Positions 1-44,445 of a DNA stretch of 44,445 nt are shown piece by piece (within the stretch, counting starts at the first letter, position 1; the number at the start of each line of letters is the position of its first letter). The DNA comes from an uncultured Bacillota bacterium (lineage in GTDB: Bacteria; Bacillota_I; Bacilli_A; RF39; UBA660), in assembly GCA_946625165.1 (NCBI GenBank), contig CAMOSR010000004.1:1-44445 (forward strand), read 5' to 3'. The position numbers and the translations under genes were made by a program. Below the pieces are notes generated by a model, which saw only the letters and a program-made list of their open reading frames with translations, ran no database searches and was not told the origin of the DNA.

Positions 1-381
1 ATAAATTGTTTGTATGTTTTTATTAACATTATTTGCTTTGGAATTTAGTGGGACTAATCCTTGATTTAAATTTATTTTAGGAATTTGAAGATATCCAAAG
101 TAGTATGAATTTCTTTGTGCATTCGAATTGTTATTAGTTTGTTCTTCTTCATTTTCTTCTTGTGTGTTTTCTTCGATGATTTCTTGTTCTTTTTCTGTAT
201 TTTTATCGACGATGTCTGGCTCATTGTTACCGTATAATTCTAAGCTGACTGTTTCAAAGGTTAATCTTATTTTTGACATGACAAAATCATATGATAGTAA
301 GCCTATTCCGATAAGTCCTATAATGAACATAACTATAATTATGATTTCGTTTTTTTTCATTTTTTGTTTTACGTTATCCAT
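1..381 (-). CDS. Sortase-like protein, N-terminal part (runs off the window start)
   Basis: Minus-strand translation from ATG at 381: MDNVKQKMKKNEIIIIVMFIIGLIGIGLLSYDFVMSKIRL...YYFGYLQIPKINLNQGLVPLNSKANNVNKNIQTI. N-terminal TM followed by the sortase-style 'GYLQIPKINL...NVNKNI' segment. Confidence 0.75.
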   Translation of the reverse strand, partial: MDNVKQKMKKNEIIIIVMFIIGLIGIGLLSYDFVMSKIRLTFETVSLELYGNNEPDIVDKNTEKEQEIIEENTQEENEEEQTNNNSNAQRNSYYFGYLQIPKINLNQGLVPLNSKANNVNKNIQTIY

Positions 382-519
382 CGGCGTTCACTACTTTCAT
401 TATTATTTTATCATCTATCATACATTAAATTCAAAAGAAAAAGATAGATTAATTGAAATATTTGTTTTTATTAGTATATGTTTACAGTTATTTTTTTTAT
501 TCTAATATTTTTCTATGAA

Positions 520-542
520 AAAACACTTGTTCGTGTTATAAT
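520..542 (+). promoter_or_regulatory. ruvAB promoter with putative LexA-type box
   Basis: AAAACACTTGTTCG (520-533; AAC-N4-GTT core) directly before TATAAT (537-542). Confidence 0.45.
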
Positions 543-557
543 GAATATGGTGGTATT

Positions 558-1109
558 ATGTATGCTTATATTAAAGGCTTTGTTAATGAAATAGAAAGCG
601 ATTATATTGTTGTTGAGAATAATGGAATTGGGTATTTAATATATACTGCTAGTCCTTATTCTTTTGATATTGGTAAAGAATATACGGTTTATTTATATCA
701 AAATGTTAGAGAAGATGAAATATCTCTATATGGGTTTAAGTCACTAGAAGAAAAACAATTATTTTTGAAGTTGATTGGAGTGAAAGGCCTTGGATGTAAA
801 ATGGCACTTCCTATGATTGCATTAGGCTCTCCAGAGGGAATTGTTGATGCGATTGAAAGAGAAAACATTTTATACTTGAAAAAGTTTCCAAAAATTGGCG
901 ATAAGGTAGCTAGGCAGATTATTTTGGATTTAAAAGGTAAACTTGCGGTAGTTCCTAATCAAAATACGCCTGTTTCTGATGAACTTGTAGAGGCCTTAAA
1001 GAGCTTGGGATATAAAAATGGAGATATTAATAAGGTTGTTAAACAAGTTGATTCTTCTTTAGATATTGAAGAGCAGATTAAAAGTGCACTTAAATTATTG
1101 TTAAAATAA
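558..1109 (+). CDS. ruvA: Holliday junction branch migration protein RuvA
   Basis: MYAYIKGFVNEIESDYIVVENNGIGYLI...; adjacent to ruvB. Confidence 0.95.
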   Translation: MYAYIKGFVNEIESDYIVVENNGIGYLIYTASPYSFDIGKEYTVYLYQNVREDEISLYGFKSLEEKQLFLKLIGVKGLGCKMALPMIALGSPEGIVDAIERENILYLKKFPKIGDKVARQIILDLKGKLAVVPNQNTPVSDELVEALKSLGYKNGDINKVVKQVDSSLDIEEQIKSALKLLLK

Positions 1110-1121
1110 GGTGGTGAAGAA

Positions 1122-2123
1122 ATGAATAGAGTTTTAACTAATGAAGCGCTTGATGAAGATAGTTTTGAAACTTCTATTAGGCCTGATTCGATAGATGAAT
1201 ATATTGGCCAAACAGAAGTTAAAGAAAATTTAAAAATATTTATGAAAGCTGCTAAAATGAGGGGCGAGGCTTTAGATCATGTTTTACTTTATGGCCCTCC
1301 AGGACTTGGAAAAACGACACTTGCTTATATTATTGCGAATGAAATGGAAAGTAATATTAAAACAACTAGTGGTCCAGCAATAGAAAAAAGCGGAGATTTA
1401 GCCGCAGTTCTTTCTACTTTAGAACCTGGAGATATTTTATTTATTGATGAAATTCATAGAATTCCAAGGTTTATAGAAGAAATTTTGTATTCTGCCATGG
1501 AGGATTTTAAGTTAGATATCATTGTTGGCTCTGATGCTTCTAGTAGAAGTATTAGTATTGACTTACCATCTTTTACTTTAGTTGGAGCAACTACAAGAGT
1601 TGGTGATTTAACGGGACCGCTTCGTGATAGGTTTGGAATTGTTGATAGACTTAATTTTTATACAGAGGATGAACTTACACAAATAGTTTTAAGAACTAGT
1701 AGAGTTTTAAAGTCACCTATTACTGAGGAAGCGGCTCATGAGCTTGCAAGACGTAGTAGGGGAACACCGAGAATAGCTAATAGGCTTTTTAGGAGAGTAC
1801 GTGATTTTGCTTTAGTTGATGGGAAAAGTGAAATTGATTTAGATGTTACAAAAATGGCTTTAGAAAAAATGAAGGTAGATGAGTACGGGCTTGATGCAAC
1901 TGATTATAATTTATTAAATTCGATTATTGATAAATTTAATGGTGGCCCAGTAGGTATAGCTGCGCTTGCTTCTAGTATTGGTGAGGAAGCGTCAACTATT
2001 GAGGATGTGTATGAACCTTATTTACTTCAAAATGGTTTTTTAAAAAGAACAAGTAGGGGAAGAATGGTTACGGATAAAACTTATAATTATCTAGATAGAA
2101 AGAATAATGATACACTTTTTTAG
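1122..2123 (+). CDS. ruvB: Holliday junction DNA helicase RuvB
   Basis: [13 protein letters not shown] Walker A, LFIDEIHR Walker B, RuvB winged-helix C-terminus. Confidence 0.97.
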
Positions 2124-2134
2124 GATGTGATTTT

Positions 2135-3157
2135 ATGAAGGTAGAAGATTTTGATTTTTATTTACCTAAGGATTTGATTGCGCAAACACCGCTTTTAAAA
2201 CGTGATTCTTCACGTCTTTTAGTTTTAGATAAGGAAACTGGAGAGATTGTTCATAAGCATTTTACAGATATTATAGATTATTTAAATGAAGGTGATACTT
2301 TAGTTTTAAATGATACTAAAGTTATTCCGGCTAGACTTATTGGTGAGAAAGAAGATACTAAGGCGGTAATTGAAGTACTTATGCTTAGGGATGAAGGCAA
2401 TGATGTTTGGGAATGTTTATGTAAGCCTGCTAAAAGGGTGAAAATTGGCACTATGGTTAAATTTGGCGATAAATTAAAAGCTAAATGTATACAAGTTGGT
2501 GAAGAAGGAATTAGAAAATTTGAACTTATTTATGAAGGCATATTATATGAAATTTTAGATGAACTTGGTGAAATGCCACTTCCTCCTTATATTCATGAAA
2601 AATTAGCTGATAAAGATCGTTATCAAACGGTTTATGCGAAGAATATTGGGAGCGCAGCTGCTCCAACAGCGGGGCTTCATTTTACGAAAGAATTACTTCA
2701 AAAAATAAAAGCTAAAGGCGTGAATGTTGCTTATATTACTTTACATGTTGGTTTAGGTACTTTTAGACCTGTATCAGTCGAAAATATTGATGATCACAAA
2801 ATGCATAGTGAGTTTTATGTGATGAGTGGAGAAGTTGCTAGTTTATTAAATGAAACTAGAAAGAATGGTCATAAAATAATAAGCGTTGGGACAACATCTA
2901 CTAGAACTTTGGAAACAGTTATGAATTTATATGGTGAATTTAAGGCATCTTCAGGTTTTACAGATATATTTATTTACCCAGGTTATGAATTTAAGGGAGT
3001 AGATAAGTTAATTACTAATTTTCATCTTCCTAAATCTACTTTAGTTATGCTTGTAAGTGCGTTTGCTGGGAAGGAAAACATATTTAATGCTTATAGTGAA
3101 GCTATAAAAGAGAGATATCGTTTTTTTTCATTCGGTGATGCGATGTTTATAAAATAA
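2135..3157 (+). CDS. queA: S-adenosylmethionine:tRNA ribosyltransferase-isomerase QueA
   Basis: [32 protein letters not shown]..., [13 protein letters not shown] motif. Confidence 0.97.
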
Positions 3158-3191
3158 AAATTATAGTTTTTGTGAACTATAATTTTTTTAT
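3158..3191. terminator. Bidirectional intrinsic terminator between queA and the Rpn-family gene
   Basis: AAATTATAGTT-tttgtg-AACTATAATTTTTTTA; A and T runs on both sides. The stop codon of the minus-strand gene lies inside it. Confidence 0.75.
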
Positions 3192-4097
3192 TTCTTCTTT
3201 AGATAGACCAGTATACTTGGATATAGAATCTATATCTAAGTTATCTTTAAGCATTTTCCTAGCAGTTTCAATTTTTGTTTTTTTCTCAGTTTTTATGGTA
3301 GCTTCTTTGGCTGCTTCTTTGGCTGCTTTCTTGGCTGCTTTCTTGGCTGCTTTTTCTGCGGCTATTTGTATATCTTCTTTACGACCAAGTTCCATTCCTC
3401 TTTCGACATCAATATATTGTACCATTTCAGGATCATCAGTGAGCTCTTCAATTTTTTTAACTACTCTCATAAGCATTTCATCTCCTTCAGATATCTTACG
3501 AAGGTCTTTTACTTTATTAAATGAAAGTATAGCAAGTGCCTTTTCAAACCTTGTAAGCTCTTCATCTAAAGTATAATACTTTTTGTATATTTTTACTAGA
3601 TTAATCCTGTATTTTACAAAATTTTCATTTTCTTCATCTACTAGGCCATCTTCTAAATCAGTTAATTTATAAGTAGAAATTAATTTGTTTTTTAAAGAAA
3701 AATTATCAAAACATATTTGTATAAAATAATGATTTATTCCATCTTTAAATGATACATTGATAGTTTTAACCATGCCTTCAAATAGGTGGGATCTATTTCT
3801 TTTGATAAGTTCATTATTGTTAGTTTTATTCATTTCTAAAGCAATTCTGTCTCCTCCATTAACAAGCATAAGTACATCGGTAGTATTACCTTTATCTAAT
3901 ATATTATCTTTAGTGTATTCGGGATTAATAAAAATAATACTATCAATGTCGATAGGTCTACCTATAGTACTTTGTACAATGAAAGCTGTATAATCTTTTA
4001 AATTATCATCTTCTATAACAGATTTAAAAATATGGTCGTAAGTACCAGGAAAAACTTCACCTCTTTCTTTCATTTTTTTAATGTCTTCTAGTTTCAT
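3177..4097 (-). CDS. Rpn family / PD-(D/E)XK nuclease-transposase-like protein
   Basis: GTYDHIFKSVIEDDNLKDYTAFIVQSTIGRPI...DVLMLVNGGDRIALEMNKTNNNE; C-terminal AKKAAKKAAKKAAKEAAKEA linker and a terminal helix-turn-helix-like tail. Confidence 0.75.
   Translation of the reverse strand: MKLEDIKKMKERGEVFPGTYDHIFKSVIEDDNLKDYTAFIVQSTIGRPIDIDSIIFINPEYTKDNILDKGNTTDVLMLVNGGDRIALEMNKTNNNELIKRNRSHLFEGMVKTINVSFKDGINHYFIQICFDNFSLKNKLISTYKLTDLEDGLVDEENENFVKYRINLVKIYKKYYTLDEELTRFEKALAILSFNKVKDLRKISEGDEMLMRVVKKIEELTDDPEMVQYIDVERGMELGRKEDIQIAAEKAAKKAAKKAAKEAAKEATIKTEKKTKIETARKMLKDNLDIDSISKYTGLSKEEIKKL
3301..3348. repeat. 12-bp tandem repeat (4 units, AABB variants) inside the Rpn-family CDS
   Basis: GCTTCTTTGGCT x2 then GCTTTCTTGGCT x2 (plus strand). 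Confidence 0.9.
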
Positions 4098-4277
4098 AAA
4101 GCCTCTCTTTCTAAGAAGGATAATTTACCTTCTATATAAAACATTCTGCAAAGAAATAGTAATTTCCTTTTTAAAATGTAAAAAAATGTGAATAAACTAT
4201 GTCTATCAAAAATAATACTTGTTTTTTTTATTAACTTTTTGATAAACTAATATTGTATAATAGAAAGTAGGAAAAAT

Positions 4278-5282
4278 ATGATTCAAAAAAATAGAGATAA
4301 AAGAAATTATGTAATTGGATTTTTATTAATACTAGTATTATTTATGACAGTGGGATTTGCAGCATTTAATACACTACTTACAATAAACGGAACAGCAAGT
4401 ATAGCAAGTAGTTGGTGTGTTGGATTTGATAATAGAAATACTTCGGCTTATGAGGTAACAAAAGGAGTAGCAAGTGGAACAAATCCGACAGCCTCAATGA
4501 CATATTCAGGAACGGCATGTAGTTCATATTATGTTCCAAACTCTACATTAACAGCTAATTTTTACCAACCAGGTGATAAAGTAGAATATACACTTACTAT
4601 AGTCAATAAAAGTAATATGACAGCAGCTATAGAAAGTATAGAAGTAAACGGAAGCAGTGTAACAAGTAATCAAACGATAACAGACGGAAATATAATATGG
4701 AAAGTATATATGCCAGAAGATACAACCTTAGCAAGTAATGCAACTACAACAATGAAAGTATCAGCAGAATTTCAAAATACAACTAATATAGGAAATATGT
4801 CATCAGGGGAAAGCAGCAGTCTAACAGTCGGAGTAAATGTAGTTCAAGATGATGGAAATGGGGGAATGGATATTACTCCATCAGCTTTTTCGGGAACTTT
4901 ATATGCAATAAATACAAATGAAATTTATAAAGACTCATCAAGATTACAAGACATAGGAACAACTTATAATTCATGTTTAGCTACAGGAAAGAATGTATGT
5001 TTAAAATATACATTAGAAGATGATGTAGTAATAGGTTCAGAAGTGTGTTTTTTATATAATAGTACTGAATATTGCTTAGTGGGAGCAGATGAAGGGGAAG
5101 CATTTAGTACTAATCAAAGTACACTAACAACAGCATTTGGTTCGTGCAATTTTGAGCCAATGGGTTTTGTATGTTTTTCTAGTCCTTGGCATGTTTCCAT
5201 GGATGATAATGATGATGTGCTTGTTACCAATGATAGTTGGAGGTGTCATGTCTTTGGTAGCGGCGATTCATATTGTGGATAA
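4278..5282 (+). CDS. TasA/camelysin-like exported protein with Cys-rich pilin-like C-terminal region
   Basis: MIQKNRDKRNYVIGFLLILVLFMTVGFAAFNTLLTINGTASIASSW...YQPGDKVEYTLTIVNKS; shares N-terminal and QPGDKV motifs with proteins at 33979-38615; eight Cys in the last ~120 aa. Confidence 0.7.
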   Translation: MIQKNRDKRNYVIGFLLILVLFMTVGFAAFNTLLTINGTASIASSWCVGFDNRNTSAYEVTKGVASGTNPTASMTYSGTACSSYYVPNSTLTANFYQPGDKVEYTLTIVNKSNMTAAIESIEVNGSSVTSNQTITDGNIIWKVYMPEDTTLASNATTTMKVSAEFQNTTNIGNMSSGESSSLTVGVNVVQDDGNGGMDITPSAFSGTLYAINTNEIYKDSSRLQDIGTTYNSCLATGKNVCLKYTLEDDVVIGSEVCFLYNSTEYCLVGADEGEAFSTNQSTLTTAFGSCNFEPMGFVCFSSPWHVSMDDNDDVLVTNDSWRCHVFGSGDSYCG

Positions 5283-5400
5283 TGTGTAGATTGTAGGAAA
5301 ATATACTATAATTTTACTAGTCTAATATTATCATTTTGTTATAAATTAAAAGAAGGTGTATAATGTATGTTGTTATACATCTTTTTTATGAGGTGATTTT

Positions 5401-6282
5401 ATGGTAATTGTTGTTACTGGGCCTACTGCTACTGGTAAAAGTGATTTAGGTATTTTTTTGGCTCAAAAATTAAATGGTGAAATTATTAATGCTGATAGTA
5501 CGCAAATTTATAAGGGAATGGATATTTGTACTAATAAGGTAAAAGATACATGCGGGATAGTTCATCATTTATTTGATGAAAAAGAATTGTTAGATGATTA
5601 TACTGTTTTTGATTATCAAAGGGATGCTAGAAGAATAATCGATGATATTTTAGCTAGGGGAAAAACGCCAATACTTGTTGGAGGTACTGGTCTTTATATT
5701 AAAGCGGCTTTATATGATTATAAGTTTGAAGATAAAACGCACTTAGAATATGATGGTTATAGTAATGATGAGCTTTACAAAATGCTTTTAGATGTTGATC
5801 CTAATACTAGTATTCATTTAAATAATAGGGTTAGGGTAATCAGTGCTTTAAATTATTATAATGCTAATGGAAAACCTTATAGTGAAAAAGAAAATGATAA
5901 TGCTTTACTTTATGATACTTTATTTATTGGTTTAACTACTGATAGAGAAATTCTTTATTATAAAATTAATCAAAGAGTTGATAAGATGGTGGAAGAAGGA
6001 CTTATAGAAGAGGCTAGGAATTTATATGATATGGGCATTAGAACTAAAGCTGTTATGACACCTATTGGTCCTAAAGAATTATTTGAATATTTTGATGGTG
6101 CTGTTACTTTAGAAGAAGCAATAGAAAGTATTAAGACTAAAAGTAGAAAGTATGCTAAAAGACAGTACACTTGGTTTAATAATCAAATGCCACTTGTTTG
6201 GTTTAAAGTAAATTATGAGAATTTTGATAAAACGTGCATAGAAGTTTTAGAATATATAAAAAGTAATGGTCATTTTGAATAA
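5401..6282 (+). CDS. miaA: tRNA dimethylallyltransferase MiaA
   Basis: VIVVTGPTATGKSDLGIFLAQKLNGEIINADSTQIYKGMDI. Confidence 0.96.
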   Translation: MVIVVTGPTATGKSDLGIFLAQKLNGEIINADSTQIYKGMDICTNKVKDTCGIVHHLFDEKELLDDYTVFDYQRDARRIIDDILARGKTPILVGGTGLYIKAALYDYKFEDKTHLEYDGYSNDELYKMLLDVDPNTSIHLNNRVRVISALNYYNANGKPYSEKENDNALLYDTLFIGLTTDREILYYKINQRVDKMVEEGLIEEARNLYDMGIRTKAVMTPIGPKELFEYFDGAVTLEEAIESIKTKSRKYAKRQYTWFNNQMPLVWFKVNYENFDKTCIEVLEYIKSNGHFE

Positions 6283-6304
6283 AATGTGTTATAATTATGA
6301 TGTT

Positions 6305-6516
6305 TTTTAAAGGCTGTGACTGAGAAGTAGTAGTAAAAGTAATTATTGATAGAGAGCTAGGGATTGGTGGAAACTAGTAATAATCTTTTATGAATTCACC
6401 TTGGGAGCTATAATTTATATTATCGGTAACGCGTTATAGTTTTGAGGTAAGTTTATACTTATAAAATAAGGTGGTACCACGTGAATCACGTCCTTAACTA
6501 GGATGTGATTTTTTTA
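6305..6516 (+). promoter_or_regulatory. T-box riboswitch leader, Phe specifier (TTC), upstream of pheST
   Basis: Specifier context GAA-TTC-ACC (TTC at 6395-6397), AAGGTGGTACCACG T-box motif, terminator stem AATCACGTCCT-taact-AGGATGTGATTTTTTT. Confidence 0.92.
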
Positions 6517-6536
6517 TTATTTTAAGGAGGAATATT

Positions 6537-7571
6537 ATGGAAAAAATATTGGATGAATTAAAGAAGGATTTAAATGAAATTAAAAGTATTCAAGTTCTTA
6601 ATGAATTAAAAGCTAAATATTTAGGTAAAAAAGGAAGTATAAGTTCACTTTCTTCTAAGATTAAAGATATGACAGCAGAGGAAAAGAAAAATTTTGGTGC
6701 TACTTTAAACAAAATTAAAAACGAAGCTATTAGTTTAATTGACAGTAAAAGGAAGGAAATTGAAGATGAAATTTTAAATCAAAAACTTCAAAATGAAAGT
6801 ATAGATATAACACTATCAAGCACTAAAGTTCCAGTAGGTGCGCCAAATATTTTAGAAAAAATTATTGAAGAGATTGAAGAACTTTTAATTAGTATGGGTT
6901 ATGATGTAGTGGATGGGCCTGAGATTGAAGAAGATAAATATAATTTTGAACTTTTAAATATTCCAAAAGGGCATCCAGCTAGAGATGCTCAGGATACTTT
7001 TTATTTAAAAGATGATGAAATTTTATTACGTAGTCAAACTTCACCAGTTCAAATTAGAACGATGCTTAAGGGAAAGGGTGAAGAGGCGATTAGAATGATT
7101 TGCCCAGGTAAAACTTATAGAAGAGATAACGATGATGCCACTCATTCTCATCAATTTATGCAGATAGAGGGTTTACTTGTTGATAGAAAAGTTAGTCTTT
7201 CTGATTTAAAGGGAACTTTTGATGTGATTGCTAAAAAACTATTTGGAGCTGATACTGAAACTAGATTTAGACCAAGTTATTATCAATTCACAGAGCCTTC
7301 AGTAGAAATGGATGTTAGCTGCCATCACTGTAAAGGTAAGGGGTGTGCAATTTGTAAGAACACTGGATGGATTACTGTTTCTGGTGCCGGCATGGTTCAT
7401 CCTAATGTTTTAAGAAATTGTGGCTATGATCCTAAGGAGTGGCAAGGTTTTGCGTTTGGTTTTGGTGCTGAGAGATTAGCCATGGTTAAATACAATATAG
7501 ATGATTTAAGAATCTTTTATGCTAATAATATAAATGAAATGAAAACTTTTGATAGAAAGGAGGCAGAGTAA
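6537..7571 (+). CDS. pheS: Phenylalanyl-tRNA synthetase alpha subunit
   Basis: ELLISMGYDVVDGPEIEEDKYNFELLNIPKGHPARDAQDTFYL; FGFGAERLAM. Confidence 0.97.
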   Translation: MEKILDELKKDLNEIKSIQVLNELKAKYLGKKGSISSLSSKIKDMTAEEKKNFGATLNKIKNEAISLIDSKRKEIEDEILNQKLQNESIDITLSSTKVPVGAPNILEKIIEEIEELLISMGYDVVDGPEIEEDKYNFELLNIPKGHPARDAQDTFYLKDDEILLRSQTSPVQIRTMLKGKGEEAIRMICPGKTYRRDNDDATHSHQFMQIEGLLVDRKVSLSDLKGTFDVIAKKLFGADTETRFRPSYYQFTEPSVEMDVSCHHCKGKGCAICKNTGWITVSGAGMVHPNVLRNCGYDPKEWQGFAFGFGAERLAMVKYNIDDLRIFYANNINEMKTFDRKEAE

Positions 7572-9943
7572 TGATAGATTTAGAGTGGGTAGCTGATTAT
7601 ATAGATATTGATGATCAAGATTTAAAGGAACTAGCTGTTAAGATAACTAAAGCGGGAATCAATGTTGAAAAAGTTATTACTAATTATATAGATGGTTTAG
7701 TAATTGGTGAGGTTTTAGAATGCGAGATGCATCCTGATTCTGATCATTTACATGTCTGCAAGGTTAATGTAGGTGATGAGGTTTTACAAATTGTATGTGG
7801 TGCTTCTAATGTTAGAAAAGGTTTAAAGGTTATTGTAGCTCTTCCTGGCGCTGTTCTTCCAGGTGGATTTGAAATTAAGAAAAGCAAGATACGCGGAGTA
7901 GAATCTAATGGTATGATTTGTGCGTTATTTGAACTTGGGCTAGAAGAGAAGACTGAAGAATCTTATAGTAAGGGAATAGAGGAATTACCTAGTGATATTA
8001 AAGTTGGTGGTGATCCTTTAAAGCTTTTGCATTTAGATAATACTTTATATGAACTTGATATTCATAAGCATCGTAATAATGATTGTTATTATCATATTGG
8101 TTTTGCTTATGAAATTGCGGCCATTTTAAATCGTAAGGTAACTTTACCTGATGATAAAACTAGTCCTATTAGGGATAATATAAAAGATTATTTTAGTTTG
8201 AAGGTTGAAACTGATAAATGTCCTTATTATTTAGCTAAGATGGTTAGAGGGGTTAAGATAGGTGAGAGTCCAGAGTTTATTAAAAGAAGACTTAATGCAT
8301 ATGGTATGAGAAGTATTAACAATGTTGTCGATATTTCTAATTATGTTATGCTTGAATATGGTCAACCACTGCATTTTTTTGATAAAGACACTTTAGGAAA
8401 TAAAATTTTAGTTAGGGATGCTAAAGATGGCGAAGAAATAGTTACTTTAGATGGAGTTAAAAGAACTCTTCACTCATCTGATATTGTTATTACTGATGGT
8501 GAAAAGCCTGTGTGTGTAGCTGGTGTTATGGGTGGTGAAAATACTGAAGTTACAGAGAATACTAAAGATATTTTGATTGAAAGTGCGATATTTGATAGTG
8601 TTAGTATTAGATATACGGCGGCTCATTTAGATCTTAGAAGTGAGGCTTCAATTCGTTATGGTAAGGGTTTAAACCCAGAATATACTGTGAAAGCTATTGA
8701 AAGAGCTTGTCATTTGCTTGAAAAGTATGCTGGTGCTGAAGTGCTTTCTGGAACTATATGCCATGATAAGGTTGACAAAACGCCAAAGGTACTTGAATTT
8801 ACAGTAGAAGAAATTAATGATATGCTAGGTATTACACTTACAAATGATGATGTAAAAGTAGAACTAGATCGTTTAGATTTTCCATTTGAATTTAAAAATG
8901 GCAAATTTATTACAACTATTCCAGCTAGAAGACTTGACGTTGATCCAAATGTCAATGATATTGCTGAAGAGGTTGGCAGGCTTTATGGATATCATAATTT
9001 AGTTTCAACTTTGCCTAATGTCAAAATTAGAAAAGGGGAATATGTTGGCGATGTTAAATACCGTAAAATGATTTCTAAGCGTTTGAGATGCCTAGGTCTT
9101 AATGAGTGTAAAACGTACACTTTGGTTTCACCTGATATGGCTAAGATGTTTAAATATGATGAAAAAGAAAATGCTATTTTACCAAATCCAATGAGTGTGG
9201 ATAAATCAGTTATAAGAACTACTTTAATTCCTTCACTTTTAAATGTATATGATTATAATAAAGCTCGTAAGATTAACGATATTAATCTTTATGAAATAAG
9301 TAAAACTTATGATGTTAATTATATGGAAGAGGGTAAAATAACTATACTTATGGAAGGCAATTATGTATTAAATGAATGGAATGGTACTAAAGTAAAAGTT
9401 GATTTTTATCTTATAAAAGGTATTGTAGAAAACATTTTAGATTATTTAGGCTTTAAAAACAGATATACTTTTGAAAAGAGAAAATTACCTGATATGCATC
9501 CTGGAATATGTGGAGTTATTATGCTTGATAGAAAACAAATTGGAATGTTAGGTAGAATTCATCCATCTATTTGTAAGGATGATGTTTATGTTGCTGAACT
9601 TTCTTTGAATGCTTTAATGAGCGGCGTTAAACCTATTAAATTTAAACCTTCTTCAAAATATCCTGGTATTAAAAAAGATTTAGCGTTTATTGTTAATAAA
9701 GATATGATGTCTTCACAGTTAGAGGCTGTTATTAAAAAAGCTGGCGGAAGACTTCTTGAGAGTATTAATGTGTTTGATGTCTATACTGGGAATAATGTTA
9801 AAGATGATGAGAAGTCTATCGCTTATTCACTTACTTTTTCTTCCGATGATAGAACTTTAAGTGAGGGGGAGGTCATGCAAGTATTTGATAATATAATTTC
9901 TAAGTGTGAAAGTGAACTTGGAGCTCAACTTAGAGATAAATAG
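7571..9943 (+). CDS. pheT: Phenylalanyl-tRNA synthetase beta subunit
   Basis: EMHPDSDHLHVCKVNVG tRNA-binding domain, GVMGGENTEV, C-terminal anticodon-binding fold; overlaps the pheS stop. Confidence 0.97.
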   Translation: MIDLEWVADYIDIDDQDLKELAVKITKAGINVEKVITNYIDGLVIGEVLECEMHPDSDHLHVCKVNVGDEVLQIVCGASNVRKGLKVIVALPGAVLPGGFEIKKSKIRGVESNGMICALFELGLEEKTEESYSKGIEELPSDIKVGGDPLKLLHLDNTLYELDIHKHRNNDCYYHIGFAYEIAAILNRKVTLPDDKTSPIRDNIKDYFSLKVETDKCPYYLAKMVRGVKIGESPEFIKRRLNAYGMRSINNVVDISNYVMLEYGQPLHFFDKDTLGNKILVRDAKDGEEIVTLDGVKRTLHSSDIVITDGEKPVCVAGVMGGENTEVTENTKDILIESAIFDSVSIRYTAAHLDLRSEASIRYGKGLNPEYTVKAIERACHLLEKYAGAEVLSGTICHDKVDKTPKVLEFTVEEINDMLGITLTNDDVKVELDRLDFPFEFKNGKFITTIPARRLDVDPNVNDIAEEVGRLYGYHNLVSTLPNVKIRKGEYVGDVKYRKMISKRLRCLGLNECKTYTLVSPDMAKMFKYDEKENAILPNPMSVDKSVIRTTLIPSLLNVYDYNKARKINDINLYEISKTYDVNYMEEGKITILMEGNYVLNEWNGTKVKVDFYLIKGIVENILDYLGFKNRYTFEKRKLPDMHPGICGVIMLDRKQIGMLGRIHPSICKDDVYVAELSLNALMSGVKPIKFKPSSKYPGIKKDLAFIVNKDMMSSQLEAVIKKAGGRLLESINVFDVYTGNNVKDDEKSIAYSLTFSSDDRTLSEGEVMQVFDNIISKCESELGAQLRDK

Positions 9944-10023
9944 TCAACATTTATTGACAAAGAACATAAAATATAATAAAATGTTTGTATGGAGAGATGT
10001 GTAGTTTGCGTCTCTTCATAAAT

Positions 10024-10097
10024 GGGTCTATAGCCAAGTGGTAAGGCGTGGGACTGCAACTCCCTGATCGTTGGTTCAAATCCGACTAGGCCCTCCA
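10024..10097 (+). tRNA. tRNA-Cys (GCA), CCA encoded
   Basis: GGGTCTATAGCCAAGTGGTAAGGCGTGGGACTGCAACTCCCTGATCGTTGGTTCAAATCCGACTAGGCCCTCCA; acceptor GGGTCTA/TAGGCCC, U73, anticodon GCA. Confidence 0.96.
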
Positions 10098-10102
10098 TTG
10101 AG

Positions 10103-10134
10103 AAAATAACTGCTTAATGCAGTTTTTTATTTTT
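10103..10134 (+). terminator. Intrinsic terminator after tRNA-Cys
   Basis: AAAATAACTGC-ttaat-GCAGTTTTTTATTTT. Confidence 0.8.
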
Positions 10135-10171
10135 AGAAAAAATGTTATAATATCATATGAGGAAAAGACAA

Positions 10172-10240
10172 ATGAATAATAACTTGTTTAAATGTGTTTT
10201 CCTTTATAAATTACAAAACTATTATAAAGAGGGTATATAG
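10172..10240 (+). CDS. Possible 22-aa leader peptide
   Basis: ATG..TAG encoding MNNNLFKCVFLYKLQNYYKEGI, preceded by GAGG and a TATAAT at ~10145; ends 5 nt before the glycosyltransferase ATG. Confidence 0.3.
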   Translation: MNNNLFKCVFLYKLQNYYKEGI

Positions 10241-10245
10241 GTATT

Positions 10246-10902
10246 ATGAAATATGATAAAATTGCTATTTTAATCCCAACTTTTAATCCAACCGATAAAT
10301 TAATTAAAACTATAAATGTTTTGAATGATAGTGGTTTTAACAGTGTTATTGTTGTCAACGATGGAAGTACAAATAATGAAGTGTTTTCTAAGATTAAAGT
10401 TGACAAGCTTTTAAAACATGATATTAATAAAGGTAAAGGTGCTGCATTGAAAACGGGGTTTGAGTATCTGCAAAAGTTTAAGGTTGATGCGGTTATAACT
10501 GTAGATGATGATCTTCAGCAGGATATTTCAGATATTAAAAACATTGCTGATTGTTTTTTAAATGAAAAAGGTGTTTATTTTGGGGTTAGAAAGTTTGAAA
10601 ATGCACCATTTATAAGAAGGTTTGCCAATAAAATGGCTTCTAAGATATTTAAAATTCTTTATAAAGAGGATATTTGTGACACGCAAACTGGTCTTAGGTG
10701 TTTTCCTAAGGAAATACTTTTAGATTTGGCTAAAATTGATGGTAGTGGTTTTGAATATGAAATGAATGTTTTAAAATATTTGGCTCTTTCAAAAATTCAA
10801 ATAAAAAAAGTTTATATTAAAACTATTTATAATGATAACAAATCTCATTACCGTGTGATAAAAGATTCATATGCGATTTTGAAGGCGCTTTTTAAAAGAT
10901 GA
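10246..10902 (+). CDS. Family 2 glycosyltransferase (dolichol-phosphate-mannose synthase-like)
   Basis: IAILIPTFNPTDKLIKTINVLNDSGFNSVIVVNDGSTN...VITVDDDLQQD...CDTQTGLRCFP. Confidence 0.88.
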   Translation: MKYDKIAILIPTFNPTDKLIKTINVLNDSGFNSVIVVNDGSTNNEVFSKIKVDKLLKHDINKGKGAALKTGFEYLQKFKVDAVITVDDDLQQDISDIKNIADCFLNEKGVYFGVRKFENAPFIRRFANKMASKIFKILYKEDICDTQTGLRCFPKEILLDLAKIDGSGFEYEMNVLKYLALSKIQIKKVYIKTIYNDNKSHYRVIKDSYAILKALFKR

Positions 10903-10981
10903 TAGTAAAAAAATTGGAATATATATTGTTAAAAATTGAAATTTAGGCTATACTTATTTATAGTACTTGAGGAGTGATTTG

Positions 10982-13036
10982 ATGGGAAAAAGAAGTCAAA
11001 GAATGGAAGAAAAAAGAAGTAAAAAAAGTCATAAATTGTCATTATTTCTATCATTTATAGGTAGTTTAATACTTATAGGTGGCTGTGGATATTTGATTTA
11101 TAATGTATCTTTGCTTAATAATATAGAAGATGAATTAAGATTAGTAGGGTCATTTGTTTTAGGGACTTTTTGTCTTATATTACTTATCTTAGTAATTAGA
11201 TTTTATAGGAAGCATAAAAATGGCAAACTTACTTTTGTTATAATTTTGATGTTACTGATTGGAGCTGGGGCCGGTTTTATTGGTTATAATGTTGATAGAG
11301 TTTATTCAACGCTTGATGGTGTCAGTGACACATCTGGTTATAAAACATATTCATCTAGTTTGGTTACGTTAAGTACTAATGATGTGAAGGATATTTCTAA
11401 AATTGGTGATGAGGCAATAGGTCTTGTTGTTGATGAGGAAAGCATTGATGGATATGAGATACCAAAGGAGATTATTAAAAGTGAAAGTTTATCAAATGAA
11501 GTAAAAGAATATAGTAATTATATTGAAATGATAGATGCTTTATATAAGGGTGATGTAAAATATGTCTTTTTGCCTACTAATTATTCTGTAATGTTTGGTA
11601 GTATGGAAGGTTATGAAGATATTAAAGATAAGACAAAAATTATATATACCAAGAAGAAGAAAGTAAAAGAAAAGGATACTCTTGTTGGTAGTAAAGGTAA
11701 ATCTATAGATTCGCCATTTACGGTTTTACTTATGGGCGTTGACTCAGAGGAAGAAGGTATAAAAGGAAGTTCGTTTAATGGTGATTCGCTTATGGTTATC
11801 ACTTTTAATCCAAAAACTTTGGGTACGACAATTCTTAGTATTCCCCGTGATTCATATGTTCCAATTTCATGTTTTGCGGGTAAGAAGAAAAATAAAATAA
11901 CGCACGCTGCTTGGAGAGGCGAAAGTTGTATGATAAATACAATTCAAAATTTTTTAGATGTAAATATAGATTACTATGTAAAAATCAATTTTAAAGGAGC
12001 TGTTAGTTTAGTTGATGCTTTAGGCGGCGTTGAAATAGATGTGCCTTATAGTTTGTGTGAACAAAATAGTAGTAGGATGTGGGGGGCTAATACTGTTTAT
12101 ATTAAAAAAGGTTTTCAAACTTTAAATGGAGAACAGGCTTTGGCTTATTCTCGTAATAGGCACGCTAATCCTGACATGTGTTCTAAGGAATGGACTAATT
12201 ATACAAGTAATGACTTTATTAGAGGACAGCACCAGCAAGAGGTAGTGGCTGCATTATTAAATAAATTTAAGTCTATTAAAGATTTAAATACGGTATATAA
12301 ATTATTAGATACAATTAGTAATAATATGGTTACTAACATGAGTACTGATCAAATATTATCACTTTATAATGTTTTTAAGGATATAGCTAGCAAGACAGAT
12401 GGTGATACTGATATGGCTGATGTTTTGGGTATTCAGAGATTATATTTAAATGGTTATGATGCAAGAATAGTTGATTATGGTGGCTCTAATTTATCTTTAT
12501 ATAATTATGTTTTATATGATGAAAGTGTTAAGGAAGTTTCTAATGCGATGAAAGAGAACTTAGGCATTAAAAAAGCCAAAGTGGTTAAATCGTTTAGTTT
12601 TGATATAAATATTCCTTATGAAAAGGTGGTTATTGGTCAAAAAACTACTGGTAAGAGGTCATTAGTTTTAGTTCCTAATTTTGTTGGACAAACTTTGAGT
12701 TCTGCTCAATCTTGGTGTGCTAGCCATGGTATTAAAGTTAGCGCAAATGGTGGAAATGGCTATGTTATTACTCAAAGTGTTCCCGCTGGAGCTAATGTTG
12801 ATGATGTTAAATCTATAACACTGACGGCTGGTGGAAATTCAAATACTACTACTGATAAAACTACTGACAGCAGTTCTAATAAAAAGACGGATAAGAATAC
12901 TGATAATAAAACTGATACTAATGATAATAAACCATCAGATGTTAATGAAAACAATGAAGATGATAACGACAAAAAGGAAAATACTAATGATGAAAAAGAG
13001 CCGACTGAGGTTGTTCCTGGGTCACCTGAGCCTTAA
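10982..13036 (+). CDS. LytR-CpsA-Psr (LCP) family protein with C-terminal PASTA-like domain and low-complexity tail
   Basis: TVLLMGVDSEEEG...GDSLMVITFNPKTLGTTILSIPRDSYV...LVDALGGVEIDV...LNGEQALAYSRNRH; then LVLVPNFVGQTLSSAQSWCASHGIKV...VITQSVPAGANV and an N/D/K/E/T-rich end. Confidence 0.88.
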   Translation: MGKRSQRMEEKRSKKSHKLSLFLSFIGSLILIGGCGYLIYNVSLLNNIEDELRLVGSFVLGTFCLILLILVIRFYRKHKNGKLTFVIILMLLIGAGAGFIGYNVDRVYSTLDGVSDTSGYKTYSSSLVTLSTNDVKDISKIGDEAIGLVVDEESIDGYEIPKEIIKSESLSNEVKEYSNYIEMIDALYKGDVKYVFLPTNYSVMFGSMEGYEDIKDKTKIIYTKKKKVKEKDTLVGSKGKSIDSPFTVLLMGVDSEEEGIKGSSFNGDSLMVITFNPKTLGTTILSIPRDSYVPISCFAGKKKNKITHAAWRGESCMINTIQNFLDVNIDYYVKINFKGAVSLVDALGGVEIDVPYSLCEQNSSRMWGANTVYIKKGFQTLNGEQALAYSRNRHANPDMCSKEWTNYTSNDFIRGQHQQEVVAALLNKFKSIKDLNTVYKLLDTISNNMVTNMSTDQILSLYNVFKDIASKTDGDTDMADVLGIQRLYLNGYDARIVDYGGSNLSLYNYVLYDESVKEVSNAMKENLGIKKAKVVKSFSFDINIPYEKVVIGQKTTGKRSLVLVPNFVGQTLSSAQSWCASHGIKVSANGGNGYVITQSVPAGANVDDVKSITLTAGGNSNTTTDKTTDSSSNKKTDKNTDNKTDTNDNKPSDVNENNEDDNDKKENTNDEKEPTEVVPGSPEP

Positions 13037-13066
13037 AAAGATTCAAATTTATGAATCTTTTTTTAT
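13035..13066 (+). terminator. Intrinsic terminator
   Basis: AAAAAGATTC-aaatttat-GAATCTTTTTTTA. Confidence 0.8.
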
Positions 13067-13119
13067 TTCTTTTGCATATATTCTAATTAAATGATAGAAT
13101 ATAAATAAGGATGTGTGTT

Positions 13120-13359
13120 ATGAGATATAAACTTTATGGTAAACAATTGAATTTTGGTAGTGTGTTAATTTATGAAGGTGATAATTTAGACGATGTCAAA
13201 AGGCATTATGATGATATTAGGCATGATTTGAGTTTTATATCTGCTGATATTGTTGACACGGCAAGGTGGATTATTGTATCATATATTGACTTTACGGTTC
13301 TTCCGAGAGAAAATGGTAAAGTGAAAAAGATTGGGCCTAAAGAAAATGGTAGAAGGTGA
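13120..13359 (+). CDS. Conserved-looking small hypothetical protein
   Basis: MRYKLYGKQLNFGSVLIYEGDNLDDVKRHYDDIRHD...; overlaps no other gene apart from the gltX RBS region; RBS AAGGATG. Confidence 0.6.
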   Translation: MRYKLYGKQLNFGSVLIYEGDNLDDVKRHYDDIRHDLSFISADIVDTARWIIVSYIDFTVLPRENGKVKKIGPKENGRR

Positions 13360-13363
13360 TATT

Positions 13364-15001
13364 GTGAATAGAAGAGAATATGCAGATTTTTTGCTTAAAA
13401 CTGAACATGATTTTGAATATTATGAAAATAAGTATCCGAAAAGAGATTTAAAAGAAGGGGCAATGGTAACTAGACTTGCTCCTAGTCCTACTGGTTTTGT
13501 TCATTTGGGATCTTTAGATGTTGGATTTGTTGACAGAGTGTTTGCTACTCAAAGTGGAGGAGTTTGTTATCTTAGAATAGAGGATACTGATACAAAAAGA
13601 ACTGTTGATAATGGTGTTGATATGATTATTGATAGTTTAAATAAGTTTGATATTACTTTTGACGAAGGTGTAACTAAAGATGGTGAGGTTGGTAATTATG
13701 GTCCTTATGTCCAAAGTAAAAGAGAGGATATTTATAAGGCATTTGCCAAAAAATTAATTATCGAAGACAAGGCTTATCCTTGTTTTTGTACTCCAGAACA
13801 AATTGAGCATATAAAGGATGTTCAAACTAAAAATAAAGAGCAAATTGGTTACTATGGTAGATGGGCATCATGTAGAAAACTTAATATGGAAGATGTCATA
13901 GAAAAAGTCAATAATGGCGAGAAGTATATCATTAGATTAAAGTCTCGTGGAAATCCAAATCATAGGATAAAATTTAAAGACGAAATTGTTGGTAAAATGG
14001 AAATACCAGAGAATAATTTAGATATTCCAATTATTAAATCTGATGGTCTCCCAACATATCATTTCGCACATGCAGTTGATGATCATTTGATGAGGACTAC
14101 GCATGTAATTCGTGGTGAAGAATGGCTTGCTAGTTTGGATAAACATATAGATTTATTTACTAACTTAGGATTTGAACTTCCTAAGTATGCACATATTTCA
14201 ACTTTAATGGTTGATGATAATGGTACGCGTAGAAAACTTTCTAAAAGAAAGGATCCATGGGCGGCAGTGGATTATTATCATAAAGAAGGCATTCCAAATG
14301 AAGCTTTGGTTCTTTATTTAGCCACTATAACTAACTCTAATTTTGAAATGTGGATGAATCAAAATAAAGATAAAAATTATAAAGACTTCGAATTTAGTTT
14401 TAGTAAAATGCCTAAAGGCGGGACAATGTATGATTATGATAAAATAATAAATATATCTAAGAATTTTATCAGTACTTTAACAGCAGAAGATGTTTATAAT
14501 AGGGCGTTAGAATATGCAAAAGAATATGATAGTGAACTTTTAGGATTGCTTACTAAATATAAGGATTATTCGGTATCTATATTTAACATCGAAAGGGAGC
14601 AGAAGAAGCCTCGTAAAGATATTGCTTGTTTTAGTGATGTTAAAAATCAAATATGGTATATGTATGATGAACTTTATAAGCCTCTTAATTATGAATGGCA
14701 AAATATTACTGATTTAGATGAAATTAAAAATATTGTTACATCTTATTTAAAAAAATATGATGAAAGTGATGACAAGCAAGCTTGGTTTGATAAGATGAAA
14801 GAAGTTGCGGTTAGTTTAGGCTATGCAGGTGAGATGAAGGAATATAAGGAAAATCCTTTAAATTATAAAGGTAGTATTGCTGATTTCAGTACGGTAGTTC
14901 GTGTAACTCTGACTTCAAAAAGTATGACACCTGATTTGTATGATATTATGAGGTTGCTTGGTAAAGAAAGAATGCAGGAAAGGTTAGAAATGATTAAATA
15001 G
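13364..15001 (+). CDS. gltX: Glutamate--tRNA ligase (form with short N-terminal extension), probable GTG start
   Basis: MVTRLAPSPTGFVHLGSLDVG HIGH-type motif, RKLSKRKD (KMSKS-type); GTG at 13364 follows GAAGGTGAT. Confidence 0.92.
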   Translation: MNRREYADFLLKTEHDFEYYENKYPKRDLKEGAMVTRLAPSPTGFVHLGSLDVGFVDRVFATQSGGVCYLRIEDTDTKRTVDNGVDMIIDSLNKFDITFDEGVTKDGEVGNYGPYVQSKREDIYKAFAKKLIIEDKAYPCFCTPEQIEHIKDVQTKNKEQIGYYGRWASCRKLNMEDVIEKVNNGEKYIIRLKSRGNPNHRIKFKDEIVGKMEIPENNLDIPIIKSDGLPTYHFAHAVDDHLMRTTHVIRGEEWLASLDKHIDLFTNLGFELPKYAHISTLMVDDNGTRRKLSKRKDPWAAVDYYHKEGIPNEALVLYLATITNSNFEMWMNQNKDKNYKDFEFSFSKMPKGGTMYDYDKIINISKNFISTLTAEDVYNRALEYAKEYDSELLGLLTKYKDYSVSIFNIEREQKKPRKDIACFSDVKNQIWYMYDELYKPLNYEWQNITDLDEIKNIVTSYLKKYDESDDKQAWFDKMKEVAVSLGYAGEMKEYKENPLNYKGSIADFSTVVRVTLTSKSMTPDLYDIMRLLGKERMQERLEMIK

Positions 15002-15027
15002 TCGTTTCTAATTTTTTTTGTCGTTTT

Positions 15028-15069
15028 TTAGCACTTACACTTGACAAGTGCTAAAAGATGTGGTATTAT
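15028..15069 (+). promoter_or_regulatory. CIRCE operator overlapping sigma-A promoter of hsp20
   Basis: TTAGCACTT-N9-AAGTGCTAA (15028-15054) perfect 9-bp inverted repeat; TTGACA (15041-15046), 17-nt spacer, TATTAT (15064-15069). Confidence 0.9.
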
Positions 15070-15097
15070 TAATTTGTAATAGAAAGAAGGAATAAAT

Positions 15098-15481
15098 ATG
15101 CGTATGTTACCAAGAAGGTACGATTTAGACAGTATGTTTGATACTTTTTTAACTCCTACTGAAAATATGAGATGTGATATTTATGAAAAGGATGGAAGCT
15201 ATTACATTGAAGCTGATATGCCAGGTGTTTCAAAGGAAGATGTAAAAGTTGATTATGATAATGGCTATTTAACTATCAGTGCAGAAACTAATTCTTCAAA
15301 TGATGAAAGTGGAAAAGATTTTATAAGGCAAGAAAGATTTTATGGTTCAATGGAACGTAAATTTTATGTTGGAGAAGTTAATGATGAGGAAATAGTTGCT
15401 AACTTTAAAGATGGAGTTTTAAAAGTACAAGTACCAAAAGAGACTGCTAAAAAAACTAATAGAACAATAGAAATTAATTAA
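15098..15481 (+). CDS. hsp20: Hsp20/alpha-crystallin small heat shock protein
   Basis: YYIEADMPGVSKEDVKVDYDNGYLTISAE...FKDGVLKVQVPK. Confidence 0.95.
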   Translation: MRMLPRRYDLDSMFDTFLTPTENMRCDIYEKDGSYYIEADMPGVSKEDVKVDYDNGYLTISAETNSSNDESGKDFIRQERFYGSMERKFYVGEVNDEEIVANFKDGVLKVQVPKETAKKTNRTIEIN

Positions 15482-15506
15482 AAACTGTTTATTAACAGTT
15501 TTTAAT
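15481..15506 (+). terminator. Intrinsic terminator after hsp20
   Basis: AAAACTGTT-tatt-AACAGTTTTTAATT. Confidence 0.75.
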
Positions 15507-15558
15507 TTGACAAAAAATTAAAATATTATATAATACAAGTTAATTTAGAGGTGGTTTC

Positions 15559-16236
15559 GTGGAATTATATGCTTTAATAAAAGAAAATGGTAAAACCAGA
15601 ATGGTTACTAGTGCGGAGATAGATTTGGCTATTGAACTTACTGTGCGTGAAAGTATGTTAGAAATTGTTGATAGGATAATTGAAAAATACGGCAAATATC
15701 ATATGGTAAGAATTGCGGATATTAAAAATATTGATGTTTCTGATCTTAAATGTGGTAATATTGCTATTGCTTGTTTAGAAAAAATAATTGATTATCAAGA
15801 ACCTCAATATAATTTTTATAATGATGGAAATTATATTTTTTATAATCGATATAAAGCTTTTACTTTAAGAGAATTTGTACTTAAGTATCCGGTTAATATA
15901 AAAGTTAATCGCACTAATTTTGATTATATTTTAAAAGAATTTGGTGAGATAAAAGTAATTGATAGTGGTCTTAATGATTCGTTTATTCATAGGTGTGGTA
16001 ATTGTGATATTTTATCACCGTTATCTTGTGAAAAAGCTGAATATGTTAAAAGGAAGATTTTTGATTATGATTTTATTATTGATGGCTTTCAGATATTTTG
16101 TGTTGAAGGCGGTAATGAGTATTTAGATAAATTTATTGTTATGAGGTGTAAAAACTATGCGGCTTCAAAACAAGATATTTCTTATTATTCGTCAGGTAAA
16201 GAAGGAAAGGCTATGGTAAAAAAAGTAGTGAATTAG
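15559..16236 (+). CDS. Hypothetical protein (225 aa)
   Basis: Long ORF with RBS (GAGGTGG), own terminator downstream; no family recognised. Confidence 0.7.
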   Translation: MELYALIKENGKTRMVTSAEIDLAIELTVRESMLEIVDRIIEKYGKYHMVRIADIKNIDVSDLKCGNIAIACLEKIIDYQEPQYNFYNDGNYIFYNRYKAFTLREFVLKYPVNIKVNRTNFDYILKEFGEIKVIDSGLNDSFIHRCGNCDILSPLSCEKAEYVKRKIFDYDFIIDGFQIFCVEGGNEYLDKFIVMRCKNYAASKQDISYYSSGKEGKAMVKKVVN

Positions 16237-16310
16237 CTTTAATATTTATTTGAAACTAGATTATTCTAGTTTTTTCTTTTATATGGTAAAATATTTTTGG
16301 ATGTGATTTT

Positions 16311-17315
16311 ATGAATTTTGAGAGTAACATTTTTAAAAGGCTTATTCCTGATTATGATAGACTTTTATCTTATGGTTTTATTTTAAATGGTAAAAAGTAT
16401 GAATATGTGACTAAGATTATAGATGGTGATTTTGAGGTTTGTATTGTTGTTTTTGATGGCAAGGTTTCTGGTAAAATTTATGACTTGGATATAAATGAGG
16501 AATATACTAATTTTAGAGTAGATGGTCAAAATGGTGTTTTTGTAAATAGGGTTAGGGAAGAGTATACTAATATTTTAATAGATATTGCTAGTAAGTGTTT
16601 TATTAAAAGGCCTTTTATTAGTGAGCAAGCTAATAGAATTTGTAATTTGATGTTGGATAAATATGGCGATGAACCTATATTTAAGTTTGATGGTTATCCG
16701 GGTTTTGGAATTTTTGAGAACAATGGTAAGTGGTATGCACTTATTATGAATCTTGAAAAAGTCAAACTTGATGGAAAAAGCAAGGATGAAATTGAAATTA
16801 TTAATTTAAAGTTAGATAAAAATAAAATAAATTCTTTGTTAAAGAAAAAAGGATTTTATAAGGCATATCATATGAATAAGATTAATTGGATTAGTGTCAT
16901 ATTAGATGATACTATAGACGATGATATACTTATGGAACTTATTGATGAAAGCCGAAGCTATACTGTTATATCTAAACAAAGTAAAAATGAATGGGTAATT
17001 CCAGCTAATCCTAAATATTTTGATTTGGAAAGAGCTTTTTTAGAAAATAAAGTTATTACTTGGCATAGAGGGGCTAATATACAGGCTAATGACATTATTT
17101 ATATTTATATGGCTAAACCTTATTCAGCAATTATTTATAAGTGTGTTGTTTTAGAAACAAATGTATATGGTGAGAGTGATTTGATGAATATGAAATTGAT
17201 TGAAACTTATTCACCTTTAAAATTTCCAATGGAAAAACTTAGAAAATTTGGACTTACTTCAATTAGAGGGGCAAGGCATATTCCTGAAGCTTTAAGTAAA
17301 GAGATGAATTTATAA
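16311..17315 (+). CDS. MmcQ/YjbR-like domain fused to C-terminal EVE/PUA-like domain
   Basis: N-terminal ...GYPGFGIFENNGKWYALIMNLEKVKL...KGFYKAYHMNKINWISVILDDTIDDDILMELIDESRSYT (YjbR-like); C-terminal EWVIPANPKYFDLERAFLENKVITWHRGANIQANDIIYIYMAKPYSAIIYKCVV (EVE/PUA-like). Confidence 0.65.
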   Translation: MNFESNIFKRLIPDYDRLLSYGFILNGKKYEYVTKIIDGDFEVCIVVFDGKVSGKIYDLDINEEYTNFRVDGQNGVFVNRVREEYTNILIDIASKCFIKRPFISEQANRICNLMLDKYGDEPIFKFDGYPGFGIFENNGKWYALIMNLEKVKLDGKSKDEIEIINLKLDKNKINSLLKKKGFYKAYHMNKINWISVILDDTIDDDILMELIDESRSYTVISKQSKNEWVIPANPKYFDLERAFLENKVITWHRGANIQANDIIYIYMAKPYSAIIYKCVVLETNVYGESDLMNMKLIETYSPLKFPMEKLRKFGLTSIRGARHIPEALSKEMNL

Positions 17316-17340
17316 AAAGGACTTTTTGCCCTTTTTATAA
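17311..17340 (+). terminator. Intrinsic terminator
   Basis: TATAAAAAGG-actttttgc-CCTTTTTATA. Confidence 0.7.
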
Positions 17341-17397
17341 TTGCATGGTTATTTCATGCGAAAAATAACGATGATTTTTAAATTTTACATAAATATA

Positions 17398-17435
17398 TTG
17401 AAATTTTATTGTTTATATGTTACGATTTTGTCGTA
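17398..17435 (+). promoter_or_regulatory. Promoter with OhrR-like operator for gpx-ohrR-trxA-trxB
   Basis: TTGAAA (17398-17403), 17-nt spacer, TACGAT; TACGA-ttttg-TCGTA perfect inverted repeat 17421-17435 overlaps the -10. Confidence 0.55.
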
Positions 17436-17461
17436 CACAAGTTAAATAAAGGAGATCATTT

Positions 17462-18001
17462 ATGAATATATATGATTTAAAAGTTAAAACTAGAAATGGT
17501 AAAGAGGTATCTTTAAGTGATTTTAAAGGAAAAGTATTACTTGTTGTAAATACGGCAACAGGTTGTGGTTTTACACCTCAATATAAAGCTTTGGAAACTT
17601 TATATGAGAAATATTATGATAAAGGATTTGAAGTGTTAGATTTTCCATGTGATCAGTTTGGACATCAAGCCCCTGGGACGGATGATGAGATACATGAGTT
17701 TTGTACAGGAAAATATAAAACTCAATTTGATCAATTTGCTAAAGTGGAGGTCAATGGCGAAAATGAAGAGCCACTATTTACTTATCTAAAGGAAAATTCT
17801 CCTAAAGAGGAAATCTATGGCGTTAAAAATAAGATGGCTATGAAGGCTGTTGAAAAGATAAGTACTTCTACTAAAAAAGAAAATGATATCAAATGGAATT
17901 TTACTAAGTTTTTAGTTGATAGAAATGGGGATGTGATTTATAGGCTTTCTCCTATTGAAGATCCTTTGAAAATGGAGAAAAAAATTTTAGAAGTTTTGTA
18001 G
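17462..18001 (+). CDS. Glutathione peroxidase family (Cys-type) peroxidase
   Basis: LLVVNTATGCGFTPQYKALETLYEKY...DFPCDQFGHQAPGTDDEIHEFC...IKWNFTKFLVD. Confidence 0.95.
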   Translation: MNIYDLKVKTRNGKEVSLSDFKGKVLLVVNTATGCGFTPQYKALETLYEKYYDKGFEVLDFPCDQFGHQAPGTDDEIHEFCTGKYKTQFDQFAKVEVNGENEEPLFTYLKENSPKEEIYGVKNKMAMKAVEKISTSTKKENDIKWNFTKFLVDRNGDVIYRLSPIEDPLKMEKKILEVL

Positions 18002-18009
18002 GTGATTAT

Positions 18010-18444
18010 GTGAATTATGATTGTTTAAAACTTGAAAGACAATTATGTTTTCCGGTGTATTTGTGTAGTAAAGAAATAATAAGACATTATACACCGCATT
18101 TGGATAAGCTAAATTTAACTTATACTCAATATATAGTTATGCTTTATCTATGGGAACATGGCATGTGTAATGTGAAGGAAATAGGAAATACTTTGATGCT
18201 TGATTCGAGTACTTTAACACCACTTTTAAAAAAGCTTGAGTTAAAAGGTTATATAACACGAAAAAGAAATGCTAATGATGAGCGAATAGTAAATGTTAAG
18301 CTTACTAGAAAAGGCAAAAGTTTAAGGGAAGAGGCAGTAGAGATTCCTAAAAAAATGGGAGAATGTATTAATTTGAGTGAAAAAGAGGTTATATCTTTAT
18401 ATTCATTAACTTATAAAATTTTAGCTAATATAGAAAAGGAGTAA
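18010..18444 (+). CDS. MarR family regulator, OhrR-like peroxide sensor (GTG start)
   Basis: LERQLCFPVYLCSKEIIRHYTPHLDKLNLTYTQYIVMLYLWE with OhrR-type N-terminal Cys; wing region RKRNANDERIVNVKLT. Confidence 0.85.
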   Translation: MNYDCLKLERQLCFPVYLCSKEIIRHYTPHLDKLNLTYTQYIVMLYLWEHGMCNVKEIGNTLMLDSSTLTPLLKKLELKGYITRKRNANDERIVNVKLTRKGKSLREEAVEIPKKMGECINLSEKEVISLYSLTYKILANIEKE

Positions 18445-18448
18445 TTGT

Positions 18449-18763
18449 ATGAAAATAATAGATGTTAGTAAAGATAATTTTAAGGAAGAGGTATTGGATT
18501 CTAAGATTCCTGTACTTGTAGATTTTAATGCTGATTGGTGTGGCCCTTGTAAGATGATTAGACCTATTTTGGATGAGATAGCGAGTGAGCATGATGAGTA
18601 TAGGATTGTTTCAGTAAATATTGACGATGAAGATGAACTTGCGGAAGAGTATGGGGTATTTTCTATTCCTTGTTTAGTAGTATTTAGAGGTGGAAGTGAA
18701 TATACTAGAAGTATTGGTTTAAGACCAAAAGAAGAAATTGAAGGTATGCTTGGAGGAGACTAA
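18449..18763 (+). CDS. trxA: Thioredoxin
   Basis: VLVDFNADWCGPCKMIRPILDEIA. Confidence 0.95.
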   Translation: MKIIDVSKDNFKEEVLDSKIPVLVDFNADWCGPCKMIRPILDEIASEHDEYRIVSVNIDDEDELAEEYGVFSIPCLVVFRGGSEYTRSIGLRPKEEIEGMLGGD

Positions 18764-19672
18764 ATGTACGATATTATAATAGTTGGTGCAGGACCTGCAG
18801 GACTTACTAGTAGTATTTATGCTAGAAGGGCAATGAAGAAAACTTTAGTTTTAGAGGCCGTTAGTTATGGTGGACAGATTATAAATACTTTGTCAATTGA
18901 AAATTATCCAGCTAATCCTGGTATTTCGGGTTTTGATTTTGCAACAAAACTTTATAATCAGGCTAAAGAAATGGGAAGTGAAGTTAAATTTGAAAAAGTT
19001 ACGGAAATAAAGGATAATGGCGATTATAAAGAGGTGATAACTACTAAGGGTATTTATGAAACTAAAACTATTATTTTAGCTACTGGTTTAGAAAATAGAA
19101 AACTTGGTGTTACTAGAGAAGATGAACTTATAGGAAAGGGTGTTTCTTACTGCGCAACTTGTGATGGGGCTTTTTATAAAGGTAAGAATGTTGCTGTTGT
19201 TGGCGGTGGAAATACGGCTTTAGAGGACGCTTTATATTTAACTGACATTGCTAAAATAGTTTATTTAATTCATAGAAGAGATGAATTTAGAGGCGAAGAG
19301 GCGTTAGTAAATAATCTTAAAAATAGGGATAATATAAAATTTATATATAATAGTAATGTAACTAAATTAATTGGTGATGATAAGTTAGAAGGTATTGAAG
19401 TAACTAATAATGACGGTAGTAAGGAAGATATAGAAGTATCTGGTTTATTTATAGCTATTGGTAGAATTCCTGAAAATGAGAATTTTAAAAATATTATAGC
19501 TTTGGATGAGTCTGGTTATATAGTAGCTTCTGAAGATTGTCACACGAATGTGTCTGGAATTTTTGTTAGTGGTGATAATAGGGCAAAAGATGTAAGGCAG
19601 CTTGTTACGGCGGTTTCTGATGGAGCTATTGCTGCTTGTGAAGCTATAAAATTTATAAATAAAAAGAAGTAA
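18764..19672 (+). CDS. trxB: Thioredoxin-disulfide reductase
   Basis: IIVGAGPAGLTSSIYARRA, YCATCDGAFYKGKNVAVVGGGNTALEDA. Confidence 0.96.
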   Translation: MYDIIIVGAGPAGLTSSIYARRAMKKTLVLEAVSYGGQIINTLSIENYPANPGISGFDFATKLYNQAKEMGSEVKFEKVTEIKDNGDYKEVITTKGIYETKTIILATGLENRKLGVTREDELIGKGVSYCATCDGAFYKGKNVAVVGGGNTALEDALYLTDIAKIVYLIHRRDEFRGEEALVNNLKNRDNIKFIYNSNVTKLIGDDKLEGIEVTNNDGSKEDIEVSGLFIAIGRIPENENFKNIIALDESGYIVASEDCHTNVSGIFVSGDNRAKDVRQLVTAVSDGAIAACEAIKFINKKK

Positions 19673-19687
19673 GCGGCTTCTTTTTCT
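19661..19687 (+). terminator. Intrinsic terminator after trxB
   Basis: AAAAAGAAG-taagcg-GCTTCTTTTTC. Confidence 0.65.
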
Positions 19688-19797
19688 TTATATTTGATAT
19701 AATTATATTAGTTATGCTTTAATTATAGAACTGAAGATTAGAGTTGAAGACTGGCTAAATAGTTGATATAATATCTTATTAACAGGAGGAAAATTCT

Positions 19798-20301
19798 ATG
19801 AAAAGGCCAGATGATATATTTTATAATTTGATTTGTAAGCTTGCTAATTATATTTTAAGTAAATTAGTTAAACCAGATATGGAAATAGACTCAGTTTGTG
19901 AATTAACTGAGGAAGAACTAGATAGGTTGATAAGCGATTATGGAATAAAAGGTGTAATACTTGATGTAGATGAGACTATTAGGTTTGATCAAAAAGATAT
20001 TCCGGAAGAAAATGATAAATGGATAGATATGGTAATGTCTAAATTAAAAGTGGTGATACTTAGTAATGGTATGTCAAAGAAACTTGAGGAAAGGTTTAAC
20101 GAAAAGGGAATAGAATATATAACTTTTGGTTTAAAGCCTTTAAAGCGAGGTTTTTTAAAAGCGTGTGATATTTTATGTTTAAGGCCAGAAGAGGTTGCTG
20201 TAATAGGTGACGATTTATTTTACGATATATATGGTGGAAATCGAAATAATATGACTACTATTAAGGTATCTAATAGTAAAAAACTAGTTAAAAAAAGATG
20301 A
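19798..20301 (+). CDS. YqeG-like HAD-IIIA family phosphatase (copy 1)
   Basis: GIKGVILDVDETIRF...VVILSNGMSKKLEERF...KPLKRGFLKACDIL...VAVIGDDLFYDIYGGNR. Confidence 0.8.
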   Translation: MKRPDDIFYNLICKLANYILSKLVKPDMEIDSVCELTEEELDRLISDYGIKGVILDVDETIRFDQKDIPEENDKWIDMVMSKLKVVILSNGMSKKLEERFNEKGIEYITFGLKPLKRGFLKACDILCLRPEEVAVIGDDLFYDIYGGNRNNMTTIKVSNSKKLVKKR

Positions 20302-20556
20302 GAAAAAGAATTGGTGTTATTGTTTAAATAAAATTTTGTATGCTTGATAATACTTGTTTAATTGTTATGTTAGATAATTTAATGAATACATTAATGGATA
20401 ACTTAAAATATAAAAATTAGATTATATAATCTGAAATTATGTTTTTTCTTGTATGAATGTTTTTTATTATTTAGGTTGTTTTTTAGTGTTGTGTTGGTGT
20501 CTTTATATCCGGATTTAATTACTTTTTCTTTTTCAAAATCTGTAAATAAATTTAAA

Positions 20557-20589
20557 TATGTAAAAACCCTTGAGAAATCAAGGGTTAAT
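20557..20589 (-). terminator. Intrinsic terminator for the minus-strand tRNA-Gly
   Basis: Minus strand: TTAACCCTTGA-tttc-TCAAGGGTTTTTA, just past the tRNA 3' end. Confidence 0.75.
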
Positions 20590-20595
20590 TTTAAA

Positions 20596-20670
20596 TGGAG
20601 CAAGTGACCGGAATCGAACCGGCATCTTAGCCTTGGCAAGGCCATATACTAACCGTTGTACTACACCTGC
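20596..20670 (-). tRNA. tRNA-Gly (GCC), CCA encoded
   Basis: Minus strand GCAGGTGTAGTACAACGGTTAGTATATGGCCTTGCCAAGGCTAAGATGCCGGTTCGATTCCGGTCACTTGCTCCA; cloverleaf with GCC anticodon. Confidence 0.95.
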
Positions 20671-20802
20671 GTAAGTACATTATATAATATTTTACGCATA
20701 ATGTAAAGAAAAATATTTGAAAATTTTGTCTGTTGATAATTGCATTGTTTACTATTTAAAGATTTTCTTATTTATGTTAAAATTGATTTAGAGAGTGATA
20801 CG

Positions 20803-23094
20803 ATGGAAAAGATTAAAGGACTTACTGAAGAGCAGGTTTTAGAGCTTGAAGAAAAGGGCTTAGTAAATTATAGGTCTGATGTTAAAACTAAATCTATTGG
20901 TCAAATTATTGCGGGCAATTTTTTTACATTGTTTAATTTTTTGAATTTTGGTTTGGCTTTGGCAGTTTTTTTCGCGGGTTCATATAAAAATTTGCTTTTT
21001 CTTGGTGTGGTTATATGTAATACTTTGATTAGTACTTTCCAAGAAATAAGAAGTAAACTTACAGTTGATAAATTATCTTTATTAAATGAGAGTAAAGCAC
21101 GTGTTATTAGAGGTGGAATAGAAAAAGAAGTAAGTATTTATGAAATTGTTTTAGGAGATATTTTAAAACTTAGATCTGGTAATCAAATCCCGACGGATAG
21201 TAGAGTTTTATCGGGTGAAATGCTTGTTAATGAGTCTTTGATCACTGGGGAAGAAGAATCCGTTAGTAAAAAAGTTGGATCTCAATTATATTCTGGAAGT
21301 TTTGTTGTCAGTGGTTCATGTTTAGCAGAGGCTATCCATGTAGGGAAGGATAATTATGCTTCACAAATATCATTAGAGGCCAAATATATTAAGAAAGTAA
21401 ATTCAGAAATTATGAATTTTATAAATAGAATTATTAAATATATTTCTATTGCTATAGTGCCAATTGGAATTTTATTGTTTTTAAATCAGTCTAAAGAGGC
21501 AGCTTTATCTGATGCGATAATTTCGACAGTGGCGGCTTTAATTGGAATGATTCCTGAAGGCTTAGTTTTACTTACGAGTACGGTTTTAGCTATTAGTGTT
21601 ATTAGGCTTGCTGATTATAAAGTTTTAGTTCAAGAACTTTATTGTATTGAAACTTTAGCTAGAGTAGATACGATTTGTTTAGATAAAACTGGGACTATTA
21701 CTGAAGGTAAGATGGAGGTATCGAAGTTAGTTCCTTTAAATGGTACTCCTATGAGTGATATAACTGATGCTCTTGGATTAATAGGCTATCATATGGAAAA
21801 TGATAATCAGACAATGGAAGCTATTAGTAAGAAGTATGGAAGAAGTAATGATTATAAGGTTTTAGAAACTGTGCCATTTTCTTCTAAAAATAAGTGGTCA
21901 GGAATTTCTTTTGAGAAGGTTAGTTATGTGGTTGGGGCTCCTGATATTATTGTTAAGGATTCAAACAAAATAAAAGAGCTTGAGGCATATATAGATAGCA
22001 GAGTAGTTTTACTTGCTAGGAGTAATAAAAGATTAAATAAAGAATTACCAAATAATTTGATTCCTATGGCGCTTGTTATAATTAGTGATAAAGTTAGAAG
22101 AGATGCTAGGGCTACTTTGGAGTATTTTAAAGAGGAGGGCGTTGATATTAAACTAGTTTCTGGTGACAATCCTAAAACGGTGGCGTCAGTAGCTATGAAA
22201 GTTGGTCTTAATGATATAAAATATGTGGATATGAGTAGAACTAAATCGGCAATTAGTGATTTGGTAGATGAATATAATATTTTTGGAAGGGTAAAACCCA
22301 ATCAGAAAAAAGATATTATTTTAGCTTTAAAAGCTAAGGGACATACTGTTGCCATGACTGGCGATGGGGTTAATGATGTTTTAGCCTTAAAAGAAGCTGA
22401 CTGTAGTGTGGCTATGAATAGTGGTAGTGATGCGGCAAGAAATGTGTCACAGTTAGTGCTTTTGGATTCTAATTTTTCATCAATGCCTAAGGTAGTATCA
22501 GAAGGAAGAAGAAGTATAAACAATATTCAAAGGTCGTCAACTTTATTTTTGTGTAAGACTACTTATGCGACGATATTAGCCATAATATTTATGTTTTTAG
22601 GTGAGACTTATCCTTTTGTACCAATTCAGCTTACTTTAACTAGTACAGTAACGATAGGTATTCCTTCATTTGTCTTGGCTCTTGAAGCTAATAATGAAAG
22701 AATTAATGGAAAGATTATTATAAATGTTCTTAAAAAGTCAATTCCGACAGCGATTACTATCGTAGCGAATATACTTATTATTATGATTTTACCTTCGTTT
22801 ATTAGACTTTCACAAGGCGAGGTATCAACTTTATGTGTTATTATGACAGCTTTAACAGGTTTTATGCTTCTTTATAGAATAAGTGTGCCTTTTAATAGGC
22901 TTAGAAGAGTGTTATTTGGGTCTTTATTTTTGTTATTTATATTTGAAATTTTGTTTATGAGGAGATTTTTTTCTCTTGTTATTTTAACACCTAAGCTAAT
23001 TTTTATAATAAGTGGATTATTCTTAGTGGCAGTAATGGTATTTAATTTCTTTACAGGATTGTTTTATCGTATTGCAAAGCGAATAAGGTGGTAA
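20803..23094 (+). CDS. Cation-translocating P-type ATPase (E1-E2, CtpE-like)
   Basis: ICLDKTGTITEGKM, MTGDGVNDVLALKEADCSVAM, NESLITGEEESVSK; multiple TM segments. Confidence 0.92.
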   Translation: MEKIKGLTEEQVLELEEKGLVNYRSDVKTKSIGQIIAGNFFTLFNFLNFGLALAVFFAGSYKNLLFLGVVICNTLISTFQEIRSKLTVDKLSLLNESKARVIRGGIEKEVSIYEIVLGDILKLRSGNQIPTDSRVLSGEMLVNESLITGEEESVSKKVGSQLYSGSFVVSGSCLAEAIHVGKDNYASQISLEAKYIKKVNSEIMNFINRIIKYISIAIVPIGILLFLNQSKEAALSDAIISTVAALIGMIPEGLVLLTSTVLAISVIRLADYKVLVQELYCIETLARVDTICLDKTGTITEGKMEVSKLVPLNGTPMSDITDALGLIGYHMENDNQTMEAISKKYGRSNDYKVLETVPFSSKNKWSGISFEKVSYVVGAPDIIVKDSNKIKELEAYIDSRVVLLARSNKRLNKELPNNLIPMALVIISDKVRRDARATLEYFKEEGVDIKLVSGDNPKTVASVAMKVGLNDIKYVDMSRTKSAISDLVDEYNIFGRVKPNQKKDIILALKAKGHTVAMTGDGVNDVLALKEADCSVAMNSGSDAARNVSQLVLLDSNFSSMPKVVSEGRRSINNIQRSSTLFLCKTTYATILAIIFMFLGETYPFVPIQLTLTSTVTIGIPSFVLALEANNERINGKIIINVLKKSIPTAITIVANILIIMILPSFIRLSQGEVSTLCVIMTALTGFMLLYRISVPFNRLRRVLFGSLFLLFIFEILFMRRFFSLVILTPKLIFIISGLFLVAVMVFNFFTGLFYRIAKRIRW

Positions 23095-23103
23095 GAATTA
23101 GTT

Positions 23104-23130
23104 AAGCAAGTTTATTTTACTTGCTTTTTT
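23104..23130 (+). terminator. Intrinsic terminator
   Basis: AAGCAAGT-ttatttt-ACTTGCTTTTTT. Confidence 0.75.
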
Positions 23131-23200
23131 GTTATAATTATTGACACTTAGTGTAAAGTAGATGTATAATTTATATAGAATATAGAGCGTGGGTGATGAG

Positions 23201-24610
23201 ATGATTGTTCAAGAAAAACAAGGGGCAACGCTATTAAATAGGATTGATGTTCAAAAAATTGACAGTTTTGATGATTTTCGCCGTGCTGGTGACCTTATTG
23301 GTTGGATAGATTCACAGCTTAAAGCTGGGAAGTTTTTAAAAACTCGTGGAAGAGAAGTTTTAGTTAGAGTATCAAATAGTAGTTCTTTTAATATTGTAAC
23401 TATTCCACGTAAGGAAGAATATATAGAGTATATTAAAGCTTGGATTAGAGTTTACAATATGTGTTTGGATTATTTAGAAAGATCGTTAAATACTGCTTGC
23501 TTGGAAAATAAAATTATCAAAAGAGAAAGTACCGGCTGGACGATACCTGTTGAGGAAAATATGATAGTTCAAAGAATGGTTATACAATGGCCTAAATTTA
23601 ATGTTGCAACTGCTGATTATGCTAAAGGTTTGGATAAAATTTTAGATAGATATAATGAACTAAAAAATAAACTTATACAATCTTTTAAAAATAGAGAAGT
23701 TGGAGTTTCAGTTAAAAAAAGCAGCGTGATGCTTAGCCCAGCTAATCATGTAAGTTTACCTAAAGTAGAGTTAAAGACTGAACCAGTGGTTAGTTTAGAA
23801 AAAGGTGTGACAACTAATGATGGATATCGGGTTAGTTCAGATTCTCAAAATAAGCTTTCACAGGTAGTTAATTTAGAAGAGAAGGCATATAATCCAGAAA
23901 TTAAGCAAGCTATTAAAACTGAAATGCAGAGTACTAAAACGTTAAAAGAGTCTGATAAAACATTGTTTATTCAAAAAGTTTCAGATGGTGCTATTTTAGA
24001 TAATAGTGATATGGTGGCTTTGAGGAAGCAAAATACGGATATTGTTGTGCTTACGTGTCAAGATGTCAATAGATTTAGAGATGAAGATGTTTTTGTTAGA
24101 AATGCAGCTAGGTGTCAAAGTGAAAGTTTTAATACTGGGGCATTTATTTATGGAAAAGCTACTGATGATCATATGGGTGCTATTGAACTTAAAAGAATTT
24201 TGAAAATGCTTGAAAAGTTTAGTAATAATTTTTCGGGTCTTGTTATTTATTCAATAGATAATGAATATGCTCAAAAAAATAAAAATAGTGATTTAAAACT
24301 TTTGGATTTTATTAATGTTTATAACGCTATTGCTAGAGCTTTAAGTCAGGCCGGTTATAATGTTATGCTATCTATGGATCTTGTAAGTGCCGAGATTATT
24401 GGAGATATAAATAGAAGGTATAACATGCAAAATGAGTATGAAGTCATTTATATGGCAGTAGTGCGAGATATGGATAGTGTTAATAGTAATGCTTCTGTGA
24501 TTATTGTTGATCCTGGTAATGACTATGATATAGTGAATATTAAAAATAAGGAGATTTCAAATCAATTAAGTAGTAAAATGAGTGATAGAAGCTTGGCTAA
24601 AGTAGTCTAG
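23201..24610 (+). CDS. Uncharacterised protein with possible degenerate GH25-like C-terminal region
   Basis: No signal peptide; C-terminal IVVLTCQDVNRFRDEDVFVRNAARCQSESFNTGAFIYGKATDDHMGAIELKRILKMLEKFSNNFSGLVIYSIDNEYAQ. Confidence 0.5.
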   Translation: MIVQEKQGATLLNRIDVQKIDSFDDFRRAGDLIGWIDSQLKAGKFLKTRGREVLVRVSNSSSFNIVTIPRKEEYIEYIKAWIRVYNMCLDYLERSLNTACLENKIIKRESTGWTIPVEENMIVQRMVIQWPKFNVATADYAKGLDKILDRYNELKNKLIQSFKNREVGVSVKKSSVMLSPANHVSLPKVELKTEPVVSLEKGVTTNDGYRVSSDSQNKLSQVVNLEEKAYNPEIKQAIKTEMQSTKTLKESDKTLFIQKVSDGAILDNSDMVALRKQNTDIVVLTCQDVNRFRDEDVFVRNAARCQSESFNTGAFIYGKATDDHMGAIELKRILKMLEKFSNNFSGLVIYSIDNEYAQKNKNSDLKLLDFINVYNAIARALSQAGYNVMLSMDLVSAEIIGDINRRYNMQNEYEVIYMAVVRDMDSVNSNASVIIVDPGNDYDIVNIKNKEISNQLSSKMSDRSLAKVV

Positions 24611-24676
24611 CTTCTTTATTTGACTTTATTTTTAATTTGTGTTAGGATAATCGTGTTTTTGAAGGGGGGAGTCAAA

Positions 24677-25195
24677 ATGGTTAAAAGAGCAAATGTAAAT
24701 TTGTTATCTGATTATGCTCAATTTTTAGAAAGTGTACTTAATGATTTTGGATATGAGGTAGCGGAGCATGATCTTCTAGAAATTACTGATAATAATTTCA
24801 ATGTTGTTTCAGATTATTTGGGTTTTTCATCTAAAAGTGGTAAGAGAAATGCTAAATCGCTTAGAACTGGAACAGTGGATATTTTGGATAAGTTTTTAAT
24901 TGATTCTAATTATATGCCATCGGTAGATGTCGTTTATTCTCAGTTACCGTTTAGTAATCCTGATGGTATGATTAGAAAACTAGCGTTAGTTCCTGATAAA
25001 ACACCAGCAGTGGCTATTTTTGGTTCATATTCTTCTGAAGTAGAGAAATATGAACCAAAGAGAATTCAAGAATGTTTACAACAATTTGCTTCTGCTTTAG
25101 ATGATTTTGAATATCTAAGTAAGAAAACTGACGAAGGCAATTTAGAATTGGTTATTTCTGTACCTAAAATTAAGACATATACAAAGGTTTTATAA
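24677..25195 (+). CDS. Hypothetical protein
   Basis: Long ORF, RBS GGGGGGAG before ATG at 24677; MVKRANVNLLSDYAQFLESVLNDFGYEVAEHDLLEI... Confidence 0.65.
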   Translation: MVKRANVNLLSDYAQFLESVLNDFGYEVAEHDLLEITDNNFNVVSDYLGFSSKSGKRNAKSLRTGTVDILDKFLIDSNYMPSVDVVYSQLPFSNPDGMIRKLALVPDKTPAVAIFGSYSSEVEKYEPKRIQECLQQFASALDDFEYLSKKTDEGNLELVISVPKIKTYTKVL

Positions 25196-25296
25196 TATTT
25201 AGTGTTGGTGGTTAAAAACACTGACACTATTTTAATATAAAAAATAGTCAGTATCTAAAACCTGTGATACAATTAATTTGGTGGATGTGGTTTTCT

Positions 25297-25659
25297 ATGT
25301 ATAAAAATTTAGATTATTTGTTTGATGGTTTAAAAAAATCAAAATTTAGGTCTAGTTTTCATTTGAATAAAAAAATGAAAGAATATGTAAAAGAAAATGG
25401 TATATCTTTGATAGAAAAGCATGCATATAACTTTGTAAATGAAAGGTTGAAACCAGCTTATCCTAGAAATGATGGTAAACAAACACCGATGAGGCAAGTA
25501 CATCCGGTATTTATTGCTCAGCATGCGACTGGAACATGTTGTCGCAGATGCCTTTATAAGTGGCATAAGATTCCGATGTATAGAGAGCTTACTGAGGATG
25601 ATGTTAGTTATATTGTTAGTGTTATTATGAAATATATTGTAGAAGAGTGTGCAGTGTAA
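25297..25659 (+). CDS. DUF4186 family protein
   Basis: RQVHPVFIAQHATGTCCRRCLYKWHKIPMYRELTEDDVSYIVSVIMKYI. Confidence 0.8.
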   Translation: MYKNLDYLFDGLKKSKFRSSFHLNKKMKEYVKENGISLIEKHAYNFVNERLKPAYPRNDGKQTPMRQVHPVFIAQHATGTCCRRCLYKWHKIPMYRELTEDDVSYIVSVIMKYIVEECAV

Positions 25660-25721
25660 AGTAAATGCATACTCTTTTAGTAAACTGTCTTTTGCTGTGA
25701 TATAATTAAGGTGGTGATATT

Positions 25722-26657
25722 ATGTCAGTGATTAAAGATGGATTTATAGGGTTTGTAGTTGGAGATGCTATGGGCGTTCCTGCGAAATTTATGGAGCGTG
25801 AAAAATTACTTGAAAAACCAGTAACTTCAATGGTTGGACATGGAACTTATGATGTTCCTGAGGGTGTATGGTCTTCTAATACTTCAATGACTTTAGCGAC
25901 TATTGATTCAATTGTAAGGTGCCATAAGATTGACTATAATGATATGGCAAATAGGTTTTGTCAGTGGGCAGGCAAGGCAGAATATACTGCTATTGGCGCA
26001 GTTTTTGATATTGATAAAACTACTAAGAAGGCTTTGGTTAGGTATTTGAAGACTCAAGATGATGCAGTTAAATGTGGTGAGTCTGATATGGATGCAAATG
26101 GTAGTGGGTCTCTTATGAGGATGCTTCCTATTGCTTTATATTGTCATTTTAATAAACTTCAGGATTATGAGGTATTTAATGTAGTAAAAAACGCTTCTTC
26201 TATTACTCATGCTAATGAAATTAGTGTATTAGGATGTTATATATATGTTAATTATTTGCTTTTTATATTAAATGGTAAGGATAAATTTGCTAGTTATAAT
26301 ATGATTAAATGTTTAGATTATTCTTTGTATTTTGATGAAGATATAATAGCTTATTATAATAGACTTTTAAAAACTAATATAAGTAATTTGCGAATTGATG
26401 ATTTAAAATCTACTGAATATGTTGTTTATACTTTAGAAGCTGTAATGTGGGTAATATTAAAAACTAAGTCTTATAGTGAAGCTATAGTTGGTTCTATTAA
26501 TCTAGGTGGAAATACTGATACGATTGGGGCACTTACTGGTTCAATTGCCGGTATTTTATATGGATTTGAAGAAGTTCCTAGCAAATGGATTTATAAACTG
26601 AAAAAACTTGATTATTTAGAGGAAATGGTTCAAAAATTTGATGATTTATTAATTTGA
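25722..26657 (+). CDS. ADP-ribosylglycohydrolase (DraG/ARH) family protein with altered metal-site motif
   Basis: GFIGFVVGDAMGVPAKFM...VPEGVWSSNTSMTLATIDSI...GSINLGGNTDTIGALTGSIAGILYG. Confidence 0.85.
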   Translation: MSVIKDGFIGFVVGDAMGVPAKFMEREKLLEKPVTSMVGHGTYDVPEGVWSSNTSMTLATIDSIVRCHKIDYNDMANRFCQWAGKAEYTAIGAVFDIDKTTKKALVRYLKTQDDAVKCGESDMDANGSGSLMRMLPIALYCHFNKLQDYEVFNVVKNASSITHANEISVLGCYIYVNYLLFILNGKDKFASYNMIKCLDYSLYFDEDIIAYYNRLLKTNISNLRIDDLKSTEYVVYTLEAVMWVILKTKSYSEAIVGSINLGGNTDTIGALTGSIAGILYGFEEVPSKWIYKLKKLDYLEEMVQKFDDLLI

Positions 26658-26711
26658 TAGTTTTATTTTTGATAAAAAGTGATATAATATATTGCCTGAA
26701 GGGATGGTTGT

Positions 26712-27263
26712 ATGGGTTTAAAATTGATTAACGCTTTTAAACCGGATTCTTATGTACCTACTGTATATGATATAAATTATCCAAAATTATATGAGAACGG
26801 TATTAGGTATGCTGTATTTGATGTTGATTGTACACTTTTACCTTTTGATGATATAAGAGTAACTAAGGATAATGAAGTGCTTTTTAGATACATTAATATT
26901 TTAGGAATAAATGCGGGACTTTGTTCTAGCGGTTCAGTAAAAAGGGTTAAACCGGTTGCTGATATTCTTAAAGTGAATTATATGGCAAGAGCTAGTAAGC
27001 CTTTTGTTGATTTTAAGGATATAAGAAAAATGTTTGATGATAGATGTGAACCTGATAATACGATGTTTGTTGGGGATTCACTTTATTTGGATATGTTACT
27101 AGCTGATAGATGTAAAATGTATAAAGTTCTTGTTGATATGGTAAGAGATGGGGCTAATATAAAGTTATTTACTAATGATGTAATACAGGCAGTAATGTAT
27201 ACGGCTTTAAAGACGGAAGGTTTTCATTATAAAAAATATTATAGGGGATATATGGAAAGATAA
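26712..27263 (+). CDS. YqeG-like HAD family protein (copy 2)
   Basis: MGLKLINAFKPDSYVPTVYDINYPKLYENGIRYAVFDVDCTLLPF...AGLCSSGSVKRV...TMFVGDSLYLDMLLADR. Confidence 0.75.
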   Translation: MGLKLINAFKPDSYVPTVYDINYPKLYENGIRYAVFDVDCTLLPFDDIRVTKDNEVLFRYINILGINAGLCSSGSVKRVKPVADILKVNYMARASKPFVDFKDIRKMFDDRCEPDNTMFVGDSLYLDMLLADRCKMYKVLVDMVRDGANIKLFTNDVIQAVMYTALKTEGFHYKKYYRGYMER

Positions 27264-27286
27264 ATTTTTATCTTTTTTCTTTTGCG

Positions 27287-27309
27287 CGAATTAATGTTCG
27301 TGTTATAAT
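27287..27309 (+). promoter_or_regulatory. dinB promoter with putative LexA-type box
   Basis: CGAATTAATGTTCG (27287-27300) then TATAAT (27304-27309); shares TGTTCGTGTTATAATG with the ruvA promoter. Confidence 0.55.
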
Positions 27310-27326
27310 GGATATAGGGTGGTTCT

Positions 27327-28541
27327 ATGGAAAAGATTATAATGCATATAGATGTCAATAATGCTTTTTTGTCATGGACGGCGGTACTTATGCTTAAAGA
27401 AGGTTATAAATATGATATTAGAAAATCATATGCGGTTATCGGTGGCGATGAAGCTTCTAGAAGGGGAATTGTTTTAGCTAAATCAATGCCTGCTAAGAAA
27501 AGAGGGGTAGTTACTGGTGAAACTTTATATTCAGCTAGGAAAAAGTGCCCGGCTTTAAAAAGTTATCCTCCTAATTATAATTTTTATAAAAAAATGAGTG
27601 ATAGTATGTTCGAACTTATAAAAAATTATACGCCTGATATAGAACCGATGAGTATTGATGAGTGTTTTTTGGACTATACACCTGTCAAACATTTATATGG
27701 AAATGAAGTTGATTTTGCCTATAAGTTAAAAAAAGAAATATATGATAATTTGGGTTTTACTGTGAATATTGGTATTGCGAATAATAAGTTATGTGCGAAG
27801 ATGGCTTCTGATTTTTCGAAGCCTTATAAGGTTCATACTTTATACAAAAATGAAGTTCAGGATAAGATGTGGCCGCTTCAAGTTGACGAATTATTTGGTA
27901 TTGGTAAGAAAACGGCTGTTAAGCTTCATAATTTGAATATAAATACTATTTACGATTTAGCGCATGCTGATGATAAAAAATTATATAAGTATTTTAAAAA
28001 TATGGCTATTGATATGATTAGGTCGGCAAATGGTATAGGAAGTGATTTTGTTAATCCAGTAGCAGATGAGCCAAAAGGAATTGGAAATGAAACTACTTTA
28101 GATCACAATATTTCAAATAAAGAGGAATTACAAGGATATTTACTCGCACTTTCTGAAAATGTTACGTTAAGGCTTAGACGGCAAGGGAAATATGCTTATG
28201 TAGTAGTGGTTACTTTAAAAGATAAGTTTTTCAAAAGGCGAAGTCATCAGAAAAAATTAGTTAATGCGACTAATATTACAGAAGAAGTTTATAAGACGGC
28301 TAAGGAAATATTAGATGAGATGAGTGTTGATGATGGGATTAGGTTAATTGGGGTGAGACTTGATAATTTGGTAGAAAGTTCTAATCACCAAACATCTTTG
28401 TTTGAAAATTTAGAGGTAAGAGAAGATAGTAAGTCTTTAGAGAAAACGGTTGATAAAATAAAGGAAAAGTATGGATTTAAAGCTATTAAAAAAGCGTCTT
28501 TAGTTGGTAGACAAGTTGGTAACAAGTATTTAAATAAATAA
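27327..28541 (+). CDS. dinB: Y-family DNA polymerase (Pol IV / DinB-like)
   Basis: MEKIIMHIDVNNAFLSWTAV...PDIEPMSIDECFLDYTPV...FTVNIGIANNKLCAKMASDFSKP. Confidence 0.94.
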   Translation: MEKIIMHIDVNNAFLSWTAVLMLKEGYKYDIRKSYAVIGGDEASRRGIVLAKSMPAKKRGVVTGETLYSARKKCPALKSYPPNYNFYKKMSDSMFELIKNYTPDIEPMSIDECFLDYTPVKHLYGNEVDFAYKLKKEIYDNLGFTVNIGIANNKLCAKMASDFSKPYKVHTLYKNEVQDKMWPLQVDELFGIGKKTAVKLHNLNINTIYDLAHADDKKLYKYFKNMAIDMIRSANGIGSDFVNPVADEPKGIGNETTLDHNISNKEELQGYLLALSENVTLRLRRQGKYAYVVVVTLKDKFFKRRSHQKKLVNATNITEEVYKTAKEILDEMSVDDGIRLIGVRLDNLVESSNHQTSLFENLEVREDSKSLEKTVDKIKEKYGFKAIKKASLVGRQVGNKYLNK

Positions 28542-28571
28542 AAAATGCAGTGTCAAATACTGTGTTTTTTG
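28541..28571 (+). terminator. Intrinsic terminator after dinB
   Basis: AAAAAATGCAGTgtcaaatACTGTGTTTTTT. Confidence 0.55.
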
Positions 28572-28621
28572 TTTGCTTTTATATATAAAAAATGTATAAT
28601 GGTATAAGGAAGGTAAAGTAT

Positions 28622-30511
28622 ATGAATGAAGATATTATTTTAGAAAAAATTAATCAGTACGATGAAGAACAAAGAAGAGAATTTGCTATAAATTTGCTCA
28701 AGGAATATAGTGGAGATTTATATGCTGGTTTTCGAAAATTATTATCATATTTTAGTGTTGAACAAGTTTTATCAATATTTGATATTAAGACAATTAAATC
28801 TTTTTTTAGCGGTAGTAACAAGCCCCATGAATATAAATTATTTACTGCACTAATGAATAAGGACGTTAATGGAACAATTAGTTATGTTCTTAAACACGAT
28901 GAATTATTTCATGAGTTTTTTAGTTTGAATGATGATTTTTTCTCATATGATTTAGATTATGAATTATTTAGAAGTATAATTTTAAAAATGGGTGATGATA
29001 TTACAAAATATCCTGGATATTTTATAAGTTGTGCGAGTGCGGAAAATCAAAGGATGTTATTAAAGGAAGATATTAGCGATAAAATGCTTATATATATGCT
29101 TCCTAGGTTTAATGTTGATGTTATTAGTGAATTTTTCGAAAAAGATTATAGAGCTATTTATTTATTTGAAAAGTTTGATATTGAGAAGTTTATTTATAAT
29201 GGAGTTAAATTTAATGATGAAATAGTAAAGAAGAAAGAATTTTTTGATAGGCTTAAATGTCCAGATTTATTAGCTTTTAGGCGTATTATTAATATAGCTG
29301 AAGCAAATAATAATGCGAATATTATAGATAAAAGATTACATGATTACTATGATGAAATTATAAGTTCTTATGATAGTGAAATGGGCATTTTTAAAGATTA
29401 TATGGGGGTTATTAATGACCCTGATTTTATGGTATCTTATTATGATAAAGATCCATTTATAATGAGTGGTATTTTTGAAGAAAATTTTTGGGAATATAAA
29501 AGTTTTGATGATAATGGAGATGAGATTATTAATGGGACGGACGGGCTTATTAATTTTCTTAGGGATGTTACTAGTAAGAAACTATCAGAAGTTATTGTTG
29601 ATGCTTTATTTGAGGATAATATTTATAATGTGTGGACTAATATTAGAGAAATGATTAGATTTAATGATAAGCTGTCAAATGATAAAAAGGTTATTAATGA
29701 AGAAAGATTGAAATTTTATAATACGATTCTTAATTTTGATAGTGTTTCTAGTGATGAAAAAATAGATTTATATAATAATCTTAAAGATAAAATGGTTGTT
29801 CATATGTATTACGATGATTTAAGAAAATTAAAAGATTTATCATATGATTTAATTAAAGAAGATTTGTTTGATGTTAGTGATGAAAAAAATGAAGTTAATG
29901 TTAATAGTGAACTTACGGATAAATATGGTGTGAAAATTTATGATATGAGAGATAAAGAATATACGATGCTTATTAGAGGCCAGTTTGAGTTTCGCGCGCA
30001 AAGTAATCTTAGAAGAAACTGTTATTCAATAATTGGAAATGATAATAGTAGTTCATTTGGTGATGCTGGTGAATATCTTCTATATTACGGCTATAATTCT
30101 TTTGAAAATGATAGGGTTATGCATGTATTAGAACAAGATTCTTTTAGTACAGATGCTCGACACAATAATTCACCTAGCTTTTTTGTAAATAGAATTATGT
30201 CTTCTGATGAAATAGTTAGGGGGAGTAGTTTATTCAGTGAGATAGATATAGCTAATGTTAAAAATGAACATGGTGGTTATATTGTTAAAAAGCCTGACTA
30301 TATGGTTTTTTATGATAATGGAAAATGTAATATTAATGAATATATAAGGGAGGCAAAGAGACTTGGCATTCCTATTGTTATGATTAAAGAGACAAAATTA
30401 TCGATGGATAGAACGATATCTGTAGGTTTTGATAGACTTCGTGATAGGTATTTTGATAGTAATAACTATGGATTATCAGAAGTAAGAAATGGGAGGTTTG
30501 GTAAAAAATGA
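28622..30511 (+). CDS. Large uncharacterised protein (helical N-terminus, distinct C-terminal domain)
   Basis: Start MNEDIILEKINQYDEEQRREFAINLLKEY after AAGGAAGG; C-terminal RGQFEFRAQSNLRRNCYSIIGNDNSSSFGDAGEYLLYYGYNSFENDRVMHVLEQDSFS...KKPDYMVFYDNGKCNINEYIREAKRLGIPIVMIKET. Confidence 0.75.
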   Translation: MNEDIILEKINQYDEEQRREFAINLLKEYSGDLYAGFRKLLSYFSVEQVLSIFDIKTIKSFFSGSNKPHEYKLFTALMNKDVNGTISYVLKHDELFHEFFSLNDDFFSYDLDYELFRSIILKMGDDITKYPGYFISCASAENQRMLLKEDISDKMLIYMLPRFNVDVISEFFEKDYRAIYLFEKFDIEKFIYNGVKFNDEIVKKKEFFDRLKCPDLLAFRRIINIAEANNNANIIDKRLHDYYDEIISSYDSEMGIFKDYMGVINDPDFMVSYYDKDPFIMSGIFEENFWEYKSFDDNGDEIINGTDGLINFLRDVTSKKLSEVIVDALFEDNIYNVWTNIREMIRFNDKLSNDKKVINEERLKFYNTILNFDSVSSDEKIDLYNNLKDKMVVHMYYDDLRKLKDLSYDLIKEDLFDVSDEKNEVNVNSELTDKYGVKIYDMRDKEYTMLIRGQFEFRAQSNLRRNCYSIIGNDNSSSFGDAGEYLLYYGYNSFENDRVMHVLEQDSFSTDARHNNSPSFFVNRIMSSDEIVRGSSLFSEIDIANVKNEHGGYIVKKPDYMVFYDNGKCNINEYIREAKRLGIPIVMIKETKLSMDRTISVGFDRLRDRYFDSNNYGLSEVRNGRFGKK

Positions 30512-32649
30512 ATAAGGGAATAATTGATGAAATTGGTAAAAATTTAAATATTAATAGTAGTCAGGTTGAGGCCGTACTTAAATTACTTGAGGGGGGAAAC
30601 ACAATTCCTTTTATTGCTAGATACCGTAAAGAGGTAACTGGTAATTTAAATGAGGAAGAAATTAGACAAATTAGTGAGGTTTATGTTTATCAAGAAAATC
30701 TTTTAAAAAGAAAAGAAGATGTGATTAGACTGATTGATGAAAAAGGCTTACTTACTGATGAACTTAAAGAGCAAATTATGAATGCTTCTAAACTAGTTGA
30801 GGTAGAAGATTTATATAGACCTTTTAAAGAAAAGAAAAAGACAAAAGCAACTGAAGCTATTAAAAATGGACTTGAGGGTCTTGCTAAACAAATTATGAGT
30901 TATACTACTAAAGATATAGATTCTTTAACAGCTCCTTTTTTTAATGAAAATGTAAAAACTAAGGAAGAAGCTATAACGGGGGCTAGTTATATAATAGCTG
31001 AGTGGATAAGTGATAATGCTTTTTATAGAAAATGGATTAGAAAATTTGTTTTTAATGAAGGAGTAATTATTTGTAAGAAAAAGAAGGATGCGGATGATGA
31101 AAATAAGCTTTACGAAATGTATTATGATTTTAATGAAAAGGTAAAGTATGCTAAAGAGTATAGAATTCTTGCAATTAATAGAGCTGAAAATGAAAAGGTT
31201 ATTTCGGTTAGTATTGATGTAGATGATGAAAAAATTATAAATTATTTAAAAGATAGGGTTATAAAAAAAGAAGGACCACTTAATTATATAATTGAAGAAG
31301 CTATTAGGGATAGTTATAAAAGATTAATATTTCCTTCTATTCAAAGGGAGGTAAGAAGTGAGCTTACGGAAAAGGCTAATGTGGAGGCTATTAAAAATTT
31401 TAGCCTTAATTTGGAAAAATTACTTATGCAACCACCTATGAAGGATAAAATGGTCTTGGGATTTGATCCGGCTTTTAGAACTGGCTGTAAGTTAGCAATT
31501 GTAGATTCAACAGGCAAAATGCTTGATATTAAAGTTATATATCCTCATGAACCTAAGAACGAAAAAGAAAAAAGCAAAAAAGTGTTACTTGATTTAATTG
31601 ATAAATATAATATTGATATTATTGCAATAGGTAATGGAACGGCTTCTAGGGAAAGTGAAGCGTTTGTGGCTTCGGTCATAAAGGATTCTAAAAGGAAGGT
31701 AGAATATATTTTAGTTAGTGAAGCAGGGGCGTCTGTTTATTCAGCTAGTAAGCTTGCAATATCAGAGTTTCCAGATTTACATGTAGAAGAAAGAAGCGCG
31801 ATTAGTATTGCTAGGCGTCTTCAAGATCCACTTTCTGAACTTGTTAAGATAGACCCTGAAAGTATTGGGGTAGGTATGTATCAACATGATGTTCCTAATA
31901 AAGATCTTAAAGAATCTTTAGACTTTGTTGTGGAAAAGTCAGTTAACAGTGTTGGTGTTAATGTAAATACGGCAAGTAAGTCATTACTTAAATATGTTTC
32001 TGGCCTTACTAAAACAACTATTGACAAAATAGTTAATTTTAGGAATAGCAATGGAAAAATAAAAGATAGATTAGAAATAAAAAAAATATTATCTGATAAG
32101 GTTTATACACAGGCAGTAGGTTTTCTTAGAGTAATAGGCGTTAATGTTTTGGATAGAACTGCTATTCATCCTGAGAGTTATGATAAGACTTTAAAGCTTT
32201 TGGAGTTACTTAAACTTGATATCAATGATATTGGAACAGAAGAGTTTAACCAAAAATTAGATATTGATATAGATGAATATGCTTCTATTTTGGGAACAGA
32301 TAAATATACTTTGGAAGATATTATTAAATCTTTAAAGAAGCCAAATAGAGATCCACGTGATGATATGCCAAAACCAATATTAAAAAGTGATGTTTTGGAT
32401 TTAAAGGATTTAAAACTTGGAATGAAACTTCAAGGAACAGTTAGAAATGTTACACCTTTTGGGGCTTTTATTGATATTGGTCTTCATAATGATGGACTTG
32501 CTCATATATCAAAACTTACAACTAAGTATATTAAGCATCCGATGGAAGTAGTTAGTGTGGGTGATATTGTAGACTGTTATGTCGATGATATTTTGTATGA
32601 TAAAGAAAAAGTATCACTTTCTTTAATAGAACCAAAGGTGGTTTCATGA
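30508..32649 (+). CDS. tex: Tex-family RNA-binding transcriptional accessory protein
   Basis: GNTIPFIARYRKEVTGNLNEEEIR..., VLGFDPAFRTGCKLAIVD, C-terminal S1 domain LQGTVRNVTPFGAFIDIG. Confidence 0.96.
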   Translation: MNKGIIDEIGKNLNINSSQVEAVLKLLEGGNTIPFIARYRKEVTGNLNEEEIRQISEVYVYQENLLKRKEDVIRLIDEKGLLTDELKEQIMNASKLVEVEDLYRPFKEKKKTKATEAIKNGLEGLAKQIMSYTTKDIDSLTAPFFNENVKTKEEAITGASYIIAEWISDNAFYRKWIRKFVFNEGVIICKKKKDADDENKLYEMYYDFNEKVKYAKEYRILAINRAENEKVISVSIDVDDEKIINYLKDRVIKKEGPLNYIIEEAIRDSYKRLIFPSIQREVRSELTEKANVEAIKNFSLNLEKLLMQPPMKDKMVLGFDPAFRTGCKLAIVDSTGKMLDIKVIYPHEPKNEKEKSKKVLLDLIDKYNIDIIAIGNGTASRESEAFVASVIKDSKRKVEYILVSEAGASVYSASKLAISEFPDLHVEERSAISIARRLQDPLSELVKIDPESIGVGMYQHDVPNKDLKESLDFVVEKSVNSVGVNVNTASKSLLKYVSGLTKTTIDKIVNFRNSNGKIKDRLEIKKILSDKVYTQAVGFLRVIGVNVLDRTAIHPESYDKTLKLLELLKLDINDIGTEEFNQKLDIDIDEYASILGTDKYTLEDIIKSLKKPNRDPRDDMPKPILKSDVLDLKDLKLGMKLQGTVRNVTPFGAFIDIGLHNDGLAHISKLTTKYIKHPMEVVSVGDIVDCYVDDILYDKEKVSLSLIEPKVVS

Positions 32650-33083
32650 GAAAAATAATTTTTTGTTTAGTTATAGTTTTAAGTTTAACAGGCTGCGTTT
32701 CAAATGAAGATTTTAGTAAAACGTGTAAGTATGAAACAAAAACGATTCATTTGAGTGATTTTACTAGTATAAATGTAGTTTATGATAATGTAGATGTGGT
32801 TAAAGAGGCTATAGTTATTAAAAATTATAAGGCTTTAGATGAAGAGGGAAAAGATATTTTAAAAAGTGTTAAGGAAGCAAATGCTTCTTATAATAAAAAA
32901 TATGGTGGTAAGAGTGTTAAAGTTTATATATCTAAAGATAGTGAATATGAATATGAAATTAAATATGATTTAGATGTACAAAAACTAGATGATGACACTT
33001 TAAAAGAATTCAAATTAAGAAAAAACTCTATTAAGTTTTTTAATAAGATGAAGGATGAAAATATAGAATGTGAGGGCAAATGA
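32646..33083 (+). CDS. Putative lipoprotein
   Basis: MRKIIFCLVIVLSLTGCVSNED lipobox LTGC. Confidence 0.75.
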   Translation: MRKIIFCLVIVLSLTGCVSNEDFSKTCKYETKTIHLSDFTSINVVYDNVDVVKEAIVIKNYKALDEEGKDILKSVKEANASYNKKYGGKSVKVYISKDSEYEYEIKYDLDVQKLDDDTLKEFKLRKNSIKFFNKMKDENIECEGK

Positions 33084-33892
33084 TGTTTATTTTAAAAGCG
33101 ATTATTTTTGGTATTGTTGAAGGCATTACAGAGTGGCTTCCAATAAGCAGTACAGGGCATATGATTTTACTTAACGAATTTATTAAGCTTGATGTTTCTA
33201 AAGAATTTTATAATATGTTTGAAGTTGTAATTCAACTTGGAGCAATTATAGCGGTTGTAATATTATTTTGGAATAAGATATGGCCATTATATAAAGATAA
33301 TGGAAAGATAAAGGCAGATAAAAGTATAATTTCACTTTGGGGGAAAATAATAGTAGCGTGTTTACCAGCAGCTGTTGTCGGTGTTTTATTCGATGAGGTA
33401 TTTGAAAGATTATTTTATAATCCAGTGTGTGTAGCGATTGCTTTAATAGTATTTGGTATTTTATTTATTGTAATTGAAAACAAGAATAGAAAAGCTAAAA
33501 TTAATTCACTTGCTGAAATTACTTATAATACTGCTTTACTTATTGGATTATTTCAATTAATTGCAGCAGTGTTTCCCGGCACATCTAGGTCAGGTGCGAC
33601 GATAGTTGGGGCTCTTTTAATTGGCGTGTCTAGAACAGTTGCAGCTGAGTTTACTTTCTTTTTGGCAATTCCTGTTATGTTTGGTGCAAGTTTACTTAAG
33701 TTATTTAAATTTTCTTTTAACTTTACAGGTTTAGAGCTTACAATTTTACTTGTTGGGATGTTTGTTGCTTTTGTTACTTCAATGTTTGTTATTAAATTTT
33801 TAATGAATTATATTAAGAAACATAATTTTAAAGTTTTTGGTTATTATAGAATTATATTAGGCATTATTGTACTACTTTACTTCTTAGTGTAA
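33080..33892 (+). CDS. uppP: Undecaprenyl-diphosphatase (BacA/UppP)
   Basis: GIVEGITEWLPISSTGHMILLNEF...AAVFPGTSRSGATIVGALL. Confidence 0.96.
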   Translation: MMFILKAIIFGIVEGITEWLPISSTGHMILLNEFIKLDVSKEFYNMFEVVIQLGAIIAVVILFWNKIWPLYKDNGKIKADKSIISLWGKIIVACLPAAVVGVLFDEVFERLFYNPVCVAIALIVFGILFIVIENKNRKAKINSLAEITYNTALLIGLFQLIAAVFPGTSRSGATIVGALLIGVSRTVAAEFTFFLAIPVMFGASLLKLFKFSFNFTGLELTILLVGMFVAFVTSMFVIKFLMNYIKKHNFKVFGYYRIILGIIVLLYFLV

Positions 33893-33920
33893 TTTTTTGT
33901 GTAAAGTTGTAAAATTGGTA

Positions 33921-33949
33921 TTGAAACTTAAAAGAGGTTATGATATATT
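33921..33949 (+). promoter_or_regulatory. Promoter of first TasA-like gene
   Basis: TTGAAA, 17-nt spacer, TATATT. Confidence 0.6.
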
Positions 33950-33978
33950 AGTATTAAGGTAAGGGAGGATGTTTTAGA

Positions 33979-34554
33979 ATGAGTGATAAAAACAAGAATA
34001 TTGTTATCGCAGTTTTATTGGGAGTTTTGGTTGTGATGGCTGTAGCTTATGCAGCATTTAGTACGACATTAAATATTAATGGTACTGCAACAATTAAATC
34101 AAGTTGGAATGTAGCTTTTGATACTACAAAAACTACGACTGCTACAGGTGTTGTAACACCTACAACAGGGTCTGGAGGAACAACTGCTCCAACTGGTACT
34201 GTTTCATATACTGATGGACAACATGCTACAGTGTCAGCTGATTTATATCAGCCAGGTGATAAAGTAGAGTTTCTTTTGACAGTTAAGAATACTGGTAGTT
34301 TGAAAGCAACACTAGGTTCACTTAGTATTTCTTCAAGTACTGGATGTACAGTTTCATCTTTAACTTGTACAAGTACTGCGGGTCATATTAAATTTACTGT
34401 AGGTAATTTTTCATCTGCTACTTTAAATGCTTCTAATGGAACAGCTACTATTAAAGTGACTGCCGAATTTGTTAATGGTGCAGTTACAAATTTAAGTGGT
34501 AACGAAAGTGCTTCTATTACAGTATCATTCACTGCTACTCAAGCAACTAGTTAA
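33979..34554 (+). CDS. TasA/camelysin-like exported subunit 1
   Basis: MSDKNKNIVIAVLLGVLVVMAVAYAAFSTTLNINGTATIKSSWNVAFDTTKT...YQPGDKVEFLLTVKNTGS. Confidence 0.75.
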   Translation: MSDKNKNIVIAVLLGVLVVMAVAYAAFSTTLNINGTATIKSSWNVAFDTTKTTTATGVVTPTTGSGGTTAPTGTVSYTDGQHATVSADLYQPGDKVEFLLTVKNTGSLKATLGSLSISSSTGCTVSSLTCTSTAGHIKFTVGNFSSATLNASNGTATIKVTAEFVNGAVTNLSGNESASITVSFTATQATS

Positions 34555-34614
34555 TAGTTACTTTAAGTTGTTGGTGATTAAAATTAAAAAAAATTAAGAT
34601 AGGGAGAAAGTTAT

Positions 34615-35184
34615 ATGGGAAATAATAATCATAAAAATGCAGCAATTGCAATGTTATTAGGTGCTTTAGTTGTAATGGCTGTAGCTTATGCAGCGTTTAG
34701 TACAGCGCTTACAATAAATGGTACTGCAACAATTAAATCAAGTTGGAATGTAGCTTTTGATACTACAAAAACTACAGGAACTGGTGTTATTACGCCAACT
34801 ACAGGAAAATCTGGTGGTACTGCACCAACTGGTACAATTTCATTTGCTGATGGTCAAAATGCGACTGTATCTGCAAATTTATATCAACCAGGTGATAAAG
34901 TTGTATTTACTTTAACAATTAAAAACACTGGTAGTTTGGATGCGACTTTGGGAGCTCCAACTGTAACGGCTGTTAGTGGTTGTACAGTTTCAGCTAAAAC
35001 TTGTACAAGTACTAATGGTTATCTAAAATTTACTGTTAGTAATCCTGCAAGTACTTCTTTAGAAAAAACTTCAGGAACTACTACAATGACAGTAACTGCT
35101 GAATTTCCTGATGTTGCAGTTTCAAGTTTAAGTGCTAATCAATCTGCTTCTATTAGAGTTTCTTTAACTGCTACACAAGCTTAA
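34615..35184 (+). CDS. TasA/camelysin-like exported subunit 2
   Basis: MGNNNHKNAAIAMLLGALVVMAVAYAAFSTALTINGTATIKSSWNVAFDTTKT...YQPGDKVVFTLTIKNTGS; near-duplicate N-terminus of subunit 1. Confidence 0.75.
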   Translation: MGNNNHKNAAIAMLLGALVVMAVAYAAFSTALTINGTATIKSSWNVAFDTTKTTGTGVITPTTGKSGGTAPTGTISFADGQNATVSANLYQPGDKVVFTLTIKNTGSLDATLGAPTVTAVSGCTVSAKTCTSTNGYLKFTVSNPASTSLEKTSGTTTMTVTAEFPDVAVSSLSANQSASIRVSLTATQA

Positions 35185-35194
35185 TAATGTATTT

Positions 35195-35222
35195 GAAAGG
35201 CTATCAATGATGGCCTTTTTTC
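35195..35222 (+). terminator. Intrinsic terminator after subunit 2
   Basis: AAAGGC-tatcaatgatg-GCCTTTTTT. Confidence 0.7.
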
Positions 35223-35251
35223 TTGACAAAAATGATATATTTTTTTATAAT
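35223..35251 (+). promoter_or_regulatory. argS T-box promoter
   Basis: TTGACA, 17-nt spacer, TATAAT. Confidence 0.75.
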
Positions 35252-35261
35252 ATGGTTAAAG

Positions 35262-35457
35262 TGATGACGAAGGAATAGTAATAAGAATAAATATTTATAG
35301 TGAGTTAGTGGTTAGTGGAAACTAATAGTATTTACTTATGAACGCGCCTTTTAAGCTTGAACCGTTTATCTGCGTTAAAGATTAAAGAGCATAGAAATTC
35401 TATGAAGTAAGGTGGTACCGCGGGTATTTCTCGTCCTTATTTTGTGGGATTTTTTTA
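35262..35457 (+). promoter_or_regulatory. T-box riboswitch leader, Arg specifier (CGC), upstream of argS
   Basis: GAA-CGC-GCC specifier context (CGC 35343-35345), AAGGTGGTACCGCGG T-box motif, run of T at the end. Confidence 0.92.
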
Positions 35458-35477
35458 TTATTTTAAGGAGGTATAGA

Positions 35478-37163
35478 ATGTATAATAAACTAGAAAGTAT
35501 TTTAAATGAGGCTTTTAAAAAATTAGGGTATGAGATAGAGTCTAAAGTTGTAAGGTCTAAAGAAGATTTTGTTGATTTTCAGTGCGATAATTTATTTGGC
35601 CTTGCTAAAGTTTATCATAAGTCGCCTTTATTAATAGGTGAGGAGGTTGTAGGTAAAATCAAAAAGTTATCTGATTTTTCTTATTATTTTAAAAGTGTGG
35701 AAGTAGCTAAACCAGGGTTTATTAATATATGTGTGAGTGATAAGTTTATAAATGAGTCTTTGAGAGGATTAATAGGTAGTGATAGACTAGGATGTACTGA
35801 AGAACATGACACAATAGTTATTGATTATGGAGGACCTAATGTAGCTAAGCCTTTACATGTTGGACATTTAAGGACCGCGATAATCGGACAAGCAATTTAT
35901 AATATTTTAAAATTTAAAGGTAATAAAACTATTAGTGATGTACACTTGGGAGATTTTGGACTGCAAATGGGTCAAGTTATATACGGACTTTTACATGATT
36001 ATCCTAATACTAAGTATGAGGATATGGAATTTGACTTAGATTATTTAAATAGGACGTATCCAAGGATAAGTGCTTTATGTAAGGAAGATGATAATGTCAA
36101 GGAAGAGTGCCATAGAATAACAAAAGAACTTCAAGATGGAAAAGAAGAATATGTGTATTTATGGAAGAGGATAATGAAAATTTCTGTTGATGATATTAAG
36201 AGAATTTATAAATATTTATCTGTAGATTTTGATTATTGGTATGGTGAAGCTGATGCTTATAAATATTTTGATGAGATGATTCCTTATATAGAAAGTAAGG
36301 GAATTGTTAGGGTAGATGATGGAGCGAAAATAATAGATGTTAAGGAAGAAACTGATAAAGTTGATGTTCCACCTTTGATTTTGCAAAAGAGTGACGGCGC
36401 TTATTTATATAGTACGTCTGATTTAGCGACTATTTGGCAAAGAAAAAGGGATTTTGATCCTGATGATATTATATATATTACTGATGATAGGCAAAGCTTA
36501 CATTTTTTGCAAGTTTTTAGAGTGGTGAGAAAAGCTCTTATTTATGAAAAAAGGTTAGAGCATCATGGTTATGGAACAGTAAATGGAAAAGATAATAAAC
36601 CTTTTAAAACGAGAAGTGGTGGAGCGTTAAAACTTGAGGATTTAATTAATGAGGTTAAAGAAGAATTTGTAGATTTAAGGGAAGAAAATAAGCATATGGA
36701 TAAGGAAGACTTGGATAAAATTGTAAATGCGATTATTAAGTTTGCTGATCTTCAAAATGATATGTCGAGAAATTATATATTTGATATTAAGAAATTTAGC
36801 GAGGTTAATGGTAAAACAGGTCCTTATATTTTATATACTTATCTTAGAATTAATAAGTTGCTTTCTAATAACAATGGTAAATTATCTGATAATATATATA
36901 ATGATGTCGATAGAGCTTTAAGGCTTAAATTAATAGACGTTTCAAATGTTATAGATCAAGCGGCAAGGGAAAGAAAACCTCATTATATTGCTAATTATTT
37001 ATATGAATTATCGGTGCTTGCAAACAGCTTTTATGTAGAAAATAGGGTGGCAGGAATAGCTGATGATGTTAAAAATGATTATGATATTGTTTTATCATTT
37101 AATAATAAGGTTACAGAAATTTTATTGTCACTTTTAGGCATTTACATTCCGAGGTCTATGTAA
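35478..37163 (+). CDS. argS: Arginyl-tRNA synthetase
   Basis: DYGGPNVAKPLHVGHLRTAIIGQAIYNIL; start at ATG 35478 after AAGGAGG. Confidence 0.96.
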   Translation: MYNKLESILNEAFKKLGYEIESKVVRSKEDFVDFQCDNLFGLAKVYHKSPLLIGEEVVGKIKKLSDFSYYFKSVEVAKPGFINICVSDKFINESLRGLIGSDRLGCTEEHDTIVIDYGGPNVAKPLHVGHLRTAIIGQAIYNILKFKGNKTISDVHLGDFGLQMGQVIYGLLHDYPNTKYEDMEFDLDYLNRTYPRISALCKEDDNVKEECHRITKELQDGKEEYVYLWKRIMKISVDDIKRIYKYLSVDFDYWYGEADAYKYFDEMIPYIESKGIVRVDDGAKIIDVKEETDKVDVPPLILQKSDGAYLYSTSDLATIWQRKRDFDPDDIIYITDDRQSLHFLQVFRVVRKALIYEKRLEHHGYGTVNGKDNKPFKTRSGGALKLEDLINEVKEEFVDLREENKHMDKEDLDKIVNAIIKFADLQNDMSRNYIFDIKKFSEVNGKTGPYILYTYLRINKLLSNNNGKLSDNIYNDVDRALRLKLIDVSNVIDQAARERKPHYIANYLYELSVLANSFYVENRVAGIADDVKNDYDIVLSFNNKVTEILLSLLGIYIPRSM

Positions 37164-37181
37164 AATAACCAAGTCTAAAAT

Positions 37182-37226
37182 GGAAAATCAAAAAAAAGAG
37201 AAATTTTTCTTTTTTTTTGATTTTCC
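37182..37226 (+). terminator. Long A/T-rich hairpin terminator after argS
   Basis: GGAAAATCAAAAAAAAGA-gaaatttttc-TTTTTTTTTGATTTTCC. Confidence 0.7.
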
Positions 37227-37228
37227 CC

Positions 37229-37257
37229 TTGAACTTAACTCAAAAAAATGATATATT
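37229..37257 (+). promoter_or_regulatory. Promoter of third TasA-like gene
   Basis: TTGAAC, 17-nt spacer, TATATT; ATGATATATTAGTA also present at the 33.94-kb promoter. Confidence 0.6.
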
Positions 37258-37310
37258 AGTAACAGAGTAGAGATAGGCTACTTGAAAATATAATAAGGAG
37301 GAAGAAAGAA

Positions 37311-37919
37311 ATGGAATCTAAGCACAAGAATGCGTTAATAGGAGCATTATTAGCAGTAGTATTTGTTATGGCAGTAGGTTATGCAGCTTTTGCAACTACT
37401 TTAACAATTAATGGTACTGCAGAAATCACTACTAGTTGGGATGTTCACTTTACTGGTGATACAGAAGCTGTTACAGCTACTCCAGGAACTGGTGGAACAC
37501 TTACTCCTAGTGGAACAATTGCTTTTGATACTGATAAGCTTGTTGCAACTTTAACTGCTGATTTAAAACAACCTGGTGATACTGTTGTTTACACTTTAAC
37601 TCCACACAACTATGGTACAGTTACTGCAACTGCTGGAACACCAGCTGTTACAATTGCTAAAGCTTCTGCACCAACAACTGCATTAAACGCTGGAGCAACT
37701 TCATTTACTGTTGGACATATTCAGTATACTGTAGAATTTACTAAAAAGCCTTCTATCGCTGCTGATCAAGATGACAACGCTATTACTGTAACTGCAACTT
37801 ATACAGCTACTGATGATGGTGAAACAGTTCAAGAACAAACTGGCGGAATTGCTAATGCAGAGAAAAACAACGGTGAAGCTGCTGTACTTAAAGTTACATT
37901 AGTTTATTCACAAGCTTAG
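37311..37919 (+). CDS. TasA/camelysin-like exported subunit 3
   Basis: MESKHKNALIGALLAVVFVMAVGYAAFATTLTINGTAEITTSWDVHFTG...KQPGDTVVYTLTPHNYG. Confidence 0.75.
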   Translation: MESKHKNALIGALLAVVFVMAVGYAAFATTLTINGTAEITTSWDVHFTGDTEAVTATPGTGGTLTPSGTIAFDTDKLVATLTADLKQPGDTVVYTLTPHNYGTVTATAGTPAVTIAKASAPTTALNAGATSFTVGHIQYTVEFTKKPSIAADQDDNAITVTATYTATDDGETVQEQTGGIANAEKNNGEAAVLKVTLVYSQA

Positions 37920-37923
37920 TTGT

Positions 37924-37961
37924 GTAAAATAAAAAACTGCATATGCAGTCTTTTATTTTAC
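37924..37961 (+). terminator. Intrinsic terminator after subunit 3
   Basis: GTAAAATAAAAaaCTGCATATGCAGtcTTTTATTTTAC. Confidence 0.75.
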
Positions 37962-37980
37962 ATAAAAACTAAAAAATGTC

Positions 37981-38009
37981 TTGATTAAGTTTGAAAAAAA
38001 TGATATAGT
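37981..38009 (+). promoter_or_regulatory. Promoter of fourth TasA-like gene
   Basis: TTGATT, 17-nt spacer, TATAGT. Confidence 0.5.
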
Positions 38010-38048
38010 TTTATTAGAGTAGAAAGCTGTCTATAAGGAGGAATAAAA

Positions 38049-38615
38049 ATGGAAGCAAGACATAAAAACATACTAATTATGGCTTTGATAGCTATTGTTT
38101 TGATAATGGCGGTTGGATATGCGGCATTTACAACAACACTTACTATTAATGGTACGGCTGAAATTTCAACTAAATGGGATATTCATATAAAATCAATTAC
38201 GCCTTCAGCAACTGCTACGGCAACAACTCAAGGTGGAGAGACTGTTTATACTAGTGCCGGAAGTATAAAACATACTATAAAGGACAATTATACAGCTGAA
38301 TTTGAAGCGGTACTTTTGTCACCATCTGAGTACGTAACATACACTGTGGTAGTTGAAAATAGTGGAACTATTAATGCTAAAGTAGCACCTAATGGTATTA
38401 CTTTTAGTGACGCGACTATGGGTACTACTAATCCGACAGATGCAATATTATTTACTTATGAAGGAATTGCTCCTGGTGATCAGTTGAATGCTAATGGTGG
38501 AACTGATACATTCACTGTAACAGCTACATATAATCCTGCAATTACAAGTCAGCCATCAGCTGCGCAACTTGAAAAATCAGTTACTATGACTTTGAACTAT
38601 ATTCAAACAGCTTAA
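38049..38615 (+). CDS. TasA/camelysin-like exported subunit 4
   Basis: MEARHKNILIMALIAIVLIMAVGYAAFTTTLTINGTAEISTKWDIHIKS...LSPSEYVTYTVVVENSG. Confidence 0.75.
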   Translation: MEARHKNILIMALIAIVLIMAVGYAAFTTTLTINGTAEISTKWDIHIKSITPSATATATTQGGETVYTSAGSIKHTIKDNYTAEFEAVLLSPSEYVTYTVVVENSGTINAKVAPNGITFSDATMGTTNPTDAILFTYEGIAPGDQLNANGGTDTFTVTATYNPAITSQPSAAQLEKSVTMTLNYIQTA

Positions 38616-38632
38616 GACTTAAGCTGTTTTTG
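38605..38632 (+). terminator. Intrinsic terminator overlapping the subunit 4 stop codon
   Basis: AAACAGCTTAA-gac-TTAAGCTGTTTTTG. Confidence 0.75.
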
Positions 38633-38678
38633 TGTTTTTATAAATTTGTGTAAAACTAAAAAAAAATTTTTAAAATTA

Positions 38679-38707
38679 TTGTAAATTACGATATGTTATG
38701 CTATAAT
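38679..38707 (+). promoter_or_regulatory. Promoter of the signal peptidase / DUF5305-like operon
   Basis: TTGTAA, 17-nt spacer, TATAAT. Confidence 0.5.
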
Positions 38708-38761
38708 TTATTATAGTAGTGGATAGTGTATGAGAAAGCTGTTCACAAAAGGGGTTATAGC

Positions 38762-39904
38762 ATGAAGAAAAATTTTATAATTTATAGTCTTCTCATTGGT
38801 TATGTGCTCCTTGACACTTTTGTTTTTAGTTCATTGAATTTGCCTTATTATAATGAGATTATAAATCCTGCACTTTGGATAATGATGTGCGGAATATCAA
38901 TATATTTAAGTCAAGATTCAAGTTTAAGAGTTAAGGGAGAGAAGGACAAAACCCAAAGTTTATTAATTGTACTTATTATTTATATCATTATATACTTTTT
39001 GCTGGGTTTAATCTTTGGTTTTGAGAGGACACCTTATTCAAAAGAAATATTTGGCATTTTAAAAAATTTGTGGTCTTTTATTGGAATTTTATTTTTCCAA
39101 GAATTTATAAGAGAAGCATTGATTAAAAATGAAAAGAAGAAAAAAATTAATTATATTTTGATTGTAATAGTGTTTACACTACTTAATATGAATTTCTATA
39201 ATTTTGCTAATCATTTTGCTGATTTACAAACATCATTTACTTATACTTCGTCAGTGATAATTCCAACTATACTTGAAAGCGCAATTTTAACTTATTTGGT
39301 GTATATAGGCGGTGTTAAATTTTCCATCATATATCGAGCGTTTGTCGCTATACCACCATTTATAGTTCCAATTATCCCTGATTTGGATTGGTTTGGTTTG
39401 GCACTTGTTGGAGTTGTGCTACCACTTGCAGTATATGTTTATATGAATTATGTACATGTAAATCGTACTGAAAGACTTTCAAAAAGGGAAAGACGTAAGT
39501 ATAATCCGGCAGTTTATGTCCCTGTGTTTGCATTTATTGCTTTACTTGCTGGGTTTGTTATTGGACTGTTTAAATACCAACCAATTGCTGTGATGTCTGG
39601 TAGTATGTCACCAACGTTTAACAGAGGAGATGCAGTTGTTATTAAAAAACTTGATACTCAAGATAAAAATGAACTAGAAGTTGGAGATATAATTCAGTTT
39701 GTAAGCGGAACTAAATATGTTATCCATAGGATAGTTGATGTCACTAATGATGATTATGGCAATAAACTATTTATCACAAAAGGTGATCATAATAATACAA
39801 TTGATATTGACAAGGTTCATTTAGAAAATGTAAAAGGAAAGGTAACGTTTGTTGTACCATTTATTGGTTATCCATCAGTATGGCTTAGTGGTGCAATTTC
39901 ATAA
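38762..39904 (+). CDS. SipW/ER-type signal peptidase I (S26B) with N-terminal multi-TM region
   Basis: C-terminal VMSGSMSPTFNRGDAVVIKK...KYVIHRIVDV...ITKGDHNNTID (Ser/His/Asp pattern); ~275 aa hydrophobic N-terminal part. Confidence 0.85.
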   Translation: MKKNFIIYSLLIGYVLLDTFVFSSLNLPYYNEIINPALWIMMCGISIYLSQDSSLRVKGEKDKTQSLLIVLIIYIIIYFLLGLIFGFERTPYSKEIFGILKNLWSFIGILFFQEFIREALIKNEKKKKINYILIVIVFTLLNMNFYNFANHFADLQTSFTYTSSVIIPTILESAILTYLVYIGGVKFSIIYRAFVAIPPFIVPIIPDLDWFGLALVGVVLPLAVYVYMNYVHVNRTERLSKRERRKYNPAVYVPVFAFIALLAGFVIGLFKYQPIAVMSGSMSPTFNRGDAVVIKKLDTQDKNELEVGDIIQFVSGTKYVIHRIVDVTNDDYGNKLFITKGDHNNTIDIDKVHLENVKGKVTFVVPFIGYPSVWLSGAIS

Positions 39905-39921
39905 GAAGGGGAGAATAATGT

Positions 39922-41043
39922 ATGAAAAAACAAAAAGATGAAAATAAGATTATTTTGAAACAGTGGGTAAGGGTATTTTTGCTAATTGCTGTTATTGCGA
40001 TTATGGTAGTATCAATTTTCTCAGTTGTTAAAGCCATAAAACCTGATGTGAATACTAGAAAAAAACTATATTCTTATAATTATAATACTAGTATGGATTA
40101 TAGGGTATATTTAAAGAATAATAACTTCTTTAATGTTCCTTATTTAGAAATGAATAGGCAATATATCTCTTCAATTATTGATCATATTGAAGTTGATGCT
40201 AAATATGATTTCCAAAGTACTGAAGATTTAGCGTATAGTTATAGCTATTCACTTATAGCTACAGCTAGAGGTATGGGTGAAGATTCTGATGGTAAGAAGG
40301 TAGATGTTTGGTCAAAAGAATATCCTATTTCTAATTTAGAATCTAATAATGGTACTGGTAAAAACTTTAATATTGCTAAAACTGTAAATTTGGATTACAA
40401 CGCTTATAATCAAATTTTAAGCGATTTCCGTACGCAATTTGGACTTTCAGTGGATGCGCGCGTTGATTTAACTTTCAATGTTAATGTTATGGCAGGTCTT
40501 CCTGGAGAAGCTGAAAAAACATTAAATGAAAGTTATAAAATGGATTTACAATTCCCATTATTAGTACAAACTTTAAGAGTTAGACCAGATTACGTTAATA
40601 CTGGCGGAGATACAATTTATGGAAGTACTAGTAGTGAGAAGGGCATGAATATTCCAATGCTTGCTATAAGTCTTGTGGTATTATGTGTTTCATTAATTGT
40701 TTTTGTTAAATTAGTTAAGAGTTTACTTGCTGTTACAAGAAAATCTGAATATATTTTAGCTGTTAATAAGATAATGAAGGAATATGGCGACATAATTGCT
40801 GAAACTCACAATATGCCAGATTTAAATAAGTATGATGTTGTTAATATTAAGAGTTTTGCTGATATGGTTGATATTGAAGAAGAATTACACTCACCAATTA
40901 TTTACTTCGAAATTGAAGAAAATGCTAAATGTGTATTCTTAATCTTGAATGATAAAACCGCTTACCGATTCTTGCTAAAAGAATCTGACTTCGATCATTT
41001 TGGTAATTCCAATGATGATAGTGAAATGAAACGTTTTGTTTAA
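39922..41043 (+). CDS. DUF5305-like membrane protein
   Basis: N-terminal TM WVRVFLLIAVIAIMVVSIFSVV, beta-rich middle with YNYNTSMDYRVYLKNNNFFNVPYLEMNRQYISSIIDHIEV, second TM IPMLAISLVVLCVSLIVFVKLV. Confidence 0.65.
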   Translation: MKKQKDENKIILKQWVRVFLLIAVIAIMVVSIFSVVKAIKPDVNTRKKLYSYNYNTSMDYRVYLKNNNFFNVPYLEMNRQYISSIIDHIEVDAKYDFQSTEDLAYSYSYSLIATARGMGEDSDGKKVDVWSKEYPISNLESNNGTGKNFNIAKTVNLDYNAYNQILSDFRTQFGLSVDARVDLTFNVNVMAGLPGEAEKTLNESYKMDLQFPLLVQTLRVRPDYVNTGGDTIYGSTSSEKGMNIPMLAISLVVLCVSLIVFVKLVKSLLAVTRKSEYILAVNKIMKEYGDIIAETHNMPDLNKYDVVNIKSFADMVDIEEELHSPIIYFEIEENAKCVFLILNDKTAYRFLLKESDFDHFGNSNDDSEMKRFV

Positions 41044-41048
41044 TTAAA

Positions 41049-41078
41049 ATAGCTACACGGTAATGTGTAGCTATTTTT
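41049..41078. terminator. Terminator between convergent genes
   Basis: ATAGCTACAC-ggtaat-GTGTAGCTATTTTT. Confidence 0.75.
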
Positions 41079-41139
41079 GTGATTAAAAAATTGTGTATTT
41101 TTACTGTAAAAAGTGTATTTTTTATAAAAATGAACTTTT

Positions 41140-43263
41140 TTAGATTTTGGTATTTAGTATTTTTATTATTTCTTCATCTTTTTCATCTAATAGGTTAATT
41201 CTAGTATTAGTATTAATGTTTTCTTTTATTAAATTTATATTTTTTGCGTGCAATATGGTGCAATATTTATCATTTATAATAGGAAACTTATTTCCAAATC
41301 GATCTTTTAATATTAAGTTTTTATTTTTTAGATGAAAGTTTTTGATAATCATTAATTCTAATTTACCATACGTAATTATCTCTGTATTTTTCGTATAATT
41401 TAATATATTATAATTTGGTATTTCTGGCGATAGTGTGACTAATTTGACATTATATTCTTGAAGTAGTTTTACACTTTCACTGTTGGTGATATTTAAGGTA
41501 TAGTCAGTAATTATTTTATTATTTTTATAGTACTTAAATAAGCTTCCTAGTTCATTTATTAACAATCTTTCATTTTTGTATTTTTCAAAATTATTCATAA
41601 TGTTTGGCAGTCTATAATATATATTTAAATTTTTATATTTTTTATATAAATTAAAATTGTCAGTGTATATTATTGTTGCTTTATTTTTTACTTTTAAAAG
41701 TTGTTTTTCATTTCTAACAAAAATGTTCAAGTTTTTACTGTTGTTTTTTATTTTTGTCTTATTATATTTAAAGTTAACTTTGTTGTTTGATGATGTTTTT
41801 TTAGTGATTAATTCTTCTATTAAATCATGTCTTAGTGCATTTAAATATTTTAGAGGTATAAATACTTCTTCTATATCTATATCAATATTTTCTATTTCAA
41901 ATGGTGTGTTTCCTAATTTGCTTAGTTTTTCATTAATTACTTCTTTGGTTGTAGGTCTATTGTTTGCTTTTGATAGTGTTATAGATGTTTTGGTTATTGT
42001 GTTTTGACTATCAGAAATTGTTAATGTTAGTGGTTTGTTAATTTTTCCTATTAGTTTGAATTTAATAGGTATTTTTTTATTTTTTACATTATTTATTTCT
42101 TTTATTAAGTGTTTATCTATTGTTTTATTTACATCATCTTTTGTTTTTAAATTTATTTTATTATCTATAATGGCAATATTACCTTTATCTATATGATTTA
42201 CTAAAAGATTTTTTTCATTATATATTTTGTTTACAATCATGCCTTTATTGGTATTAACAAACCTGATGCCATCTTCCATATATAGGTTGTCTGTTAATTT
42301 TATATATATTTTTTTGGAATTTATTTTTATTATTTTACCTAAGGGATAACCTAGATGATTTGAAGTTTTTGTATTATATATGTCTTCGTTAAATAGATAT
42401 CCTGTAGTAAATTTTCTATTAAATAATTTAGATAAATTGATAATTTCTTCTTTTTTAATTTTAGGATTTTTTCCTTGATAATATTCGTCAATTAATCTTC
42501 TATATACTTTTGTTACATATCCAACGTATTCTTTGCTTTTCATTCTTCCTTCAATTTTTAGGCTTGTTATGTTAGAATCTAGTATTTCTTTGATATTGTT
42601 TGCAGTATTTAATTCTTTTGTGCTTAAAGGAAATTTTATATCTAGTTTTTTATCATTTTCAAAGATTTCATAAGGAAGTCTACAAGAGCCTACACATTTA
42701 CCTCTATTGCCGCTTCGATTTCCATTTAGACTGCTGAAAAGGCATCTACCACTATATGAGACACATAAGGCTCCATGAATAAATATTTCTAAATCAATAT
42801 CTGCTTTTAAATTTTTAATGGTGTTTATATCCATTTCTCTTGCTAAAACGGCTCTCTTAACACCTATTTCTTTTAACATTTTTAAGCATTCATCATTGTG
42901 ACAGTTAATTTGGGTAGAGGCGTGAATTTCTAAGTTTGGAATTAATTTGTGAGTTAAGTTTATCATGCCGATATCTTGCATTATTACAGCATCTATATTT
43001 ATTTCATATAGGTATTTCAAATAGTTTAAACAGTCTTCTATTTCGTCTTCAAAGATGACTGTGTTTACGGCAACATATAATTTTACTCCATATAGGTGGC
43101 AATTATATACAGCTTGTTTCAGCTCTTCTTTGTTAAAATTTTTAGCGAAGGCTCTTGCACTAAAGTTTTCTCCGCCTACATAAATGGCGTCAGCTCCGTT
43201 ATTTATGGCAGAAAAAAGTGTTTCCATATTTCCGGCTGGCGCTAAAAGTTCTACTTTTTTCAT
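41140..43263 (-). CDS. U32 family peptidase
   Basis: MKKVELLAPAGNMETLFSAINNGADAIYVGGENFSARAFAKNF...SYSGRCLFSSLNGNRSGNRGKCVGSCRLPYE; start at 43263 preferred over the longer ORF start. Confidence 0.93.
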   Translation of the reverse strand: MKKVELLAPAGNMETLFSAINNGADAIYVGGENFSARAFAKNFNKEELKQAVYNCHLYGVKLYVAVNTVIFEDEIEDCLNYLKYLYEINIDAVIMQDIGMINLTHKLIPNLEIHASTQINCHNDECLKMLKEIGVKRAVLAREMDINTIKNLKADIDLEIFIHGALCVSYSGRCLFSSLNGNRSGNRGKCVGSCRLPYEIFENDKKLDIKFPLSTKELNTANNIKEILDSNITSLKIEGRMKSKEYVGYVTKVYRRLIDEYYQGKNPKIKKEEIINLSKLFNRKFTTGYLFNEDIYNTKTSNHLGYPLGKIIKINSKKIYIKLTDNLYMEDGIRFVNTNKGMIVNKIYNEKNLLVNHIDKGNIAIIDNKINLKTKDDVNKTIDKHLIKEINNVKNKKIPIKFKLIGKINKPLTLTISDSQNTITKTSITLSKANNRPTTKEVINEKLSKLGNTPFEIENIDIDIEEVFIPLKYLNALRHDLIEELITKKTSSNNKVNFKYNKTKIKNNSKNLNIFVRNEKQLLKVKNKATIIYTDNFNLYKKYKNLNIYYRLPNIMNNFEKYKNERLLINELGSLFKYYKNNKIITDYTLNITNSESVKLLQEYNVKLVTLSPEIPNYNILNYTKNTEIITYGKLELMIIKNFHLKNKNLILKDRFGNKFPIINDKYCTILHAKNINLIKENINTNTRINLLDEKDEEIIKILNTKI

Positions 43264-43307
43264 ATAAAAATTCCTTTCAAAATACGTTTTAATTATACCA
43301 TACTTAA

Positions 43308-43336
43308 TTGACTTATGCATTTAATTATTTTATAAT
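43308..43336 (+). promoter_or_regulatory. Promoter of pilin-like gene
   Basis: TTGACT, 17-nt spacer, TATAAT. Confidence 0.7.
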
Positions 43337-43358
43337 TTATATAGAGTAAGGTGAGGGT

Positions 43359-43736
43359 ATGAAAAAAGGTTTTACACTGGTGGAGTTACTTGCAGTAATA
43401 GTAATTTTAGGCATACTTGGTTTAGTTGTTTATCCATCTGTTATAAGTGTTATAAAAGATGCAAGAGATAGTGCTTATAAAAGCCAGGTAAAGGTAATAG
43501 AAAAAGCATCTAAAGAGTGGGGTGTTGAACATCCTAATAATTTGCCTGAAATTGATAGTGCTACTTCAGTATGGATATCTGTAAGTAAGCTTATTAAAGA
43601 TGGTTATATAAGTAATGATGATGTGGCAAATCCTAAAGGTGATATAAAAAATATGAATGGATGTGTGGAGGTAAAATATGAATCCAACCAGTATACATAT
43701 AGTTATAAGCCTGAGTGTCCGAGTTTACAAAAGTAG
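43359..43736 (+). CDS. Type IV pilin-like / prepilin N-terminal cleavage protein
   Basis: MKKGFTLVELLAVIVILGILGLVVYPSVISVI: canonical class III prepilin signal. Confidence 0.9.
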   Translation: MKKGFTLVELLAVIVILGILGLVVYPSVISVIKDARDSAYKSQVKVIEKASKEWGVEHPNNLPEIDSATSVWISVSKLIKDGYISNDDVANPKGDIKNMNGCVEVKYESNQYTYSYKPECPSLQK

Positions 43737-43769
43737 GCGAGTTATAGTATAATGAAAGTGGTGATTTAA

Positions 43770-44237
43770 ATGAAAAAGTTTATAAAAACGCATAAAAAAC
43801 CTGTTATAATTGGAGTTTCTGTTTTTGTTTTAGTTTTGATTTTATTGGTGGTATGGTTATTTGTTTTACCTAGTTTTAATGGAAACAAGTATGGTGATAG
43901 GTTAAAAGAAGAGAGTAAGCACAAAATATCTAACGAAGTTATTTCTAAAATAAAAGATATGGCGAAGGATAATGATAGTGTTATTAAAATTAGTTATCAT
44001 AAAGAAGGTAGGGTTTTAAATTTTACTATTATTGTTGATAGTAATTTTGGAATTAATCAAGCTAAAGAATTCGCTAGTAGTGTTTTGGGTGAAATAAGTG
44101 AAGATAATCAAAAGTATTATGATGTTCAGTTTTTTATAGATTCAGATGATAAAAATGATGGATATCCTCTAATTGGTTATAAAAGTAAAAATAGTGATGT
44201 AATAAATTATGGAAATGTAGGTGGCAGCGGTGAATAA
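43770..44237 (+). CDS. Hypothetical single-TM membrane-anchored protein
   Basis: MKKFIKTHKKPVIIGVSVFVLVLILLVVWLFVLPSF...; RBS and ORF of 155 aa. Confidence 0.65.
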   Translation: MKKFIKTHKKPVIIGVSVFVLVLILLVVWLFVLPSFNGNKYGDRLKEESKHKISNEVISKIKDMAKDNDSVIKISYHKEGRVLNFTIIVDSNFGINQAKEFASSVLGEISEDNQKYYDVQFFIDSDDKNDGYPLIGYKSKNSDVINYGNVGGSGE

Positions 44238-44445
44238 AAAAGGTAAGCTTGCAATTATAATAGTGGCAGCAGCTATTATTCTTTTTGGTGTAATTTATTT
44301 TTTCACTAATGAGGATAAAAATAATTCTCTTACGATTATTGAGAAAAAGTGGATTGAAAACAATAAGAATAAGGTTATAGATTTAGCTGTTTTAAATGGT
44401 GTTCCCATAGTTAACTATAATGGTAGTGGTTTGTTTTTTGATTTT
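44230..44445 (+). CDS. Partial N-terminal-TM exported protein, possibly a substrate-binding-like protein (runs off the window end)
   Basis: GTG start: VNKKGKLAIIIVAAAIILFGVIYFFTNEDKNNSLTIIEKKWIENNKNKVIDLAVLNGVPIVNYNGSGLFFDF; overlaps the upstream stop by 8 nt. Confidence 0.5.
   Translation, partial: MNKKGKLAIIIVAAAIILFGVIYFFTNEDKNNSLTIIEKKWIENNKNKVIDLAVLNGVPIVNYNGSGLFFDF

Follow-up and report, generated by a model that had tools for sequence, protein, structure and literature searches.

Do several secreted proteins encoded beside a signal peptidase build a surface fibre of the TasA kind, and do the different subunits enter one filament? The window (the whole stretch of DNA analysed, 44,445 nucleotides) raises this question across 33979-41043, where six genes follow in order: four for secreted subunits of 188-202 aa, one for a signal peptidase of the ER type and one for a DUF5305 protein. 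An earlier sequence-only reading had placed these six genes there, and the open reading frames confirmed them. The features of the locus, together with a further protein of the subunit family from elsewhere in the window, are:

33979..34554, + strand: subunit 1, 191 aa, with signal peptide, N-terminal tail and beta-sandwich body (ORF and motif; match to the 46-subunit profile at 6.6e-46)
34054..34113, + strand: N-terminal tail of subunit 1, AFSTTLNINGTATIKSSWNV, the proposed donor strand
34615..35184, + strand: subunit 2, 189 aa, 69% identity with subunit 1
34693-34752, 37386-37445 and 38124-38183, + strand: counterparts of the subunit 1 tail in subunits 2, 3 and 4
37311..37919, + strand: subunit 3, 202 aa, the position that diverges fastest between species
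38049..38615, + strand: subunit 4, 188 aa, the most conserved of the four positions, with SPSEYV replacing QPGDxV
38605..38629, + strand: terminator-like hairpin with an 11 bp stem and a T tract, between subunit 4 and the peptidase gene (pattern scan; a sequence feature only)
38726..39904, + strand: long ER-type (S26B, Ser-His) signal peptidase with ~7 predicted TM segments (TIGR02228, SEC11C, TM scan)
39922..41043, + strand: DUF5305 protein, composed of a TM segment, ~200 extracytoplasmic aa, a second TM segment and ~100 C-terminal aa (PF17231, over cut-off)
4278..5282, + strand: solitary subunit-domain protein, 334 aa, with a Cys-containing C-terminal extension (profile 4.1e-44)

Each of the four subunits carries the charged start, the hydrophobic segment and the motif AAF-x-T-x-L-x-I-N-G-T-A-x-I-x3-W-[ND]-[VI] that had been described for them, and QPGD[KT]V was found, as claimed, in three of the four (subunits 1-3). 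Between subunits 2 and 3 lies argS (35412-37163), which splits the subunits two and two; it was rejected as a component of the system, because a gene of argS size at that place is confined to the window and the two relatives nearest to it. In a pattern scan, sites resembling promoters lay close to several genes, and sites resembling terminators lay 3' of subunits 3 and 4. Judged by its sequence, the hairpin after subunit 4 would yield much subunit and little enzyme.

The adjacent enzyme matched TIGR02228 at 96 bits over a cut-off of 51.85 (1.8e-27), in agreement with its proposed ER type, and Ser293, His334 and Asp354 are conserved as in SEC11C (alignment, 1e-16). With the SipW equivalog NF046067 it reached 77 bits (1e-21), under the cut-off of 190. 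Its catalytic domain is preceded by ~250 residues containing the predicted TM segments, and a family search with this N-terminal region found no family; the true start of the gene is likely the ATG at 38762. The predicted two-TM, DUF5305-like partner was borne out by PF17231 (61.5 bits, cut-off 29, 1e-16) and by two TM segments in the TM scan. A literature search for DUF5305, covering one collection of papers, yielded no paper.

To place the locus in its genomic setting, 36 loci with a long peptidase, mostly from the bacterial family to which this genome belongs, were surveyed for the suggested co-occurrence of subunit, S26B peptidase and DUF5305, and the linkage turned out to be conserved, with DUF5305 directly downstream of the peptidase in 33 of the 36 and, on the upstream side, a subunit in 30. 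Ten of these loci contained two or more small tandem subunits, and in 12 a large protein sharing their signal and tail followed downstream. DUF5305 occurred in all 23 family genomes with a long peptidase and in three of the 35 without one (58 genomes; Fisher p = 3e-13, calculated over related and thus not independent genomes). It is otherwise rare in the class (22/296 genomes); among the 295 genomes of a phylum sample, 7 had the long peptidase, all from the same family. At the short S26B loci L081-L089 DUF5305 was absent and one locus gave a subunit-like match; two further short S26B genes share stretches with cassettes. A two-sequence probe of a collection of named genomes returned five named loci. 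Closest among the named genomes were the MAG RUG12855, which bears the label uncultured Erysipelotrichaceae, and a MAG of an uncultured Firmicutes; in both, two subunits, an argS-sized gene, two subunits, peptidase and DUF5305 follow one another. The bacteria carrying the system are apparently gut and rumen inhabitants, judging from the sources in a few MAG titles.

The genome of the window itself (812 kb; a 74%-complete assembly in 42 contigs) holds three subunit/peptidase/DUF5305 triads, on contigs C4 (the window), C20 and C19, and each of its three long peptidases has one or more subunits in front and DUF5305 behind. The description of four subunits served by one enzyme thus fits this locus and fails genome-wide, where it is an understatement because the genome encodes 13 proteins with the subunit domain and three long peptidases. 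Lone subunit-domain proteins on contigs C1 and C4 have a Cys-containing C-terminal extension (Pfam gave no match for that of the 4278..5282 protein), and one on contig C33 carries a DUF285/BspA-type repeat (4e-13).

Processing of the SipW type had been proposed for the subunits, and the chemistry of their cleavage site speaks for it. In the 45 aligned members P1 was Ala in 41, P2 was Tyr (35) or Phe (10) and therefore aromatic throughout, and P2' was Leu (23), Phe (14), Tyr (4), Ile (3) or Met (1), which corresponds to the A/AF site of TasA, where aromatic P2 and P2' residues hinder a peptidase of the E. coli type while SipW cuts the protein in B. subtilis (PMC10269814). It is quite improbable that the hydrophobic segment instead keeps the proteins in the membrane as a membrane-bound surface coat and that the S26B enzyme acts elsewhere. 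That arrangement would suit the paralogue on contig C7, whose ~165 residues ahead of the segment make it ill-suited to an ordinary signal peptide, as well as the result that TIGR04088 (SipW-cognate signal peptide) recognised no protein of the genome; against it, an A-x-A-like site with SipW-type P2 and P2' ends the segment in nearly all members, and the peptidase gene lies beside subunits at most of the surveyed loci.

The conserved strand that follows the AAF site had been suggested to act as a donor strand. In chaperone-usher and type V pili the donor strand is an alternating hydrophobic one. From mature residue 6 onward, the hydrophobic fractions of successive positions in 45 homologues were 1.0,.04,.98,.09,.91,.13,.80,.07,.84,.20,.53,.11, 1.0,.09, 1.0,.22 and.96, and residues 32-48 within the tail form the most strictly alternating window of the whole protein, a value that was reached in 2 of 20,000 permutations. 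The AF2 model of mature subunit 1 (pLDDT 87, pTM.81) has an all-beta body, and its first ~20 mature residues, the tail, are unpaired and form no strand in the monomer. A free alternating tail is how a donor strand should look in such a model, a likeness and not a proof. When the body of subunit 1 lacking its tail was modelled in a read-through construct with the signal peptide and tail of subunit 2, the donor tail remained undocked and strandless (pLDDT 41-45); this was a weak test, since the signal peptide was still attached and few alignment rows covered the donor. Alternation and freedom in the monomer fit the donor-strand proposal, and this construct does not support docking. Only a short stretch follows the last strand of the subunits, which have neither LPXTG nor a C-terminal TM segment, and a sortase-assembled pilus was rejected on these grounds. 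A type IV pilin was likewise rejected, given that PF07963 (the prepilin N-methylation motif) was not found in the subunits; a PF07963 match is present in a separate gene at 43359-43736.

Kinship to fibre proteins of the TasA/AbpX kind was supported from both directions of search. AbpX, which is counted among donor-strand fibres (PMC11952670), supplied the two best PDB matches of the profile built from 46 subunits (9sj2 and 9rhp; 3.5e-6 and 6.1e-5, with alignments spanning most of the domain), followed at 0.025 by the next match, and hhalign of the subunit profile against AbpX gave an E of 7e-6 and a probability of 84. Against TasA, hhalign aligned only the PGDK...NNGSL stretch (probability 21). 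Reverse phmmer searches of 1,098 proteins, about one tenth of them subunits, with AbpX (the fragment as printed in the PDB match) and with TasA (a query checked against 8aur/5of1) returned subunits in the ten best places each. On sequence, TasA is the weaker relative of the two. The proposed HMM search against TasA/camelysin families came out negative, as the models stayed under their cut-offs: PF12389 reached at most 13.4 bits in the genome of the window (cut-off 22.5) and matched 10 of the 46 members with a best E of 5e-4, below the family cut-off, while NF046066 (TasA) matched one member at 6e-4, also below cut-off. As for the expected likeness to the TasA fold, the all-beta model agrees with it, and the Foldseek search (PDB and viral models) does not, returning weak Ig-like sandwiches (best E 3e-3) with TasA and AbpX absent from the 50 best.

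These structural matches are ordinary Ig-like sandwiches, and many members also have weak DUF11, DUF7507 and CARDB matches; the PGD...N-x-G motif common to Ig domains of the DUF11/CARDB type is the source of part of the sequence signal. Taken with the negative read-through model, they favour a view of the subunits as separately secreted, non-polymerising surface or matrix Ig-like proteins of the DUF11/CARDB kind, with the peptidase as their dedicated signal peptidase and the tail as a linker. We consider this unlikely, in that alternation stricter than anywhere else in the protein is not required of a linker, AbpX ranks above all other solved Ig-like proteins, and the cleavage site is TasA-like in all 45 members.

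Taken as a whole, the locus is probably one of three cassettes for a secreted fibre of the TasA/AbpX kind, built without sortase, which leads to the second part of the question, whether such a fibre is built from one subunit or several. The subunit family recurs across dozens of genomes. Within the locus, identity to subunit 1 is 69, 42 and 31% for the other three subunits. Between genomes, position 4 is orthologous across three genomes at 78-90% identity (78-79% for the window against two relatives), positions 1 and 2 have 60-86% among three genomes, and position 3 has 54-58% to position 3 of the two relatives; several forks of the tree are open. The conservation of subunit 4, encoded beside the peptidase, and the rapid change of subunit 3 would fit distinct roles. 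As a sub-case of the fibre, with which its probability overlaps, each subunit might form its own homopolymer and the tandem copies serve as phase-variable or antigenic alternatives. The promoter-like sites near several genes, the terminator-like sites after subunits 3 and 4 and the rapid divergence of subunit 3 between species point in this direction; near-identical tails on diverged bodies, as exchange between paralogues needs, and the co-polymerisation of TasA and CalY in B. cereus (PMC13082335) point away from it. We hold homopolymers with this alternating use to be possible and rather doubtful, and regard the choice between a heteropolymer and separate fibres as about even.

Several known systems resemble the proposed fibre in part. 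Bacillus TasA/SipW/TapA, with CalY/CapP in B. cereus, likewise has a dedicated ER-type peptidase and an A/AF site with aromatic P2 and P2', TasA contains a PGDK...N-G-S motif and carries an N-terminal donor strand (PMC9674648), and the B. cereus fibre is a heteropolymer (PMC13082335). Unlike here, mature TasA measures 234 aa (~165 aa in the subunits), whereas in the present system no TapA or CapP was recognised, DUF5305 and a seven-TM peptidase are present instead, and 13 paralogues occur in one genome. AbpX, in addition to its significant similarity, shares an N-terminal alternating strand in register and a PG-x-x-V...N-x-G-T-x-A motif, but it is archaeal and not a close sequence match. The sipW-bsaABC operon of Clostridium perfringens also combines a peptidase with several secreted proteins, has a predicted terminator after its main subunit gene bsaA, and forms SipW-dependent, sortase-independent polymers (PMC7395162); it differs in that the peptidase comes first and BsaRS regulators are present, and the BsaA model touched one of the 46 members (E 0.008). 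Chaperone-usher and type V pili resemble the proposal in donor-strand assembly as a mechanism (comparison in PMC9674648), while here no chaperone, usher or lipobox was seen, the lineage is Gram-positive and there is no homology. By its sequences this looks like a system related to, and clearly different from, Bacillus TasA biofilm fibres and archaeal bundling pili; what is new is how widely it occurs, its connection to AbpX, the conservation of the triad and the repertoire of plug-in proteins.

In the fibre that we propose, Sec would export the subunits and the adjacent ER-type peptidase would cut them at [GA]-[YF]-A/A-[FL], as site chemistry and linkage suggest. The cut would free the amphipathic N-terminal strand L-x-I-x-G-x-A-x-I, which may then enter the incomplete beta-sandwich of the next subunit and thereby give a head-to-tail chain. 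The paralogues have near-identical tails on diverging bodies, so that different subunits could join one fibre. Large proteins with the common tail and adhesin-like modules would end or decorate it, and DUF5305, from its linkage, would most likely serve as the membrane assembly or anchor factor, as TapA and CapP do in Bacillus. The large tail proteins examined had no LPXTG and no C-terminal TM segment, and their domains included List_Bact repeats and glycine-rich, ALK/LTK-type and fn3 regions. Four of them (C19 of this genome and loci L060, L064 and L094) have one common architecture, in which Cys512 and His582 are invariant, and the later part of the C19 protein gave sub-threshold matches to Hom_end_hint (4e-4), intein_Nterm (2e-3) and Hint (.015). 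A PDB search with this part returned nothing convincing, and the candidate Hint module is a lead from sequence, not a result. A far-reaching extension, to which we give little credence, is a modular fibre in which the common donor strand plugs in many proteins, giant adhesin-like ones included, DUF5305 acts as the assembly platform and, at some loci, a terminal protein with a Hint (hedgehog/intein-like) autoprocessing module undergoes self-cleavage and attaches the fibre by a covalent bond to the envelope or a different molecule.

If the proposed fibre exists, donor-strand fibres of the TasA/AbpX superfamily would rank among the main surface structures in a large family of Bacilli that have small genomes and are apparently gut-associated, and DUF5305 would gain its first testable role. 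Common tails on unlike bodies would then constitute a natural plug-in display system, and the AbpX link would tie bacterial to archaeal biofilm fibres by sequence.

Four large proteins that carry the signal and N-terminal tail of the small subunits, with other modules behind, all have an fn3 domain, together with a candidate module of the Hint (intein/hedgehog-like) type:
L143 3763-6189 (contig C19): large tail protein, fn3 and candidate Hint
L060 7162-9567: large tail protein, fn3 and candidate Hint
L064 3198-5525, minus strand: large tail protein, fn3 and candidate Hint
L094 5986-8343: large tail protein, fn3 and candidate Hint
The candidate module contained an invariant Cys and an invariant His, and none of the scores for these four proteins reached the Hint-type family cut-offs.

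Two further proteins belong to the window's own genome:
L014 7614-8458 (contig C20): apparent remnant of a large tail protein, 3' of the second triad
L013 5366-6349 (contig C7), minus strand: subunit-domain protein with a long N-terminal part
The former, with signal and tail in one frame and a C-terminal piece, lectin-like by eye, in a different frame, looks like a broken large tail protein, and relatives hold intact counterparts. In the latter, the hydrophobic segment is no ordinary signal peptide, since about 165 residues stand before it.

Pilus-like and collagen-like genes were also found in this genome:
L009 114-4087 (contig C1), minus strand: gene set resembling Tad/type IVc pili, as judged by eye
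Window 43359-43736: type IV pilin-like gene with an N-methylation motif
L012 342-878 (contig C32): collagen-like protein with a GPTGPT repeat
The window's pilin-like product was ComGC/GspG-like, with equivalog cut-offs not reached. A lone subunit-domain protein lies about 500 bases from the set on C1, and C32 likewise carries a lone small subunit. The genome's two sortase genes are located on C9 and C3 (L018, L019), not on the contigs of the three cassettes (C4, C20 and C19).

A natural counterpart to the window lies in another genome:
L072 4378-6863: peptidase and DUF5305, preceded by a direct tandem of four small subunits
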